A stretch of DNA of 64,000 bases from positions 1-64,000 of the forward strand of contig JAABRD010000015.1 in NCBI GenBank assembly GCA_011391085.1, given 5' to 3'. The number at the start of each line of letters is the position of its first letter. Position 1 is the stretch's first letter. Of this stretch, positions 1-64,000 are shown piece by piece. Under the pieces are notes generated by a model. The model made no database searches, was not told the origin of the DNA, and was given only the letters and a program-made list of their open reading frames with translations. Origin of the DNA: Thiotrichaceae bacterium (lineage in GTDB: Bacteria > Pseudomonadota > Gammaproteobacteria > Beggiatoales > Beggiatoaceae). The position numbers and the translations under genes were made by a program.

Positions 1-305
1 ACTGGTGGACTAGAGGCTTCAGCCGGAGGGCACTGGTGGACTAGAGGCTTCAGCCGGAGGGCACTGGTGGACTAGAGGCTTCAGCCGGGGGGGATTCTGC
101 GATTTCAATTTATGTTCTGCACCCTCCGGCTAAAGCCTCTAGTCCACCGTGTTCCCCCGGCTAAAGCCTCTAGTCCACCGTGTTCCCCCGGCTAAAGCCT
201 CTAGTCCACCGTGTTCCACCGGCTAAAGCCTCTAGTCCACCGCGTGTTTCCGGCTAAAGCCTCTAGTCCACCGCGTGTTTCCGGCTAAAGCCTCTAGTCC
301 ACCGC
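1..305. repeat. Family A inverted repeat array
   Basis: Tandem copies of GGACTAGAGGCTTCAGCCGG run on the plus strand to about position 90. After a short centre (about 91-120) copies of the reverse complement (CCGGCTAAAGCCTCTAGTCC) follow to about 302. Copies are 25-33 bp apart, joined by short linkers such as GTGTTCC. The two arms could pair into a long cruciform or RNA hairpin. No coding potential is supported. Confidence 0.9.
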
Positions 306-326
306 GGTTTCTGTTGCACACGCGGT

Positions 327-641
327 TCAATCCCGTATCGTCTTACTAAAATCAGGCAGAGTATTAGGTTGATCACGTACCATATAACGGCTTTCACCGT
401 CCCGGCGCGTCACGTTTTCATAGACACCATCGTCCCGTTTGACCAATTTGGTAAAGCCAAGGTCACGTAGTTCCTTGTTGCTTTTCTGAATACTTAAGCC
501 AATGCGAGAGAGGCGTTTACGCACAGGTCCTTTGCATGACGGGCATTGGGTCAAGGGGGCATCGGCAAGGGATTGTTTAATTTCAAAAATCTTCCCTTCA
601 CTACAGGGGTCAGAAATATGTTCGTATTCATATATTGGCAT
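327..641 (-). CDS. FmdB-family zinc-ribbon protein
   Basis: 104 aa. The start MPIYEYE and the segment around residues 25-45 (PLTQCPSCKGPVRKRLS) match the FmdB/CxxC-CxxC-SSSS zinc-ribbon family of small putative regulatory proteins. The second zinc knuckle (C33, C36) is present. The first canonical CxxC after MPIYEY is missing and only C13 remains in that region, so a complete four-cysteine zinc site is doubtful. The C-terminal half is basic and polar. It stands alone, and an M1 element lies 28 bp upstream of its start. Function is unknown; the family is recognised with good confidence. Confidence 0.8.
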   Translation of the reverse strand: MPIYEYEHISDPCSEGKIFEIKQSLADAPLTQCPSCKGPVRKRLSRIGLSIQKSNKELRDLGFTKLVKRDDGVYENVTRRDGESRYMVRDQPNTLPDFSKTIRD

Positions 642-668
642 AGTGTTTAGGATAATGAATAATGAATA

Positions 669-796
669 TAGGACTTACGCAGTCACCCCACCCCAACCCT
701 CCCCCCACGCGGGGAGGGAGTGATTCCCCCCCGTGTACGGGGGGGATAGGGGGGGTATCAACTCAAAGAGTTACAAATACAGTTGTGTAAGTCCTG
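669..796. mobile_element. M1 miniature element with 5-bp target duplication
   Basis: The ends TAGGACTTACGCA and TGTGTAAGTCCTG are inverted. The interior is a G/C-rich palindromic core (runs of C, then CACGCGGGG, GTGTACGGGG and runs of G). The element is flanked by GAATA at 664-668 and 797-801, as expected of a 5-bp target-site duplication. It carries no ORF and is presumably mobilised in trans. Confidence 0.8.
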
Positions 797-816
797 GAAT
801 AATGAATAATATTCTC

Positions 817-886
817 CAGAAGTCCAAAGCTACGTTTTGGACTCCTGCTGAGAATGGCTACGCTACGCTTTGGACTCTTGCTGATA
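817..886. repeat. Family C hairpin overlapping the aroA 3' end
   Basis: GAAGTCCAAAGC...TTTTGGACTCC, followed by a further half copy ending in ACGCTTTGGACTC. The half copy runs into aroA, and its minus strand encodes the last residues (about QQESKA) and the TAG stop. Confidence 0.7.
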
Positions 887-2176
887 AAGATTGATTCCAG
901 CTTGTTGGGCAAGTTGCACAAAATTCGGGAATGAAGTAGCTACATTGGCACAATCTTCAATCATAATCGTGTCGGTGGCACGTAACGCGGCCATAGTAAA
1001 AGCCATCGCGATGCGATGATCGCCGTGACTCTTAACCGTCCCCCCTGCCAGTTGTCCGCCGTGGATTATCATACCATCAGGCGTGGGCTGGGCGTCTATC
1101 CCAACGGCTTGTAAACCATCGGCCATCACTTGGATACGGTCACTTTCTTTGACGCGCAATTCTTCGGCCCCAGTTAACACCGTTTTGCCTTTGGCACAGG
1201 CCGCGGCAATGAAAAGGATAGGAAATTCGTCAATGGCTAAGGGCACTAATTCTCTAGGAATTTCAATGCCATGCAAAGAACTTGATTGTACCAAAATGTC
1301 TGCTACAGGTTCCCCCCCAATGTCGCGTTGATTTTGAAAAGTAATCTTAGCACCCATCAGACGGAGAATGTCAATCACACCGGTGCGAGTGGGATTGATG
1401 CCAACATGTTGTAATAATACTTGGGAATTGTTAGCAATTGTGGCACCCACGATAAAAAACGCCGCAGAGGACAAATCTGCTGGAACATCAATGGTCATGG
1501 CCCGTAATTTGCCCCCGCCTTGCAGACAAACTTGTTGACCTTCTTGTTGAATCGAATACCCAAAGCCCGTCAACATGCGTTCCGTATGGTCACGAGTGGG
1601 CGCGGGTTCTACAACGCAAGTCGTGCCTTTCGCATAGAGACCTGCTAACAACAGACAAGATTTCACCTGGGCACTGGCCACTGGTAACGGGTAGTGTATC
1701 CCCATCAATGGTTGTGTACCAATAATTTTTAGCGGGGGCGTCCCGGCTTCGGTGGTCTGAATACAGGCACCCATCTGGGCCAATGGCGCGGTCACCCGAC
1801 GCATGGGACGGCGTGATAAAGAAGCATCGCCGTGCATTTCGACAGCAAAAGATTGTCCCGCTAACAATCCTGTCAATAATCGTATCGAGGTCCCAGAATT
1901 TCCTAAATATAGAGGCGCCGCCGGCGGTTTCAAGCCCTGTAAGCCCACGCCATGAATAGTCACTTGACCTTGCCGCGGCCCCTCAATCGCAACACCCATG
2001 GCCTGAAATACAGCTAAAGTAGCAAGGGTATCTTCACCTTCTAAAAAACCATGTACTTGGGTGGTGCCCTCCGCAATGGCGCCTAACATGATAGCCCGGT
2101 GCGAAATCGATTTATCCCCTGGTACGCGCAAAGTACCGTGCAGTTGCGGGCTAGGATGAACAGTAAATGAAATCAT
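863..2176 (-). CDS. aroA: 3-phosphoshikimate 1-carboxyvinyltransferase (EPSP synthase)
   Basis: 437 aa from the ATG at 2176; a longer reading to 2221 only adds residues encoded by AT-rich repeat DNA. It catalyses condensation of shikimate-3-phosphate with phosphoenolpyruvate in cytosolic aromatic amino-acid biosynthesis. The N-terminal signature PGDKSISHRA is present. The PEP-binding stretch LGNSGTSIRLL lacks the class I proline (LGNAGTAMRP), so this looks like the class II or B. subtilis-like branch, which is less glyphosate-sensitive in characterised members (family knowledge, not shown here). Downstream signatures DLSSAAFF, ESDRI and HGDHRIAM are intact. The last six residues come from a family C repeat. 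No aro or pro neighbour is present, so it appears monocistronic. Confidence 0.95.
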   Translation of the reverse strand: MISFTVHPSPQLHGTLRVPGDKSISHRAIMLGAIAEGTTQVHGFLEGEDTLATLAVFQAMGVAIEGPRQGQVTIHGVGLQGLKPPAAPLYLGNSGTSIRLLTGLLAGQSFAVEMHGDASLSRRPMRRVTAPLAQMGACIQTTEAGTPPLKIIGTQPLMGIHYPLPVASAQVKSCLLLAGLYAKGTTCVVEPAPTRDHTERMLTGFGYSIQQEGQQVCLQGGGKLRAMTIDVPADLSSAAFFIVGATIANNSQVLLQHVGINPTRTGVIDILRLMGAKITFQNQRDIGGEPVADILVQSSSLHGIEIPRELVPLAIDEFPILFIAAACAKGKTVLTGAEELRVKESDRIQVMADGLQAVGIDAQPTPDGMIIHGGQLAGGTVKSHGDHRIAMAFTMAALRATDTIMIEDCANVATSFPNFVQLAQQAGINLYQQESKA

Positions 2177-2250
2177 AATGGAAAGTAGAGAGTGGATAAT
2201 GGATAATGGATAATATAGCAAATTTCAATTGATTGAAGATCATTCTTAAA

Positions 2251-2283
2251 AGAAACTCAGTTTCTTTAAGAAACTGAGTTTCT
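2251..2283. repeat. Family E hairpin
   Basis: AGAAACTCAGTTTCT is followed by AAGAAACTGAGTTTCT, a near-perfect inverted repeat upstream of aroA. The same unit recurs at 21906, 31953 and 47513. Confidence 0.75.
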
Positions 2284-2293
2284 CGCGGACAGT

Positions 2294-2561
2294 TATAGTG
2301 ATATTCCTCTGCTTTTGTACCATTCATTCTTCTCAAGTAGGGTGGATTAAGCGAAGCGTATCCACCATTTGTCAGGAGTTTGGTGGATACGCTTTGCTTA
2401 ATCCACCCTACGAGGATGGTATAGTAAGATTCCTTCAGTTTTGTACCAAAAGTTCGAGGGATAACACCCCTCGAAGGTGTGTTATCCCTTGGTCAGCCAA
2501 AATTCTTGAAAGACAAATTTGAAGGAATATTACTATATCAATTGGTAGGAATATCACTATA
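2294..2561. mobile_element. Nested M2 elements with an M4 palindrome inside
   Basis: An outer pair of M2 ends (TATAGTGATATTCC at 2294 and GGAATATCACTATA ending at 2561) encloses an M4 palindrome (2337-2412) and a complete inner M2 (2420-2537, TATAGTAAGATTCC to GGAATATTACTATA). The inner core is the palindrome GATAACACCCCTCGAAGGTG. The stack occupies the region immediately upstream of the secretion ATPase gene. Confidence 0.7.
2337..2412. repeat. M4 palindrome
   Basis: About 33-bp arms GTAGGGTGGATTAAGCG...TATCCACC and the complement, with a short loop (ATTTGTCAGGAGTTT). Similar elements lie at 19775-19849 and 35884-35960. Confidence 0.8.
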
Positions 2562-2639
2562 TCCTTGGAGTCCAAAACATGTTTTGGATTCCGACCTGTT
2601 TTGAACGCCGCCGCCATCTCCTCCGCATCCATAAAAAAT

Positions 2640-4349
2640 ATGACAACCGCACTTGATAAACCCAACCGTCGTATTGGTGAATTGTTAATAGAACAACGTG
2701 TGATTAGCAATGACCAGTTAAAAATTGCCTTGATGGAACAGCAAAAAACGCAAGAATCACTGAATAAAGTCCTAGTGAATTTAGGCTTTGTTTCCGAATC
2801 CGTCATGCGTGACCTCCTGGGGCAAACCCTTGGACAAACCAGTATCGATTTATCTAATGTCGTGGTGGACCATGAAGTGATTCGCCTAGTGCCTAAAAAT
2901 TTAGCCTATCGTCACTCCCTAGTCCCAGTCAGTTTTAACAAACCTTCTCAAACCTTGACTGTGGCTATGGCCGATGTTTTCAACGTGTTGGCGATAGACC
3001 AATTGGTGGCGACGATAGGTGGAAATATTAAAGTGGAGATACAGTTAGCCGGGGAAGCGGAAATTATCAATGCACTGGATAATCTGTATGGTTTCAACTT
3101 GTCTATCGATGGCATTTTAACTGAGATTGAGACCGGTAAAATTGATTATCAAAGTTTTCTAGCCAACCGTGACGAGTATAGTCAACCGTTTGTCCGCCTC
3201 ATTGATGCACTCTTGTCCGATGCGGTGAAACATGGGGCTTCTGATATTCATTTTGAACCTGAGAAAGGATTTTTACGCATTCGGTACCGAATTGATGGAG
3301 TGTTGCAACAAATTCGTAGCTTGCATAAAAACTATTGGCCCGCTATGGCGGTTCGTCTCAAAGTCATGGCCAATCTCAATATTGCCGATACTCGTATTCC
3401 TCAAGATGGGCGAATTACTTTGACCTTGGCAGGCCGGCCGATTGATTTTCGAGTGTCGGTACAACCCACAGTGTTTGGAGAAAACATTGTCTTGCGTATT
3501 TTAGATAGTCAAAAAGGAATCATGTCGCTGGACCAATTGGGGTTGACAGATGACAATTTGAATGCCCTACGCCTGATGATAGCACGACCTGAAGGCGTGA
3601 TTTTACTGACTGGACCCACTGGTAGCGGGAAGACTACAACCTTGTATTCGATTCTGCGTCATTTGAACACGGAAGAGGTCAATATTATGACGTTGGAAGA
3701 CCCGGTAGAATATGTGCTAGGTCAAGTGCGGCAAACGGCGGTAAATGAAGCCGTGAAATTAGATTTTGCCAATGGGGTTCGTTCCATGATGCGCCAGGAC
3801 CCCGATATTATTCTAGTCGGTGAAATACGCGATGAAGACACAGCCGAAATGGCGTTTCGGGCCGCCATGACAGGGCATCAAGTGTATTCCACCTTACATA
3901 CCAATTCCGCCATTGGCGCGTTTCCGCGGTTATCAGACATTGGAATTTTGCCAGACTTATTAGCCGAAAACATCATTGGAGTGGTGGGTCAACGGCTAGT
4001 GCGAAAACTCTGTTCTGCTTGTAAACAAGCCTATTCTCCCGATTCGTTGCGACGTCGATTATTGAACTTAGAACCCGAACAACGGATCACTTTATATAAT
4101 CATCAGGGTTGTGACCGCTGTGAACAACGCGGTTACAAAGGTCGGTTTGCCTTGATGGAAGTGTTGAGATTAGATGAATCTTTACAAGATTTAATTGCGC
4201 ATAAAGCGACGACTTATGACATTAAACAACATGCCCAACGTCAAGGGTTTCGTACCCTGGCTTCCGATGGAATCCGACGAGTATTGGAAGGCAGTACCAG
4301 TTTAGAAGAGGTCACGCGGGAAGTGGATTTGACGAGTCGGTTAAGTTAA
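2640..4349 (+). CDS. GspE/PilB-type secretion or pilus-assembly ATPase
   Basis: 569 aa. It is a cytoplasmic AAA-like ATPase that would power pilus extension or type II secretion. An N-terminal MshEN-like domain (about residues 10-150) precedes the T2SSE domain. Walker A GPTGSGKTTT is near residue 330, the Asp box MTLEDPVEY follows, Walker B is DIILVGEIRD, and the His box contains MTGHQVYSTLHT. A tetracysteine zinc motif (CSAC...CDRC) near residues 460-500 is typical of GspE/PilB. The ATG at 2640 fits family N-termini, but no clear Shine-Dalgarno sequence is visible and the upstream DNA is entirely repeats. No other pilus or secretion gene is nearby, so PilB and GspE cannot be separated by context. 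It could also be a PulE-like orphan ATPase. Confidence 0.9.
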   Translation: MTTALDKPNRRIGELLIEQRVISNDQLKIALMEQQKTQESLNKVLVNLGFVSESVMRDLLGQTLGQTSIDLSNVVVDHEVIRLVPKNLAYRHSLVPVSFNKPSQTLTVAMADVFNVLAIDQLVATIGGNIKVEIQLAGEAEIINALDNLYGFNLSIDGILTEIETGKIDYQSFLANRDEYSQPFVRLIDALLSDAVKHGASDIHFEPEKGFLRIRYRIDGVLQQIRSLHKNYWPAMAVRLKVMANLNIADTRIPQDGRITLTLAGRPIDFRVSVQPTVFGENIVLRILDSQKGIMSLDQLGLTDDNLNALRLMIARPEGVILLTGPTGSGKTTTLYSILRHLNTEEVNIMTLEDPVEYVLGQVRQTAVNEAVKLDFANGVRSMMRQDPDIILVGEIRDEDTAEMAFRAAMTGHQVYSTLHTNSAIGAFPRLSDIGILPDLLAENIIGVVGQRLVRKLCSACKQAYSPDSLRRRLLNLEPEQRITLYNHQGCDRCEQRGYKGRFALMEVLRLDESLQDLIAHKATTYDIKQHAQRQGFRTLASDGIRRVLEGSTSLEEVTREVDLTSRLS

Positions 4350-4371
4350 ATAGTGCCATGACGAGAATTTT

Positions 4372-4688
4372 GGGTATGTTGGAGTACGGAATTCATTCCG
4401 AATGGAATTTGGAGTACGGAATTCATTCCGTTTCAATGGGCGGAATCAATTCCGTACTCCAAGGGCTGGGTATGTTGGAGTACGGAATTCATTCCGAATG
4501 GAATTTGGAGTACGGAATTCATTCCGAATGGAATTTGGAGTACGGAATTCATTCCGTTTCAATGGGCGGAATCAATTCCGTACTCCAAGGGCTGGGTATG
4601 TTGGAGTACGGAATTCATTCCGAATGGAATTTGGAGTACGGAATTCATTCCGTTTCAATGGGCGGAATCAATTCCGTACTCCAAGGGC
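4372..4688. repeat. Family B tandem/inverted repeat array
   Basis: Three copies of a higher-order unit start at 4372, 4468 and 4594, each beginning GGGTATGTTGGAGTACGG. Each contains direct copies of GGAGTACGGAATTCATTCCG and ends with an inverted copy CGGAATCAATTCCGTACTCC. The middle copy carries one extra 30-bp subunit. Open frames across it merely translate the repeat. Confidence 0.9.
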
Positions 4689-4706
4689 AGACTATGACGA
4701 CCGCTA

Positions 4707-5768
4707 TTAATTCACCTTCTGCGCCAACTCACCCTTCTTATAGCGTTTCCCCATATCTTCCAAAGAAATGGGCTTCATCTTAGAAGCCGTGCCAGCGCAA
4801 CCAAACGCCTCATAACGGGCCTTACAAATGCCCATCATAGCCTTCGTGGTCTCCTTGAGATATTTACGGGGGTCAAATTCAGCGCGATGTTCACTGAGGA
4901 ATTTGCGAATGGCACCGGTGGAAGCCATCCGTAAATCAGTGTCAATGTTGATTTTGCGCACCCCATTCTTGATGCCTTGGACGATTTCTTCCACCGGCAC
5001 ACCGTAAGTTTGACCCATGTCACCGCCATAGCTGTTGATGATTTTCAACCAATCTTGTGGCACCGAAGAAGAACCGTGCATGACGAGGTGAGTATTGGGA
5101 ATGCGGGTGTGAATTTCTTTAACACGATTGATAGCCAAAATTTCGCCTGTGGGAGGACGAGTGAATTTATAAGCACCATGACTGGTCCCAATGGCAATCG
5201 CCAACGCATCCACGCCCGTCTTCTTGACAAAATCCGCGGCTTGTTCAGGATCCGTCAACAATTGATCATGGGACAATTTGCCAGCGGCGCCGGACCCATC
5301 TTCCTCGCCTGCCATACCACTTTCCAAAGACCCTAAGCAACCCAGTTCACCTTCGACGGAAACGCCGCAGGAGTGGGCCATGTCAACAACTTGTTTGGTG
5401 ACATCGACATTATATTCATAACTGGAAGGCGTTTTCATATCCGCCATGAGAGAACCGTCCATCATCACGGAAGTGAAACCGCTTTGAATCGAACGCATAC
5501 ACACGGCGGGTTCAGAACCGTGGTCTTGGTGCATGGCAATGGGAATGCTGGGATACATTTCCACGGCGGCCCACATCAGATGCCGTAAAAACGGTTCACC
5601 CGCGTAAGAACGTGCGCCTGCCGAGGCTTGAATAATGACAGGACTATCTGTGGCACTAGCGGCCTGCATGATAGCATGAATTTGTTCCATGTTATTGACA
5701 TTGAAAGCCGGCAACCCGTAATTGTTTTCCGCGGCATGGTCAAGTAATTGGCGCAATGAAATAAGCAT
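4707..5768 (-). CDS. fba: Class II fructose-bisphosphate aldolase (Calvin-cycle type)
   Basis: 353 aa from the ATG at 5768, which has a strong SD (AAGAGGAG) about 10 nt upstream; the longer reading to 5852 is rejected. It is a zinc-dependent aldolase interconverting fructose-1,6-bisphosphate with DHAP and G3P, and acts on sedoheptulose bisphosphate in autotrophs. Metal and substrate motifs visible are AMHQDHG (zinc His), [32 protein letters not shown] and the phosphate-binding KINIDTDLR. Length and sequence fit the CbbA-like Calvin-cycle subtype seen in thiobacilli. It stands alone; the prk gene 9 kb away belongs to the same pathway. Confidence is high for the enzyme, moderate for the autotrophic subtype. 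Confidence 0.95.
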
Positions 5769-5990
5769 ATTTGTGTTTCTCCTCTTAAAACAAAGGTTTA
5801 GGTGGTGGTTAACGTTTAGACGATGATACCCTAATAGGGTGCAGAATGTCAATACTACAGGATTTTGAAAGAGTTGACAAGTTTTTTTAAAGTTGTCAAT
5901 TCTTTAGGTTAAAAAATTATTTATGATGGGATTTGTTAAATTGGTGGAATTTTTATTCTCTGGTTTAGGGGTGAAAATGGAGGGGCATTT

Positions 5991-6023
5991 AAACCTGACA
6001 GGTCTTTGAGACCTGTCAGGTTT
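5991..6023. terminator. Palindromic hairpin AAACCTGACAGGTC...
   Basis: A perfect inverted repeat, AAACCTGACAGGTC with its complement separated by TTTGA. It lies downstream of the minus-strand protease/caspase gene and could act as a terminator stem. The same stem recurs at 42577-42609, so it is also a dispersed repeat. No T-run is evident. Confidence 0.45.
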
Positions 6024-6048
6024 GGCATCATTACATGGTACCTATTCC

Positions 6049-7527
6049 TCATCTTTCGACTGGTTCGGACGGTGGAGAAATTTCATTACGACAACTATCC
6101 AAAATGACAATGTTCAATTTGCTATTGGCAGATTGCATTTGTTCAACAATGCTGTCCACAGACACCATGTTATCTTCCCATCCTTGGCGGTCGTCAATAG
6201 GAACAAGATAATCTTTCCCCTCAATCTGTCCACCGATTCCACTAAAATAAAACAATCCAACCCCATTTTCAGCCGAAAGACGTTTAACAAATTCTTGGAT
6301 GGCTTCATTCATCTCGAAAAGGTTAGTATCTGTTCGTAGAATTACTTCAAAGCCCTTTTCGTTGAGAACTTTGGCCATGCCTTGTGCATCATTAGTGGGG
6401 TTTTTTAATGGGTAAAAGGGGTATTTAGCATTACCAATCACTAAAGCAAGTTGTTTGACAGAGTTAGATAATGTTTTTGAACAACCCCCAAAACAAAAAC
6501 TCCCACCACTCAGTGAAGCGTTATACCAGGGTACTTGTTGACCATTGGTAGTTCCACTTACTAACCTAGATACTCGCCGAAAAACGTCTTCTATCTTTTG
6601 AGACTTTTGCATTTCCTGCAATAAATATTTTGTGTAAAGTCCATATTTTTCTTCACCTCCGTCAAACGCTAACTTTTCTGGTGCGGTTGAAAACGCCTCT
6701 ATTATTCCTTCTAGTAGATTCTCCTCCGGTTCGGTGGGCGTAACTGGTTTAATTACCGCCGGTTCCGATTTAGGCATAGTTACTTCCTTCAAATCATCAT
6801 ACGCTTTACGCCAGTTAGCTGCCCGCCATTTTTCCATGTGACTCAAAACGATTTCTCCCCCCTTCGCACCCCGCAAAAATTCTCTGATACTCACCGCAGA
6901 CAGGGCATAGGCAAAATCGGTAACACCAGTCACCATTCCAATCACCTCATCGCCTCTTACCAAAGGACCACCAGAATTGCCCTCTTTTATATCACTGTCA
7001 GAAAATAAAATCTCTCGTCCCTTGGGGGAAGAATAAGACAAATCATCATGCGCCCAATCCCCACCACCTAATGGAAATCCAAAAGTGAAGACCGATTCTC
7101 CCGGCTTGAGAACAAAATTGTTGGCCACATAGAGAGGAATTGCCCAAGGCGATGTAGAACCTGTCACGGCCAATAAAGAAATATCCACCTTGTCATCATT
7201 CTCCAACACTTTAGCCTGAAATTCCCTGGGTTCTCCAAAAAATTCGACGTTTGGTGTGGAGTCATTTTTCACAACATGGTAAGCAGTGAGAATATAAACC
7301 GTATCACCATTTACGCCGACGACAAAACCAGTGCCTTGACTACTTTCTTTTGCAGTGATTCTAACCACACTCTTCTTGATTTGTTCAGCATCCCGTGGAC
7401 GTGCTTCTGGAGGAGACGCTGATTTATTTATCTCATTTATCAGAACGTTTCCAGCCTTTTCTAAACTGTTACAACTAACTACCAAAATGCTTAAACAGAT
7501 CAATGCTACAGTGGCGTATTTGTTCAT
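6049..7527 (-). CDS. Lipoprotein: trypsin-like protease fused to a permuted caspase-like domain
   Basis: 492 aa from the ATG at 7527 (SD GAGGAA). Signal peptide with lipobox VVSC (C19) predicts a lipoprotein. Residues about 50-215 form a trypsin-like serine protease with an apparently complete triad: H84 (TAYHVV), D115 (DISLLAV), S186 (GNSGGP). Residues about 270-347 match the C-terminal (p10-like) half of bacterial caspase-family domains: AFSTAPEKLAFDGG, YGLYTKYLLQEM, VFRRV and QQVPWYNASLSG. Residues about 357-492 match the N-terminal (p20-like) half: LALVIGNAKY, PLKNPTNDA, GVGLFYFSG and VILDSCRNE. The halves are therefore in reversed order and the protein ends 13 residues after the catalytic-position C479. 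The catalytic His is replaced by I431 (FSGIGGQ), so caspase activity is unlikely. A degenerate tandem duplication is the main alternative to permutation. Confidence 0.85.
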   Translation of the reverse strand: MNKYATVALICLSILVVSCNSLEKAGNVLINEINKSASPPEARPRDAEQIKKSVVRITAKESSQGTGFVVGVNGDTVYILTAYHVVKNDSTPNVEFFGEPREFQAKVLENDDKVDISLLAVTGSTSPWAIPLYVANNFVLKPGESVFTFGFPLGGGDWAHDDLSYSSPKGREILFSDSDIKEGNSGGPLVRGDEVIGMVTGVTDFAYALSAVSIREFLRGAKGGEIVLSHMEKWRAANWRKAYDDLKEVTMPKSEPAVIKPVTPTEPEENLLEGIIEAFSTAPEKLAFDGGEEKYGLYTKYLLQEMQKSQKIEDVFRRVSRLVSGTTNGQQVPWYNASLSGGSFCFGGCSKTLSNSVKQLALVIGNAKYPFYPLKNPTNDAQGMAKVLNEKGFEVILRTDTNLFEMNEAIQEFVKRLSAENGVGLFYFSGIGGQIEGKDYLVPIDDRQGWEDNMVSVDSIVEQMQSANSKLNIVILDSCRNEISPPSEPVER

Positions 7528-7661
7528 GGTGATTTCCTCTATTGGTTTCAAGTTTCTATTTAAATCTGTGGGATTTTTCACTTATGATTATGATGGATGC
7601 TATGATATTAAACTCTGGCGGAAAAAGCAAGAGGTGAGACTAGAAACGGAAGCCGGTGTGC

Positions 7662-7886
7662 GGGACTGGAGGCTTCAGCCGGGTTAGGCGGGACTGGAGG
7701 CTTCAGCCGGGTTAGGCGGGACTGGAGGCTTCAGCCGGGTTAGGCGGGACTGGAGGCTTCGGCCGGGAAACTTCTATCGTTCCACCCGGCTGAAGCCTCT
7801 AGTCCCGCGCACCGGCTGAAGCCTCTAGTCCCGCGCACCGGCTGAAGCCTCTAGTCCCGCACACCGGCTGAAGCCTCTAGTCCCGT
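7662..7886. repeat. Family A inverted repeat array (GGACTGGAGGCTTCAGCCGG variant)
   Basis: Four plus-orientation copies spaced by GTTAGGCG, then a centre at about 7765-7785, then four complementary copies joined by GCACACCGG-type linkers. It forms a large symmetrical hairpin between the protease/caspase gene and the Rpn pseudogene. Confidence 0.9.
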
Positions 7887-7922
7887 ACCCTGGCTAAGAC
7901 AAATTGAGTTTCACCACCCAAT

Positions 7923-8877
7923 TTAGGCCAACTTCACAAGAAGTTCTTGAAATTCTTCGAAAGTTTGGCAACGTTGGACCTGTTTGAGAAGTTGTTTCAA
8001 AATCACCGGTTGATCAATCGCCTGGATTTGCCGCACCAATTGACTTGTCAGGCGGTTGAAACGTTCTTCAAGAATTTCCAGCAACGTCTCTTGCAAGCCT
8101 TGTTGCAAACCTTGCCGCAAACCCTGTTGCTTCCCATCCAACAAACCCGTTTGCCGGCCCTTCTCAAAAACTTGTTGACCAGCCACAGTTTCCATCAAAT
8201 CAAAATTTAACATAGCCAATACCTCCTCTGGAGTAATCTGACGAAATTTGTTGAGGATAAACAGTCCTAAGACATTTAACGCCTCTTTCTGTTGGTCCTC
8301 CGTTGCAAAAGACTGCTTAATCGTCTCTTTCCACGCCGTGGCCTTTTCCCATAACTTGACCTGAGTGGGGTCGGTAATGGTTAAGGGAATCAAGACCACC
8401 AAGCGCGGGTCAATTTGTAACAAGTCCTGTTCGGTATAATCCGTTAACACGACTTCGTGAATGCAGTCTCCTAATTGACAGTTCGGAGATTGTCGAAAAC
8501 TGGTCAAGGAAACCGCCGCAGTTTGGTATTCCTTTTGAGTGTACAGAATACATGCCCATACGGGACCGTCATATTTTTCTTGCCGGCAACTCCAAAACAC
8601 TTCGGCTAATAGACGATGCCGAATAAATTTATTCCAAATAACCTTGAAACTCTAAAAACACTCGTCCCAAGGCACTTTCCAAATAGGGGCGTCCTTGAAT
8701 ATCGGGTTTCAAAGACTTGTCTTTGAGGATGACCGCCTTAAATTGATATTGGTCGGCTTCCTCTTGAGACAAGCCAAATAATTTTAACACACTGCTACCT
8801 GTCAGTTGCATCAACAAGTAAAAGGGGTCGTCAGTGCCGCGTAATATGGCACGGGGTGGTTTTTGAGTCATATTCAA
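7923..8877 (-). pseudogene. Rpn-family nuclease gene, frameshifted
   Basis: The intact paralogue at 51895-52800 aligns across two adjacent frames here. The first frame (8877 to 8629) ends FLEFQGYLE-stop. The homologous continuation KFIRHRLLAEVFWSC is in the next frame and runs to 7923. One extra base near 8631-8640 (in GGAATAAATTT) explains the break. The family is the Rpn/PD-(D/E)XK transposase-like, recombination-promoting nucleases. The second part contains QQGL-rich heptads (GLRQGLQQGLQ) then a coiled C-terminus, common in the family. It could be a true mutation or a sequencing error in an A/T tract. If real, no full-length product is made. Confidence 0.75.
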
Positions 8878-8970
8878 ACAGTCATGGGGTTGTCAAGTGA
8901 AGTTTAGAATCGTTTCCAATGATCATATAATTTACAACATTGGTTATTTATCATTTTAGCAAGGTAGCAG

Positions 8971-9219
8971 TTAGTTGGTCAAGGATTTTTCGCGGTGGAC
9001 GACTCCGGATTTCGAAAGATCCATCCGGGCCGCCACTTCTGCTTGAGTTAACGCCGCTTCTTGACGTGCTTGTAGCAACGCTGACAGGGTAGTAAATTCA
9101 TCCTCTAAAGCCTCATATTCGGCCTTAAACGAGGGAGACTTTTTACCTTTCTGTTTTGCAAATTCTTTGGGGTTGAAAAGCACAGGTTGATATTTGATTT
9201 CAGACATAGAATCGTTCAT
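8971..9219 (-). CDS. Small XRE-like HTH protein, C-terminally short
   Basis: 82 aa, or 78 aa from the internal ATG at 9207. The segment LTQAEVAARMDLSKSG (about residues 57-72) resembles helices 2-3 of an XRE/HigA-type helix-turn-helix. The protein stops about 10 residues later, short of the usual fold, so the C-terminus may be lost. It overlaps the upstream gene's 3' end, suggesting co-translation. It is probably the antitoxin half of a decayed toxin-antitoxin pair (inference); no toxin gene is recognisable beside it. Confidence 0.5.
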   Translation of the reverse strand: MNDSMSEIKYQPVLFNPKEFAKQKGKKSPSFKAEYEALEDEFTTLSALLQARQEAALTQAEVAARMDLSKSGVVHREKSLTN

Positions 9220-9436
9220 GTTTAGTCATTCTAAAACGAGTTAACATCTCCTGATGGTCAAGATACTGGTCAGTTCCAACAGATTCCCGCGATTTCACTA
9301 GATGGTAAATGTCCAAGTGTTCAAACAGTTGAGAAATCTCCGCCGTGGTTACTTGAGAATCGTTGAAGTTATCAATCACAAGTTGTCTCAATTGTTCCCA
9401 ACGTTGGGGAACTTCTAGGGGTGTCATCGTTTGCAT
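9200..9436 (-). CDS. Small hypothetical protein
   Basis: 78 aa from the ATG at 9436, which has a good SD (ACAGGAG). It is acidic to neutral and mostly helical in appearance (WEQLRQLVIDNF, EISQLFEHLDIY), with no signal peptide or membrane segment. I do not recognise the family. It overlaps the HTH gene by 8-20 bp depending on that start, so they are probably one operon, and a toxin-antitoxin-like role is conceivable but unsupported. Confidence 0.5.
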   Translation of the reverse strand: MQTMTPLEVPQRWEQLRQLVIDNFNDSQVTTAEISQLFEHLDIYHLVKSRESVGTDQYLDHQEMLTRFRMTKHERFYV

Positions 9437-9510
9437 TGGTTTCTCCTGTAAATCGTTATTCCCCCTGCGCAAGATTTCATCTTGCACTCCAGAGGGGATG
9501 AGATTTATTT

Positions 9511-10707
9511 CTATTCCTCTTCTCGATTTTCACTATTCCGTGTCACCCTTCCCTGCGTCTGCGGCTTTGGACGTGGCACAATTTCCACTTTCCCAATGGC
9601 CACCAGGCCAATGATAATGGGAATGATATAAATCAACACACTCAACATTACTCCGACAAACGGACTGCCTTGCCCCAGTGTGTCTGCCATGGTCAACCGA
9701 TGGTCCTTCCGTTGTGAAGAAAAACCTTGGGGATACGTCTCCACCGCTGCCGTTGCCTCTCCCGTCAACCGAATTTTCAGCCCCTGTTTCTCGGAGTCAA
9801 AGCCAATCTGTTCTATATAAAAATTATCCATTTTGTCCAACCATACAAAATTGGATTCCGTAAAAGTCACTGGTTCGATTTTGGGATATTCAGGATAACT
9901 GATAACGCCTTCGGTCAACAAAGTAGTATAGGCCACTCGTCGCCCTCTTTCAAGGTCTTCCGAGATAAATTCAAGTTCCTTGACCAGCATCTTTTCTGGA
10001 TTTTTCTGGAAAATCGAAAAGGATTCTAGGGTTGGAGTGGTAAGAATCATCTTTAACGCATTGCCTTTTCCGGTCACGGTCAGATAAGGATTACGTCGTG
10101 GCAACCCCGGAACAGGAAGAGGGGAAGACGCCAGTCCTTCACATTGGTCAGTCGTCAACTTAAACGCCTTGGGATGCAACAATCTAGCGGCTGGGTCATC
10201 TTGGGCTTCCTCGATAGCTATGACCAAGGTTTCACGTCCAACCTGGGACTTTTCCACTGCCAAAGTGACCTTCGCCGGTGGTTCAATGGTCAAATCTTGT
10301 AATATTCCAAACTCGGTAGTCGTTGGATTGGCCGTTTCTAACAAGACAGTTGGAAATAACTCGGCACTCTTGCTGGTAATCGATTTGGGAGTATTTTCCA
10401 ACGTAGTGAACTCGATTTGTTGAAAGTCACTCACAGTAGCCGAGTGAAATTTCAGTCTTTCCCATTCCAAGGGTTGCTGTTCGACTCGAAAACTCAAGCC
10501 ATTTACCACCAGGTCAACTTGAATATGCGTGTCGATAGGTCTCGTCATTAACCAAATGGGCAGTAACAGGATGACAATGATGATGACCAAAATTTTGAAA
10601 CTTTGGGAAGCGACATACCAAAGATTGTGTAATGTCTCCCTGAACCAGGTGGCAACGGTTTGATAGCCACTTATCAGTTGCGTTTTCAAGAGGAGTAACC
10701 ACTGCAT
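9511..10707 (-). CDS. Membrane-anchored hypothetical protein with large periplasmic domain
   Basis: 398 aa. One transmembrane helix lies at about residues 38-55 (ILVIIIVILLLPIWL) and a second near 350-370 (LIYIIPIIIGLVAIG). The roughly 290 residues between them are presumably periplasmic, and a basic/acidic tail ends in the cytoplasm. No enzymatic motif is visible and I do not recognise the family. Its ATG overlaps the stop of the upstream secreted-protein gene (TAATG), so the two are almost certainly translationally coupled and may form an envelope complex (inference). Confidence 0.7.
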   Translation of the reverse strand: MQWLLLLKTQLISGYQTVATWFRETLHNLWYVASQSFKILVIIIVILLLPIWLMTRPIDTHIQVDLVVNGLSFRVEQQPLEWERLKFHSATVSDFQQIEFTTLENTPKSITSKSAELFPTVLLETANPTTTEFGILQDLTIEPPAKVTLAVEKSQVGRETLVIAIEEAQDDPAARLLHPKAFKLTTDQCEGLASSPLPVPGLPRRNPYLTVTGKGNALKMILTTPTLESFSIFQKNPEKMLVKELEFISEDLERGRRVAYTTLLTEGVISYPEYPKIEPVTFTESNFVWLDKMDNFYIEQIGFDSEKQGLKIRLTGEATAAVETYPQGFSSQRKDHRLTMADTLGQGSPFVGVMLSVLIYIIPIIIGLVAIGKVEIVPRPKPQTQGRVTRNSENREEE

Positions 10708-11456
10708 TAGAATTTGCCCTGTATCTCTGGTTGATGGTCAAATTTGACCGATTGATGGAGGTTGGCATTATCCCGTAAGGAGTAGCCATCCACGACCAAT
10801 TCATATTCCCCCGCTTTGGCACTGGCACACTCCCAAATGATGGTAAATGGTTGTCCACCGTCCTTCTTGCCCAACGGTTTTTCCACCAACGGCTTTGGAT
10901 TATTTTCACCTTGATAGATGGCATAGTTTAAATTAGCCGTCTCCCCCACTTTAAACACAAACCGATAGCCGGTGATCTGGGTCGGTGGTTGCGAGTGGTA
11001 AAAAATGACGGGGGCCACTGATTCTTCATGACGATTAGGGGTCCGGTTGACACGGGCAATCACGCCTAGTTCAGTCATGGTCAACTTCAAAGGTTGGAGT
11101 ACCTCCGCGGTGGACCATTGATACGGATTGAAACCGTCCTGCCAAGTCTCTTTTTCCCGGACGCGGTTCAGCACATAATACCGTTTTGGAACTAACTCGC
11201 GCACGGTCAAATCTATTTGGGCGGATTCCTTTAAATAAAACAACAATTTAGCAACAGGAAAGCCTGGCTTGGGTTCCGTATAATCCACTAACGCGGACAG
11301 CAATTCGATGTCCAAGTTACCACTCACCTGACGAGGTTGGATGCCTTCCCAATGGTCTCCGCGGTTTTGGTATTCAAGCAGAGGGTCATACGCAACCGCC
11401 TGGCCGTGGGCCAAGGGTAGTAATGTAGCAAAGAGTATCGTTTTTAGACGAGTCAT
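10707..11456 (-). CDS. Secreted hypothetical protein, coupled to the downstream membrane protein
   Basis: 249 aa. An N-terminal signal peptide (KTILFATLLPLAHGQAVA) suggests export with cleavage after AVA. The mature protein is beta-rich in appearance, with stretches such as GYRFVFKVGE and AGEYELVVDGYSL that could form an immunoglobulin-like module near the C-terminus. No catalytic motif was seen and I do not recognise the family. The TAATG overlap with the next gene points to a two-gene operon. The 5' end has an SD-like AGGAG before the ATG. Confidence 0.7.
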   Translation of the reverse strand: MTRLKTILFATLLPLAHGQAVAYDPLLEYQNRGDHWEGIQPRQVSGNLDIELLSALVDYTEPKPGFPVAKLLFYLKESAQIDLTVRELVPKRYYVLNRVREKETWQDGFNPYQWSTAEVLQPLKLTMTELGVIARVNRTPNRHEESVAPVIFYHSQPPTQITGYRFVFKVGETANLNYAIYQGENNPKPLVEKPLGKKDGGQPFTIIWECASAKAGEYELVVDGYSLRDNANLHQSVKFDHQPEIQGKF

Positions 11457-11504
11457 AATAGTCTCCTAAATGTGATGAGTTAATAGGTTGTATGATATTG
11501 ATTT

Positions 11505-11550
11505 AGGAGTCCTAAAGCAAGATTTTACAAAGCTATGCTTTGGACTCCTG
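11505..11550. repeat. Family C hairpin
   Basis: AGGAGTCCTAAAGC paired with GCTTTGGACTCCTG around a centre of about 18 bp (AAGATTTTACAAAGCTAT). Confidence 0.65.
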
Positions 11551-11559
11551 GGTTATGGT

Positions 11560-11674
11560 TATAGTAATATTCATTCATTTTTGTACCCCCCCCCAGCCCC
11601 CCCGTACACGGGGGGGAGTGCCCCCCCTGCGTGCGGGGGGCTGGGGGGTACAAGAATAAGTGAATATCACTATA
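11560..11674. mobile_element. M2 miniature element
   Basis: Left end TATAGTAATATTCATTC and right end GTGAATATCACTATA. Each is followed inward by GTACC/GGTAC and a core of C-runs and G-runs (CGTACACGGGGG, GCGTGCGGGG). It lies between the secreted-protein gene and the ParA gene. Confidence 0.8.
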
Positions 11675-11698
11675 TGAAACCTTCTGATAGGTTCCGCC

Positions 11699-12343
11699 TC
11701 ACTTCTTAACCTGCACCTGGGGATAAAGACATCTGGCCAACTCCTCAAACTCCTGGGTCGCCTTACCAGAAGGTTCTAATTCAAAGACGGCCAGTCCTTC
11801 GCTAAAAGAACGGCGGTACGTGGTTCGTTGACACAAACGTGCCGGTAACAATTTGATCCCAGGTAACGTCTTTAAAGCCTCCTCTGCTTCATCCGATTCA
11901 CGAATGCCGCTATGGGTGTCGGCGCGATTGATGAAGACCAAAATTTCAGGGGGCTTGTCTTTGATTTCACTGGCAATGATGTACAAAAATCGTTGTGTGG
12001 ACCAAATATCCGCTTGACTTGGGGCAACCGGTACGACTATCCTATCGGCCAAGGAAATGGCCTTTTTCATGCTGGTCATGTTGGCTACACCAACGTCCAT
12101 CAAAATTTCCATCTGTTTAATCGCTTCGTCTTCTGGCTGTATTTTGCTACAGCGGGTATAGACCTTGAGGGCAGGTTCATATTCCTGTTCCTGACGTACT
12201 TGAACCACGTCATTCAAGGTCGCTTGTAAATCTAAGTCATACACTTGCACCGTCTTACCAGCCCGCGTTAGCCACAGGGCCAAGTTAAAGGTGACGGTAC
12301 TTTTTCCACATCCGCCTTTGAGGTTGCCGACGACTGTAATCAT
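11699..12343 (-). CDS. ParA-family P-loop ATPase
   Basis: 214 aa. It has the deviant Walker A GNLKGGCGKST at the N-terminus, Walker B-like VYDLDLQAT and the switch-like VVPVAPSQAD. This is the ParA/MinD/Soj family, which positions DNA or protein cargo. Compared with typical ParA it is short, and the motif 2 region is modified (MDVGVAN instead of D-P/T-P). No parB, parS array or cell-pole partner gene is adjacent, so it is an orphan ParA. The cargo cannot be inferred. It might belong to plasmid-type partition, or to positioning of a protein complex. Confidence 0.85.
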   Translation of the reverse strand: MITVVGNLKGGCGKSTVTFNLALWLTRAGKTVQVYDLDLQATLNDVVQVRQEQEYEPALKVYTRCSKIQPEDEAIKQMEILMDVGVANMTSMKKAISLADRIVVPVAPSQADIWSTQRFLYIIASEIKDKPPEILVFINRADTHSGIRESDEAEEALKTLPGIKLLPARLCQRTTYRRSFSEGLAVFELEPSGKATQEFEELARCLYPQVQVKK

Positions 12344-12395
12344 AATAGTTTAATGAGTTAATGAGTAATGAATAATGAATAATGAGTAAACTAAA

Positions 12396-12545
12396 GGTGG
12401 ACTAGAGACTTTAGCCGGAAATAACGGCATGTCACCGGCTGAAGCCTCTAGTCCACCTTCGCCGGAAATAACGGCATGTCACCGGCTGAAGCCTCTAGTC
12501 CACCTTCGCCGGACTGGAGGCTTTAGCCGGAAACCTCTAATCCAG
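12396..12545. repeat. Family A repeat cluster
   Basis: One plus-oriented copy, then complementary copies separated by an exactly repeated 44-bp segment containing CGCCGGAAATAACGGCATGT, then another plus copy. It is bracketed by AT-rich tracts of repeated AATGAATAATGAGTAA and ATTATTCATTATTC that are themselves inverted. Confidence 0.85.
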
Positions 12546-12572
12546 CGTTGGTGTTTTCACATTATTCATTAT

Positions 12573-13616
12573 TCAATTCATTCTAAACTGTACCAGTTGG
12601 CCACGGTGGTCACTGGCTAAATTGGTGAATAATTCCGTTTTGACGGGTTGCAAACGCTTGTGAATCCAGACATGGTCAATGTCGTACAAAGGCAGCCAGG
12701 ACATCCAAGTGCCGCGCCACTGGCCTTCGGAAAAGTGGGCCGCGAGTTGGTATCCACCTGCGACTCTGGTGAAAGCATCAAAGCCGCGACTGCGACTGAG
12801 GGCGTTGAAATCACCGGCAATAATGTCGATGGGTTGACCTTGTAGTCGTTGTTTGGCAAGTGTTTTCACAATGTCTTTTAGCAAGGGGGTTCTCCATCTG
12901 GGTAAAATGGCATGGGATAAAATGAGTAGCCGTTTGGACATATTGCGTTCCCCATCAATGGCGAGAATGCGTAAAGTTTGGCCGTGGAGGGTCACGACTA
13001 CAATCATTCCTACCCCTTTGCGGAACTTGACAAAACGTTCCAATTGGAGGGGCCAGGGGGAACACACGGCGAGAGTGTCCAGAGGTGGATTGTGATAGAC
13101 CAAATGCCAGTTGTTGCCAAGTTGTTTGAGAAGTATCTGCAATCGTTTTTCAGTGGGAGGTTCACTGATAACGAGAATGTCTGGATGACGTTGAAAAATG
13201 TCTTGACGAATGGATTTCCACTGATTGGCTTTGCCTCCCCAGCGAACATTCCAGTGGAGGAAACTCACTTGCTGAAGGTCATCAGGTAAGGCTTGAGTGG
13301 GAGAGGCATTCAAGCCGATCATGGAAATACTACTGCCAATGACGATGCTGATGCCAATGAAAGTTAGGCCAAACCGAATTTTAGGTAGGCTACGTCCCAC
13401 ATAGAGTAGGTCTAGTAAAATTGCCCACAAGCCTAGCGGTAAGAGGGGGATATACATCAGAAGTCCCCATTCGACGGTGCGGTCCCGGACGATTTGGCCA
13501 GTGAGTCCTAGCACAATGAGTAGCACTGTGGTGATGGATAGCAGGTATCCAATTAGGCGAAAAAGTTGATGACTGCTGTGAAGAAGTGTGTGAAGGATGG
13601 AAAAGTTTGTTATCAT
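12573..13616 (-). CDS. Membrane-anchored endonuclease/exonuclease/phosphatase (EEP) family protein
   Basis: 347 aa. Three hydrophobic helices in residues 15-105 anchor a C-terminal EEP domain outside the membrane. Catalytic and metal motifs of the fold appear in order: HWNVRWGG (Asn), ISEPP (Glu), AGDFNALS (Asp/Asn), DIDHVW (Asp) and SDHRG (Asp/His). The fold cleaves phosphodiester or phosphomonoester bonds (DNase I, phospholipases, sphingomyelinase). Bacterial three-helix versions are common and largely uncharacterised, so the substrate is unknown. It stands alone and its neighbours do not suggest a pathway. Confidence is high for the fold, low for specificity. Confidence 0.85.
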   Translation of the reverse strand: MITNFSILHTLLHSSHQLFRLIGYLLSITTVLLIVLGLTGQIVRDRTVEWGLLMYIPLLPLGLWAILLDLLYVGRSLPKIRFGLTFIGISIVIGSSISMIGLNASPTQALPDDLQQVSFLHWNVRWGGKANQWKSIRQDIFQRHPDILVISEPPTEKRLQILLKQLGNNWHLVYHNPPLDTLAVCSPWPLQLERFVKFRKGVGMIVVVTLHGQTLRILAIDGERNMSKRLLILSHAILPRWRTPLLKDIVKTLAKQRLQGQPIDIIAGDFNALSRSRGFDAFTRVAGGYQLAAHFSEGQWRGTWMSWLPLYDIDHVWIHKRLQPVKTELFTNLASDHRGQLVQFRMN

Positions 13617-13680
13617 GGTTCACCTTTATCAAACATTATTTTTGATTTAAAAAGGCATCTATATTATTCCAGGAGGCCAC

Positions 13681-13711
13681 CGCGTCGCTTTGAGAAAGAC
13701 AAAGCGACGCG
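13681..13711. repeat. Short hairpin GCGTCGCTTTG...
   Basis: CGCGTCGCTTTG and CAAAGCGACGCG around a 7-bp loop, in the divergent intergenic region. It resembles the inner part of family C hairpins. Confidence 0.6.
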
Positions 13712-13765
13712 TGGTGAACTGCTGGTGAATAATGTGTCAAAATTGTGAAATTAGGAGTTGAATAA

Positions 13766-14263
13766 ATGCGTTTACGTCGTTCCTTATTTAAGAGTATCAG
13801 AAAATTTTCCCTTTCTCTAGTATTGCTAGTTATATTTATTGGCATTGGTGCAAGTTATGGGATGTATTTGCAACAACAGATGAAACGGGAAGCATCGCAG
13901 TTTGTGAATATTACGATGTTAGACTTGTTGGCCTCTTGGGATGATAAAGTGTTTTGGATACACATCACGCCGGAGTTGCAAGAGAATACAACGGCAGAAC
14001 AGTTGCAAGAGATGCGAAGGGTTTTTGCCCATTTAGGTGAATTATCACATTATCAAGGCGCACAAGGCGGATTGTTTCGTACTGGGCAATGGTGGTGGCA
14101 AATAGTGGCCCGGTACACCGTGCAAGCGACTTTTCAACGGGGTCAATTTACCGCTACGGTGTTATTGATCAAACAGCAGGGGGAATGGATAATCAGTGGG
14201 TTTGAATACGAATATACTTATTTTCCTGTTCCCAGACGGGTGAGAGCTTTGAAGTCGGCGTAA
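13766..14263 (+). CDS. Membrane-anchored hypothetical protein
   Basis: 165 aa with an SD (TTAGGAG) 9 nt before the ATG. A single N-terminal helix (about residues 16-35, LVLLVIFIGIGASYG) acts as signal anchor. The C-terminal half (RYTVQATFQRGQFTATVLLIK then WIISGFEYEY) has the strand pattern of small NTF2-like or DUF-type periplasmic modules, but no family is confidently recognised. It is single, divergent from the EEP gene. Confidence 0.65.
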   Translation: MRLRRSLFKSIRKFSLSLVLLVIFIGIGASYGMYLQQQMKREASQFVNITMLDLLASWDDKVFWIHITPELQENTTAEQLQEMRRVFAHLGELSHYQGAQGGLFRTGQWWWQIVARYTVQATFQRGQFTATVLLIKQQGEWIISGFEYEYTYFPVPRRVRALKSA

Positions 14264-14265
14264 AT

Positions 14266-14360
14266 GGCCCTCACCCCCGGCCCCTCTCCCTCTGGGAGAG
14301 GGGCGAGACCACTGATTTTCTCCCCTCTCCTTCTGGGAGAGGGGCCGGAGGTGAGGGGTT
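14266..14360. repeat. G/C-rich hairpin between convergent genes
   Basis: CCCTCACCCCCGGCCCCTCTCC is the outer arm of a long inverted repeat (…GGGGCCGGAGGTGAGGG). It contains two smaller hairpins CCCCTCTCC(T/C)TCTGGGAGAGGGG. It lies between convergent genes and could serve as a bidirectional terminator. A close relative is at 26561-26661. Confidence 0.65.
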
Positions 14361-14365
14361 AGAAA

Positions 14366-15241
14366 CTATATCAACGCCTGCCGACGCTTCTCCATCATCG
14401 CGGCCACAATGGGACGGAAGATGATTTGCATGGAAAAGCCCATTTTACCGCCTGGAACTACGAGGGTGTTAGGACGCGACATGAAGGAATCGTGAATCAT
14501 AGATAACAGGTAAGTGTAGTCTTGGTCACGATACTTGTTGAAACGAACCACCACCAAACTCTCGTCTGCCGTAGGAATGTCGCGGGCAATGAAAGGGTTG
14601 GAGGTGTCCACCAGAGGAACGCGCTGGAAGTTGATATGGCTATGCGTAAATTGGGGGACGATGTATTTCACGTAGTCCGGCATTCGCCGCAAGATGGTGT
14701 GCGTCACATCTTCCGGGGAATAGCCACGTTCGGCCACGTCACGACTGATTTTTTGAATCCATTCCAAGTTGACGCTGGGAACAACGCCGATCAGCAAATC
14801 AACGAATTGTTCAACATTGGATTTGTCCGTGACCACACCGCCATGCAAGCCTTCATAGAAGAGTATGTCGGTGTTTTCAGGAATGGGTTCCCACGGCGTA
14901 AAAGTGCCTGGTTCTTGATTGTAAGGGATGGCCTCAGCCTCGTTATGCAGATACTTGCGTACCATCCCTGTGCCACTGCGAGAATACTGTCGAAAGAGGT
15001 CCTCTAATTTGTCAAAGAGGTTGGCATCTGGACCGAAATGACTGAGGTCCTTGCCTTCGTTTTCATAGGCAACGACAGCTTCCTTCATTTCTTTGCGATT
15101 GTAACGGTGGAAACTGTCACCTTCGACAACCGCAGCGCTGACGTTGAGGCGCCGGAAGATGTCTTCAAAGGCTTTCTTGACCGTGGTGGTGCCGGCCCCT
15201 GAGGAGCCTGTGATGGCAATAATTGGGTGTTTGACTGACAT
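14366..15241 (-). CDS. prk: Phosphoribulokinase (class I, bacterial)
   Basis: 291 aa, SD TTAGGAG. It phosphorylates ribulose-5-phosphate to ribulose-1,5-bisphosphate, the committing step for RuBisCO, in the cytosol. P-loop ITGSSGAGTTT is at residues 9-19. Catalytic and substrate residues lie in VEGDSFHRYNR (about 39-49), HFGPDANLFD and YEGLHGG. Length of about 290 aa is that of proteobacterial class I enzymes, which are usually NADH-activated and AMP-inhibited (family knowledge). No RuBisCO or other cbb gene adjoins, so the Calvin genes are scattered. Confidence is very high. Confidence 0.97.
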   Translation of the reverse strand: MSVKHPIIAITGSSGAGTTTVKKAFEDIFRRLNVSAAVVEGDSFHRYNRKEMKEAVVAYENEGKDLSHFGPDANLFDKLEDLFRQYSRSGTGMVRKYLHNEAEAIPYNQEPGTFTPWEPIPENTDILFYEGLHGGVVTDKSNVEQFVDLLIGVVPSVNLEWIQKISRDVAERGYSPEDVTHTILRRMPDYVKYIVPQFTHSHINFQRVPLVDTSNPFIARDIPTADESLVVVRFNKYRDQDYTYLLSMIHDSFMSRPNTLVVPGGKMGFSMQIIFRPIVAAMMEKRRQALI

Positions 15242-15512
15242 GGTTCACTCCTAAGATGGTTAATGGTGATAATCAAAAATATTTGGATTAGACGTTTTTT
15301 TATCCGCTAAAACCGCTAGTCCAAAATGTAAAAATCAAGTTGATTTATGGTTTTATCAATTGAAAGTCCAGTAATCTAAAAATATTATAAATTAATTATA
15401 TTTATCTAAGCATTTTTGCAACACCTTTTAATCATTTTGTTATTTGTTTTTGAATCCTTCACAATTGAATTTTAGATGATATGAACCCATATCATAACGA
15501 ATGTCGTCCAAA

Positions 15513-15769
15513 ACGTGTAGGACTTACGCAACCGTTTTTGTATAGTAATATTCCTCATCACTTGTACCCCCCTGTGTACGGGGGGAGTGACTCCCCCCCG
15601 CGTGCGGGGGGGCTGGGGGGGGTACAAATGGGAAGGAATATTACTATAACTATATTGATTTTACACACTATCACCCCCCAGCCCCCCGTACACGGGGGGG
15701 ACTCCCTCCCCCGCGTGCGGGGAGGGTTGGGTTGGGGTAAAGACCGGCGGTTGCGTAAGTCTTGACGTG
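15513..15769. mobile_element. M1 element containing an M2 element, inserted in a family C hairpin
   Basis: M1 spans 15518-15764 (TAGGACTTACGCAACC to GGTTGCGTAAGTCTTG) with the 5-bp duplication ACGTG at 15513-15517 and 15765-15769. Outside lie the separated arms of a family C hairpin (GTCCAAA and TTTGGACTCC). Inside is a complete M2 at 15541-15648 (TATAGTAATATTCC to GGAATATTACTATA). The order of insertion can be read directly: C hairpin, then M1, then M2. Confidence 0.8.
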
Positions 15770-15896
15770 TTTTGGACTCCTTGTCGAATTTCCTAAATAT
15801 TTAATTCATAATTGTGCGGGATTATTAGACATAAATACCAATACTATAACAAATTGACCAATTAAACAAGTCCAAAACTAAATTAGAGGTATCGCT

Positions 15897-17168
15897 ATGG
15901 CAAATATTATTATTTTGGGCGCAGGCATTGGAGGAATGCCCGCCGCTTACGAAATGAAAGAAGCAGTTGGTAACAAACATGAGGTCACTGTCATCAACGC
16001 CACCGATTATTTTCAATTTGTCCCTTCTAATCCATGGGTAGGCGTTGGCTGGCGCGACCGTGAAGGCATTACCTTTCCCCTTGCACCCGTCCTGGAACGC
16101 AAACGAATTAATTTCATTGCCCAACCCGTCACGGCCATTGAGGCGGATAGAAACAAACTGGTACTTCAATCTGGAGAAAGCGTTGATTACGACTTCTTGA
16201 TTGTCACCACGGGGCCAAAATTATCTTTTGACGAAATCCCAGGACTTGGGCCTCACAATGGTTTTACTCAGTCTATTTGCACCATAGACCATGCAGAAAA
16301 AGCCTATCAAGGTTATCAACAACTTCTCGATAATCCTGGCCCCGTGGTCATTGGTGCCGTTCAAGGGGCCAGTTGCTTCGGCCCCGCTTACGAGTATGCC
16401 ATGATTGTAGATACGGCCCTGCGTCAAGTCAAGCGTCGTAAAGATGTTCCCATGACTTTTATTACCAGTGAACCGTATGTGGGTCACATGGGACTTGGAG
16501 GTGTGGGCGATTCGAAAGGGCTGTTAGAATCCGAAATGCGGGAACGCCATATTAAGTGGATTGCCAATGCCAAAGTGGTAAAAGTGGAAAAAGGCAAAAT
16601 GTTTGTCGATGAACACAATGACCGTGGCGAAGTGATTCGTACCCACGAATTGCCATTTCATCACTCCATGATGATCCCAGCCTTTAAAGGGGTGGACGCG
16701 GTTGCCAATGTAGCAGGGCTAGTCAATCCCCGCGGTTTTGTGACCGTGGACAAATATCAACGCAACGCCACTTACCCTAACATTTACTCCGCAGGGGTTT
16801 GTATTGCCATTCCGCCCGTGGAAACCACCCCGGTACCAACTGGTACCCCTAAAACAGGCTACATGATAGAATCTATGGTGACTGCCAGTGTAAAAAATAT
16901 TGTCAACGAACTCAATGGCACAGCCCCATCTGCCACTGCCACCTGGAATGCTATTTGTTTTGCTGACATGGGCGACACAGGTGCCGCTTTTGTAGCTGTC
17001 CCACAAATTCCACCACGTAATCTCACTTGGTCGAAAAAAGGCAAGTGGGTCCATGTGCTGAAAGTAGCATTTGAAAAATACTTCATGCGCAAGATGAAGA
17101 AAGGCACCTCAGAACCTTTGTATGAACATTACTTCCTCAAAGCGTTGGGGGTGGAAAGATTGAATTAA
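15897..17168 (+). CDS. sqr: Sulfide:quinone oxidoreductase
   Basis: 423 aa, SD AGAGG. It is a membrane-associated flavoprotein that oxidises sulfide to polysulfur and reduces the quinone pool. The N-terminal FAD-binding GAGIGGMPAA and the FVPSNPWVGVGW stretch are almost identical to what I recall of the crystallised Acidithiobacillus ferrooxidans enzyme. The three redox cysteines are at equivalent positions: C128 (QSICTID), C160 (GASCFGP) and C354 (NAICFADMGD). The second flavin-binding region (PNIYSAGVCIAIPP) and the amphipathic C-terminal membrane-binding segment (KVAFEKYFMRKMKKG) are present. It appears monocistronic; a family C hairpin just after the stop may terminate it. It supplies the strongest metabolic clue to a sulfur oxidiser. 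Confidence 0.96.
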   Translation: MANIIILGAGIGGMPAAYEMKEAVGNKHEVTVINATDYFQFVPSNPWVGVGWRDREGITFPLAPVLERKRINFIAQPVTAIEADRNKLVLQSGESVDYDFLIVTTGPKLSFDEIPGLGPHNGFTQSICTIDHAEKAYQGYQQLLDNPGPVVIGAVQGASCFGPAYEYAMIVDTALRQVKRRKDVPMTFITSEPYVGHMGLGGVGDSKGLLESEMRERHIKWIANAKVVKVEKGKMFVDEHNDRGEVIRTHELPFHHSMMIPAFKGVDAVANVAGLVNPRGFVTVDKYQRNATYPNIYSAGVCIAIPPVETTPVPTGTPKTGYMIESMVTASVKNIVNELNGTAPSATATWNAICFADMGDTGAAFVAVPQIPPRNLTWSKKGKWVHVLKVAFEKYFMRKMKKGTSEPLYEHYFLKALGVERLN

Positions 17169-17180
17169 GAAAGGAGAGAC

Positions 17181-17209
17181 GGAGTCCAAAACTCCATGTT
17201 TTGGACTCC
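17181..17209. terminator. Family C hairpin after sqr
   Basis: GGAGTCCAAAAC and GTTTTGGACTCC separated by 5 bp, 13 bp after the sqr stop. The stem is strong, but the following T-content is modest and the sequence is a dispersed repeat. Confidence 0.5.
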
Positions 17210-17217
17210 AATTCAGT

Positions 17218-17619
17218 TCACCCATACCGCCTTTCCACCCACACCAACACCTCTCCCCATCGTTTTTTGGTCACCTGCCAAGCCAACACTACCCCCACGC
17301 TATTTGCCATGGCATCCCGCCAATCCGCCTCTCGTACCCCACCTAAGCCCTGCAAAATTTCCAAGGCCACACCTAGCAAAATGAATCCTATCAAATATCC
17401 TAGACGAGACTTGGGCGTGTGATAAATCTGGGCAAACCAACCCATGAGAACCAAATACGCGAAACCATGTCCAATTTTATCACCATGAGGCAACATAAAC
17501 AAACTGTCAGTCGCAGGCGGTGGAGAGGCAAGAGAAGAAACAATCACCACTATCACTAAACACCACCCAATGCCTAACCAACCAGTCCGAAAACGTAATG
17601 GAGGAGAGAAATGATTCAT
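17218..17619 (-). CDS. VanZ-like membrane protein
   Basis: 133 aa from the ATG at 17619. A longer frame extends into uppP and is rejected. Four hydrophobic helices and the motifs LPHGDKIGHGFAY (conserved Asp/Lys/His) and LEILQGLGGVREADWRDAMANSVG are those of the VanZ family, named for teicoplanin resistance but widespread with unknown housekeeping roles in the inner membrane. It begins 5 bp after the uppP stop, so the two are probably co-transcribed envelope genes. Confidence 0.85.
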   Translation of the reverse strand: MNHFSPPLRFRTGWLGIGWCLVIVVIVSSLASPPPATDSLFMLPHGDKIGHGFAYLVLMGWFAQIYHTPKSRLGYLIGFILLGVALEILQGLGGVREADWRDAMANSVGVVLAWQVTKKRWGEVLVWVERRYG

Positions 17620-17624
17620 CGCTG

Positions 17625-18431
17625 TTAAACTACCCAAATTAACAAAACGACTCCCAAGACAAGACGATATATCACAAAAGGCAACATCCCAATGCGTTCC
17701 AGTAACCCCAGAAACACTTTGATACACAGATACGCACTCAGTCCCGAAACCACCATCCCAATCAACAAATCATGCCAGGCAATGGCGGGCGGATGATTCA
17801 CCCAACTCAGTGCATCTGCCATTCCTGCCAACAAAATAGCCGGAATCGACAACAAAAATGAAAATCGCGCCGCCGCTTGCCGGTTTAAACCAAGTAGCAA
17901 CCCTGCTGTCATCGTCACCCCTGACCGTGACGTACCATGAATTAACGCCAACGATTGTGCCAACCCAATCCAAAAGATATCGAGAAGACTCAAACTTGAT
18001 TCATCCCGTTCTTGTTTGCCAACCACATCAGCCCACCATAGTAATAAACCAAATCCCATCAACGCCAACGCAATCCAAAACGGGTCGCGCATAGCCTCCT
18101 CCAGATGCCAATAGGAAAGGGTTAAACCCACCACCGCCACCGGTATCGTCGCAATTCCAACACCCCAGACCAGACGACTGTCTGAGGTCAACTGATGGGT
18201 TCGAAAAGATTGTAACCAACTCCCTAACAAACGGCTTAAATCTTTACGAAAATAGACTAACACCGCGACCAATGACCCAATGTGCATAGCCACATCCACG
18301 GCTAAACCTTGGTCTTCCCAACCCAATAAGTGAGGTATCAATACCAGATGGGCGGAACTCGAAATAGGTAAAAATTCGGTCACTCCTTGAATGATTGCCA
18401 ACACAATAATATGTAACGTAGTTGTATCCAC
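17625..18431 (-). CDS. uppP: Undecaprenyl-diphosphatase
   Basis: 268 aa integral membrane enzyme that dephosphorylates undecaprenyl pyrophosphate to recycle the lipid carrier for peptidoglycan and polysaccharide. The first catalytic block AIIQGVTEFLPISSSAH (about residues 13-29) is intact. The second block reads LIHGTSRSGVTM where most homologues have PGTSRSG, so the proline is replaced by histidine while the Ser/Arg/Ser residues are kept. About eight hydrophobic helices fit the family topology. The vanZ-like gene follows closely. Confidence 0.95.
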   Translation of the reverse strand: MDTTTLHIIVLAIIQGVTEFLPISSSAHLVLIPHLLGWEDQGLAVDVAMHIGSLVAVLVYFRKDLSRLLGSWLQSFRTHQLTSDSRLVWGVGIATIPVAVVGLTLSYWHLEEAMRDPFWIALALMGFGLLLWWADVVGKQERDESSLSLLDIFWIGLAQSLALIHGTSRSGVTMTAGLLLGLNRQAAARFSFLLSIPAILLAGMADALSWVNHPPAIAWHDLLIGMVVSGLSAYLCIKVFLGLLERIGMLPFVIYRLVLGVVLLIWVV

Positions 18432-18536
18432 AGAAATTATTTTCCTTGCAAGAAAGAGTTAATAACAAAAAATCACCAGGTGTCCAAAGCGCAACTTTGA
18501 ACGCCTGAGTAAAAGAAAGGGTGGACGAAACCCTTT

Positions 18537-19685
18537 TCAACTTAACACCGCCGGTGCCTCCTTCGTCCACTTCATTTTCTCCTCCACCCAAACCCCCGTC
18601 AACACAAATCCCCCTAATTGTCGTTGCGGAGTATAAAACAGGGCACGAACATTTCGCCCGTCCACTTGTATCTCCCATTCTCCTTGAAGACCTATCGCTG
18701 GGGGAGAAACGACGATGGGATAAGCGGGAGTTTTGACCACGACCGGCATCGCAGGATAAGTCACCATCGTGGGTTCCCCTGCTAAAGTTTTCGCTAACGC
18801 CCGCGCCGCATTCATCAAAGGCATGACATAAGGAAGAATCAACCCTTCGACCTGGGCACAGTCCCCCAAGGCGTAAATATTTTCAGCATTGGTTTTCAAA
18901 TAGCGGTCCACCACCACACCGCGGTCTATCAATAGCCCTGCTGAGGAGGCTAAGTCAGTGTGAGGACGTAGTCCAATGGCCGATAATACTAGGTCGGTTT
19001 CTAGTTGACTGTCATCCGAAAGAATTAAACGATAACGGTTGCCGACTGCGTCAATACTTTTTACCGTTTTTCCTAATTGCCAGGTGACACCTAAGTCTTG
19101 CAACGCCTGTTGCAAAGTCTCCCCCACCACTGTTGGCACTAGGCGCCCCAAGGGATGAGTAGCCAGGTCAATCACCGTCACGGCAACCCCTGCCGGCTGT
19201 AAATCGTTAGCAAATTCACAGCCTATCAAGCCGGCACCCAGAATCACGATGCTTTTGGCACCTTGTGCGAGGAGGGTACGAAAGTGACGATAATCAACTA
19301 AGTTATTTATCGATAACACCTTATCTGCCGCGTTACCAGCTAAAGGTAAGCGAATGGGTTCAGCACCCCAGGCTAATACCAGTTGACTATATGGCAAACG
19401 CTTCTCCGCCACTGTAACTTGGTGTGCTTGAGGCGCCAATTGAGTCACCACAGTATGGGTCAGAATCTCTGCATTCAATTGTTCTGCCATCTTGTCAACG
19501 GTGGTAGCTACCAAAATATCAGGTGTCTTCTGTTGGGCAAAGGCATTGGATAACATCGGTTTGGAATAAAAATGCCCGTCGTCTGCCGTGATGATTCGTA
19601 ACGGCGTCTGTTTATCCAATTTTCGCAATTCACGGGCAACGGTGTAACCTGCCAAACCGCTGCCAATAATGGTGATGGGGTGCAT
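18537..19685 (-). CDS. NAD(P)/FAD-dependent oxidoreductase, rubredoxin reductase-like
   Basis: 382 aa. Two Rossmann folds are visible: N-terminal GSGLAGYTVARELRK and central IVILGAGLIGCEFAND, plus the FAD motif IYALGDCAQVEG near residue 275. The arrangement and the motif SKPMLSNAFAQ match rubredoxin:NAD+ reductases and NorW-like enzymes that deliver electrons to rubredoxin in oxygen or NO defence. No rubredoxin gene is adjacent, so the partner is uncertain. Ferredoxin or nitrite-reductase-like flavoproteins are alternatives. The N-terminus MHPITIIGSG fits the fold exactly, supporting the start. Confidence 0.85.
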   Translation of the reverse strand: MHPITIIGSGLAGYTVARELRKLDKQTPLRIITADDGHFYSKPMLSNAFAQQKTPDILVATTVDKMAEQLNAEILTHTVVTQLAPQAHQVTVAEKRLPYSQLVLAWGAEPIRLPLAGNAADKVLSINNLVDYRHFRTLLAQGAKSIVILGAGLIGCEFANDLQPAGVAVTVIDLATHPLGRLVPTVVGETLQQALQDLGVTWQLGKTVKSIDAVGNRYRLILSDDSQLETDLVLSAIGLRPHTDLASSAGLLIDRGVVVDRYLKTNAENIYALGDCAQVEGLILPYVMPLMNAARALAKTLAGEPTMVTYPAMPVVVKTPAYPIVVSPPAIGLQGEWEIQVDGRNVRALFYTPQRQLGGFVLTGVWVEEKMKWTKEAPAVLS

Positions 19686-19737
19686 CTGGTTGGTCTTCCT
19701 CTTCTTCGTTATTAATGGAAAATGGAAAATGGAGAAT

Positions 19738-19935
19738 GGACTAGAGGCTTTAGCCGCAATGCCATTAAGTTAAGGTAGGGTGGATTAAGCGTCAGCGTAT
19801 CCACCAGTGTCGGGGATGGTGGATACGCTGACGCTTAATCCACCCTACATGGTTAGGATATTTCTTAACTTAATGGCATTGAGGCTTTAGCCGGCGGTCG
19901 TGGCACGTCACCGGCTAAAGCCTCTAGTCCGGTAC
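19738..19935. repeat. Nested repeat: family A interrupted by two palindromes
   Basis: A plus family A copy (19738-19756) is followed by CAATGCCATTAAGTTAAG. Next comes an M4-type palindrome (19775-19849, GTAGGGTGGATTAAGCG variant), then CTTAACTTAATGGCATTG (the complement of the first arm), then the remainder of the family A unit and its complement. This gives three concentric layers upstream of the flavoprotein gene. Confidence 0.8.
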
Positions 19936-19937
19936 TC

Positions 19938-20831
19938 TTACAAATTTACTAAACGTTTGGGTGCCACACGTCCATCTTCCAAAATCTCTCCAATTCCTAA
20001 AAATTGGTCTTGCGCAAACAATTTGACCCAGCCTTTCGCAGGCGCGTGGGCGATTTGTACCGCATGACCTTGACAGACATAATGGGCCGTATCTTGGGAG
20101 AGTTTTACTTCGGGCCAACCGGTTAACATCGTGTCCATCGGCACCAGGAACTTGTCTAATGCTTCTAGCCCTTGTTTAGCCTCCTCTTCTAAGATTGTCA
20201 AGTCAATCATGTCGCTGTAAGGACCGACTCCCACTCGATGTAACGCACTGATATGGCCCCCACATCCTAACGCTTTACCAATGTCTTCCGCTAAGGTACG
20301 AATATAAGTTCCTTTCGTACAGTGAACCTCAATGGTTAACCGATTCTCGACAAAACTCCGCACTTTGAGAGAGTGGATAGTGATGGTGCGTGGCGCCCGT
20401 TCGATCACCTCGCCACGCCGGGCCCGTTTATACAATGGTTGACCTTGGTATTTTACCGCCGAGTGCATGGGCGGAATTTGTTGCTGGGTGCCAATAAAGG
20501 AGGCTATCACTTGATCAATTTGTTGACGGTCAATCCCCTCTATAGGACGAGTTTCCGTGACTTCTCCTTCCGCATCTGCGGTGGTCGTGGTGATGCCCAG
20601 GGCGCAAGTTGCTTGATAGTATTTATCGGCTTCCAATAAGAAGCTGGATAATTTGGTGGCTTCGCCTAAACAGATGGGTAACAAGCCACTGGCGAGTTTG
20701 TCCAAACTACCTGTGTGTCCCGCTTTGCGGGCTTGAAACAGACGTTTCACTCGTTGTAAAGCATCGTTGGAAGTGAAGCCGATGGGTTTGTTTAATAAAA
20801 GGATACCGTGTATATTTCTGCCGCGTTGCAT
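19938..20831 (-). CDS. truB: tRNA pseudouridine(55) synthase
   Basis: 297 aa. It makes pseudouridine-55 in the T-loop of tRNAs. The N-terminus GILLLNKPIGFTSND and catalytic motif GHTGSLDKLASGLLPICLGEATK segment (Asp near residue 48; usual GSLDPLATG, so Pro is replaced by Lys here) identify TruB. Later conserved segments MHSAVKYQGQPLYKRAR, CTKGTYIRTLAED and the C-terminal PUA-like domain are present. The usual neighbours rbfA and rpsO are absent, so it has moved or the cluster has been split. Confidence 0.95.
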   Translation of the reverse strand: MQRGRNIHGILLLNKPIGFTSNDALQRVKRLFQARKAGHTGSLDKLASGLLPICLGEATKLSSFLLEADKYYQATCALGITTTTADAEGEVTETRPIEGIDRQQIDQVIASFIGTQQQIPPMHSAVKYQGQPLYKRARRGEVIERAPRTITIHSLKVRSFVENRLTIEVHCTKGTYIRTLAEDIGKALGCGGHISALHRVGVGPYSDMIDLTILEEEAKQGLEALDKFLVPMDTMLTGWPEVKLSQDTAHYVCQGHAVQIAHAPAKGWVKLFAQDQFLGIGEILEDGRVAPKRLVNL

Positions 20832-20948
20832 ATTTTTTAGGTTTACTATAGATTCTCAAATGGGGGTTACTTCAGTAATAAAGATAACGGATTGAGGATA
20901 ATGGATTTGCAAAATTGACGAAAAAGGGGTAGCTTTTGGCTTTTCATT

Positions 20949-21149
20949 TTAGTCGGTTCTCCCAGGTAAGGGACGATCTTGACGCATTTCACGTTGCCAA
21001 GTCATGGGGTCATCAATCCCAGGTCCATCACTCTCGGCAATTTTTTGCAAAATATCAATCATGGGTTGGCTGGGCAATAAGGGGGCCGGCACTTCATCAA
21101 GCCATTCCAATTTGTTGTTTTTCAATACAGCTTTATAAGTAGATAACAT
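20949..21149 (-). CDS. Small protein, putative antitoxin-like
   Basis: 66 aa from the ATG at 21149 with a strong SD (GAGGAG, about 11 nt upstream). The N-terminus STYKAVLKNNKLEWLDEVP resembles short addiction-module antitoxins that begin with a beta-strand DNA-binding or dimerisation segment. The C-terminus DPMTWQREMRQDRPLPGR recalls a recurrent tail of small antitoxin-like proteins (from memory, not verified). It lies 75 bp downstream of the MazF gene on the same strand, so it may belong to the same transcript. Function is unproven. Confidence 0.6.
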   Translation of the reverse strand: MLSTYKAVLKNNKLEWLDEVPAPLLPSQPMIDILQKIAESDGPGIDDPMTWQREMRQDRPLPGRTD

Positions 21150-21223
21150 CCTGATAAATCTCCTCAAAAAAAACATTTTCAAAAACGAGAGTGAAGCATA
21201 GCCTTGTTCGTAATCGGACAAAG

Positions 21224-21589
21224 CTACATATCCTGTGAAAGAGGCCGACCAAACAGAAACAATTGAATGTTTTCGTCCACCGTTGCCATAGTTTGCAAAT
21301 CGGTGATACCAACAAATTTGACAAACCGTCTTTTATCAAAAGAACTGATTTGCTTGATTTTAAGCAATGAATCCTTCATCAGACGATTCTGAGAGTCCTT
21401 TTTCAAAACAATGTCAAGTTCCGTAAGCTTGTCTGTTTGACTAGAAGTAGGAATAACTGTTAATAGGCTAGTCGCATTGACATATTTATCTTGCTGAATA
21501 ATTAAGGCAGGTCGAGTTTTTTGGTATTCATGCCCAACACTAGGGTCAAAATCCACCACCCATATCTGACCCCTTTGAAATGGTTTCAT
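21224..21589 (-). CDS. MazF/PemK-type endoribonuclease toxin
   Basis: 121 aa. MKPFQRGQIWVVDFDPSVGHEYQKTRPALII contains the conserved RG-I-W-V/D start and the K-RP-ALI catalytic Arg region of MazF/PemK. PTSS and the VKFVG segment fit the same beta-barrel fold. These toxins cleave mRNA at short motifs. The start codon overlaps the upstream antitoxin stop as ATGA, the classic coupled arrangement of a toxin-antitoxin module. Expected regulation is autorepression by the toxin/antitoxin complex (family knowledge). Confidence 0.9.
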   Translation of the reverse strand: MKPFQRGQIWVVDFDPSVGHEYQKTRPALIIQQDKYVNATSLLTVIPTSSQTDKLTELDIVLKKDSQNRLMKDSLLKIKQISSFDKRRFVKFVGITDLQTMATVDENIQLFLFGRPLSQDM

Positions 21590-21819
21590 AGGTTATCCTC
21601 TAAGGTCAGATAGTAATTGAGTTCCTCTGGAGACAAAAAGTCATCTGTTGAACTGTCTGTCAGGGCCGCCAGTTCAAGGTCGTGGTCAGAAGCATCCAAG
21701 TCAGGGTCTTGAAAAAGGACAATGACTTTAAAAAGCGCATTTTTTTTCATAGACCATTCTGTTGGACAGTACAGATGACCGTCTGGTAATAATTGACTGT
21801 CAAAAGTAATTGCATTCAT
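21586..21819 (-). CDS. Antitoxin partner of MazF-like toxin
   Basis: 77 aa from the ATG at 21819 (SD GAGGAAA). The N-terminus ITFDSQLLPDGHLYCP is a short strand-turn-strand element as in AbrB/MazE-like antitoxins. The C-terminus is very acidic (DPDLDASDHDLELAAL, DDFLSPEEL), as expected for a region that wraps a basic toxin. It overlaps the toxin gene by 4 bp. The family is assigned mainly from context. Confidence 0.75.
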   Translation of the reverse strand: MNAITFDSQLLPDGHLYCPTEWSMKKNALFKVIVLFQDPDLDASDHDLELAALTDSSTDDFLSPEELNYYLTLEDNL

Positions 21820-21905
21820 GGGAGTTTCCTCATGGTTTGATAATGAAACAAAATGATAACCCAATTTTTTGCAGATAGCAAGAAAATGTTGTTAGCATAG
21901 CCACG

Positions 21906-21940
21906 AGAAACTAAGTTTGCTTTCCGAAACTTAGTTTCTT
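21906..21940. repeat. Family E hairpin at the methyltransferase stop
   Basis: AGAAACTAAGTTT and its near complement AAACTTAGTTTCT around GCTTTCCG. It overlaps the last codons of the methyltransferase gene and could terminate it. Confidence 0.6.
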
Positions 21941-22716
21941 AAACGCCTTCCCCAAATCCAATCCCACCAAGACCTCCTCACCGGTGTCTGCACTACAGTA
22001 GAAGCAGATTCCTCCCCCTCTTTCTGCCATACCGCAAAATACTCAAATTTATTTTTGCCCCCCCTATTGATGAACTTACATTCCGCTTCGATGTTTAACA
22101 ATTCCAAAGATTTTTGCATAAATTCGGTAAAACTCTTGGAATCCCAAACGTGGGCGTGTTCTCGACGTTTTTTCGCACCGTTTAAACATTCTTGAAATTG
22201 TTTTGGTTCTAGTTGAAATAATTCGGGATGAACACCACGCAAAAAATCCAAATAGTGTTCCTCCGTCACTTCTTTGACTTGATTTTGATATTCTTCTAGC
22301 AGATGTTCAAATGGGGTCAAGTCCCGTGAAGCATCAAAAGTGAATCGTTTATCCGGGGCCGAAATGACGAGATGACCCCCTGGCTTGGTGACACGAAATA
22401 ACTCGCTTATCACAAAAATAGGGTTAGCAACATGTTCAATCACATGATTGAGTATCACAAAGTCAAATTTTTCGGGTTTAAATATAGACAATCCATGTTT
22501 GTCTAAATCGCAAATATGGTGAACTTTTACAAACGCCTCGGCGCCTAGATTCAATTCTGGAAAATGTTTAACAATCTCTTCTCTAGGTTGGGCGTCACCA
22601 TATTCAATCGTACAATGTTTGGGAATCGGTGCCGGTTGGTGGAAAGCACCGATTTCTAAACCGTGGCCCTTCAGTAATTTGTAACCATCTTCGCGATGGA
22701 GAAACAAGGTGGACAT
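21931..22716 (-). CDS. Class I SAM-dependent methyltransferase
   Basis: 261 aa. The motif I-like segment GLEIGAFHQPAP, FDFVILNHVIEHVANP (post-II) and VTKPGGHLVISAPDKR are typical of Methyltransf_11/UbiE-like enzymes of polysaccharide clusters. The motif I glycines are imperfect. The C-terminus adds a basic tryptophan-rich tail (RRSWWDWIWGRR). It precedes a large glycosyltransferase/sulfotransferase gene on the same strand but a family B array separates them. Its substrate is probably a sugar or glycan (inference). Confidence 0.8.
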   Translation of the reverse strand: MSTLFLHREDGYKLLKGHGLEIGAFHQPAPIPKHCTIEYGDAQPREEIVKHFPELNLGAEAFVKVHHICDLDKHGLSIFKPEKFDFVILNHVIEHVANPIFVISELFRVTKPGGHLVISAPDKRFTFDASRDLTPFEHLLEEYQNQVKEVTEEHYLDFLRGVHPELFQLEPKQFQECLNGAKKRREHAHVWDSKSFTEFMQKSLELLNIEAECKFINRGGKNKFEYFAVWQKEGEESASTVVQTPVRRSWWDWIWGRRLRN

Positions 22717-22793
22717 TGGGTTTTTCTCCTCCTAAACTTAGTTTATACAGTAGTGTTGTAAAAGTAATGGTGATAGGTTTTGGAGTTAGGTTT

Positions 22794-23004
22794 TGGAGTA
22801 CGGAATTTATTCCGTTGGAGTACGGAATTTATTCCGTTTCAGGCGGAATAAATTCCGTACTCCAAAACAAAACAAAACGGAATAAATTCCGTACTCCAAA
22901 ACCAAAACAACACGGAATAAATTCCGTACTCCAAAACCAAAACAACACGGAATAAATTCCATACTCCAAAACCAAAACAACACGGAATAAATTCCGTACT
23001 CCAC
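22794..23004. repeat. Family B repeat array
   Basis: Two plus copies of GGAGTACGGAATTTATTCCG are followed by five complementary copies CGGAATAAATTCCGTACTCC separated by AAAACCAAAACAACA-type linkers. The copy near 22950-22970 carries a substitution (CCATACTCC). No gene is supported. Confidence 0.9.
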
Positions 23005-23019
23005 GGTTTCAACCTATTC

Positions 23020-26000
23020 CTACAAACCCGCTACCCGCGGTGGCCACGCATACGCAAAGTCTTGCGTTTCTACCGTCAAGTTAGGACTGTAAGCAGGGTC
23101 ACTGGCAATGAATTGTGGCCATTGACCTTTCATGTGGGTGCGTTCTTTTTCAAACCGCGCCAATTTCTCCGCCGTGTCTTCATAACCGCGACTGGCTGAT
23201 TCATGGTGATACAAGTCTGCGTAAGGCGTCCAGACGATGCGCAAATTGTACTTGTTCATCTTCAAACATAAATCCACATCGTTGAAGGCAGTGGTTAGAT
23301 TTTCGGCATCTAAACCACCTACTAGGAGAAAATTGGATTTACGCAGAATCATACACGCCCCCGTCACCGCAGAAAAATTTTGTGCCAGTCCGGCCCGGCC
23401 AAAATAGCCGGCATCCCCGCGTGGTAAGCCTTTGTGGGAATGGCCTGCGACGCCGCCAATGCCGAGAATCACGCCGCCATGTTGCAAGGTGTTATCAGGA
23501 TACCATAATCGGGCGCCGACTACTCCTACTTCAGGGCGTAAAGCGTGGCTAACCAGTTCGGATAGCCACTCGCGATTAATCACTTCTAAATCGTTGTTCA
23601 ACAAGCCGATTAATTCCCCTTGGGCGCGGCCTACAGCCATGTTGTTCATATCAGCATAGTTGAATGGGTAAGGGTAGTCAACTATCCGCGCCCGATTTTG
23701 TCCTTCCAATTGCCGAAAATATTCCAACGTTGCGGGGTCGTCACTGGCATTGTTGACAATCAGAATTTCAAAATTAGTGTAATCGGTTTTTTCGTAAATA
23801 CTTTCGACACAACGCCGGAGTAGGTCAACTCGATTCCGCGTGGGAATAATCAAACTGACTTGAGGTAAGTACACCGGCAAATGATATTGAACTCGCGTGG
23901 TGCCACGAATCTCCGGCGACTCCATGACGGTGGCTTCAATATTCCGCCGTCCCAAATATTCTGTGATAGCCTTTTGGGCTGCCAGAATCGCATACGGTTT
24001 CTCCTCGGGCCGAGTGGCCGTGCTGCCCGTGATGGCCCGCCAATGGTAAAGCACTCGTGGAATATGACGAATGTACAAGGCACTGATTTGGTCAATCGCC
24101 CGTAATGCCAAATCATAATCTTGGGCACCTTCAAAGCCGACTCGAAAACCGTTGATTTTTTGCACCAGTGACGTGCGGTACACGGCCAGATGGGTAATCA
24201 AGTTATGCGATAAAAACAAGTCCGGATTCCAGTCGGATTTAAAATAGGGGTCATGTCGCAAATCTTGTTCATTGACCTTGTCTTCGTCAGAATACCATAA
24301 CATCCCGTCAGGATAGTCCAGAATGTCTTGCGCCACCCAGAAGAGGGCATGAGGAGACAATAAATCGTCATGGTCTAAGAAGGTGACAAAGTCGCCGGTA
24401 ACCAGTTCCAATGCGGTGTTAGAAGCAGCGGAGATGTGACCATTTTGGGTACGAAAAGTCACTTTGATACGAGAATCTCCTTTGGCATAGTCTTCTAACA
24501 AAGGACGAATATGTTTCTTGGTGGAAGCATCGTCGGCAATACATAATTCCCAATTCGAATAGACTTGTCGCCGCACCGATTCAATCGCGGCCCGTAACCA
24601 TTTCTCCTCCGTGTTATAGACTGGCATCACGATAGAGAGGAGAGGTTGTGATGGCCATTGTTTCATGCGTTTTTGCATTTGCACCAACGTCTTTTTGGTC
24701 AACGTATCATATTGTTGAATCCAGCGCGGATAGTCTCTGGAGTCATGTTGTTTTTGTACGATGATGGATTGACGTTTGGGCAACGATTTCACCGGCGTGG
24801 TTCGCGCCACGGTGGTGGTGATAGGCAGTGCGTGTGACACCGACGTTGCGACATCCGACTGAGTGGTAGCGGCTAACCGATTCACCTCCTCCATAATATC
24901 ACCAATATGGTCTTTGGCAGTTAAACCGGCTTTCTTGAACATCAGGGTTAACAGGATTCGAGTGAAGACATTGCCAGACCGCCACGTCAACGAGTTAAAT
25001 ACTGCCTGAATATCGTCATCTAAGGCATGGACCCAATGTAGCAACTTATGCAGAGATTGTTCCAACTTCTGCGCTTTGTTGGTGGTAGCCGACAGGGCTT
25101 GTTCTTTCGCCCCCAACAGTTGTTCTTTACTCGCCAACGTATTTTGGACATCACTTAATTGAGTCTGTAACTCACTGTGTTGATTAATCAGGTCATTTAT
25201 CTCCTGTTTCAACACCAGTGCTTGATTTTCGGCATCTAACAATTGATGTTGCAAACTGGTCAAGTGCGCTTTCGTTTTGACACTGTCAGCCTCTTTGACT
25301 TGCTTGAGTATCTCAAAACGTTCTTGTAAATCCGCCAGGTCTTGGTCATGTTTGACCCGTTCTGCTTCACGTTTGGCAATCTCCTCCTCTCGTTTGGCAA
25401 TCTCCCCGTCACGTTTAACCACCTCCTCTGCAAGTCTCCCTAATTCTGCTTGTTGCCGGGCCATCTCCTCCCCACGGCGGGCCAGTTCTGCATCACGTTG
25501 GGCTATCTCCTCTCCACGTCTAGCCAGTTCTGCATTACGTTGGGCCATCTCTTCCCCACGTCTAGCAATTTCTGCATCACGTTGGGCAATCTCTTGGTCA
25601 CGTTTGATAATTTCCTGGTCACGTCGGCCAATTTCTTGGTCACGTCGGCCCACTTCCTGACGCAACCACATCCGTTCTTGGGTAGTCACCAATTTATCTT
25701 TGTATTCTTTTAAAATTTCCACAGCCCCATCGGAGAGGCTAGGCAAGGGGTCTAACTGAAAGACCGTGCTATGTTCAAAGGCTTCCGCTAACTGGGCTTG
25801 TTGGTGATTGACATACGCATTTTGTACCCCAAGGTCGCCACGTTCCCGGAAAAATCGCGGGTCGATGAATGCCTGAATTTCTTTTTCGGAAGGCAGACGT
25901 AATCCCTGTACGTCACAGTCTAAAAGGTCTTGATGTAATTTTTTGACCGTGGCCACCGGCTGTCTCATCAATTCTTCATGGGACACCAAGATTCTCGGAA

Positions 26001-26499
26001 GTGAGGCAGAATGGGCAAGACCGAGTAAATTATATTTTTCCCACAAGGCGACTCCCAACGTCAACGAGAAATTCTCGCGGCGTTGCAGAGATTGGGCGAC
26101 TTGAATCGGACTGCGATAGACATACACACAAACGGGAACTTCCAGAAGCGGTTGCCACAAAGGTAAGAGGAGACATAAACGCGGGTCTTTCACCATCCAG
26201 GGGCGATGTGCTTCTAAACCGAAGATAATTTTTTGAGATTCTGTTGCCATCCCCTGTTGCACTTCTTTGGTCAACAGTTTAGGTTCAAAATCACTAATAT
26301 TGTCCCACGACATACCCAGGGAACTAATCAGATGGTCATTGAGATGACGAACATCTTCGCGTTCCCAATAGCCTTTCGGATTGGCGACAGTGGGAAGCAT
26401 AGCGGTATTTTCATGGGCGAAGTAAGCACCCATCATATTCAATAGTCTGGCGACTGCGGAAGTGCCAGAACGGTGCATTCCTAAGACGATAATCTGCAT
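23020..26499 (-). CDS. Sulfotransferase/coiled-coil/double GT2 glycosyltransferase
   Basis: 1159 aa. Residues 1-250 form a sulfotransferase-like P-loop domain (VLGMHRSGTSAVARLL is the 5'-phosphosulfate loop; VYRSPIQVAQSL resembles the 3' loop). Residues about 282-389 are heptad repeats (RRDQEIG, RRGEEMA, QRDAELA and similar), a long coiled coil encoded by a 21-bp tandem repeat. Residues about 390-500 continue as coiled coil. A first GT2 domain (about 620-740) has IVMPVYNTEE and the DXD-type FLDHDD. A second (about 880-1110) has LIIPTRNRVDLL, LLNNDLEVI and the catalytic-region DVDLCLK. Such proteins assemble surface polysaccharide. It may act in sheath, slime or sulfated-glycan synthesis (inference). 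The upstream region carries G/C hairpins. Confidence 0.9.
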   Translation of the reverse strand: MQIIVLGMHRSGTSAVARLLNMMGAYFAHENTAMLPTVANPKGYWEREDVRHLNDHLISSLGMSWDNISDFEPKLLTKEVQQGMATESQKIIFGLEAHRPWMVKDPRLCLLLPLWQPLLEVPVCVYVYRSPIQVAQSLQRRENFSLTLGVALWEKYNLLGLAHSASLPRILVSHEELMRQPVATVKKLHQDLLDCDVQGLRLPSEKEIQAFIDPRFFRERGDLGVQNAYVNHQQAQLAEAFEHSTVFQLDPLPSLSDGAVEILKEYKDKLVTTQERMWLRQEVGRRDQEIGRRDQEIIKRDQEIAQRDAEIARRGEEMAQRNAELARRGEEIAQRDAELARRGEEMARQQAELGRLAEEVVKRDGEIAKREEEIAKREAERVKHDQDLADLQERFEILKQVKEADSVKTKAHLTSLQHQLLDAENQALVLKQEINDLINQHSELQTQLSDVQNTLASKEQLLGAKEQALSATTNKAQKLEQSLHKLLHWVHALDDDIQAVFNSLTWRSGNVFTRILLTLMFKKAGLTAKDHIGDIMEEVNRLAATTQSDVATSVSHALPITTTVARTTPVKSLPKRQSIIVQKQHDSRDYPRWIQQYDTLTKKTLVQMQKRMKQWPSQPLLSIVMPVYNTEEKWLRAAIESVRRQVYSNWELCIADDASTKKHIRPLLEDYAKGDSRIKVTFRTQNGHISAASNTALELVTGDFVTFLDHDDLLSPHALFWVAQDILDYPDGMLWYSDEDKVNEQDLRHDPYFKSDWNPDLFLSHNLITHLAVYRTSLVQKINGFRVGFEGAQDYDLALRAIDQISALYIRHIPRVLYHWRAITGSTATRPEEKPYAILAAQKAITEYLGRRNIEATVMESPEIRGTTRVQYHLPVYLPQVSLIIPTRNRVDLLRRCVESIYEKTDYTNFEILIVNNASDDPATLEYFRQLEGQNRARIVDYPYPFNYADMNNMAVGRAQGELIGLLNNDLEVINREWLSELVSHALRPEVGVVGARLWYPDNTLQHGGVILGIGGVAGHSHKGLPRGDAGYFGRAGLAQNFSAVTGACMILRKSNFLLVGGLDAENLTTAFNDVDLCLKMNKYNLRIVWTPYADLYHHESASRGYEDTAEKLARFEKERTHMKGQWPQFIASDPAYSPNLTVETQDFAYAWPPRVAGL

Positions 26500-26560
26500 G
26501 GGTTGGGTTGTTCAAAAAGTTAAAAATAGGGTAGTGATGCAATCTTGGTGATATTCAGGT

Positions 26561-26661
26561 TACCCTCACCCCCGGCCCCTCTCCCTACGGGCGTGGGGAG
26601 TGTGGCGGAACCAGCGGTTTTCTCCCCTCTCCCTCTGGGAGAGGGGCCGGGGGTGAGGGTA
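26561..26661. repeat. G/C-rich long hairpin
   Basis: TTACCCTCACCCCCGGCCCC and GGGGCCGGGGGTGAGGGTAA are the perfect outer arms, with CCCCTCTCC...GGAGAGGGG inside. It is related to 14266-14360. An M3 end (GGTAGTGATGCAATC) sits just outside at about 26529. Confidence 0.8.
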
Positions 26662-26667
26662 AACATA

Positions 26668-26937
26668 TCACCCAAAAAGTCTAAAAGTTTTGTTCAGCCA
26701 GTATTTCAAGAAGGAGATAATCCCTGTGAACTTATAATTTGAGTCAACATATTTTTCGATGACGTAAAACATAAAATAGTAAAATCTAGCGGACGACCAG
26801 ATGGTTAAACATAACAATATCGCAATCTTCCCATTCGGCATCTCTATCCAGACTGACAGGGCCGAAATTATTAGCAGGAGTAGAAACAAGAAGCCTTTAA
26901 AGAAAATCAGTTTGGGGTTTTGGAGGTCTCTATTCAT
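26668..26937 (-). CDS. Small hypothetical membrane protein
   Basis: 89 aa. Two hydrophobic helices (FLFLLLLIISALSVWI and ILLCLTIWSSARFYYFMFYV) are followed by a basic tail. No SD is obvious and no family is recognised. Membrane-protein-like composition on an otherwise repeat-filled stretch makes it plausible, but it could be a chance frame. Confidence 0.5.
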   Translation of the reverse strand: MNRDLQNPKLIFFKGFLFLLLLIISALSVWIEMPNGKIAILLCLTIWSSARFYYFMFYVIEKYVDSNYKFTGIISFLKYWLNKTFRLFG

Positions 26938-26980
26938 GTCAATTCAATGGGAAATGGAAGATGGAAAATGGAAAATGAGT

Positions 26981-27040
26981 ACCGGACTAGAGGCTTCAGC
27001 CGGTGGGTGGCACGTCACCGGCTAAAGCCTCTAGTCCGGT
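26981..27040. repeat. Family A hairpin
   Basis: ACCGGACTAGAGGCTTCAGC and its complement around GTGGGTGGCACGTCA. Outside, GGAAAATGGAAAATGAG and CATTCTCCATTTTCCATT form a further inverted pair. Confidence 0.85.
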
Positions 27041-27062
27041 ATTAATCATTCTCCATTTTCCA

Positions 27063-30000
27063 TTATCTATACAACCATACTCGCATAAGCGAAAACAACT
27101 TGTCAAGGTCCACTGGTTTAGATAAATAATCATTGGCACCCGCCTCAATACATTTCGCCTTATCTCCCTTCATAGCTTTAGCCGTCAGGGCAATGATCGG
27201 CAATTTGCGGAACTGCGGTTGGGCGCGGATTTTTTGAATGGCTTCATACCCATCCATTTCGGGCATCATAATGTCCATCAATACTATATCCACATTAGGA
27301 TTTTCTGTCAATAATCCGAGTGCCTCTTTACCATGTTCTGCCACGAGAACCTCCATATCTTTTTCTTCTAACACGGTGAACAAGGCAAATGTGTTACGGG
27401 TGTCGTCATCGACAATCAAAACTTTTTTGTTCTTGAGGATCACTTCCTTGTTATGCACCATCTGAAGCATCTGACGTTTTTCCTTAGATAAATTCGCTTC
27501 CACTTGATGAAGAAACAGCGTGACTTCCTCTAACAAGCGTTCAGGCGAACGTACTTCTTTCAGGGTAAGATTGTTTTCACAGTCATGTACAATCTGTTGT
27601 TCCAGTAACGTCAATTCACGTTCCGCATAGATTATCACAGGAATTTGTGACAAGTTTTCATCCTTGGAAAATAGTTCTAAAAAAGACGCCCCTCCGCCTT
27701 GTTCTATATCCAAGTCCAAAATGAGGCAGTCATAAGCAGTGATATAGAGTTGTTGAAATGCTTCGATCCGCGTGGTTGCCACTTTGATTTGAATGCCAGT
27801 ATCTGCGACTAAACTCAAAATATCTCGTTGGCGGTGTTCATGACCGCTGAAAATCAACAAATTTTTGACGTGGTTAGAAATAAACCGTTCAATCTTTTTA
27901 AAGGCCTGTCCTAATTGTTCCATGTTAATCGGTTTCAGTAAGTAACCAATGGCCCCCATCTGTTTAGCCTCCTTCCGATGATCGTAAGCCGACATGAAGT
28001 GAACTGGAATATGGCGAGTTTGTGGATGTTGTTTCAATTTTTCCAGAACTGACCAGCCGTCTAATTTGGGCAAGCCTACGTCTAAAATGATCGCTTGTGG
28101 TTGATATTCAAAGGCCAATTGAAGACCCTTTTGCCCGTCTTCGGCCAGCAAACATTTGAAGTGTTTGTCATGTCCTATTTCGAGAAGAACTTTCGCAAAT
28201 TTGTTATCATCTTCCACAATTAATAATTTTCGATCTTCGGGTTGGAGGAGATCGCGGTCATCCTGGCAGGCAGGGGAAACCTCGTGTTTAGTTTCATCAG
28301 TTACTACTTTAGTTTCCTCGGATACCACCGGTGGAGAAATTTGCGGGGAATGATCGGCTTGGGGAGGCAACGAAGAGGCAAACGATTTCGTCGATTCCGT
28401 GGTTGACTTGGCAGAAGTATTGGGCAACGAGAGGGTGAACGTGCTACCTTGCCCGGCTTCACTGTGTAACTGAATGTCTCCTCCCAGCAACCGGGCCAAT
28501 TGACGCGAAATAGTCAGTCCCAAACCCGTACCACCATAGCGACGACTGGTGGAACCATCGGCTTGTTGGAAGGCGCCAAAAATGACTTCTTGTTTATCTT
28601 TGGGAATGCCGATACCCGTGTCACTGACTGCAAAACTAAGATTCTGCACGTTGGCAGTTATTTCCAACTGGACGTGACCTTGGGCAGTGAATTTGAAGGC
28701 ATTGGAGAGGAGATTGTTGAGAATTTGTTTAAGACGTTGCGGGTCGGTATTTAAGATCAAAGGCATTTCAGAGGCAGTCGTGATCTTGAAATGCAGTCCC
28801 TTTTCGTCTGCCAGAGGACGGAATTTTTGTTCAAGTGACTCGACTAACTCGGATAATAACACGTCTTCGCGCTGAATATCCAGTTTCCCGGCTTCAACTT
28901 TGGAGAGGTCTAAGATGTCATTGATAATGGTGAGAAGGTCCGTACCTGCACTACAAATCGTCTTGGCATATTCGATTTGTTTATTGTCCAAGTTACCATG
29001 TTTATTTTCCACCAGCAGTTGGGACAAGATTAACATGCTGTTCAATGGGGTCCGCAACTCGTGGGACATATTGGCCAAAAATTCAGATTTATAACGGCTG
29101 GCCAATTCCAATTCTTTAGCCTTGGCCTCAATGGTATGTTGCGTGGTTTCCAACCCCCGATTTTTCTCGCGCACTTCTTCTTTTTGCTTTTCTAATTCAT
29201 GGGCACGTTCCTCCAGTTCCTCATTGGCATGACGCAATTCTTCTTGTTGCGTTTGTAATTCCTCCTGTTGGGCTTGCAATTCCTCATTTTGCGCTTGCAA
29301 TTCCTCTTGCTGGGTATGTAATTCCTCGTTTTGAGTTTGCAATTGATCTTGTTGAGTTTGCAAGGCTTGTTGCTGACTTTGAGACTCTGCTAACAATTCT
29401 TGCATCCGGACCCGCGAGTGGGCTGTGTTCAACGTGATGGCAATATCGTTGGTAATCCGGTCCAGAAATTCGATCTCAGTACCGGTGAAATCGTTTGAGG
29501 AGCCGATTTCTAACACCCCCAAGACGTTACCTTCCAAGACGAGAGGTAAGACAAATGTGGTGATGGGATGAACTTCCTCCAGTCCTGAATTGATCGTGAG
29601 ATGAAGATGTTGAGAGGGAAGATGAGTATAGACAATGCTTTTCTTTTCCAAAGCGGCTTGTCCGACTAGACCTTCGCCTAATTTAAATTCGGTGTCATTG
29701 TGGTTGCGAATTTTGTAAGCATAGCTAGTGATCAATTTAAAGTGGTCATGTTGGGCCAGGTAAAATGCACCCACCGCCGCTTTCAGATAGGAAGCGACGA
29801 AGTTGATCACATTTTGGGTCAACGTCATCACGTCAGGTTCACCGCGCATGAGTTCATTCAATTGCGTTTGCCCAGTTTTTATCCAATCTTGCTGATCACG
29901 GTCGGTGGTAATCTGACGAAGTTGTTTGACCATCAGTTGAATGGCTGCATAAATTCCTGTGGCAGTTCGTGACGTTTCTAACTGGATGTTTAAGTTACCA

Positions 30001-30704
30001 GTGGCTACCTGTTCAGTGATTTTAGCAATCTCTGCGGGTTCGCCCCCAATTTGGGTGAGGATGTCACGACTCAGATAGTAAATCGCTAGGGAAGCCAATA
30101 GCAAGCTAAGGCAAACGGCCACGGTGATGATAATGGTGGCGCGGTTCGCCACGTTTTCTACTTTGCGATTGCCTTCCTGATTTTTGGCTTGTAGAATCTC
30201 TTCAACGGCATCAACGGTCTGAGTGAGTTTGTCAAACAACGCATCAAATTGGTCATCTAAAATTTGGTCTTCTTGCTTATGTTCGGTGAATTTATTGTCA
30301 AATCGGTGTTGGGCAAGAGTTTGAAATTCTTTCAGTTGGTCTTTGATGAGGTATACCTTTTTTTCGATCACCTGGTCTTCCACCGCATAAAAGACCCCCT
30401 CTTCATTTTCGCCGCCGTGGACGATGGCATCGGCATACCAAAGGCTTTTTTCAAATAAATTCCAAACTTTGGTAATTTGTTCTTTAGCTTCTGTGCCAGT
30501 GAGAATTTCTTCAAACCAGAGATGGGCCGTCGTGATAGACTGTTTGATTTCCATTGTTGCATCAACCAGTGGACCGGTTTTGACGCCAACATTTCGACTT
30601 TCTTTGTGCAGGAGGTTGATTTCAGCAATACTGAGGAGGCCGGAAATGAGGATGATAGTGACAATGGATAAGAAGCCAATGAGTAATTTAGTTTTAATAG
30701 TCAT
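27063..30704 (-). CDS. Hybrid sensor histidine kinase with three receiver domains
   Basis: 1213 aa from the ATG at 30704; a TTG four codons upstream is the only alternative. Order: TM helix (about 8-27), periplasmic helical sensor (four-helix-like), second TM (about 190-210), HAMP, GAF (about 285-430), a glutamine/glutamate-rich coiled coil (about 440-540), HisKA with SHELRTPLN (His about 548), and HATPase_c with NLLSNAFKF, DTGIGI and GGTGLGLTI. Receiver 1 has IVEDD and Asp in ILDVGLPKLDG. Receiver 2 is degenerate and lacks the acidic pair. Receiver 3 has IVDDD and VLMDIMMPEMDG. It would sense an envelope and a cytoplasmic signal. No output protein is adjacent. Confidence 0.93.
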   Translation of the reverse strand: MTIKTKLLIGFLSIVTIILISGLLSIAEINLLHKESRNVGVKTGPLVDATMEIKQSITTAHLWFEEILTGTEAKEQITKVWNLFEKSLWYADAIVHGGENEEGVFYAVEDQVIEKKVYLIKDQLKEFQTLAQHRFDNKFTEHKQEDQILDDQFDALFDKLTQTVDAVEEILQAKNQEGNRKVENVANRATIIITVAVCLSLLLASLAIYYLSRDILTQIGGEPAEIAKITEQVATGNLNIQLETSRTATGIYAAIQLMVKQLRQITTDRDQQDWIKTGQTQLNELMRGEPDVMTLTQNVINFVASYLKAAVGAFYLAQHDHFKLITSYAYKIRNHNDTEFKLGEGLVGQAALEKKSIVYTHLPSQHLHLTINSGLEEVHPITTFVLPLVLEGNVLGVLEIGSSNDFTGTEIEFLDRITNDIAITLNTAHSRVRMQELLAESQSQQQALQTQQDQLQTQNEELHTQQEELQAQNEELQAQQEELQTQQEELRHANEELEERAHELEKQKEEVREKNRGLETTQHTIEAKAKELELASRYKSEFLANMSHELRTPLNSMLILSQLLVENKHGNLDNKQIEYAKTICSAGTDLLTIINDILDLSKVEAGKLDIQREDVLLSELVESLEQKFRPLADEKGLHFKITTASEMPLILNTDPQRLKQILNNLLSNAFKFTAQGHVQLEITANVQNLSFAVSDTGIGIPKDKQEVIFGAFQQADGSTSRRYGGTGLGLTISRQLARLLGGDIQLHSEAGQGSTFTLSLPNTSAKSTTESTKSFASSLPPQADHSPQISPPVVSEETKVVTDETKHEVSPACQDDRDLLQPEDRKLLIVEDDNKFAKVLLEIGHDKHFKCLLAEDGQKGLQLAFEYQPQAIILDVGLPKLDGWSVLEKLKQHPQTRHIPVHFMSAYDHRKEAKQMGAIGYLLKPINMEQLGQAFKKIERFISNHVKNLLIFSGHEHRQRDILSLVADTGIQIKVATTRIEAFQQLYITAYDCLILDLDIEQGGGASFLELFSKDENLSQIPVIIYAERELTLLEQQIVHDCENNLTLKEVRSPERLLEEVTLFLHQVEANLSKEKRQMLQMVHNKEVILKNKKVLIVDDDTRNTFALFTVLEEKDMEVLVAEHGKEALGLLTENPNVDIVLMDIMMPEMDGYEAIQKIRAQPQFRKLPIIALTAKAMKGDKAKCIEAGANDYLSKPVDLDKLFSLMRVWLYR

Positions 30705-30828
30705 CTGGTGTGGCAATCTGGGAAGTTGTTTGACATGGTGTGAGTGGGAACTGTGATGGGTGTGATGAGAATAAGAGACGCTTCAGGGATGAAGACACGT
30801 CCTTTCCTGCATTCTTTCAGTCATATAC

Positions 30829-30881
30829 ATCATATCTATCACATCAATCACAGTTCAATTTCGCCCACATTGCACCACTAC
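30829..30881. mobile_element. M3 right-end fragment
   Basis: ATCACATCAATCACAGTTC and the terminal CCACATTGCACCACTAC match the right part of complete M3 copies at 59614-59777. No convincing left end was found nearby. Confidence 0.5.
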
Positions 30882-30901
30882 TTTATCAAATAAAAAACCA
30901 T

Positions 30902-30960
30902 CCAGGAGGAAAAAGCGCAACTTTGCCAGGTGACAAAGCACAGTGAAGGACTCCTGAAGG
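30902..30960. repeat. Degenerate family C hairpin
   Basis: AGGAGGAAAAAGCGCAACTTTG...CAAAGCACAGTGAAGGACTCCTG is an imperfect member of the GGAGTCCAAAGC hairpin family. Confidence 0.5.
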
Positions 30961-30976
30961 GTTATTTTTTAGTGAT

Positions 30977-31056
30977 GCAATCATATTCGCATAAGTGAAA
31001 ACCGTTTGTCAAGGGCCACCGGTTTTAGATAACTCCTCATTGGCCACCGTCACAGA
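30977..31056 (-). pseudogene. Remnant of a response-regulator 3' end
   Basis: The segment aligns over about 75 bp with the minus-strand 3' end of the hybrid kinase at 27066-27145. Shared words include TCGCATAAG, TTGTCAAGG and TCATTGGC. It would encode a worn version of the receiver C-terminus (source NDYLSKPVDLDKLFSLMR), with an extra base that breaks the frame. It directly abuts an M3 end (AGTGATGCAATC at 30972). Confidence 0.65.
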
Positions 31057-31267
31057 ATATACGTCAAATAAGCAATCCCGCACTCGAATGCCCCCCTTGA
31101 AAAACTTTCTCATAAAAAATGATGACCTTAATCAATATGTTATAATTGTTGCAAAAAAAAAATGGACATTACCCCAAAATTTTGATATTCTGTTTCATAG
31201 TCGGTTTAATTTCATAAAAACTGACAAATTTTCTAAACCTATTGAATTTTCCTCAAGGATAAAAACC

Positions 31268-31945
31268 ATGAAACAGAAAGTCCATTGCTACCGTCCCCTG
31301 GGCCTCTTGTGCCTCCTCTTCTTACCATGGGTAGTACAAGCCATGGAACTCAAACCTATTACAGGTGAAGACAGTCAACCTCCCCTAACTCAGGAAGGTG
31401 CCCCTGTCTTAGGCACCCCGTCTCCCAAAGAGGCCGTAGAACCAATCAAACCCAAAGTCCCTGCGTCGGAATCTGCTACCTCCCCCAAACTCCCAGAAGG
31501 GGGAGATAAGAAAGCCGAGTTAAACAAATTTTTTGGCGAGATGAAACCCCTTTTGGCAGAAGCCCAAAAAGTGGAAGCCTATCTGATTGGACCCGAATTG
31601 GCCGATGCCAGTGTGCCAGAGGAGAGTAAATTAGCGGGTTATCCCGTCCTCAAAGAACCTGTGGTGCTTACCGAATCGCAAGTCAAGGTGTTTCAAGCCC
31701 TGCTGTTGGATGAGAAAAGTTATTTTTGGGGACCTGCCCAAAAGTGTTTATTGTACCCTCATGCCGCCTTACGTTTCCTCAAAGGCGAGGCCGAAATAGT
31801 GGTTCTGTTGTCAACCAAATGTAAGTTATGGTCCTTTGCTTACCAAGGGAAGTTGAAGACCAAGGATTATAGTCCGGTAGGAAAAACGGTGGGGGAGTTT
31901 CTCACCACGTTGTTTCCCAAAGAGTTTCCAGCGGAAACCCAATAA
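31268..31945 (+). CDS. Secreted conserved hypothetical protein at the head of the caspase locus
   Basis: 225 aa from the ATG at 31268 (SD AAGGA). An upstream in-frame ATG at 30995 is rejected because that stretch is a receiver-gene remnant and the signal peptide starts here. Signal peptide GLLCLLFLPWVVQA is followed by a proline-rich linker (about residues 35-80) and a C-terminal domain of about 120 aa with LLLDEKSYFW, KCLLYPHAALRF, EIVVLLSTKCKLW and LFPKEFP. I recall this C...P..A.RF/VL...C pattern from unannotated bacterial proteins but cannot name a function. Two cysteines could form a disulfide in the periplasm. It is transcribed towards the caspase genes, 88 bp before the first one. Confidence 0.8.
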   Translation: MKQKVHCYRPLGLLCLLFLPWVVQAMELKPITGEDSQPPLTQEGAPVLGTPSPKEAVEPIKPKVPASESATSPKLPEGGDKKAELNKFFGEMKPLLAEAQKVEAYLIGPELADASVPEESKLAGYPVLKEPVVLTESQVKVFQALLLDEKSYFWGPAQKCLLYPHAALRFLKGEAEIVVLLSTKCKLWSFAYQGKLKTKDYSPVGKTVGEFLTTLFPKEFPAETQ

Positions 31946-31952
31946 AAGTGGT

Positions 31953-31987
31953 AAGAAACTCAGTTTCTTTAAAGAAACTGAGTTTCT
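31953..31987. repeat. Family E hairpin
   Basis: AAGAAACTCAGTTTCTTT and AAAGAAACTGAGTTTCT lie 7 bp after the stop of the secreted protein and before the caspase gene. They could terminate or attenuate. Confidence 0.65.
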
Positions 31988-32033
31988 GCCATATTTTCAT
32001 CAACTCAGGTTAACTTGTAAGAGGTATTCTACC

Positions 32034-33008
32034 ATGCTTTTTTGTAAAACGAAACTCAAACCGTTGTTAGCCCATTCCGCGTTGGTTGCCACGTTGGTAC
32101 TGGTATCCCAAGGCGCGTGGGCGCAAACCCTTCATGCCATTATTGTGGCAGATACCAATGATACGCAAATCGGGGCCAGCAAGGATAGGGATGACATTAA
32201 TAAACTGGTGAGTCAAATCGGCGAAAACACTTGCTTACAGCCCAGCACCACGGTGATTGACGGCGATTCTGTTGCCCCCGGCGGAGGTGGATATGATAAG
32301 GTGAAATCTGCCATCGAGAACTTGTCCATTGCCCCAAACGACGTGGTTCTCTTCTACTACTCTGGGCATGGGGCAAACGCGGATAAGGGTTCTCGGTGGC
32401 CTGGTTTAGGAGTAGAAGGACAAAGTACACCGCGTAGCAGATGGATAGAATTGGCTTGGGTGAAAGAGACCCTCATATCAAAACATCCGCGTTTCTTCAT
32501 GGCCATGGCGGATGCTTGTAATGTCTTACCCGGCAGCGGTGGCAGTCGTGGACACAGAGGCGCCCAACGGTCAGGTTACGAACAACTGTTTCTGGACTAC
32601 AGTGGCTACATTATCGCGTCTGGTTCTATCCCAGACCAGTATTCCTTTGGAAAGGAGGGTGTAGGCGGATACTTTACTCAACAGTTTTTGAAGAGTCTGT
32701 ATAAAGGCTTGAACTCTTCCAGTCCTGATTGGGCTGGTATCATGGCCCAAGCTACCCAAATCATTCAAGTCAAGCATGACCAAAAACAACAGAAACCTCA
32801 AGCAGATGTGCAAGTGACTAACAGTGGGGCACGGGCGTCACGGAAGAACGCTTGTGCATTGTCGGCGCCGGGGACGCCTATACCAGTTCCTCCCATACCA
32901 AGTCCTATTCATGAAGGAACATGTGCTGACGACGTTTATTATATCAATGGGAACGGGGAGAGATGTTGCAAAAGGCAGACTGGGGTAGAATTTTGTCCTA
33001 AAGATTAG
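32034..33008 (+). CDS. Secreted caspase-family (peptidase C14) protein with Cys-rich tail
   Basis: 324 aa with an SD (TAAGAGG). A Sec signal peptide ends near QGAWA (residue 30). The caspase-like domain spans about 32-260. H112 in YYSGHGAN and C162 in MADACN are the expected catalytic dyad, so the fold looks active. IIASGSIPDQYSFG follows where the second half begins. A proline linker (PIPVPPIPSP, near 285) leads to a tail of about 30 residues with four cysteines (TCADDV, RCCKRQ, EFCPKD). Family members cleave after Arg/Lys in metacaspases (family knowledge). It is a clear paralogue of the first half of the gene at 33999. Export to the periplasm or outside is predicted. Confidence 0.9.
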   Translation: MLFCKTKLKPLLAHSALVATLVLVSQGAWAQTLHAIIVADTNDTQIGASKDRDDINKLVSQIGENTCLQPSTTVIDGDSVAPGGGGYDKVKSAIENLSIAPNDVVLFYYSGHGANADKGSRWPGLGVEGQSTPRSRWIELAWVKETLISKHPRFFMAMADACNVLPGSGGSRGHRGAQRSGYEQLFLDYSGYIIASGSIPDQYSFGKEGVGGYFTQQFLKSLYKGLNSSSPDWAGIMAQATQIIQVKHDQKQQKPQADVQVTNSGARASRKNACALSAPGTPIPVPPIPSPIHEGTCADDVYYINGNGERCCKRQTGVEFCPKD

Positions 33009-33015
33009 GGTAGTC

Positions 33016-33148
33016 ATCTGAATCGCAGATGACCACAGATGACACAGATTTCGCAGATTGGGTGATACCAAAATGAGGTCGAGAACGGAAATTTAGGCAC
33101 CACCTCATCTGCGTCATCCGTGCCATCTGTGTCAATCTGCGATTCAGA
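33016..33148. repeat. Imperfect inverted repeat (ATCGCAGATGAC family)
   Basis: CATCTGAATCGCAGATGAC...CACAGATTTCGCAGATTGG is mirrored by CATCTGCGTCATCCGTGCC...CAATCTGCGATTCAGA. A related fragment lies at 63727-63781. It separates the first two caspase genes. Confidence 0.7.
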
Positions 33149-33183
33149 CCTTCAAATAACCATTTACTACAGGAAACACCACC

Positions 33184-33984
33184 ATGACAGTGAAACAACT
33201 CTATTGCTTAGGTTTCCTCTTCGCAATACTCATTCTAAACAGTTGCAGTACCCAGGTAGTGACAGACCCCAAAAGAAAATGGGCGTTACTGATGGCTAAC
33301 CAAAGTTACACGTCAAAAGACCGCTTACAGAACCCCATTGCGGATGCCAAAAAGGTCGCCGTGGCTTTGCAAAAAGCTGGGTTCACCTCGTTTATTTATA
33401 ACGATTTGTCCTCCAAAGCAAACATGGAAAAGGCACTGCATTATTTTTTCAGCCAGGTCGATGATGACGACACGGTTTGGATTTACTACGCCGGTCATGG
33501 TGTTCAGGAGAATGGGAAAAACTACTTACTTCCCACCCAGGCCCAAATGAGTTCCCAGACACTCTCCGACCAAGCCTTGCCTGCGCAAGCCATCATGCAG
33601 AAAATGTCGAATCGGAAGGGAGTCAATATCATGGTGTTGGATACCTGTCGCAGTCCAAGTCCAAGACGGACCCCAACCCATGACCTAGTCGAAGTGGGTG
33701 GAGGCAATGTGTTGATTGTCTTCTCCACTGCCTCTGGCCAAAAATCCCCTGAAGGACAACCTGGTGAAGGGAGTCCCTTGGCAAAATATCTCGTGGGAGG
33801 TCTCCACCAATTACCCTGGGTACCGCTGGAAGACCTGTTCCAACAAGTAGGCACCCAAGTGCGGGACGAATATTCTAAACAACCCAAATATCAAGACAGT
33901 TTTGTGTATGTCTATGGCTGGACTGGCAAACGTTTTTGCCTCTCTCGCTGTTTGGACAGTCAAAACATCACCATCACCCCCTAA
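33184..33984 (+). CDS. Caspase-family lipoprotein
   Basis: 266 aa. Lipobox LNSC (C21) predicts a lipoprotein. The caspase domain follows with KWALLMANQSY, LQNPIADAKKV, H105 in YYAGHGVQ and C155 in VLDTCRS, then the second half NVLIVFSTASGQ, SPLAKYLVGGL and VRDEYSKQP in conventional order. Catalytic residues are intact. It shares more with typical bacterial caspase-like proteins than with its two neighbours, so it is not their recent duplicate. The next gene starts 15 bp after its stop, indicating one transcript. Confidence 0.9.
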   Translation: MTVKQLYCLGFLFAILILNSCSTQVVTDPKRKWALLMANQSYTSKDRLQNPIADAKKVAVALQKAGFTSFIYNDLSSKANMEKALHYFFSQVDDDDTVWIYYAGHGVQENGKNYLLPTQAQMSSQTLSDQALPAQAIMQKMSNRKGVNIMVLDTCRSPSPRRTPTHDLVEVGGGNVLIVFSTASGQKSPEGQPGEGSPLAKYLVGGLHQLPWVPLEDLFQQVGTQVRDEYSKQPKYQDSFVYVYGWTGKRFCLSRCLDSQNITITP

Positions 33985-33998
33985 CAGGAGAATTGCTT

Positions 33999-35846
33999 AT
34001 GAGTATGACAACACGCTTATTTTTTCAACAACCACGCCGTGATTTGAAGAGGGGTCTGCGATTCCTTGGTCTCCTCTGCGGTGCCGCCCCGTCTCTCACT
34101 TTGGCGGCCACGCTTCACGCCATTATTCTGGCAGACACCAACGATTCCTCGCTTCACGCGGACAAAGATAGAGATAATCTCAAGCAGTTGGTCGCTAATG
34201 TCCGTGACGCAACCGGCTTGGAATTACAAGAAACCGTGATAGATGGCAAGAACGGTTTTGGACAGGGTAGTTATGAACAGGTGAAGAATCTGGTAGCAGG
34301 ACTGCCCGTGATGGCCAAGGAGGACGTGGTGATTTTTTACTACACCGGGCATGGTGTCAACAAGGACACGGATTCAAATTCAAAGTGGCCTGCTATGGAT
34401 GTGGAAGGTGAAGGGACGGCACCCGACAAATTGATCAAGTTAAGTTGGGTCAAACAGACGCTATCGGCCAAATCTCCACGGTTGCTGATTGCCATAGCGG
34501 ATACCTGCAATGCGTTTCTTTCTGAACCTTCGCGTGGGGAAGGCACTTTAGGAGAAGTAGGCCCGTACAAACAGGCTTACCGAAAACTGTTTTTGGGCTA
34601 CCAAGGGGTGATTATGGCGTCTGGTTCTATTCCTGAACAAGACTCCTTTTCTAACCAAGAGGGAGGACGTTTCACGCAAGCCTTCTTAACCAGTCTCCAG
34701 GGAGAATTGAAGTCTGCGGACCCAGACTGGAAGAAAATTGCGGCGGAGAGTGTGAAAGAGATTCCTGTCGAGAATCCTGTTGATGCCAGAGACCAGCCAG
34801 TGCAGACACCGCAAATGGAGGTGGCGGTGGTGAAATCTGTGACGGAGGGAGGGGAGGAAGAAGAGGAGAATGGAAGTCATATTTTAAGCCAGCCTCCTCT
34901 CAAACTAGATGAAACGGTATGTCCACAACAGACTTCTGGGTGGGGGGCGTGTTATCTGAATGTCGAGGCGGAAGGGGGGAAAAAGTGGAGTGTGTTTGTG
35001 GAGGAGAAGGTGTGGTTTACCACTTGGCAAGGGTGGGAACAAGCGCAACCACTTGCTGACAAATCTGAAAAATCTGATGGTACAAGCACTTACCCCCAAA
35101 TGAAAGGGGCAGACCATTTTGTTTCACTCACCACAGACCCAACGTTGGTCTCCATCTTGACGCTTGGATACCGCTACGACAAACTCTCGGTAGGGGTCAG
35201 CCTCCTACCCAAAAAATCATATAATTTTCCTATATTCACACGGGAACCAGTAGAGTGGCAACACACGGAGGAGTCTAAAGATGCTGAGGGTAAACCTCTC
35301 AATGATGCGGAGGGTAAACCTCTTTATACTTATACCTACGAGAACTCTAACGAACAAGTCACTGCTTCCGCAGAACGGGAAGAACTCGATGTCACGGTGG
35401 GCTACTCGATACTGCCAGAGTTGCAGGTAGGTGTTGGTTTTAAACGGGTCAGATTAGATTATCAATACAGTCACTACTCTGACAATCCATTTTCTGATGT
35501 TCCTAAAGGTGAGAGTTGGAACGACGAGAGTAATTATAAAACCTATGGTCTGTCTTTGAACCTGGGTGGGCAAACTTGCCTAGCTAATTGGTTAGGCGCG
35601 GACATTTCAATGTTTGGGAATTTCTCGTATGGGGCACTGAAGACGACGTGGACTGATGGGAACAGTGATTACGCCACTTATCATTCCACTGATTTGGGCT
35701 TGTCATGGGGACTTCCAAAAGCTGGACAAATCAAGCCAGAGGTACGGTTTGGGTATCGGGCGCAGACCCTTTATACTCAAGTGTCTATCGGAGATGCGGT
35801 GGATACCACGGAGGGCTTTACGTTGGGGTTGCGGGTGACTTATTAG
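33999..35846 (+). CDS. Caspase domain fused to a predicted outer-membrane beta-barrel
   Basis: 615 aa from the ATG at 33999 (SD CAGGAG). An upstream ATG inside the previous gene is rejected. The signal peptide (RGLRFLGLLCGAAPSLTLAA) leads to a caspase domain (about 38-260) with H118 (YYTGHGVN) and C170 (ADTCNAF). A Glu-rich linker follows (GGEEEEENG, near 285-292). Residues about 330-615 are alternating amphipathic strands with aromatic girdles (SILTLGYRYDKLSVGVSL, QVGVGFKRVRLDYQYS, GFTLGLRVTY). The chain ends in an aromatic residue (VTY), the classic barrel C-terminus recognised by Bam. I infer a barrel anchoring or exporting the caspase domain. I know no named family with this architecture. 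Confidence 0.85.
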   Translation: MSMTTRLFFQQPRRDLKRGLRFLGLLCGAAPSLTLAATLHAIILADTNDSSLHADKDRDNLKQLVANVRDATGLELQETVIDGKNGFGQGSYEQVKNLVAGLPVMAKEDVVIFYYTGHGVNKDTDSNSKWPAMDVEGEGTAPDKLIKLSWVKQTLSAKSPRLLIAIADTCNAFLSEPSRGEGTLGEVGPYKQAYRKLFLGYQGVIMASGSIPEQDSFSNQEGGRFTQAFLTSLQGELKSADPDWKKIAAESVKEIPVENPVDARDQPVQTPQMEVAVVKSVTEGGEEEEENGSHILSQPPLKLDETVCPQQTSGWGACYLNVEAEGGKKWSVFVEEKVWFTTWQGWEQAQPLADKSEKSDGTSTYPQMKGADHFVSLTTDPTLVSILTLGYRYDKLSVGVSLLPKKSYNFPIFTREPVEWQHTEESKDAEGKPLNDAEGKPLYTYTYENSNEQVTASAEREELDVTVGYSILPELQVGVGFKRVRLDYQYSHYSDNPFSDVPKGESWNDESNYKTYGLSLNLGGQTCLANWLGADISMFGNFSYGALKTTWTDGNSDYATYHSTDLGLSWGLPKAGQIKPEVRFGYRAQTLYTQVSIGDAVDTTEGFTLGLRVTY

Positions 35847-35883
35847 GAAGGGGAGGTTGTCTGAATCAGGATTTGCAGTGAAA

Positions 35884-35960
35884 GTAGGGTGGATTAAGCG
35901 AAGCGTATCCACCACTTTTCATAGATTTTGGTGGATACGCTTCGCTTAATCCACCCTACG
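35884..35960. mobile_element. M4 palindrome inserted in an HTH gene
   Basis: GTAGGGTGGATTAAGCGAAG...TATCCACC and its complement around CACTTTTCATAGATTTTG. Its right end supplies the last codons (RRVD-stop) of the minus-strand HTH frame. Confidence 0.75.
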
Positions 35961-36200
35961 AGAGGAACTGCGCACCGTTGCCGGACTGACATTCAGGATG
36001 GCCGCCAACCGCGCTGGGGTAAGTTGATAACGTTGTCGCAAGGTCTGCAACTCCTTACCGCCATAGGTAGGTTTGAAACACAAGTCTTGATACTCTTGCC
36101 AGGTTACCTTCCCGATGGCGCCCTGACGGTGAAGGTCCAAGGCCATTTCAGAGACGGCTTGAAGAATTTTACTGGTGGATACTGGTTTTTGACGTTTCAT
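35946..36200 (-). pseudogene. HigA-like XRE antitoxin, 3' end replaced by M4
   Basis: 84 aa frame. ELQTLRQRYQLTPARLAAILNVSPATV matches the HTH of HigA/YgiT-type antitoxins, which normally continue with QKWE and about 25 more residues. Here the frame enters the M4 palindrome directly after ATVRSSS and stops at once. The N-terminal half (TSKILQAVSEMALDLHRQG) is family-like. DNA-binding helix 3 remains but the dimerisation tail is missing. No toxin gene is beside it. Confidence 0.65.
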
Positions 36201-36237
36201 TACAAATCTCCTCTAAGTTTCTTCTCGTTCCTACGCG

Positions 36238-36404
36238 GGTAGTGATGCAATTTGGGTGAAATATCGCACGGTTTCTCGTCGGTCTTGAACTCTGATTGAG
36301 ATGATTAAATGAGGACTCTGATAAGGAGGTTTTACTAATCATAGTTCATCCGAAAATCATTCTAATCAAAGTTCAGACATTTCACCCACATTGCCTCACT
36401 ACCC
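36238..36404. mobile_element. M3 miniature element with 8-bp target duplication
   Basis: GGTAGTGATGCAAT at the left and the complementary TTGCCTCACTACCC at the right. The interior contains GAACTCTGATTGAGATGATT and its relative TCATTCTAATCAAAGTTC. The direct repeat CCTACGCG flanks it at 36230-36237 and 36405-36412. No ORF. Confidence 0.8.
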
Positions 36405-36665
36405 CCTACGCGCTTGCGTGGGAACGTCGTCGTTGTTAAGGACGTTGGCACATCCACACGGCATTCCCACGCTGGCGCGTGGGAACGAGAAACGAGAAAA
36501 CGAATTAAAGTCGTGGTGGACTAGAGGCTTTAGCCGGGGGGTGGGGGGCCCACGATTTCAATTCTGTTCCGCCCTCCACCGGCTAAAGCCTCTAGTCCAC
36601 CTGTCTGTTAATTCCGGGGGCTGTTTTCCTTAACTTAACGGCATTGCGGCTAAAGCCTCTACTCC
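36405..36665. repeat. Mixed repeats upstream of the serpin gene
   Basis: GCGTGGGAACG and CGTTCCCACGC-type palindromes (36412-36490) are followed by a family A hairpin (36515-36601). A half copy of CTTAACTTAACGGCATTG adjoins a family A remnant at 36630-36665. No gene was seen. Confidence 0.75.
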
Positions 36666-36751
36666 AACGTTTCGATTGGTAGAAGAGAAAGTTTTTCAGT
36701 ACCAATATTATTTCATCATTTGTCTTTTTTCATTTACAAGAGGAATATATC

Positions 36752-38047
36752 ATGTCAAATCAAAAATCTATTGCACTGTTTAGCTTGTGTACATTATTCA
36801 CGTTCAGCCTCCCAGGCTGTGCCCAATCTCCCTCTCCTCCCGCTGACACTCTCAACACAGGAGAGGAGAAGCAAGTAGAGACGCCTCCTTCGAAAATACC
36901 TGTGGGTGCCACCGCTGTGTTCAAGTCGCAATCGATGCCCACTTCGCAAGCCGTGAATGGGTTTGCGACCAGTTTATATGCCCAACTTCGGCAACCCACA
37001 GGGAATCTGTTTCTCTCTCCTTACAGTCTCTCCGCGGCCTTGACCATGACTTATGCCGGGGCCAAGGGGAAGACGAAAGAGGAGATGGCTAAGGTGTTGC
37101 ATTTGGGGGCGAATGAATCCGCTATTCATAGCGGTTTTGGGGAGTTGGAACGTTCTCTTGCTGGCAAAACGACTTATCAGTTGGACATTGCCAACGCTAT
37201 CTGGGTGCAACAACGCAAGGTCTTTCTTGCCGCGGAGTTTGCGGAGTTACTTCAAGATGCCTATCATCTGGGTGTGAAAACGGCGGATTTTGAAAAGGGA
37301 GTGGAGAAGGAGATACCTCGTATCAATGCCTGGGTGGCTGGGAAGACGGCGAATAAGATTCCAGAACTTCTCAAACCAGGGATGGTGACGGCGCAAACGC
37401 AATGGGTGTTGACCAATGCGATTTATTTCAAGGGGAAGTGGCAGTCGCCGTTTAATCCGGAGGAGACTCAGTCCTTGTCCTTCTTGAAACTGGATGGCAC
37501 GGAAGTGAAAGTGCCTACGATGCACCAGAAGGAGAAGTTTGGTTATTTTGAAAATGACGGGGTGCAGATGATTGAACTGCCCTATAAAACGTCCGAAGCG
37601 TCGCCGGGATTGTCTATGGTCATTTTGTTACCGACTCAAACAGATGCGGTTGCTTTCTCCAAAATGGAGGAGAAGTTGGGCGATTATCTGCGTTTGCAAA
37701 GTGACTTGAAGGCATTGGAAGTCTCAGTTTATCTGCCTAAATTTAAAGTCGAGTCCGCTTTTCAGTTGCAGGAAACGTTGCGCAAATTAGGGATGGTAGA
37801 AGCGTTTGAACCGGGGAAGGCGGATTTTTCGGGAATGACGGAGAAGAAGGAATTGGCTATTTCAGCGGTGGTTCATCAAGCCTTTGTCGAAGTGAATGAA
37901 GAAGGGACGGAGGCAGCCGCGGCCACGGCAGTAGTGGGTTCCAGAGGACGGTCGTTAGTATTTCGGGCAGACCATCCGTTTGTGTTTTGGATTTTGGAAA
38001 AACGGACGGGGACGGTGTTGTTCTTGGGGCGGGTGGAGGCGCCATAA
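36752..38047 (+). CDS. Serpin, lipoprotein
   Basis: 431 aa with SD (AAGAGG). A lipobox (LPGC, C23) predicts membrane anchoring. The serpin fold starts near residue 65 (NGFATSLYAQL, NLFLSPYSLSAALTMTYAGA, TNAIYFKGKWQSPF). The hinge of the reactive loop, EEGTEAAAATA (383-393), has the small residues required for inhibitory serpins. Counting from G385 as P15 gives G399 as P1, but loop length may differ by one, so R398 or R400 are also candidates (VVGSRGRS). FRADHPFVFWI and FLGRV complete the family signature. Serpins trap serine proteases and some cysteine proteases irreversibly. It follows three caspase-family genes on the same strand, separated by about 900 bp of repeats. Confidence 0.95.
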   Translation: MSNQKSIALFSLCTLFTFSLPGCAQSPSPPADTLNTGEEKQVETPPSKIPVGATAVFKSQSMPTSQAVNGFATSLYAQLRQPTGNLFLSPYSLSAALTMTYAGAKGKTKEEMAKVLHLGANESAIHSGFGELERSLAGKTTYQLDIANAIWVQQRKVFLAAEFAELLQDAYHLGVKTADFEKGVEKEIPRINAWVAGKTANKIPELLKPGMVTAQTQWVLTNAIYFKGKWQSPFNPEETQSLSFLKLDGTEVKVPTMHQKEKFGYFENDGVQMIELPYKTSEASPGLSMVILLPTQTDAVAFSKMEEKLGDYLRLQSDLKALEVSVYLPKFKVESAFQLQETLRKLGMVEAFEPGKADFSGMTEKKELAISAVVHQAFVEVNEEGTEAAAATAVVGSRGRSLVFRADHPFVFWILEKRTGTVLFLGRVEAP

Positions 38048-38058
38048 TGGTCAAGACT

Positions 38059-38091
38059 CCAGGAGTCCAAGGCGTCGCTTTGGACTCCTGG
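38059..38091. terminator. Family C hairpin after the serpin gene
   Basis: CCAGGAGTCCAAGGCG and CGCTTTGGACTCCTGG form a strong stem 11 bp after the stop. It may terminate transcription, though it is a dispersed repeat. Confidence 0.5.
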
Positions 38092-38095
38092 AGAA

Positions 38096-38325
38096 TATAG
38101 TAGTATTCCTTTTCTCTTGTACCCCCCCAGCCCCCCGCACGCCGGAGGGAGTCACCCCCCCGCACGCCGGAGGGAGTCACCCCCCCAGCCCCCAGCACGC
38201 CGGAGGGAGTCACCCCCCCAGCCCCCAGCACGCCGTAGGGAGTCACCCCCCCGTACACGGGGGGTGACTCCCCCCCGTGTACGGGGGGGCTGGGGGGGGT
38301 ATAAATGAGAGGGAATATTACTATA
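38096..38325. mobile_element. M2 element with expanded core
   Basis: TATAGTAGTATTCC and GGAATATTACTATA ends. The core holds four tandem units CGCACGCCGGAGGGAGTCAC (one with GCCGTAGGG) before the usual CGTACACGGGG/GTGTACGGGG palindrome. The right end abuts the TAA stop of the DUF2066 gene. Confidence 0.8.
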
Positions 38326-39426
38326 TTATTCCCCATTCACCAATCGATACCCTGTCTCCTCCCCATTATCACTTTGTGGGACCAACAAATTTCCAAAACT
38401 AATCGCTTGTCGCAGGGCCGATTTACCTCCTCTAACAGTGAGATGAAATTTTACGTCTCCCGGTTGAATGCGTAACACTTGAACTTCTTCAACAATGTCT
38501 AAATGTTCCAAGTAATCATTCACTTTGGCATAGTCTCGCAATGTGGGAACGTTTGTCACTATCACATCAAATTCTACCGCAGGTCCAGCTTCTGGAGAGG
38601 GTAAGGTGTTGATGGGCATCAGTTTGATAAACCGTTTGGCAAGGTGGTCCACCGCTTGTTGAAAACCTTCCTGGAGTGCTTCCCTCAGTTGGGGGTGAGT
38701 GGCATGGAAGGGAATCTCTTCGGCATTGATATAGAGATGCCATTGGCTTTGCCAACCGTCTAAGGTCTTGAGTAGCCAGCCGACTAATATCGTCTTCACG
38801 CCATAGCGTTTGGCAATTTTCATCACAGGGTCCCGGTTGCCATTCATCACGTCAGCAATTTTCAAGGTGGCCAGGTCGTCCACATCTAAAATGGGAAACA
38901 AGATTGGCAAGCCGCGTTGTTGCGCTTGTTCCTTCAAAAAAGTCACTTCTTTGGAAGCGTCTTCTTCATTGATGATCTGTTGCTGGTCTTTGGTGTCTAA
39001 CACGATCCAAGTCAATAAACCGGGACGGGTGCTACTCCAGATAGGCAATTTTAGAGTATCTAGTAAATCGTCGGTCAATTCTTCGGCGAAATGGACTGAT
39101 AACACTTGTTGCGGTTCTTGTGGTTCGGTGAGATACCGATATTCGTCCACCCACCGTTGGGCATCTTTCAGTTCTTTTTGAATGGCCGGTTGTAACGGGG
39201 TTTGACGGTCTCCTGACAACTTGATTAACACTTGTGTCAGTGCCTGCCGAAAGCCTTCCTGACGCGCTTCTTCTCCGCGTTGTTTGACGGTGACTTGGGC
39301 TTGATACAAATCACTGGCAGTTTGGGTGTAGCCCACGGGACTACAGAACAAAATGCCCAAACAGAGAAGTGAGGGCCAATGGAATTGCAGTTTATTCCTC
39401 TGTATAGGGAAATTTGACTTGTCCAT
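38326..39426 (-). CDS. DUF2066 domain-containing exported protein
   Basis: 366 aa. The signal-like N-terminus (LLCLGILFCSPVGYTQTASDLYQAQVTV) and conserved EGFRQALTQVLIKLSGD (about residues 58-75) are the DUF2066 signature of gammaproteobacteria. Further family-like blocks are WVDEYRY, FAEELTDDLLD and GWLLKTLDGW. Function is unknown; it is presumed periplasmic. The start overlaps the 3' end of the psiE-like gene by 35 bp, so the two are co-transcribed. The M2 element touches the stop codon. Confidence 0.88.
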   Translation of the reverse strand: MDKSNFPIQRNKLQFHWPSLLCLGILFCSPVGYTQTASDLYQAQVTVKQRGEEARQEGFRQALTQVLIKLSGDRQTPLQPAIQKELKDAQRWVDEYRYLTEPQEPQQVLSVHFAEELTDDLLDTLKLPIWSSTRPGLLTWIVLDTKDQQQIINEEDASKEVTFLKEQAQQRGLPILFPILDVDDLATLKIADVMNGNRDPVMKIAKRYGVKTILVGWLLKTLDGWQSQWHLYINAEEIPFHATHPQLREALQEGFQQAVDHLAKRFIKLMPINTLPSPEAGPAVEFDVIVTNVPTLRDYAKVNDYLEHLDIVEEVQVLRIQPGDVKFHLTVRGGKSALRQAISFGNLLVPQSDNGEETGYRLVNGE

Positions 39427-39793
39427 AACGAAGCACCAAGACAGTTAAGGCTAGAATGAGAATAGCCAGTGATAAAGAGATGATGGTCCACCCATCCATT
39501 TGCTTCATGCCAATGGTTATATAACGGGCAATGGCTACGATGGCAATGTAAATGGGGTAGCGCAGGGGCAATTTGCCGCTGCTGAAATAGAGACCAACCA
39601 TGGTCAGAATTTCCAAAAAGATAAACAGCATCAAGATGTCTTGCAATAAGACGTTATGTGCCAAATACATGGTTTGGATTTCTAGTCCAACCGCGACTAA
39701 GGTGGCCAGTGTGATAATCAACAAGCCAGTCCACTCTAGGATTTCTAGGATTTGAGTGACTTTTTGTTTGACGGTTTGTGAAGGGGGAGTCAT
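39392..39793 (-). CDS. PsiE-family membrane protein
   Basis: 133 aa. Four hydrophobic helices with GLLIITLATLVAVGLEI, DILMLFIFLEILTMVGLYF and the conserved RYPIYIAIVAIARYI are those of the phosphate-starvation-inducible PsiE family in the inner membrane. In E. coli psiE responds to PhoB and CRP; no pho box was identified here. It overlaps the DUF2066 gene, implying translational coupling. Confidence 0.88.
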   Translation of the reverse strand: MTPPSQTVKQKVTQILEILEWTGLLIITLATLVAVGLEIQTMYLAHNVLLQDILMLFIFLEILTMVGLYFSSGKLPLRYPIYIAIVAIARYITIGMKQMDGWTIISLSLAILILALTVLVLRYGQVKFPYTEE

Positions 39794-39795
39794 AA

Positions 39796-39970
39796 ATTAT
39801 AGTGGATAGTGGGTTTAGTGGATAGTGGGTTTAGTGGATAGTGGATAGTGATTTTTTAAGCTGGACTAGAGGCTTCAGCCGGAAATTGTGGCACGTCTCT
39901 CCGGCTAAAGCCTCTAGTCCACCAGAATTTTTCGATTATCCACTATCCACTAAAACCACTATCCACTATT
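39796..39970. repeat. Family A hairpin inside a larger inverted tract
   Basis: TAGTGGATAGTGGGTTTAG repeated units at 39801-39850 are mirrored by TATCCACTATCCACTAAAAC at 39936-39970. Between them lies a family A pair (39861-39922) around AAATTGTGGCACGTCT. Confidence 0.85.
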
Positions 39971-39972
39971 GA

Positions 39973-41052
39973 CTACCCCACCGGCAAGGTGAAATAAAAT
40001 GTGCTTCCCTTTCCCACTTCACTTTCTACACCGACTTGTCCACCTAGTTTTTCAGCGATCCGTTGTACGATGGATAGTCCTAAACCGTGTCCTTTCACGC
40101 GATGTTGATTGAGTCTAGTAAAGGGAGTGAAGAGAATCGCTTGTTGTTCTTTTGTCAGTCCTTCGCCATTGTCATGGACCCAGAAACGAATTTTGTTGGC
40201 TACTTTGGTTGCCCCAAGTTCTAAACGTGGCGGTTTGCCACCGTATTTCATCCCATTGTTGATATAGTTGGCCCAAATTTCTTCTACCCAAGGGGCATAT
40301 CCAATGGCTACCGGCCAACGATCTGGAAGGATGATTGCGGCTTCATATTTTTGGGTCATAAAAGCTAATCGTTGTTGTGCCTGTTGAACTATGTTTAACA
40401 TATCCAGAGGTTGTTTTTCTACTTGTTGTTTCGAAACGCCGGCTAACAGTAACAAAGATTCTATAATGTCCACCATTTTGCGAGACGCAGTTTGTAAACC
40501 TTCTAGGTATTCTAACGATTCTGCATCGAGGTGGTCGGCGGCATTTTCGCCTAACATCTCGGCAAAGCCCAAAACCGCGTTTAAGGGATTCTTGAGGTCA
40601 TGGGCGACGGTATGGGCAAAGGCGTCGAGTTCATCATTTTGGGTTTGTAACTCTTTTTGTAGTTTGCGGATGGTCAAATGGGTATTGACTCGTGCTAACA
40701 CTTCTTCTTGTTGAATCGGTTTGGTCACGTAGTCAACGGCACCTAATTCAAAGCCTTTGACTTTGTTTTCGGTATCTGCCAAGGCGGTCATGAAAATGAC
40801 GGGAATATCTTGTGTTTTGGGGTCGTTTTTCAAACGCCGGCAGGTTTCAAAGCCGTCGATGCCAGGCATCATCACGTCTAGCAAGATGAGGCTAGGTTGG
40901 GCATAGTGGGCTTTTTGTAAGGCACTTTCTCCGTCTTGCGCCACGAGGACTTTGAAGCCACTGGCACTTAGAAAGTCAAAGAGGACGCTGACATTGGCGG
41001 GAATGTCGTCGACTATTAGTAAAGTAATTTTGGGGGTAGCAGTGGTAGGCAA
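39973..41052 (-). CDS. Receiver-histidine kinase hybrid (soluble)
   Basis: 359 aa without membrane segments. The N-terminal receiver (about 8-125) has LLIVDD, phosphoacceptor LLDVMMPGIDG and KP in YVTKPIQ. A short coiled coil joins HisKA with AHDLKNPLNAVLG (about 150). HATPase_c has YINNGMKYGG, WVHDNGEGL and GHGLGLSIVQ. This inverted REC-kinase order is common in cytoplasmic phosphorelay intermediates. No cognate sensor or output gene is adjacent. The hybrid kinase at 27063 could feed the same network, but that is speculation. Confidence 0.92.
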   Translation of the reverse strand: MPTTATPKITLLIVDDIPANVSVLFDFLSASGFKVLVAQDGESALQKAHYAQPSLILLDVMMPGIDGFETCRRLKNDPKTQDIPVIFMTALADTENKVKGFELGAVDYVTKPIQQEEVLARVNTHLTIRKLQKELQTQNDELDAFAHTVAHDLKNPLNAVLGFAEMLGENAADHLDAESLEYLEGLQTASRKMVDIIESLLLLAGVSKQQVEKQPLDMLNIVQQAQQRLAFMTQKYEAAIILPDRWPVAIGYAPWVEEIWANYINNGMKYGGKPPRLELGATKVANKIRFWVHDNGEGLTKEQQAILFTPFTRLNQHRVKGHGLGLSIVQRIAEKLGGQVGVESEVGKGSTFYFTLPVG

Positions 41053-41115
41053 AGTGTGTCTCCTGTGTGTTTTTAATAGTGCAAGTTCTAAATTAATGGA
41101 AAATGGAAAATGTGT

Positions 41116-41177
41116 ACCGGACTAGAGGCTTTAGCCGGAGGTCGTGGCACGTCACCGGCTAAAACCTCTAGTCCGGT
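41116..41177. repeat. Family A hairpin
   Basis: ACCGGACTAGAGGCTTTAGC and complement around AGGTCGTGGCACGTC, flanked by GGAAAATGGAAAATG and CATTTTCCG tracts. Confidence 0.85.
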
Positions 41178-41220
41178 ACTCATTTTCCGTTCTCCCCTCT
41201 CTATTCTCCCTTCCCTGTTC

Positions 41221-42198
41221 TTATTCCAGTTTCACTTGCAGATTCTTAGTCCCTATCTGTTTGTTGTAGTCCTTGTCAAATTGGATCACTTGGTAATGAA
41301 TTTGGTTGCCCCGAATCGAAAATTCGGAACTGATTTCTTCTTGATTCTCCTGTTTGGCCATGACCACTTCGTTACGTTGTCCTGTCAGGTCCACTGAGTA
41401 TAAGTTTCCACCGACGCTGACGGTACCGGTCGCGTGTCCTTCGATAAAGAAGAGGAGATTTTTCTGGGGATGCCAGTGAAACGATTTGACCGCTTGTTGC
41501 GTTTGTTCATCGTTTTTCACTAAACAGGTATTCTGGTGATCGGCTACTTTGATGACACATAAACTGCTAGGCGTTTCCCATTCCAAGTAGTCAATATAGC
41601 CAATGTATTTGCCATCGGCGGACCAAGTTGGCTGGGAGTTTAACAGTCCTTCTTTGACTAATTCTTGATGGGTTTGGTTCGCCACGGTGATTTGTATGAG
41701 TTTGTGGTCATAATAGAACACGAGGTCTTTGCCAGAAGGAGAGAGAATGGCTTGGGTGTCTTCTAGGAAAGACAGTGAGTTGAAACCTGTAAATGAATAC
41801 AGTTCCTTGGTAGCATTTGGGGAGGACCGCCAGACGGCGCTGGGTGTGGTGATAACGTCGATATGTTTTTTGGTGTCCACAAACAAGGGTGTTTGTTCCA
41901 CAAAGGAATCGATTCCTTCCGCTGCCTTTAGTTTTTCACCTATTTTTTTGGCCTGTTGTTTATCGGCAAAATGGCCCACTCTCACTCGTAACCATTCTTT
42001 GTCATTGACGGTGGCAACGTAGTAATAGACCAGGTAACCTTGTTGTTTAAGGGCTTCGTACAACTGTAACCCTTTGTCTTTTTCGGTCATGGGTAAGGCT
42101 TTGACTTGCAGGCTATAATGAGTCACCTTCTCACCTGCTTGGCTAAGTGGAGGCAGGATTAGCAACGAGAGTATTGCGGTTAGTGTGATTTTTTTCAT
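41221..42198 (-). CDS. Exported SPOR-domain/PD40 beta-propeller-like protein
   Basis: 325 aa. A signal peptide (LTAILSLLILPPLSQAG) is followed by a SPOR-like domain (about 25-105: HYSLQVKALP, WLRVRVGHFADKQQAKKI), which binds denuded glycan at septa in characterised cases. The C-terminal part (about 115-325) has TolB/PD40-like blades (QPTWSADGKYIGYI, FHWHPQKNLLFFI). This pairing suggests a periplasmic protein that senses or scaffolds at the cell wall. It is not in a Tol-Pal cluster and the exact function is unknown. Confidence 0.75.
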   Translation of the reverse strand: MKKITLTAILSLLILPPLSQAGEKVTHYSLQVKALPMTEKDKGLQLYEALKQQGYLVYYYVATVNDKEWLRVRVGHFADKQQAKKIGEKLKAAEGIDSFVEQTPLFVDTKKHIDVITTPSAVWRSSPNATKELYSFTGFNSLSFLEDTQAILSPSGKDLVFYYDHKLIQITVANQTHQELVKEGLLNSQPTWSADGKYIGYIDYLEWETPSSLCVIKVADHQNTCLVKNDEQTQQAVKSFHWHPQKNLLFFIEGHATGTVSVGGNLYSVDLTGQRNEVVMAKQENQEEISSEFSIRGNQIHYQVIQFDKDYNKQIGTKNLQVKLE

Positions 42199-42439
42199 AG
42201 TTTAAGTTAGAGACGGTGGAGTTGTCGTTTTGACTAAAAATCCAAAGCAATATGAAAATTTATAAGGTGGTTATCACTATCGTGACGTAGAGTTATTGGC
42301 ATTGACTCATGCAGAACTATTGTCAAGGGTATTTAAAAATTTGTCAAGATGGATGGGTTGAATGGAAAATGGAAAATAGAGTCACTGCTGGATTAAGAGT
42401 CACTGTTGGACTAGAGGCTTACGCCTCCATGCCATTAAG

Positions 42440-42508
42440 GTAGGGTGCGTCCCACGCACCATTTTTGAAACCGCACCACGCCGAATGGGTGTGTGGGACG
42501 CACCCTAC
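42440..42508. repeat. Palindrome GTAGGGTGCGTCCCACGC
   Basis: Arms GTAGGGTGCGTCCCACGCACC and the imperfect complement around TTTTTGAAACCGC. It is bounded by CATTAAG-type arms, the same context as the M4 element at 19775. Confidence 0.75.
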
Positions 42509-42576
42509 CCATTAAGAAGGCGAAACGGGTGATTGATAAGAGGGGGAAGTGTGAAGTGAAAATCAAGAACTGAGAA

Positions 42577-42609
42577 AAACCTGACAGGTCTGTTGGACCT
42601 GTCAGGTTT
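42577..42609. repeat. Hairpin AAACCTGACAGGTC
   Basis: Second copy of the stem at 5991-6023, with loop TGTTG. Confidence 0.8.
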
Positions 42610-42706
42610 AATACTTAATTTATCCCACCTGTCATTTTTTCAACATCTCTGTCTAAGTTTTCGTCACCATACGAAAGAAGTAAGGCTTCCCAGAACTTAA
42701 CAAACA

Positions 42707-42893
42707 GGTGGACTAGAGGCTTTAGCCGGGGCCGTTCCCGGCGATGGAGTTATGTTCGCCCCCACCGGCTAAAGCCTCTAGTCTAGCGGTGCTTTTGAGT
42801 TATGTTCGGCCCCCCACCGGCTAAAGCCTCTAGTCCAGCGGTGTTTTTGAGTTATGTTCGGCCCCCACCGGCTAAAGCCTCTAGTCCAGCGGT
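42707..42893. repeat. Family A repeat cluster
   Basis: One plus copy, then three complementary copies separated by GCGGTGTTTTTGAGTTATGTTCG-like spacers of nearly constant length and sequence. Confidence 0.85.
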
Positions 42894-43032
42894 GCCTTAA
42901 TTCCTTAACTTACCCAACTCACTAGAGGAAACAAGCCGCGGCTGACACCTTGATACAACCTCTGGCACATAACTTGCCTAATGATAAGTAGCCATAATCA
43001 AAAACTACTCCTACCTGGTTAAATTGTGGCAA

Positions 43033-43076
43033 GGTGTTCTGAATGCTGGTCACATTTAGAACACCATTCTTTTTTC
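43033..43076 (+). terminator. Orphan terminator-like hairpin
   Basis: GGTGTTCTGAATG and CATTTAGAACACC (12 of 13 pairs) around CTGGTCA, followed by ATTCTTTTTT. On the plus strand this has the form of a Rho-independent terminator, but no plus-strand gene precedes it. Confidence 0.5.
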
Positions 43077-43101
43077 CCTCCCTCGGCCATCCCTCCCCTC
43101 C

Positions 43102-43542
43102 CTATTCATTAAACAATCGCCGCCACCACCGTTTCCGACTTTCAGGCAAAATGGCCTCATTGACAATCGGTTCTGGAGGAATGCGCGATAGCAACCAACC
43201 GGGTGGAATTACGTGTCCACAAGTCCCACACGAAGCACCCAGATGATGTGGGTCAAAAATCTTAATCATCCCTGGTATCTCAGGATTATCCGCATAGACA
43301 ATACCGCAATAGTCATAATGATGTTCATGACGTAGCAACTTGTCAATTTCTTCAATAAATTTATGTAACTCTGCCTCCGCCACGGGGATTGTGGGTACTT
43401 CTTTGCCTATCCAATAGACATACCACCCTTGCGGGGTCGCCTTGACTTGTTCCCATAGCTTTTCCAACTGATGCCAACGCAACATGTTGGTAAAAGATCC
43501 TTGGTAATAACGTTGTTTAAAAGAAGTAGTGGAAGTATTCAT
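43102..43542 (-). CDS. Hypothetical protein with CxxC knuckle
   Basis: 146 aa. A soluble, aromatic-rich protein (WHQLEKLWEQV, GWYVYWIGKEVP) with one zinc-knuckle-like motif GASCGTCGHVIPPGW near residue 105 and a basic C-terminus (RKRWWRRLFNE). No second cysteine pair, signal peptide or membrane helix. I do not recognise the family. Position between repeat blocks gives no functional hint. Confidence 0.7.
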   Translation of the reverse strand: MNTSTTSFKQRYYQGSFTNMLRWHQLEKLWEQVKATPQGWYVYWIGKEVPTIPVAEAELHKFIEEIDKLLRHEHHYDYCGIVYADNPEIPGMIKIFDPHHLGASCGTCGHVIPPGWLLSRIPPEPIVNEAILPESRKRWWRRLFNE

Positions 43543-43611
43543 TATAATTAACTCTGTTCACCTCGTAAAATACATTTGAAATGATCGTCTCATTTTACCA
43601 TATTGGTCAGG

Positions 43612-43740
43612 GTAGGTCAGAATAAGGCAAAAAGATTGCCAACTCCAGAGGAGGAAAAATGGTTAAGAACTCAAATTTTACCAGGTATGCAACCTCTTTA
43701 CATTGGTGGTGTGGATAATTGTAAAGTGACGCAGGTTTAA
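43612..43740 (+). pseudogene. Possible protein remnant
   Basis: A short frame without a start codon reads RLPTPEEEKWLRTQILPG then PLYIGGVDN before a stop. The composition looks protein-like but is too short for assignment. It may be a relic of a gene lost upstream of the TonB receptor. Confidence 0.25.
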
Positions 43741-43951
43741 GTATTGCATATTTTAACACAGTCCATTAACATATTTGGCAATGACGACAGACAGATGAGA
43801 GACTTACCCCCCCAGCCCCTCTCCCAACGGAAGAAGACAGAAAACCATAAACGCCTCTCCCCTTGAGAGAAAGACCAAAGAAGAGGGCAAGGACGTCGTC
43901 ATACGAGAAAATGTCTGCTTCACTATTTAACAAATTCCAAATTCACTTATT

Positions 43952-45922
43952 ATGAACACGATTCGTTTCACTCTATACTGTAGTTTATTACTCAGTTCCC
44001 AAGTTCTCCAAGCCCAAGAACTATCAATGGAAGAGTTACTAGAATTACCCCTATAGAAACTAATGCAAATGACCGTGACCACGGTTTCCAAAACGGAGGA
44101 AGCCTTGAATGATGCGCCTGGAGTGATGACCGTCATCACCGCTAAAGAAATTGCTCAATTTGGGGCAAATAGTTTGTATGAAGTGCTAGAACGTGCCACC
44201 AGCGTTTACATGCCAGGTGCTTACACGAATGCACAAAACCAGATTTCTCTACGCGGGGATTTATCCACCGTTTATGATAATCATGTGTTGATTTTAATTA
44301 ACGGTCGTCCAACTAGAGAAAGTGCGACAGGGGGAAACAATTTTCCAGTCTATCTGGCTTTCCCGGTTAGCCTAATAGAGAGAGTCGAGATCATTCGTGG
44401 ACCAGGGTCGGTCCTATACGGTTCGAATGCCTACATGGGAGTGATTAATGTCATCACCCAATCTCAAGCCAAAACCACTCTTGCCATGAAAGTGGGTTCC
44501 TTCAAGGCGAAAGCCACAGAAGCCCATTCGATGTTTAAGCAAGGCGATTTGAAAGTGGTTGGCGGACTGAAGTTTTTTAAAGAAGATGGCTGGCGTCTGG
44601 AAGCCAAAGATGAAGCTGGTAAGCTAGGCAGTACCTTATACGGGGAGGATAATATAGGTGCTTATGTTGATGCACACTATCAAGGATTGACCTTGAAAAC
44701 CTTTTTGGCCAGAAGTACCGAAAATAGATGGGGACCGGTACTGGTTTGGGAAGGTCGGGAAAAGCACACCACCATGGATCGCGTTTTGATAGACGTGGGG
44801 TATGAACATCCGTTTTCTGACACTTGGAAGACGCAACTGAATGCGACTCTCAACCGTGCCTCTATGGATAATGACTATATCAAAACCGATGTGCTTAAAC
44901 TCTATAGTAATGACACACTGGTTGAAGTGACCAACTTTGTCAATAGTGGTAAATGGAAGTGGTTATTGGGTGGGGTTGCCAATTTCATGTCTGGGTATAC
45001 GAACCAATATAATAGCAATCATGAACTGATATCAACCATTGTCCCAGAGAATCGTAACACTTGGTATAGCGGTTATGTGCAAGGCGATTATCAATTCTCG
45101 GATGCCCTTCACTTGATTTTAGGAGGGCAGGCGATTAAAGTGGAACAGGTCGCTTTAAAATGGGTGCCCAGACTAGGTGTGGTTTATCAGTTCTCTCCCC
45201 GTACCGGCCTAAAGGCACTGTATGGTCAAGCCTATCGGTCCGCCTTTCAAGTCGAAACGGCCGCTGATGCACCCACCCTCAAGGGCAACCCGACTTTATC
45301 CCCCGAAACCGTCACGACTGTGGATTTGCAGGTGTTTCACGATACTAAAGATTATCAACTCTCTGCCACTTACTTCCGGAGTCAGCAACAAGATTTAATC
45401 ACCAGAAGACCTCCTGCCAACACGGCTGTTAGTCTTCAAGATATTTATATCAACCGCGACGAAATAATCTTTCAGGGTTTGGAATTGCAAGGTAAATGGG
45501 TCCCCACTCCCCATTTATTTCTCAGTGCCTCAACGACTTACCAAACCAATGAAAGTGACGGTAAGGAAGATTACAGTACCGTACCCAATTGGATGGGCAA
45601 GTTTGGTATCAGTTACGAGTTTGACAAAGGTTCTTCGATAGGCATGTTCAATAGCTGGTTTAGTCAAGCCCATGATGTTGCTATCAAGTACCCTAAAACC
45701 AAGCATGTCAATCCTGAACCTGACGCATTTAACCTGATGACGTTCAACCTCAATCTGAATTTAAAGAAGTGGGTAGGCTGGCCGGTCACGATAGATGCGT
45801 ATGTCTATAATGTGTTAGATGAGGACATTTACGCGCCGGAGTTTGGTAGAAGTCGGATTAATTCTCTGCCTGCCAAACAAGGTAGTGGAGGATATGTGGG
45901 GGTGCAGTATCAGTATGACTAG
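43952..45922 (+). pseudogene. TonB-dependent receptor with in-frame amber codon
   Basis: A signal peptide starts at the ATG at 43952 (RFTLYCSLLLSSQVLQAQ). The TonB-box-like MEELLELPL is followed at 44054-44056 by TAG in the same frame. After that the receptor continues uninterrupted for more than 620 codons. The plug (VMTVITAKEIAQFGANSLYEVLERA, ISLRGDL, VEIIRGPGSVLYGSNAYMGVINVIT) and a 22-strand-like barrel reach the end at 45922. Such receptors import iron chelates, cobalamin or similar with TonB/ExbBD energy. Without readthrough the product is lost, or re-initiation at 44063 gives a protein without signal peptide. A CAG-to-TAG change is a simple explanation. Confidence 0.85.
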
Positions 45923-45933
45923 CTGGTCGTGTT

Positions 45934-46135
45934 ATATAGTAATATTCATTCAAACTGGTACGATTAAGTGAAAAAACGCCGTTGGACTGGAGGCTTTGGC
46001 CGGCCGGCGGTAGGCGTTCCCCGTTCTCAAAGACTGGAGTGTGCCTACCGCCGGCCGGCTAAAGCCGTAAGTCCGGAATTTATTCCGCTGGAGTCCGGAA
46101 TTTATTCCGCTGAAAACGGAATAAATTCCGGACTC
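45934..46135. repeat. M2 half-element and family A/B variants
   Basis: TATAGTAATATTCATTC (45935) is an M2 left end with no right end. It is followed by a variant A hairpin with arms GGACTGGAGGCTTTGGCCGG (45984-46076). Then come three B units (GGAATTTATTCCG twice, then the complement). Confidence 0.75.
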
Positions 46136-46249
46136 CAAAACCCACAACCATTACCTTTGCATCACTACCCATTATTCATTATCAATGGTTTTCTCTCCGC
46201 ACCCTACGGGCGTGGGGCCGGGGGTGTCAGAAGGTGCGTTCAGATAGAT

Positions 46250-47482
46250 TTATCTTAATAACCGTGACAACAACAACTCCTCCACGCCCACCAACAAGCG
46301 TCGTAAAGTCTCTGGATTATCTGGATCCACACCATCGTCTCGCGCTTCTACTGGAAGGGCATTTTTGAGGGAACGAAATTCGGCACTGAATACTTGCAAA
46401 CTGTCATTATCGCAAGATAACGTGCGTAGCATTTCCATCAATTCATTTAACGGTCCCTCTTCCTGCCAAGCGCGAGTCGCAAGTCCCTGCGTTTGGAAAT
46501 TCACTTTTTCCACCCACACATTGCCTAACCCGGCATCGGTGGCTGCGGCACGAATTTCATTGGTCCAGCGGTCTCGTTGACTATGCAATTCATTGTGAAC
46601 GGAGGAGATGCCGTGGAGGGTGAAACGAATGGCCAATGGCTTACTGTCTGCGGTTTGCAGGGCTTCCGTCACGGCCCCCCGGGCCTTGTCTATCACCTCA
46701 TCTGCTTGCGTCACGTCGCTGACTTCCAATTGACAATTTTCCCACCGTAAGACATCCAGAGGAATATGCGAAAGGGTCGTTTTTTGGTCATTCACGTTGA
46801 TTAATGTACATCCCTTTGCCCCAGTTTCGCGAACATGACGACCTTGCAGGTTGCCACTGAATACCACCCACGGTTTTTCATGGAGAACTTCACGTTTATG
46901 AATATGTCCCAAAGCCCAATAGTCATAACCATGCGATAGCAATCCAGGCAAGCTACACGGGGCATACGGGGCATGGTCTTTACGGCCATTCACGGAAGTA
47001 TGCAGGATGCCAACATTGAAGTATCCTGACAAGGCATTCGGATAAGCAGCACTTAAATCCTCCGTCACCGCTTTATTCGGAAAACTTTGTCCATGAATGG
47101 CCACGCCTAAATGGTCCAATCGAATGGTATTCGGTTGACTGGTACTGAATCGAGTCACATTTGCAGGCAATTGTAATTCCCGTGTCATGCTGTTGCCCGC
47201 GTCGTGATTACCTAATACCATATACACAGGAATGTCTGCTTCCCGCAACCGAGTCATTTGTTTATTGAAAAATAGACCGGTGTTATAATCTTTCCAATCG
47301 GTATCATATAAGTCTCCTGCTAACAAAACAAAATCCACGGCTTCTTGCATCGCCAAGTCAATCAAATTGACGAAGGCTTGCCGTGTCGCAGTTTGAATTT
47401 GTTCTACAGGTGCCCCTTCATAACGGGCTAACCCGCACAGGGGACTGTCTAGGTGAATATCGGCTGCATGGATAAATTTCAT
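46250..47482 (-). CDS. YhaO/SbcD-type DNA repair metallophosphoesterase
   Basis: 410 aa. The N-terminal calcineurin-like phosphoesterase carries metal motifs in order: FIHAADIHLDSP, LLAGDLYD, VLGNHDAG, ILHTSV and WALGHIHK. It is followed by a C-terminal domain of the YhaO type. Mre11/SbcD homologues process DNA ends as exo/endonucleases with a Rad50/SbcC-like partner. YhaO normally pairs with the ATPase YhaN; no yhaN follows here, so the partner must be elsewhere or is absent. Downstream lies only repeat DNA. Confidence 0.9.
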   Translation of the reverse strand: MKFIHAADIHLDSPLCGLARYEGAPVEQIQTATRQAFVNLIDLAMQEAVDFVLLAGDLYDTDWKDYNTGLFFNKQMTRLREADIPVYMVLGNHDAGNSMTRELQLPANVTRFSTSQPNTIRLDHLGVAIHGQSFPNKAVTEDLSAAYPNALSGYFNVGILHTSVNGRKDHAPYAPCSLPGLLSHGYDYWALGHIHKREVLHEKPWVVFSGNLQGRHVRETGAKGCTLINVNDQKTTLSHIPLDVLRWENCQLEVSDVTQADEVIDKARGAVTEALQTADSKPLAIRFTLHGISSVHNELHSQRDRWTNEIRAAATDAGLGNVWVEKVNFQTQGLATRAWQEEGPLNELMEMLRTLSCDNDSLQVFSAEFRSLKNALPVEARDDGVDPDNPETLRRLLVGVEELLLSRLLR

Positions 47483-47512
47483 AGTGGTAATTCTTCTCTT
47501 TAGAAAAGATTT

Positions 47513-47547
47513 AAGAAACTAAGTTTCTTTGAAAAACTCAGTTTCTA
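47513..47547. repeat. Family E hairpin
   Basis: AAGAAACTAAGTTTCTTT and GAAAAACTCAGTTTCT, an imperfect pair upstream of the YhaO-like gene and after the next minus-strand gene. Confidence 0.6.
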
Positions 47548-47560
47548 GGTTCGATTATCT

Positions 47561-47854
47561 CTACTCCTCCTCACTCAGTTCGGGATTCCATCCTAATTCC
47601 CTCGCTTTCTGAATAGCTTGTCCATAAATCCGTTCATGTCGTTGGCGCAATTCTGGGGGGAGGCGACTGACTAGGTGGCTGTGAGGCAACCAGGCTTGGT
47701 GGACTTTCTCATACAGTTGTTCTATTTGTCCACTGTTCCAACCAATACAGGTTTCCTCCTCTGGAAGAATCCCAAATACCCAAGCATCTCGGATAATTCT
47801 GCCGGTGTCTGTCATTCCGCCAAAGTGATCTTGATAAATACCAATGTAGTTCAT
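47561..47854 (-). CDS. Small hypothetical protein
   Basis: 97 aa, soluble. Segments GIYQDHFGGMTDTGRIIRDAWVFG and LPPELRQRHERIYGQAIQKARELGW look conserved and structured (helical, charged), and one cysteine is present. I cannot name a family. It precedes the YhaO-like gene by about 80 bp on the same strand, so it may be in its transcript. Confidence 0.6.
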   Translation of the reverse strand: MNYIGIYQDHFGGMTDTGRIIRDAWVFGILPEEETCIGWNSGQIEQLYEKVHQAWLPHSHLVSRLPPELRQRHERIYGQAIQKARELGWNPELSEEE

Positions 47855-47884
47855 TTTGAATAATAGAGTTGTTCGTAATTAAAA

Positions 47885-47989
47885 TAGGACTTACGCAACG
47901 ATTTTTGTAATTCTATGATTTTAAACAGGCACAAGAGATAACACCCCTCGAAGGGGTGTTATCTCTGCCGCAGTTTTGCGTAAGTCCTA
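47885..47989. mobile_element. M1 element with GATAACACC core
   Basis: TAGGACTTACGCAACG and TTGCGTAAGTCCTA ends. The core palindrome GAGATAACACCCCTCGAAGG with its complement is the same core as in the M2 copy at 2420. No target duplication is evident. Confidence 0.75.
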
Positions 47990-48057
47990 TAGATGTAAGA
48001 ATCTTATGTGCAACACCATAGATTAGATGGTGTTGCACACAAGGTATGATTTATTGG

Positions 48058-49017
48058 TTAAAAATGCTGATACCCACCTTTTTCAATTGGAAATTCTCGT
48101 CGATCTTTAAATACACAACGTAATCCCAACATTTGTTCTATTATACCGACATGAGTATAGGTCCCTACCGGTAACGCACGTTGTAACATGCTTTCCCGAT
48201 TGGGTGGTACCGTAAAACACAATTCATAATCGTCTCCTGCACTCAATGCCAAATTCCAGGCAGTTTCCTTGGATAAATAAGTACGCAACACCTTTGATAA
48301 GGGTAAATCTTCCACAAATACAGATGCACCTACCCCACTTTGTTGTAAAATATGTCCTAAATCTGCCGCTAAACCATCTGAAATATCAATGGCACTGCTG
48401 GCAATTCCACGCAATGCTTGACCTTCTTGCCAACGCGGGGTGGGGCGATTCAAACGAGATTCCACATATCTTTGTGCTTCTGGAGGTAAATGAATTTGTC
48501 CTCGTGTACAAGCCAGTCCTAATCCCGCGTCACCTAACTGACCAGTCACATAAATCCCATCGCCAGGTTGCGCCCCGCGTCGTTGCAGTGTACTATTGGT
48601 TGGTATAAAACCTGCTATCTGCACGGTGATCGTCAGTGGGCCACGAGTCGTATCGCCACCGATTAAACTCACTTGGGCAGCTTGGGCCAATTCTTGCAGA
48701 CCTTGACTGAATTTAGCCAACCATTGATCATTTGCGTTTGGACAAGTCAATGCCAACGTCATCCATGCGGGTGTTGCACCCATTGCGGCCATATCGCTAA
48801 GATTCACTGCCAAGGCTTTATAACCAATATCTTCGGGCGCCGTGGTGCTGGGAAAATGTACTCCTTCAACTAAAGTGTCTATCGCCAAAGCCAGTTGCAT
48901 TCCGGCAGGCACCGTGCAAATGGCCGCATCATCACCAACACCCAGAATGACATCTGGACGAAGCGGAAAAGAATAACTAAAATAATTGGAAATAATTTCA
49001 AATTCGGTCATAAGCAT
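48058..49017 (-). CDS. thiL: Thiamine-monophosphate kinase
   Basis: 319 aa (or 317 from an ATG at 49011). It makes thiamine pyrophosphate from the monophosphate in the cytosol. Family motifs: FEIISNYF, LGVGDDAA, AIDTLVEGVHF, KALAVNLSDMAAMGA, LIGGDTTRG, and DISDGLAADLGH. Length is normal. Immediately 5' of the first ATG is the TTACA duplication of an M1 element, so the native ribosome-binding region has been displaced and no SD is obvious. The usual ribE-nusB-thiL-pgpA neighbours are absent. Confidence 0.95.
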   Translation of the reverse strand: MLMTEFEIISNYFSYSFPLRPDVILGVGDDAAICTVPAGMQLALAIDTLVEGVHFPSTTAPEDIGYKALAVNLSDMAAMGATPAWMTLALTCPNANDQWLAKFSQGLQELAQAAQVSLIGGDTTRGPLTITVQIAGFIPTNSTLQRRGAQPGDGIYVTGQLGDAGLGLACTRGQIHLPPEAQRYVESRLNRPTPRWQEGQALRGIASSAIDISDGLAADLGHILQQSGVGASVFVEDLPLSKVLRTYLSKETAWNLALSAGDDYELCFTVPPNRESMLQRALPVGTYTHVGIIEQMLGLRCVFKDRREFPIEKGGYQHF

Positions 49018-49022
49018 TTACA

Positions 49023-49150
49023 TAGGACTTACGCAGTTACCCCACCCCGACCCTCCCCCCACGCGGGGAGGGAGTGATTCCCCCCGTGTACGGGGGGGCT
49101 AGGGGGGGTATCAAATCTAAAGAGTTACAAATACAGTTGCGTAAGTCCTG
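49023..49150. mobile_element. M1 element at the thiL start codon
   Basis: TAGGACTTACGCAGTTAC to TTGCGTAAGTCCTG with the G/C core. Flanked by TTACA at 49018-49022 and 49151-49155, a 5-bp target duplication. The left copy abuts the thiL ATG (49017, minus strand). Confidence 0.85.
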
Positions 49151-49161
49151 TTACAGTATTT

Positions 49162-49209
49162 CAGGAGTCCAAAACGTAGCTTTGTCAAAGTCACGCTTTG
49201 GATTCCTGG
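49162..49209. repeat. Family C hairpin
   Basis: CAGGAGTCCAAAACGTAGC...ACGCTTTGGATTCCTGG, upstream of exbB. Confidence 0.7.
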
Positions 49210-49233
49210 TTCAGTTTAACGAGGTAAAATTAA

Positions 49234-49851
49234 GTGTTTGAAATCATCACAGCAGGCGGCTGGGTCATGATACCTATTACATTATGTTCCATCCTCTCCC
49301 TCGCCATTATTGGCGAACGCTTTTGGAGTCTGCAACAAAAACGGGTCGTTCCCAAAGGACTCATTCCGCAAATTTGGAAATGGGTCAAAGAAGGTCGACT
49401 AGATAAAAATAAACTCAACGCCCTGCGCAACAATTCCGCGTTAGGCAAAATCCTGGCCGCAGGTCTGGTCAACCTCCACCAGGACCGTGAAATGATGAAA
49501 GCCAGTATTGAAGAAGCCAGCGGCCAAGTCATCCATGAACTTGAACGCTATTTAAACACTTTAGCCACCATTGCTGAAATCTCCCCGTTACTGGGCCTGT
49601 TAGGTACCGTCACAGGACTGATTAGAATGTTCGCTGCCATTGGAGAAGTCGGTTTGGGCAATCCCATGGTCCTCTCCAGCGGCATGGCCGAAGCCCTTAT
49701 TACGACCGCCGCCGGCCTGTTTGTGGCGATTCCATCCTATGTCTGTTATAGATATTTTAGAGGACTGATTGACGAATTGGTCTTAATGATGGAACAAGAA
49801 GCACTCAAAATGGTTGATGTGTTACATGGACATAAAGAGGTCAACTCGTGA
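49234..49851 (+). CDS. exbB: ExbB/TolQ-type proton channel subunit
   Basis: 205 aa with a GTG start and SD (ACGAGG). Three transmembrane helices with the MotA/TolQ/ExbB signature: ITLCSILSLAIIGERFW, then ISPLLGLLGTVTGLIRMF and EALITTAAGLFVAIPSYV. With ExbD it uses the proton motive force to energise TonB, or Tol/other partners. exbD follows after a family A insertion, then lpxK, the order seen in many gammaproteobacteria. No tonB gene is present here. The TonB receptor at 43952 would be a client but is interrupted. Confidence 0.92.
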   Translation: MFEIITAGGWVMIPITLCSILSLAIIGERFWSLQQKRVVPKGLIPQIWKWVKEGRLDKNKLNALRNNSALGKILAAGLVNLHQDREMMKASIEEASGQVIHELERYLNTLATIAEISPLLGLLGTVTGLIRMFAAIGEVGLGNPMVLSSGMAEALITTAAGLFVAIPSYVCYRYFRGLIDELVLMMEQEALKMVDVLHGHKEVNS

Positions 49852-49854
49852 TAA

Positions 49855-49970
49855 TTATTGGATAATGAATAATAGAAAAATTCTGGTGGACTAGAGGCTT
49901 TAGCCGGTGATGTGCCACAATCTCCGGCTAAAGCCTCTAGTCCCGTATCCACTACCCATTATCTACCATC
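49855..49970. repeat. Family A hairpin inside the exbB-exbD interval
   Basis: GGTGGACTAGAGGCTTTAGC and complement (49884-49944) around TGATGTGCCACAATC. It is bounded by GGATAATGAATAAT and CCATTATCTACCATCC tracts that are partly inverted. Confidence 0.85.
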
Positions 49971-49982
49971 CTTATTACTTGC

Positions 49983-50462
49983 ATGAAATTTCACCGTCGC
50001 CGCCAACAAGATAACCTGCATATCAACTTAACACCACTGATTGATACGGTGTTTCTACTTCTCATCTTCTTTATGATGACCACGACCTTCAATCGGGAAT
50101 CGCAACTCAACATCGATCTTCCCCAAGCCACTGGGGATGCTTTACCTGTGGAACCTCAAGAACCCATTAGAATTATTATTGATGCCCATGGCGAATATGC
50201 CATCAATGACCATGAACATCACCTCATTGACACCAGATTAGAAACGCTTCAAAGTGCTTTGCAAGAAATGGCGGGGGGACAATCTAATCCACGTCTGCTA
50301 ATCAGTGCGGATGAGAAAGCACCGCACGGCGCGGTTATCACGGCTATGCAAGCGGCCCAAAATTTAGGCTATGTGCGCCTCAGTTTCGAAACTCGACAAA
50401 GTGTTGAACAACCATCCTTACCACCACTGTCACCTTCACTACAACCTTCACCACTACCATGA
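49983..50462 (+). CDS. exbD: ExbD/TolR-type transport protein
   Basis: 159 aa. Cytoplasmic N-terminus, one helix (about 17-37) with the conserved aspartate in LTPLIDTVFLLLIFFMM, and a periplasmic C-terminal domain with LLISADEKAPHGAVITAM. Pairs with ExbB. It ends in a Pro/Ser-rich tail. The stop overlaps lpxK as ATGA, indicating translational coupling. Confidence 0.92.
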   Translation: MKFHRRRQQDNLHINLTPLIDTVFLLLIFFMMTTTFNRESQLNIDLPQATGDALPVEPQEPIRIIIDAHGEYAINDHEHHLIDTRLETLQSALQEMAGGQSNPRLLISADEKAPHGAVITAMQAAQNLGYVRLSFETRQSVEQPSLPPLSPSLQPSPLP

Positions 50463-51460
50463 AACTCGACACCATATGGTATAGCAATCATCCTCTAGGA
50501 CTCCCCCTCGTCCCAGTCTCCTGGCTATTTTGTGCCGCGGTTAATCTCCGCAAACAGGCCTATCAACGGGGGCTATTAAAAGTTCACCAAGTCCAGGTCC
50601 CCGTCATTATCGTTGGCAACCTGACTGTCGGTGGTACGGGTAAAACTCCCTTAGTCATCTGGCTGGCCCAATTTCTTAAACAACACGGTTACAAACCAGG
50701 TATTGTCAGTCGCGGTTACAAAGGTCGTGCCCAAACGTGGCCGCAACCCGTTTATCCTAACAGCGACCCTCATCTGGTTGGCGATGAACCGATTCTCATT
50801 GCGCGACATACAGGTTGCCCCATTGCCGCCGCACCGCACCGGGTACAGGCCGTTCAACACTTGTTAGAACAGTATGATTGCAACCTGATTATTAGCGATG
50901 ATGGTCTGCAACATTATGCCCTCCATCGGAACTTAGAAATCGCCGTCATTGACGACATTCGTCGCTATGGGAATCACCGTTGCCTACCCGCCGGTCCCTT
51001 ACGCGAACCGCTAAGTCGTCTTACTCAAATTCATTTCATTGTCACCAAGGGCGCGGCCTTAGAACACGAATTTTCGATGCAATATGACTTGAAACCGCTT
51101 CATTCTTTAACCAATGATAACCTCACTCAACCCCTTTCTGCACTACGTGGTCAAACTGTTCACGCCGTCGCAGGGATTGGTCATCCGGCCCGTTTTTTCA
51201 ACCGTCTCCGGGACCACGGTTTAAAATTACGTTGCCATGAATTTCCCGATCATCACTATTATACGGCCACTGATATACAGTTTGAGGACAACCTTCCAGT
51301 TATTATGACAGAAAAAGATGCAGTCAAATGTCAACCGTTTGCAGGTCCACAACATTGGTATTTACCGATTGAAGCCCGCTTACCGAATGACTTTGGCAAA
51401 CAATTACTCGATAAACTTAACCAACTTAAGAAACTACGCTATGGACAAAAAACTGCTTGA
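50459..51460 (+). CDS. lpxK: Tetraacyldisaccharide 4'-kinase (lipid A)
   Basis: 333 aa. It phosphorylates the 4' position of the lipid A precursor at the inner membrane. N-terminal [20 protein letters not shown] is the membrane-associated helix. The P-loop is [19 protein letters not shown]. Catalytic and metal residues lie in [15 protein letters not shown] and [13 protein letters not shown]. Near the C-terminus [11 protein letters not shown] is conserved. It overlaps exbD by 4 bp and the next gene by 20 bp, so exbB-exbD-lpxK-trm112 is one operon. It confirms a Gram-negative LPS producer. Confidence 0.96.
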
Positions 51461-51629
51461 CATTTTAGTTTGCCCGGTCACCAAAGGTCCTTTGATTTAT
51501 GATAAAGTCAACCAAGAACTGCTTTGCAAGGGTTCCCGATTGGCTTATCCGATTCGAGACAGCATTCCCGTGATGTTACCCGAAGAGGCACGTCGGTTAA
51601 CTTTGGAAGAGGTTGAACAGTTGAAATAA
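51441..51629 (+). CDS. ycaR: Trm112-family small zinc-ribbon-like protein (YcaR)
   Basis: 62 aa from the ATG at 51441 within the lpxK 3' end; a longer frame is rejected. [17 protein letters not shown] and [20 protein letters not shown] are the Trm112/YcaR signature. Only C-terminal and N-terminal single cysteines are left of the zinc site, as in many bacterial YcaR proteins. Typical lpxK-ycaR-kdsB order ends here since kdsB does not follow. Confidence 0.92.
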
Positions 51630-51658
51630 GTGTACATCACCTGAGTTCACCGTAAATT

Positions 51659-51865
51659 TCAAAGTAAGGGGTTGTATCTCCACAGAAATATGGAATAATA
51701 GAAATACTCTTTCATTCTCAGTTTCCTAAGGAGATACACTCTGAAGATAACCAATTTTTTTGCGAGGTCGATGATTTCTGCCAGCTTTTCCTGCCTGGCC
51801 CTGGTTTCTAACAAATTCAGATAAAACCTGGTCATCGTCTCCAGAATCGTTTCCAGAACTGCCAA
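51659..51865 (-). pseudogene. Fragment of an Rpn-family nuclease
   Basis: Residues 10-30 of this frame (TMTRFYLNLLETRARQ) match the segment VMTMLYFDLLETRAGQ of the intact Rpn gene just upstream at 51895-52800. The rest has no counterpart. It appears to be a duplicated C-terminal scrap, possibly left by recombination. Confidence 0.5.
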
Positions 51866-51886
51866 GATTTAAATCTTGGCAGTTCT
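51855..51886. terminator. Perfect 32-bp palindrome
   Basis: AGAACTGCCAAGATTT joined directly to its reverse complement. It lies after the lpxK operon and before the stop of the minus-strand Rpn gene, so it could end transcription from either side. Confidence 0.6.
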
Positions 51887-51894
51887 TATTAACA

Positions 51895-52800
51895 CTATTT
51901 TCTAGTGCTGGTTGGCAATTCCTTCCTAAACTGGTCTAATGTGGAACAACGGATGGCATCCCGATGAAGTTTCTTCAACGTTCGTTGTTGATCAATCTGA
52001 CGAATTTGGGCAATCAATGGCCTTGGCAAATGACCAAAGCGCGTTTTCAAGACATCTACAACAACTTCCTGGGCATTGTTGATTGCCCCCATCTTGTACA
52101 TATCCTGCCCGGCCCTGGTTTCCAACAAATCAAAATATAACATAGTCATCACCTCTTGATAATTAACACTCCGAAATTGGTTGAGGATAAACAAGCCCAA
52201 CACATTCAATGCGTCTGGTTGTTCTTCCTCTGAAAATGTTTGTGTGACGACTTCGCGCCACGCTTGTCCCTTGGCGAGTAACTGTGGGTGCGATAACTTT
52301 GCAGAGACTGTGAAAGGGGCCAGGATAACCAATTTTGGGTCAATATTCAATAACTGGCGTTCTGTGTATTGACTCAAGACCACTTCACGAAAGCAATCCT
52401 GGCATTGACAACGTTTGCCGGTTCCCAAAAACGAGTTGAGTGGTAACGCGGCTTGTTGATATTTTGCCTCCGTATAAACAATTCCAGCCATGACCTGGCC
52501 GGTGTATTTTTCATTGACACAGCCTAAAAAAACTTCTGCCATGACACGTTGACGAATGAATGGATCAGGATAGCCTTGAAATTCAAGGAAAATCCGCCCC
52601 TCTTCACTTTCTAAAATAGGAAAACCTTCTATATCAGGTTTTAAGGTTTTCTCTTTTAACACAACGGCACGGAAGCGATATTTCTCGGCCTGGCTTTGGG
52701 GTAGGCCAAATAATTTTAACAGACTTGGTCCAGTGACGGTCATCACCTGAAGAAAAGCTTCATCAGTGCCCAGTCGTGGTTTATCGTGATTGATGTTCAT
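51895..52800 (-). CDS. Rpn-family PD-(D/E)XK nuclease/transposase-like protein
   Basis: 301 aa. LLKLFGLPQSQAEKYRF, KEKTLKPDIEGFPILE and IFLEFQGYPDPFIRQR contain the D...E-x-Q core of the PD-(D/E)XK fold (D near residue 54, E/Q near 73-77). This fits the Rpn recombination-promoting nuclease family that is abundant in cyanobacteria and sulfur bacteria. The C-terminus is helical (VLKTRFGHLPRPL). A cysteine cluster RCQCQDCFREV sits mid-protein. The gene at 7923-8877 is a frameshifted paralogue. Confidence 0.8.
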   Translation of the reverse strand: MNINHDKPRLGTDEAFLQVMTVTGPSLLKLFGLPQSQAEKYRFRAVVLKEKTLKPDIEGFPILESEEGRIFLEFQGYPDPFIRQRVMAEVFLGCVNEKYTGQVMAGIVYTEAKYQQAALPLNSFLGTGKRCQCQDCFREVVLSQYTERQLLNIDPKLVILAPFTVSAKLSHPQLLAKGQAWREVVTQTFSEEEQPDALNVLGLFILNQFRSVNYQEVMTMLYFDLLETRAGQDMYKMGAINNAQEVVVDVLKTRFGHLPRPLIAQIRQIDQQRTLKKLHRDAIRCSTLDQFRKELPTSTRK

Positions 52801-53006
52801 GGGATACCTCTGGAGGGGAATGGTTAAGGAAATGTCTTAAATCTTATCTCATCCCCACCCGTAAATCATCTATGACAAGGGGAAAAAGACATACGATTGC
52901 CCAAATTTTTTCAGTAAAAGGCAACAGACTCTCTACGGCATTGAGTTATACGCGATTTAAATGGTAGGTGACACTCTGGCAAAAATAATATATCATTGCA
53001 ACTATT

Positions 53007-53064
53007 CAGGAGTCCAAAGCGTCGCTTTGTCCGCCCCTGGCAAAGCGACGCTTTGGACTCCTGG
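53007..53064. repeat. Family C hairpin
   Basis: CAGGAGTCCAAAGCGTCGC and GCGACGCTTTGGACTCCTG around TTTGTCCGCCCCTGGCAAA. Upstream of the GH57 gene. Confidence 0.8.
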
Positions 53065-53136
53065 ATACGGGAATATACTATTTGTTGACAATTGCTAACT
53101 TAACCTTCTATAATTAATAAGTTCACGGAAAACCCT

Positions 53137-54840
53137 ATGCCTAATCCTCTCAAAGTCGTTCTGTACTGGCATAACCATCAACCCGCTTACCGTGATTTTG
53201 GTAGCGGACAGTATCAATTGCCCTGGGCTTATCTTCATAGCATTAAAGATTATGTAGATATGGTAGCCCATTTAGAGGCGGTGCCACAGGCCCGTGCGGT
53301 GGTAAATTTTGTGCCTATTTTGTTGGAACAGATTGATGATTATGCCCAACAAGTTCGAAATTTTTTGCAAATCGCTACCCCCCTTTCGGATCCGTTGTTA
53401 GCCGCTTTGATTTCTCAGCCACCGTATGTCTCGTTTTTGAATACCCCGCTACCTCAAGGTAGGTGTGAACGGACACAAGGAACTATTTCAAATGGCGAGA
53501 ACCGAAACAAAATCGAACTCATTGGATGTTGTTTACGTGCCCATCAAAAGATGATTCAACGGTTTTCTCCCTATCAGGAACTGTCTGAACTGGCCGCGGA
53601 AATCAAACAACATCCTCATCTTATTATGTATTTGGATGAACAATATTTTGTGGATTTGGTAGTTTGGTATCACCTCGTCTGGTTAGGAGAAACCGTGCGT
53701 CGTGCTTCTCCGTTGGTTGCTACTTTAATCAAAAAAGGACGGGGTTATACAGACGCTGACCGACGGCAGTTATTGATGTTGATAGGAGAGTTGTTAGAGA
53801 ATTTGATTCCACGTTATCGGACGTTACTGGAGAAGGGACAAATAGAGTTGTCATTCACCCCTTATGCCCATCCCATCATGCCGCTGTTATTAAATGTTCA
53901 GACGGCCCATGAAGCCTTGCCGGACCTGGCATTGCCGGACTTGGGAAGTTATGGCAAGGATGGCGAAGTCAGGGTACAATGGCATATTCAAGAAGGATTC
54001 AAGGTTTTCCAAAAATATTTTGGTCAATTACCCAAAGGGTGTTGGCCTTCCGAAGGAAGTCTAAGTGAAGCGACGGTACGGTTACTCGAAAAATATGGTA
54101 TCCGTTGGGTGGCCAGTGGTGAAACGATGTTACGGAAGAGTTTAAATAAATCAGGATTGCGTAATGAAACCACGTATCGCCCCTATCATTTGCCAAACAG
54201 TCAAGTACGTTGCTTCTTCCGGGATGACCATCTCTCGGATTTAATCGGCGTTGAATATGCCCACTGGCATCCTGAGGAAGCGATAGACAACGTGATTTGT
54301 CATTTAGAAGAAATTGCCCACACGGCCCCCTATACAGAAGCCCAGGTCGTCGCCATCATTCTGGATGGTGAAAATGCCTGGGAATTTTATCCAGAAAACG
54401 GTTATGCTTTTTTAAGAGGACTCTATGAAAGATTGACTCACCACCCCAGATTAGAGTTATCCACCTTCTCCCAGTGTCTCGAAGCCACCGCCGCAGAATT
54501 GCCTATATTGGTTGCTGGCAGTTGGGTCTATGGAACTTTTTCTACCTGGATAGGTGAACCAGAGAAGAATCGAGGGTGGGAGATGTTAAACGCGGCCAAA
54601 CAAATCTTTGATAAAGTGGCCCCGCGGTTATCTATGGAACAACGTCACCTAGCAGAACGCCAATTAGCTATTTGTGAAGGTTCAGACTGGTGCTGGTGGT
54701 TTGGGGATTACAATCCTGCGGCCACCGTGCGCGAGTTTGACCGTCTCTATCGGCTTCATTTAACCAATTTATATCTCATACTTGAGGAGTCTCCGCCTGA
54801 ATATCTAAAACACACCGGGGAGGAGGGTGGAGATGCTTGA
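53137..54840 (+). CDS. Glycoside hydrolase family 57 (alpha-amylase-type)
   Basis: 567 aa. YWHNHQPAYRD near the N-terminus is the GH57 start signature. FTPYAHPIMPLL supplies conserved residues. GCWPSEGSLSEATVRLL contains the catalytic Glu near residue 310, and IILDGENAWEFYPENG contains the acid/base Asp near 410. Family members hydrolyse or transfer alpha-1,4-glucans. The gene is followed after 24 bp by malQ, and polA and glgP lie downstream, so a glycogen-degrading role is likely. Amylase, amylopullulanase or branching activity cannot be separated by inspection. Confidence 0.9.
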   Translation: MPNPLKVVLYWHNHQPAYRDFGSGQYQLPWAYLHSIKDYVDMVAHLEAVPQARAVVNFVPILLEQIDDYAQQVRNFLQIATPLSDPLLAALISQPPYVSFLNTPLPQGRCERTQGTISNGENRNKIELIGCCLRAHQKMIQRFSPYQELSELAAEIKQHPHLIMYLDEQYFVDLVVWYHLVWLGETVRRASPLVATLIKKGRGYTDADRRQLLMLIGELLENLIPRYRTLLEKGQIELSFTPYAHPIMPLLLNVQTAHEALPDLALPDLGSYGKDGEVRVQWHIQEGFKVFQKYFGQLPKGCWPSEGSLSEATVRLLEKYGIRWVASGETMLRKSLNKSGLRNETTYRPYHLPNSQVRCFFRDDHLSDLIGVEYAHWHPEEAIDNVICHLEEIAHTAPYTEAQVVAIILDGENAWEFYPENGYAFLRGLYERLTHHPRLELSTFSQCLEATAAELPILVAGSWVYGTFSTWIGEPEKNRGWEMLNAAKQIFDKVAPRLSMEQRHLAERQLAICEGSDWCWWFGDYNPAATVREFDRLYRLHLTNLYLILEESPPEYLKHTGEEGGDA

Positions 54841-54864
54841 TGTGAAACAGGAATAAACAGAACA

Positions 54865-56352
54865 ATGAATAATACAACTCACAACTTTTTTAACCGTCGT
54901 AGGGCAGGTATTTTGCTGCATCCAACCTCCTTACCAGGCACCCCTGGCAATGGTGATTTAGGAGAACATGCGTACCGGTTTATAGATTTTCTGGCCGATA
55001 GTGGATTGACCATTTGGCAAATGTTACCTGTCAATCCTCCCCATGGGGATTTATCTCCTTACCAATGTCAATCGTCTCATGCAACTAATCCACTGTTGAT
55101 TAGTTTAGACCGGCTAGTTGGACAAGGTTGGCTAACAGAGGATGCTTCTCCACCTATGGAATTGCGAGAAGCTATCCCTTACCGTCACGCACGTTTGAAA
55201 GACGCCTATACGGGTTTTGTACAAAAAGCCAGTCATGCCGAACGAGATGCGTATGCAGAATTTATTGCGACACACGCCCATTGGTTAGAGGACTACGCCC
55301 TGTTTCGGGCCCTGAAAGAAGAACACCAAGAACATCCCTGGTGGGAATGGCCGGCGGCTTATCGTGACCGTAACCCCAAAGCCTTGGCAGAAGTGCAAAT
55401 GAAATTGGCGGCGAGAATTGAACAAACGCGCTTTGAACAATTTGTATTTTCTAACCAATGGCAAGATTTGAAACACTATGCCCAAGTAGTCGGCGTTTCC
55501 CTGTTTGGAGACATTCCCATTTTTGTGGCCGAAGACAGTGCTGACGTGTGGGCTTCTCGAGAGTATTTCTTACTCGATAAGAATGGTCGCCCAACCGTGG
55601 TGGCCGGTGTTCCACCAGATTATTTTTCGCAAACTGGTCAACGGTGGGGCAATCCTCATTATGACTGGGACAAAATGCAGAAAAACGGTTTCCGCTGGTG
55701 GAACGAACGAATTAAAACCATGCAAGAACTCTTTGATGTGGTGCGGATTGACCACTTCCGTGGCTTTGAAGCATGTTGGCAAATTCCTTCCTCTTGTCCC
55801 ACGGCGGTAGAAGGGAGATGGGTAAGAGTGCCTGGAGAAGCGTTATTTGAAACGTTACAAAAGAACACGGCCTTACCGTTGGTTGCTGAGGATTTAGGTA
55901 TTATCACAGACGAAGTGAATCGATTAAGAAATCGATTTGGTTTCCCCGGCATGAAAATCTTGCAATTTGCGTTTGACAGCAATGCCGAAAATCCGTATCT
56001 GCCACATAATCACACGCAAAACAGCGTCGTATACACAGGCACCCATGATAACAACACCACCTTGGGTTGGTTCCAAGAATTGCCGATGTCGGTGCAACAG
56101 TATGTGTGTGAATATTTACATGCCCCCCCTTATGATATGCCGTGGCCATTGATTGAATCGGCGTTTGCCTCTTGTGCGATACTGGCAGTGGTGCCCATGC
56201 AAGATATATTATCCGCAGATGGTCGTCAGCGCATGAATACACCAGGGACGACGAATGATCAGAATTGGCGGTGGCGGTTTAAGTGGGAACATTTACCGGC
56301 GGGGGTGAATGATAAGTTGCGGCATTTGGCGAAGTTTTATGGAAGGGTTTAG
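54865..56352 (+). CDS. malQ: 4-alpha-glucanotransferase (amylomaltase)
   Basis: 495 aa GH77 enzyme that transfers maltodextrin segments. N-terminal GILLHPTSLPG and GDLGEHAYRF are family-specific. The nucleophile Asp is in VRIDHFRGFE, the acid/base Glu in VAEDLGIITDEV and the third carboxylate in YTGTHDNNTTLGWF. YFSQTGQRWGNPHYDW is the conserved substrate loop. It completes glucan breakdown with GlgP. Co-transcribed with the GH57 gene. Confidence 0.96.
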   Translation: MNNTTHNFFNRRRAGILLHPTSLPGTPGNGDLGEHAYRFIDFLADSGLTIWQMLPVNPPHGDLSPYQCQSSHATNPLLISLDRLVGQGWLTEDASPPMELREAIPYRHARLKDAYTGFVQKASHAERDAYAEFIATHAHWLEDYALFRALKEEHQEHPWWEWPAAYRDRNPKALAEVQMKLAARIEQTRFEQFVFSNQWQDLKHYAQVVGVSLFGDIPIFVAEDSADVWASREYFLLDKNGRPTVVAGVPPDYFSQTGQRWGNPHYDWDKMQKNGFRWWNERIKTMQELFDVVRIDHFRGFEACWQIPSSCPTAVEGRWVRVPGEALFETLQKNTALPLVAEDLGIITDEVNRLRNRFGFPGMKILQFAFDSNAENPYLPHNHTQNSVVYTGTHDNNTTLGWFQELPMSVQQYVCEYLHAPPYDMPWPLIESAFASCAILAVVPMQDILSADGRQRMNTPGTTNDQNWRWRFKWEHLPAGVNDKLRHLAKFYGRV

Positions 56353-56737
56353 GAAACGGAAGTGAATACTTCAGGAGTCCAAAGCGAAACTTTGTAGGAA
56401 CCAAGCTACGCTTTGAACTCCTGAACTATCGTTATAACACGATCAGCTAGTCACTGATACTGCACCCCCCCACGACCTTGTTTAGCGGGCCGGGAATTAA
56501 TCCTACTTCTATAGTAATATTCCCCTCAAAACTGTACAATTTCCGCTGGAACGCAATAAGGATTATTGCGCCGTACGCCCGCTATGCTGCTTTTGAATTA
56601 CTCTCGGCGCCTCCAACAGATTTGTTTCTAAAGACAAATTTTTGGTAGTGATGCAATCTAGGTGATTTTCTTACCGCTTCACGTTCCCCCGCAGTTTTCG
56701 TAAGGCAGGCATTCCAAAAATAATTAATTTGCAAATT
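56353..56737. other. Repeat and remnant region upstream of polA
   Basis: Contains a family C hairpin (56372-56423), a TonB-receptor tail remnant (56431-56510) and an M2 end (TATAGTAATATTCCCC near 56510). An M3 end follows (GGTAGTGATGCAATC near 56646). No promoter is claimed. Confidence 0.7.
56431..56510 (-). pseudogene. Remnant of a TonB-dependent receptor 3' end
   Basis: The minus strand matches the last 65 bp or so of the receptor ending at 45922 plus about 15 bp beyond its stop: GACTAGCTG(G/A)TCGTGTTATA, ACTGATACTGCACCCCC (as complement) and GAATTAATCC. Small gaps break the frame. The similarity stops at CTTCTA, exactly where the M2 end TAGTAATATTCCC begins. Confidence 0.7.
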
Positions 56738-59464
56738 ATGAACGACAATACTCTCCTGTTAATCGACGGTTACTCTTATCTCTACCGTGCCTTTCACGCC
56801 CTGCCTTCGTTAAGTAATTCGCAAGGATTGCCTACCGGTGCGGTGTATGGGATGACGAAGATGTTGAAAAATGTCTTAACCGAATATCAACCTCAGTATG
56901 CCGCCGTGGTTTTTGATACCGCTGGGAAAACGTTTCGCAAAGAGTTATATCCTCTGTATAAAGCCCAACGTCCTCCTATGCCAGAACCGTTAGTGACGCA
57001 AGTGCCTTGGTGTCATCAAATGACTCAAGCCCTTGGTTTCCCTATCGTTCTGCACGACGGTGTAGAAGCCGATGATGTGATTGGGACGTTGGCCAAACAA
57101 GCCGAAGCGTTGGGAATGCACACCTGGATTTTTTCCGGCGATAAAGATTTCGCCCAGTTGGTCAACCAGTCTATCATTCTCATAGATGTTGCGAAAAATG
57201 TTCGTCTGGATGTGCAAGGGGTGACAAATAAATTTGGCGTGCCACCAGCGTTGATAATAGATTATCTCACCTTAACAGGGGATAGTGCTGACAATGTGCC
57301 TGGCGTGGCGAACGTGGGACCTAAAACGGCGGTCCGATGGTTAACCCGTTATGGTTCTTTAGAAAAGGTGATGGCAAAAGCCAATGATGTTCAAGGGAAG
57401 GCCGGCAACAGTTTGCGGGAAGCGTTACCTCATTTGCCATTGTCTCGTCAACTGGTGACAATCAAATGTGATGTTCCGTTACTTCACACCCCCAAAGAGT
57501 TGAAAGTGACTGCGCCACTGGTCACACAGTTACGCCAATTATTTAGTCAATTGGAGTTTCGGCAGTGGTTAAAAGAATTGCCTACGATTGAAATACCACT
57601 GGAAGAGACCATCAAACCTGTCAGATTTGAAGAAGGGGAGGACCGTCAGGAGAAAATATCCAATACCTCTTCCACTCTCCTCACCCAATCGGAGTTTGAT
57701 CATTGGCTACTGCGTCTCCAACATGCTGACCTCTTTGCCGTGGCTGTTCAGACCCCCCGTGTTAATTATTTGGATGATTCAATCATAGGCATTTCATTGG
57801 CCCTTAGCGCAGAGGAAACCGCTTATATTCCATTGGCCCATGATTACTTAGGGGCACCTTCTCAATTGCCCCGTGACGAAGTGTTGGCAACCCTGAAACC
57901 GTTGTTAGAAAATTCTAAACAGTTAAAAATCGGTCATCATCTTAAATATGATGCCCACGTTCTGGCTAATCATGGCATTGATTTGCAAGGAATCGCGTAT
58001 GATACCCTGTTAGAATCTTACGTTTTGGATAGCACCGCTTCCCACGATTTGGATTCTCTTGCGACCCAACATTTGCAACGAGACACGACGACTTTGGAAC
58101 AACTGGCGGGGAAGGGGAAAAAGCAGTTGGTATGGAATCAAATGAGTGTGGAATCGGCAACCCTTTATGCCATCCAATCTGCTGAAGTGACGTGGCGTTT
58201 GCATCATTGTCTAGGGCCCAAATTGCAAGTTTCGTCCTCTTTGAGTCAAATTTTTCAAAAGATCGAAATGCCACTGGTGCCAGTCCTCCTCCGCATGGAA
58301 CGATTAGGAGTTTACATCGATGCAACCCTCCTACATACCCACAGTATGGAACTGGCGAGTCAGTTACAAACATTGGAACAACGTGCGTATGAATTGGCAG
58401 GTAGCGAATTTAATCTCAACTCTCCCAAACAGTTGCAAACAATTTTGTTTGACCAATTAAAATTACCCATCTTAAAGAGGACGCCGAAAAAGGAGCCTTC
58501 TACCGATGTGGAAGTGTTAGAAGAATTGGCTTTGGATTATGAGTTGCCCAGATTGGTTTTGGAATATCGGAGTGTAAGCAAACTCAAATCTACCTATACC
58601 GACGCTTTACCATCCCAAATTCATCCCCGTACGATGCGGATCCACACGTCTTATCAACAAGCGGTGACGGTAACGGGAAGATTGTCTTCCAGTTCCCCTA
58701 ACTTGCAAAATATTCCGATTCGCACTCCAGAAGGTCGTCGCATTCGGCAAGCGTTTATTGCCCCCAAAGGTTACTTGTTACTGGCCGCGGATTATTCTCA
58801 AATTGAACTACGAATTATGGCCCATCTATCCCAAGATAAGAAATTATTGACCGCGTTTGCCAGCGGGGAAGACGTTCATCAAGCGACCGCTGCGGAAGTG
58901 TTTGGCGTACCCATCAATCAGGTGACTGCCGAACAACGTCGTCATGCTAAAGCAGTTAATTTTGGACTGATGTATGGGATGCAAGCCTTTGGATTGGCCA
59001 AACAGTTAGGCATTGGGAGGTCTGCTGCGCAACGTTATATGGATGCGTATTTTAACCGATATACACGAGTGCAACGGTTTATGGAGGAGACCCGCGAGGT
59101 GGCACGCCAGCAAGGTTATGTGGAGACCGTGTTGGGACGCCGTTTATATATACCCAATATTCATTCCCGTCAGTTTGCGCTACGACAATATGCAGAAAGA
59201 ACGGCGATTAATGCACCCATGCAAGGAACGGCAGCAGATATTATTAAACTCGCCATGATTCGAATTGACGACTGGATTCAAACCACTGGTTTAAAAGTAA
59301 ACATGGTGATGCAGGTGCATGACGAATTGGTATTTGAAGTAGCCGAAGAGATTGCGGCGGAGGTCAAGAAGACAGTGAGTGAACTCATGAGTGAAGTGGT
59401 CCAATTAACGGTACCTCTAGTCGTGGACGTCGGTGTCGGAAAGAATTGGGAAGAGGCACATTGA
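56738..59464 (+). CDS. polA: DNA polymerase I, proofreading-defective
   Basis: 908 aa from the ATG at 56738. Order: 5'-3' exonuclease (LLIDGYSYLYRAFHALP, VFDTAGKTFRKE, GVEADDVIGTLA, SGDKDFAQLV, LTGDSADNVPGV); a 3'-5' exonuclease-like domain (about 315-500); polymerase with motif A ADYSQIELRIMAH, motif B RRHAKAVNFGLMYGMQAFGLA and motif C MQVHDELVFEV. In the proofreading domain the E. coli D355/E357 positions read A336/Q338 (LFAVAVQTP) and D501 reads S481 (YAIQSAEVT). Only the Exo II Asp (KYDAHVL, D405) remains. Proofreading should be lost while replication and repair synthesis are kept. Confidence 0.96.
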   Translation: MNDNTLLLIDGYSYLYRAFHALPSLSNSQGLPTGAVYGMTKMLKNVLTEYQPQYAAVVFDTAGKTFRKELYPLYKAQRPPMPEPLVTQVPWCHQMTQALGFPIVLHDGVEADDVIGTLAKQAEALGMHTWIFSGDKDFAQLVNQSIILIDVAKNVRLDVQGVTNKFGVPPALIIDYLTLTGDSADNVPGVANVGPKTAVRWLTRYGSLEKVMAKANDVQGKAGNSLREALPHLPLSRQLVTIKCDVPLLHTPKELKVTAPLVTQLRQLFSQLEFRQWLKELPTIEIPLEETIKPVRFEEGEDRQEKISNTSSTLLTQSEFDHWLLRLQHADLFAVAVQTPRVNYLDDSIIGISLALSAEETAYIPLAHDYLGAPSQLPRDEVLATLKPLLENSKQLKIGHHLKYDAHVLANHGIDLQGIAYDTLLESYVLDSTASHDLDSLATQHLQRDTTTLEQLAGKGKKQLVWNQMSVESATLYAIQSAEVTWRLHHCLGPKLQVSSSLSQIFQKIEMPLVPVLLRMERLGVYIDATLLHTHSMELASQLQTLEQRAYELAGSEFNLNSPKQLQTILFDQLKLPILKRTPKKEPSTDVEVLEELALDYELPRLVLEYRSVSKLKSTYTDALPSQIHPRTMRIHTSYQQAVTVTGRLSSSSPNLQNIPIRTPEGRRIRQAFIAPKGYLLLAADYSQIELRIMAHLSQDKKLLTAFASGEDVHQATAAEVFGVPINQVTAEQRRHAKAVNFGLMYGMQAFGLAKQLGIGRSAAQRYMDAYFNRYTRVQRFMEETREVARQQGYVETVLGRRLYIPNIHSRQFALRQYAERTAINAPMQGTAADIIKLAMIRIDDWIQTTGLKVNMVMQVHDELVFEVAEEIAAEVKKTVSELMSEVVQLTVPLVVDVGVGKNWEEAH

Positions 59465-59613
59465 ACCATGAGTCCAAAGCGTGGCTTTTCTCGATGTTGA
59501 TTGGGATGGAGTAGCCGGCAAAGTGAACCAACAGACACTGCCTTCCGATGGAGTTATGTTTACAATGAGAAATATATTATAATAATATAACGTGTCTTGA
59601 AACTAGAAGTTTT

Positions 59614-59777
59614 GATAGTGAAGCAATGTGGGTGTACTGTCTGAACTCTGATTAGAATGATTTTCAGATGGACTCTGATTCGTCAAGCCTCCTTTCATAG
59701 CCATCATTTAATCATATCAATCACAGTTCCAGACGAAGAGAAACCGCACGATATTTCACCCAGATTGCATCACTACC
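59614..59777. mobile_element. M3 miniature element with 8-bp target duplication, reverse orientation
   Basis: Ends GATAGTGAAGCAATG and GCATCACTACC. The interior is the reverse complement of the copies at 36238 and 62685. Direct repeat GAAGTTTT at 59606-59613 and 59778-59785. Confidence 0.85.
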
Positions 59778-59888
59778 GAAGTTTTGATGGCAATGTCCTT
59801 AAATTAAAGAATGAAGGCTTCATAAAAATTAACACGCAGATGGGCCTGGAGGCTTCAGTTATAACGCCATCTCAAAATTAAAATATAG

Positions 59889-60034
59889 TTGGACTAGAGG
59901 CTTTAGCCGGTGAGTGCAGATACAAATGTTGAAATCACCGTGCCACTCACCGGCTAAAGCCTCTAGTCCACCGGCTGAAGCCTCTAGTCCACCGGCTGAA
60001 GCCTCTAGTCCACCGGCTAAAGCCTCTAGTCCAT
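59889..60034. repeat. Family A repeat cluster
   Basis: A plus copy at 59889, a centre of about 45 bp, then four complementary copies in close tandem (about 26 bp apart, the tightest array in the window). Confidence 0.85.
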
Positions 60035-60104
60035 CAGAAAAAACTGTATCTCTTCTAATCCAACCTGAGTTCTTTTATTATTCACTATTCATTATTCATT
60101 ACCC

Positions 60105-62573
60105 ATGACTCCCCAACCTTTCAAAAACAGTCCCTGTATAGATGCTTTGCCCATTTCCGAGGCAATGATGTACCACTTAACTTATACTATTGCCAAAGAA
60201 CCGTCCAAGGCCACCGAACGAGATTGGTTCCATGCCCTCGCGTATGCGTTACGAGATCGCATTACCAAGCAGTGGATGGAAACCATGAATGAATATTATC
60301 AACAGGATGTGAAACGAGTATATTACCTGTCCTTGGAATTTCTCACCGGCCGTGCCCTTGTCCAAAGCATGTTAAACTTGGGCGTCTATGAGGAATGTCA
60401 AGCGGCCCTGAAGACCCTGGGTTTATCGGAAGCGAAGTTATATGAACTCGAATCGGAACCTGGTTTAGGCAATGGCGGTTTAGGACGATTAGCCGCTTGT
60501 TTCCTAGATTCACTGGCCACGTTGGACCTGCCCGGCTATGGCTATGGCATTCGTTATGAGTATGGCATGTTTTATCAACGTATGTATGACGGCAGTCAAG
60601 TCGAACATCCTGATAATTGGTTACGTTATGGCAATCCTTGGGAATTTCCCCGCCCCGAAGTGTTATACCGCGTCAGTTTTGGCGGAAACGTTGTTGAATA
60701 TGTGGATGAACGGGGCCGTAAAAATTACAACTGGCGAGAAACCGAGGATGTTATGGCAATGGCTTATGACATTCCAGTACCTGGGTATGACACGTCCACC
60801 GTCAACAATTTACGGTTGTGGGCTGCGAAATCGTCACGAGATTTTGATTTGCATTATTTCAATGAAGGTAACTATATCAAGGCCGTGGAGGATAAGAATC
60901 GTTCGGAAAATCTTTCCAAAGTTTTGTATCCTGACAACACTACGCAAATGGGACGAGAACTGCGGTTGCGGCAAGAATATTTCTTTGTCTCCGCCTCCCT
61001 GCAAGACATTCTCCGCCGTTATCTGGTTAATCATTCAGAGTTTGATCTTCCCAACTTGCCGACTAAAGTTGCCATTCAGTTAAACGACACTCACCCAGTT
61101 CTGGCGATTCCTGAATTGATGCGAATCTTGTTAGACCGTTTTCATCTCCCCTGGGAAGAGGCTTGGGAGATAACGGTGCAGACGATTGCTTATACCAATC
61201 ATACTTTGTTACCGGAAGCGTTGGAAACGTGGCCTATCAGCCTCATTGAGAAACTGCTACCACGGCACCTTCAGATTATTTACGAAATCAATCATCGTTT
61301 CCTCAAGGAAGTCAGTCACCACTATCCCGGTGATATGGAGGCGTTACGTCGTCTGTCGCTGATTGGCGAAGAGGGTGAAAAACATATACGCATGGGACAT
61401 CTTGCCGTGGTCGGCAGTCATAAAATCAACGGCGTGGCGGTCTTGCATACGCAATTGATGAAGACCACCATCTTTGCTGATTTTGAAAGGTTAACGCCTG
61501 GCAAGATAGTGAACAAAACCAATGGCATCACGCCCCGCCGGTGGTTAAATGAAGCCAATCCGGGGTTGCGGGATTTGATCACTCAGCATCTTGGCAGTCG
61601 CTGGGTCACCGACTTGTCCCAATTGAAACAGTTGATACCATTGGCAGACTCCCCTGCGTTTCGGGCCCAGTTTCGGGCGGTGAAACAAGACAATAAGCAG
61701 AAACTCGCGGATTTCATTGTTGACAAATTGGGAATCGCAGTCAACCGCTATTCTCTCTTTGATGTGCAAGTGAAGCGAATTCACGAGTATAAGCGACAAT
61801 TGCTAAATCTCCTACACGTCATCACTCGCTACAATTGCATTCGTGCTAATCCGAATTTAGATATTGTCCCGCGTACCGTGATTTTTGCAGGCAAAGCGGC
61901 CCCCGGCTATGCGATGGCTAAACTCATCATCAAATTTATCAATGACGTGGCGGAAGTGATTAACCATGACCCGGTAATTGGAGACCGGTTAAAGGTGGTA
62001 TTCATTCCCAACTATGATGTCTCCAGTGCGTTGCGAATCATTCCTGCGGCAGATTTATCGGAACAAATTTCTACCGCTGGTACAGAGGCGTCAGGAACGG
62101 GGAATATGAAACTGGCTTTGAATGGGGCACTCACGATTGGTACGTTGGATGGTGCCAATATTGAAATTCTGGAGGAGGTAGGGAAGGAGAACTTTTTTAT
62201 TTTTGGATTGACTGCCGACGGTGTCGCAGACTTGCATAGACGGTGGTATAATCCCCATGACTATTACCATGCCAACCCTGCCTTGAAACAAGTGCTAGAC
62301 ATGATTGGTTCTGGTTACTTTTCCCATGAACAACCCACCCGTTTTCAACCGATTATCAATGCCTTGTTACATCAAGGACGCGACCATTTCCTATTACTCG
62401 CTGACTATGCCGATTATGTTGCTTGTCAACATCGGGTAGATGAACTGTACCAGGATTCTGAAGAATGGACCCGCCGGGCGATTTTGAATGTGGCGAATAT
62501 GGGTAAGTTTTCTTCGGATCGGACGATTTCGGAGTATGCGGAGGAGATTTGGGGGGTGAAGGCGGTGAAGTAG
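60105..62573 (+). CDS. glgP: Glycogen/starch/maltodextrin phosphorylase
   Basis: 822 aa GT35 enzyme releasing glucose-1-phosphate from alpha-glucans with PLP. Conserved blocks: YYLSLEFLTGRAL, GLGNGGLGRLAACFLDS, LNDTHPVLAIPELMR, NKTNGITPRRWL, RIHEYKRQLLNLL. The PLP lysine is in EASGTGNMKLALNG. GTLDGANIEI follows. Length is typical. It acts with MalQ and the GH57 enzyme to mobilise stored glycogen. Preceded by repeats, so its promoter is not visible. A family C hairpin follows the stop. Confidence 0.97.
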   Translation: MTPQPFKNSPCIDALPISEAMMYHLTYTIAKEPSKATERDWFHALAYALRDRITKQWMETMNEYYQQDVKRVYYLSLEFLTGRALVQSMLNLGVYEECQAALKTLGLSEAKLYELESEPGLGNGGLGRLAACFLDSLATLDLPGYGYGIRYEYGMFYQRMYDGSQVEHPDNWLRYGNPWEFPRPEVLYRVSFGGNVVEYVDERGRKNYNWRETEDVMAMAYDIPVPGYDTSTVNNLRLWAAKSSRDFDLHYFNEGNYIKAVEDKNRSENLSKVLYPDNTTQMGRELRLRQEYFFVSASLQDILRRYLVNHSEFDLPNLPTKVAIQLNDTHPVLAIPELMRILLDRFHLPWEEAWEITVQTIAYTNHTLLPEALETWPISLIEKLLPRHLQIIYEINHRFLKEVSHHYPGDMEALRRLSLIGEEGEKHIRMGHLAVVGSHKINGVAVLHTQLMKTTIFADFERLTPGKIVNKTNGITPRRWLNEANPGLRDLITQHLGSRWVTDLSQLKQLIPLADSPAFRAQFRAVKQDNKQKLADFIVDKLGIAVNRYSLFDVQVKRIHEYKRQLLNLLHVITRYNCIRANPNLDIVPRTVIFAGKAAPGYAMAKLIIKFINDVAEVINHDPVIGDRLKVVFIPNYDVSSALRIIPAADLSEQISTAGTEASGTGNMKLALNGALTIGTLDGANIEILEEVGKENFFIFGLTADGVADLHRRWYNPHDYYHANPALKQVLDMIGSGYFSHEQPTRFQPIINALLHQGRDHFLLLADYADYVACQHRVDELYQDSEEWTRRAILNVANMGKFSSDRTISEYAEEIWGVKAVK

Positions 62574-62593
62574 TGAATAGGATAGTCATGATT

Positions 62594-62646
62594 CAGGAGT
62601 TCAAAGCATAGCTTTGTGACGGACAAAGCTACGCTTTGGACTCCTG
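62594..62646. terminator. Family C hairpin after glgP
   Basis: CAGGAGTTCAAAGCATAGC and GCTACGCTTTGGACTCCTG about 20 bp after the stop. A strong stem, possibly a terminator. Confidence 0.5.
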
Positions 62647-62684
62647 GATTGGTGGTTGGTCGATAGGTTCAACTTCTATTTTTT

Positions 62685-62850
62685 GGGTAGTGATGCAATG
62701 AGGGTGAAATATCGAGAGGTTTCTCTTCGGTCTTGAACTCTGATTGAGATGATTAAATGAGGACTCTGAGAGGAGGCGTGACTAATCATAGTTCATCTGA
62801 AAATCATTCTAATCAGAGTTCAGACAGAGAACCTACATTGCATCACTACC
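62685..62850. mobile_element. M3 miniature element with 8-bp target duplication
   Basis: GGGTAGTGATGCAATG and CATTGCATCACTACC ends. The interior is nearly identical to the copy at 36238. TATTTTTT flanks it at 62677-62684 and 62851-62858, the right copy abutting the stop codon of the next minus-strand gene. Confidence 0.9.
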
Positions 62851-62859
62851 TATTTTTTC

Positions 62860-63405
62860 TCATTCCTCCACCTCTCCACTTTCTTTCTCCTCCGATTGCG
62901 TCAACAATTTAGCAAATTCTTCCGTCGGCAAGGAGAATATCACACGAGAGTTACTAATTTCAAAAGTGACTCTTCCCTTGTTTTTCCCCAATTTATTTAC
63001 CACCTTGACTGTGCTACCTGCGGTGTCTATTTGTATAGTCATACCATTTGAAGATGCTACCGTCGATTTTCTATATCCCAATTCCTCTAACCACTTTAAT
63101 ATCTCCCCTGACTTTAATTTCTTCAATAGTTTTCGTCGCTTTTGATTAACCAAGTCTTTGACATACTGATTGACAGATTTACTGATTTCAGAACGCAATC
63201 CTTTGGAACTTTTGAACAATTTTTCGGCCAATGTGGATGAATTATAACCACATAACAACCCGCGCAAATGCAATTTTTCCGTTTCGGTCAATTCCTCACC
63301 TTTGACCATTGCCAAATCGGTATAGAGACTTTCCAAGTTCCATAACTCGCAAGCCTGTTTGAATGGGTCGGGTTTTGTGAGGGGGGTGGTTTTGAGGGAG
63401 GTCAT
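62860..63405 (-). CDS. Hypothetical protein with small HTH-like helical module
   Basis: 181 aa. Residues about 35-90 (LTETEKLHLRGLLCGYNSSTLAEKLF, GLRSEISKSVNQYVKDL) resemble the LuxR-like or effector-associated helical module found at the N-terminus of cyanobacterial and sulfur-bacterial signalling proteins. Here it is followed only by a basic linker and a strand-rich C-terminus (MTIQIDTAGSTVKVV, RVTFEISNSRVIFSL). It lacks a kinase, NACHT or protease partner. It may be a stand-alone adaptor or a fragment. No neighbour clarifies it. Confidence 0.65.
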   Translation of the reverse strand: MTSLKTTPLTKPDPFKQACELWNLESLYTDLAMVKGEELTETEKLHLRGLLCGYNSSTLAEKLFKSSKGLRSEISKSVNQYVKDLVNQKRRKLLKKLKSGEILKWLEELGYRKSTVASSNGMTIQIDTAGSTVKVVNKLGKNKGRVTFEISNSRVIFSLPTEEFAKLLTQSEEKESGEVEE

Positions 63406-63541
63406 AGAGGAGGGGGAAGAGGCTAGTCGGTTTGGGGGAGAGGAGGAGGGGGTAGGAATTGGTTTAGGGGGAACAGTGAATCAATAGGCTTATCTTAATG
63501 AAGTTTCTTGGCCGTTTAACGTGTAACTGAAGGTATCTGTA

Positions 63542-63712
63542 TCAATCAAAGACAATTTCTCGGCTATCATAGTCATTCATTCTGCGGCTATAAATTTCGG
63601 TCACATCTAAATCTTCTTCGTCAAGATGTTGATAGGTTTCGGTAAGTTTAGACAACCAGTCGGAGGCAATTATGTCTTGTTCATCAACAATTTCAAATTG
63701 GTAGGTTCTCAT
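63542..63712 (-). CDS. Small acidic hypothetical protein
   Basis: 56 aa with a strong SD (GAGGAG, 6 nt before the ATG). Start MRTYQFEIVDEQD and end DYDSREIVFD. Highly acidic, with no membrane or signal segment. Similar small acidic proteins often accompany toxin genes, but no toxin lies next to it in this window. The start is well supported by the SD; function is unknown. Confidence 0.6.
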   Translation of the reverse strand: MRTYQFEIVDEQDIIASDWLSKLTETYQHLDEEDLDVTEIYSRRMNDYDSREIVFD

Positions 63713-63726
63713 GATGTCTCCTCTGC

Positions 63727-63781
63727 AAGTTTGTCTGAATCACAGATTCACACGGATGGCGCGGATGACGCAGATTAATCC
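63727..63781. repeat. Fragment of the ATCGCAGATGAC repeat family
   Basis: GAATCACAGATTCACACGGATG and GCGGATGACGCAGATTAATC, related to 33016-33148, upstream of the small acidic gene. Confidence 0.55.
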
Positions 63782-63876
63782 TGTCAGAACCCAAGAGTTG
63801 GTAGTAAACCTCTAGTGAAACAAAAGGTTGTGAAACAAAATGACACTTCTGGTTACGAATTTCCTGGTCAAGACAA

Positions 63877-64000
63877 TTATTTTCTCTTCCTACGATAATA
63901 ATACCTGGCCAGCATAGAGTCTATCAAGGAAGATGAAATTTTGATATTTGTTTGAAGTAACTTCTGTACCGCCGTGGCAAAATCAAGGTGTTGATGAATG
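63877..64000 (-). CDS. 3' end of a gene running off the window
   Basis: A minus-strand frame enters at the window edge and ends at TAA (63877-63879). The visible residues (HLDFATAVQKLLQTN, SLIDSMLARYYYRRKRK) look like a helical, basic protein C-terminus. Too short to assign; it could be a chance frame. Confidence 0.35.
   Translation of the reverse strand, partial: IHQHLDFATAVQKLLQTNIKISSSLIDSMLARYYYRRKRK

Follow-up and report, generated by a model that had tools for sequence, protein, structure and literature searches.

The C-terminal 229 residues of a 492-residue bacterial protein almost certainly form a natural circular permutant of the bacterial caspase-fold (orthocaspase) domain, with the p10 half placed ahead of the p20 half in a single chain. 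Both the permuted order and the fold are well supported, the fold being that of a predicted model. The protein is encoded by a Thiotrichaceae bacterium, a relative of the giant sulfur bacteria (GCA_011391085.1, contig JAABRD010000015.1, positions 1-64,000, a 64,000-nt stretch hereafter called the window). Two relatives of the module occur in other genera, against none in a published prokaryotic survey, and from this bacterial case it would seem that the “reversed caspase” topology made by engineers also occurs naturally in bacteria. One residue of the catalytic dyad is lost in all three modules, and in more than one way, which leads to a testable idea: the permutation would lock a caspase on, and is kept only in disarmed form. 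Taken as a whole, the protein is probably best explained as a surface serine protease that carries a disarmed circularly permuted orthocaspase as its binding or regulatory module.

Reversed forms of caspase-3 and caspase-6 were reportedly described by Srinivasula in 1998. A p10 region N-terminal to the p20 is found in the type III metacaspases of algae (PMC5756287). A 2019 survey reports no type III (p10-first) protein among 11,208 prokaryotic p20 sequences; it excluded as ambiguous any protein containing several p20 or p10 regions, so that a chain like the Thiomargarita one described below would not have counted (PMC6426788). The main text of a further article has no mention of “p10” or “permut” (PMC3501461). 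No natural bacterial permuted caspase was found in the open-licence literature as searched by title and abstract opening. With 59 metacaspase genes in a Thiomargarita genome (PMC4853749), such bacteria are rich in raw material.

Domain Organization of the Protein

The gene (P0001) lies on the minus strand at 6049..7527, stop codon included, with its ATG at 7527, as defined by the open reading frame, its translation and Pfam; the preliminary description of this DNA had given no strand. From one end to the other, the protein consists of a predicted lipoprotein signal, a trypsin-like domain, a linker, a caspase p10 half, a second linker and a caspase p20 half. It starts with MNKYATVALICLSILVVSC, which from the motif match we take to be a lipoprotein signal (7471..7527, minus strand), with a predicted lipobox VVSC and Cys19 (sequence and alignment A4). 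In the aligned starts of relatives (A4), a Cys also stands in the lipobox column in genomes G032 (VVGC) and G019 (LTNC), and is absent from that column in G020 and G033. From its sequence motif, the protein looks like an envelope lipoprotein.

The trypsin-like domain covers residues 65-198 (6934..7335, minus strand; PF13365, Trypsin_2, E=2.1e-18), and alignment A4 together with the motifs identifies His84, Asp115 and Ser185 as its catalytic positions. The column of the triad Asp holds Asn in five aligned relatives, which makes the protease activity of this trypsin family uncertain. By sequence, this part resembles DegQ and HTRA1 most closely among PDB entries, and its best NCBIfam matches are the MarP and Do families, all under their cut-offs. 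The protein resembles HtrA/Deg proteases in having a trypsin-like domain with His-Asp-Ser triad motifs. It differs from them at the C-terminus, which is occupied by a permuted caspase-fold module, and a Pfam scan of the protein at E up to 1 found no PDZ family, the C-terminal half being PF00656.

This family (PF00656, Peptidase_C14) matches the protein in two stretches, the best of which is at residues 359-482 (profile positions 2-130). When the parts are searched as separate pieces, residues 350-492 match profile positions 2-130 with E = 1.6e-24, and residues 257-359 match positions 161-228 with E = 8e-11; since each half is significant alone, these are not chance matches. Our own HMMs locate the p10 half at residues 274-346 (6490..6708, minus strand; 82.8 bits) and the p20 half at residues 360-481 (6085..6450, minus strand), numbered from the ATG, ahead of which the open frame has 18 further residues. 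Between them is a linker of 13 residues (residues 347-359; 6451..6489, minus strand), which runs from a natural p10 end (FCFGGC) to a natural p20 start, and FCFGGC or close variants also end several conventional p10 halves from the same clade. The catalytic His position is occupied by Ile431 (FSGIGGQ, codon 6235-6237), while the catalytic Cys is retained as Cys479 (LDSCR, codon 6091-6093), and the C-terminus comes 13 residues later. The preliminary description had read the p10 half as preceding the p20 half, behind a trypsin-like protease, in a chain with Ile for the catalytic His that stops shortly after the catalytic Cys, and all of these readings hold: each half matches the family on its own, in reversed profile order.

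Scanning the whole window in six frames with HMMs at sensitive settings revealed no second or leftover p10 or p20 beside the gene. The nearest other p20 score comes from a 33-residue frame on the opposite strand (5908-6006, E 1.4). About 26 bases beyond the stop codon there is a perfect 15-nt inverted repeat (5991..6023, no strand assigned), either a terminator-like stem or an interspersed repeat.

Predicted Structure of the Permuted Module

The 229-residue module was modelled by AlphaFold2 from an alignment of 74 rows, comprising the three permuted modules, 28 p20 pieces and 43 p10 pieces, these last two sets being separate pieces of conventional caspases. The model is one domain with a mean pLDDT of 89.4 and a pTM of 0.88; because the alignment links p10 to p20 in three sequences only, the pairing of the halves comes from the prediction and three full rows. 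Its strands are at 10-16 and 71-77 in the p10 half, and at 96-102, 131-136, 160-172 and 208-219 in the p20 half. As predicted, then, both halves would be present in one fold and in reversed order, which is what a circularly permuted caspase fold consists of.

In a Foldseek search of the PDB, the top four places go to chains of the engineered circularly permuted caspase-2, 8vp4 and 9c2y (query TM 0.71-0.73). Aligned to these by VIA-align, the model gives a Z of 22.9 and an rmsd of 2.5-3.1 over 198-199 of its 229 residues, from 4 or 10 to 219 or 220, so that in the predicted model the segment 270-347 does complete the caspase fold, as had been proposed from the sequence. The next best match is MALT1, a conventional single chain, with a Z of 14.2 and 135 residues aligned, at residues 88-224, which is the p20 half; since for most mature caspases in the PDB the p20 and the p10 are separate chains, their lower Z values partly reflect chain length, and MALT1 is the fairer contrast. 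A permuted reference aligned end to end and a conventional single chain aligned over one half make up the pattern expected of a permuted fold, here for a modelled structure. Like cpCasp2 and JF1cpCasp2 (8vp4, 9c2y), the window module has the small subunit first, and a short linker goes from its C-terminus to the N-terminus of the large subunit. Unlike cpCasp2, which is man-made and catalytically active, it is natural, bacterial and placed behind a trypsin-like domain, and its dyad is incomplete.

Relatives and Census of Permuted Copies

Relatives with the same p10-p20 order, which the preliminary description had called for, were sought and two were found. The first, in Thiomargarita sp. isolate SulCav (G010), is a 497-aa ORF in which a complete conventional caspase comes first and a p10-p20 module second. 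Its architecture is p20-p10-p10-p20; the first unit has an intact dyad (YYAGHA, LDACR), and the second an incomplete one. The window and Thiomargarita modules give a single collinear match with 139 of 226 columns identical (62%), the p10-linker-p20 join is aligned without a gap, and the Thiomargarita module also ends soon after its DxCR. Between these two modules, dN is 0.30 and dS 1.14, a ratio of about 0.26 by the Nei-Gojobori method for a single pair. The model of the Thiomargarita protein, from an alignment of three rows, is of low confidence (pTM 0.45). The second relative is the C-terminus of a 1215-aa protein from Candidatus Marithrix sp. isolate BB16 and is 42% identical. The three permuted modules thus represent three genera, and their N-terminal partners differ: a trypsin-like domain in the window protein, a conventional caspase in Thiomargarita and, in Marithrix, a long region that contains a further caspase-like p20.

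A profile built from the three modules (A1) was used for a census. Among the matches listed, three spanned both halves in the 42 genomes of the family (the order comprises the same 42), and the window protein was the only one to do so in 369 genomes of the class and in 398 of the phylum. For the phyla to which a Nostoc genome (Cyanobacteria, 339 genomes) and a myxococcotal MAG (Myxococcota, 297 genomes) belong, no spanning match was among those listed. The E cut-offs were 1e-10 for the family, 1e-20 for the class and phylum, and 1e-30 for Cyanobacteria and Myxococcota; for the family and the phylum, the matches considered were the best-scoring ones, in all but the family search the best 7 to 9 candidates per genome were scored, and the genome sets overlap. 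Distant permuted copies may have been missed by this census.

A scan of genome contigs for close relatives of the whole protein gave no further member. A profile scan gave 14 loci: two were the Thiomargarita and Marithrix proteins, and by our own HMMs 11 were p20-p10 and one was p20 only. On viral contigs, 66 stretches matched a pattern and none was confirmed; among plasmids, 268 records had a match and none covered 80% of the query. In the collected loci, the ORFs that match caspases are p20-p10 in 86 cases, p20 only in 13 and p10 only in three, together with one p20-p20-p10 and one p20-p10-p10 ORF. The permuted ones are one p10-p20, one p20-p10-p10-p20 and three p20-p10-p20 entries that represent one Marithrix locus.

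Candidate copies were also examined and rejected. Some regions in which family matches reached only partly into p10, or stood near a lone p10, could have been permuted. The ten of them that were inspected are all in conventional p20-p10 order, and even a sensitive scan gave no p10 ahead of a p20. One of these regions has a 111-aa p10-only frame near the contig end, and in another the p10 is cut by the contig end. A partial match from the p10 onward in the genome of L098 likewise turned out, on inspection, to be in conventional order.

Active Site

Of 78 conventional units, 76 retain a complete His-Cys dyad, as against none of the three permuted ones. Resemblance to the window protein was the basis on which loci were chosen, which makes the 78 a non-random set, and the three are not fully independent of one another, the window and Thiomargarita modules being sisters. 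The counts are for units with a near-full p20 and p10, of which there were 87, and 81 without duplicates, three of them permuted. Among others, this filter removed the trypsin-caspase of G032 (L020), where the p10 match is split and the Cys is missing (LDASY); with L020 counted, incomplete conventional units come to 3 of 79. The losses are of different kinds: His is replaced by Ile in the window module and by Asp in Thiomargarita, and Cys by Ala in Marithrix. Most other strongly conserved columns are retained in the permuted units. The residue before YL is Asp in the window and Thiomargarita modules, replacing the Asn of 77 of the 78 conventional units.

The window module is very probably disarmed as a classical protease. 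However, as its p20 retains the Cys, some Cys-dependent chemistry may remain.

Orthologous Locus and Origin

Two upstream neighbours of the gene, of 398 aa (9511..10707, minus strand) and 249 aa (10707..11456, minus strand), belong to a conserved locus; neither has a Pfam family at E 0.01. Homologues of both flank the trypsin gene on its upstream side in G020, G019, G033 and G032, and by these shared neighbours the trypsin genes of the window and of the four other genomes are positional orthologues. The part behind the trypsin domain varies. It is a conventional caspase with an intact dyad in G033 and one without the Cys in G032, while in G020 an OmpA-like domain is followed by the entry of the ORF into masked bases, and in G019 no further Pfam domain was found. 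The caspase part has therefore been exchanged rather than trimmed, and the permuted module is present at one of the five orthologous loci examined, that of the window genome. Like the trypsin-caspase proteins of G033 and G032, the window protein has this orthologous trypsin domain, with the two neighbour genes lying upstream; their caspases, by contrast, are in p20-p10 order, with the dyad intact in the first and the Cys missing in the second.

Although orthologues with a conventional caspase do occur at this locus, the module is not a deletion product, an outcome that the preliminary description had named among those that would undo its reading. Derivation from an orthologous trypsin-caspase gene was considered and rejected: the p20 of G033 is 38% identical to that of the window protein, as compared with 62% between the whole window module and the permuted Thiomargarita module. 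Moreover, deletion within a single p20-p10 copy cannot place the p10 first.

Trees of the p20 and p10 halves were built from 81 units each. The window and Thiomargarita modules are sisters in both (p20 100/98*, p10 99/90*). In the p20 tree they group with 13 conventional family caspases (90/81, not starred), and in the p10 tree with the same 13 and with Marithrix (97/93*). The Marithrix p20 is instead sister to caspase L039 (97/88*), outside the clade that holds its p10. A constraint that puts this p20 into the 16-row clade has a cost of 44.5 log units (p-AU 0.083), and one that sets the Marithrix p10 beside L039 has a cost of 33.4 (p-AU 0.052), so that the two halves of the Marithrix module may have different sources. 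A single clade of the three permuted p20 halves is not rejected (p-AU 0.38), and support for a clade of the three p10 halves is weak (69/66). On these sequence trees, the positions of the window and Thiomargarita modules fit one permutation from one caspase type, and for the permuted modules at large both one and two origins are possible.

The cut of the permutation would lie between p20 and p10, just after the catalytic Cys. We infer that it arose when neighbouring tandem caspase genes fused, the p10 end of one being joined to the p20 start of the next. The outer halves would later have been lost, and the p10-p20 unit shuffled behind other domains.

Possible Roles of the Module

The prediction for the window module is a single compact domain whose topology is that of the engineered reversed caspases. 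If its dyad were intact, a permuted caspase in nature would be permanently on, and being so locked, natural copies would be kept only when disarmed; that each of the three has lost a dyad residue fits this idea. Once disarmed, the module would still offer the shape and the peptide groove of an active caspase. It could in this way serve as a substrate-recruiting or regulatory domain for a membrane-anchored trypsin-like protease, in place of the PDZ domains of HtrA/Deg. That it acts as a binding or regulatory module of this particular trypsin domain is a plausible assignment to which we give slightly less than even confidence.

The reading can be extended to the Thiomargarita and Marithrix proteins, at the price of becoming rather doubtful. 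In the bacterial family of Thiomargarita and Marithrix, a mobile permuted caspase module might have evolved that is disarmed, keeps the shape of the active enzyme and acts as a peptide-binding domain or dimer partner behind unrelated partners. The p20-p10-p10-p20 chain of Thiomargarita would then be a single-chain dimer of a caspase and a pseudocaspase, and the topology would have been reached independently by nature and by engineers.

Among the alternatives to a module working for the trypsin domain, the one that survives best, while still unlikely, is that the permuted module pairs with active caspases and controls them. Catalytically dead c-FLIP pairs with and controls caspase-8 in this manner. 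Caspase dimers have a p10:p10 interface, and the p10 halves are likewise adjacent in the p20-p10-p10-p20 chain. The Thiomargarita form could thus be a single-chain dimer, its first unit having the dyad intact and its second being incomplete, while the partner of the window form would be another caspase of its genome, which holds several conventional ones. However, the model of the Thiomargarita chain is of low confidence, the nearest caspase genes in the window are about 24 kb distant, and metacaspases are described as not dimerizing for activation (PMC5756287).

The module might also be an atypical active peptidase, in which Cys479 works with another general base and the permutation makes the enzyme constitutively active, so that the protein would be a double protease; this we hold to be quite improbable. 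In its favour are the Cys that the window and Thiomargarita modules retain, the constitutive activity of engineered permuted caspases (PMC7760212), and the intact conventional caspase carried by the orthologous trypsin gene of G033. Against this, the window and Thiomargarita modules have Ile or Asp where 76 of the 78 conventional units have His, and in Marithrix it is the Cys that was lost.

Marginally less probable still is an evolutionary leftover, that is, fused tandem caspases that lost their outer halves and persist as an inert tail without a shared fold or function. The lost active-site residue and the restriction of the module to the window locus among the five examined are what such a remnant would display, but the join is conserved at 62% identity in another genus with a dN/dS of about 0.26, the framework positions are kept, and the prediction is a confident single domain. 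An assembly or gene-calling artefact, with two caspase genes joined in a chimeric contig of this 140-contig draft genome, is scarcely credible, as the ORF is open throughout and the same join, aligned gap-free, is found in the separately assembled Thiomargarita contig DYNP01000001.1.

Relation to Known Caspase Families

The preliminary description saw in the window protein a bacterial counterpart of the type III metacaspases, and this stands for the domain order and fails for the motifs. By the definition given in PMC6426788, the p10 of the window protein ends before the p20 starts, as in type III. Type III metacaspases, though, keep SGHG and DCCH as well as a D(x)QTSAD calcium motif in the p10 (PMC10888605), whereas the window protein has SGIG, DSCR and no D(x)QTSAD. 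With the calcium and catalytic motifs missing, it should not be filed as a type III metacaspase.

Judged as a C14 peptidase, the protein has the p20 and p10 matches, and lacks both the His-Cys dyad and the p20-p10 order. Judged as a pseudo-orthocaspase, it has a p20 with a substituted dyad, and departs from that class in that a p10 half is present. It is accordingly named here a circularly permuted pseudo-orthocaspase.

A close parallel is with known proteins that combine a trypsin domain with a caspase p20: the triad is intact, and the His of the p20 is replaced while its Cys is kept. Those proteins have no p10 and end in DUF4384, in contrast to the window protein, in which a p10 half is present and lies ahead of the p20, and which comes from a relative of Thiomargarita and Marithrix. 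PADLOC gave partial matches only, to a caspase model and to trypsin-like portions of defence proteins. The window protein adds a further lineage to those that combine a trypsin-like protease with a caspase domain in which the catalytic His has been lost.

Trypsin-like domains and caspase modules of the relatives

The catalytic triad Asp is kept in the trypsin-like domain of the 492-residue window protein, and the same column of its alignment with five relatives holds Asn in all five of them. Given this substitution, protease activity may be weak or lacking in several of the aligned trypsin-like domains. In genome G032, the orthologous trypsin-caspase (L130:3167-4891, minus strand) has its caspase in conventional order, with the Cys missing (LDASY). 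It is directly preceded by a short frame carrying a p10 remnant (L130:4925-5104, minus strand), and the same contig has a second trypsin-like match at 284-472, with 38% identity; together, these are signs of duplication at this locus. The 1215-residue protein of Candidatus Marithrix (L047:2658-6302, minus strand) carries an extra, divergent caspase-like p20 at residues 664-802, in which the usual SGHG and DxCR motifs are absent as judged by eye. This p20 is followed by a stretch weakly matching a thrombospondin-type-3 repeat protein model, and then by the permuted module.

Surroundings of the trypsin gene in the window

Immediately upstream of the trypsin gene (6049-7527), clustered direct repeats of 26 and 28 bp in both orientations (GGCTGAAGCCTCTAGTCCCGC and its near-complement) occupy positions 7638-7915, adjoining a DUF2887 gene at 7923-8600. 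The cluster and this gene separate the trypsin gene from its usual upstream neighbors. Three further caspase-family open frames lie side by side on the plus strand, at 31884-33005, 33184-33984, and 33882-35843, the last two overlapping. The frame at 33184-33984 encodes a caspase in conventional p20-p10 order with a lipoprotein-like start, and the match of the frame at 33882-35843 to PF00656 is no more than weak. A tandem array of units of about 126 bp is present at 4379-4726; the units are composed of 22-bp near-palindromes, and its reading frames encode LEYGIHS-type peptide repeats.
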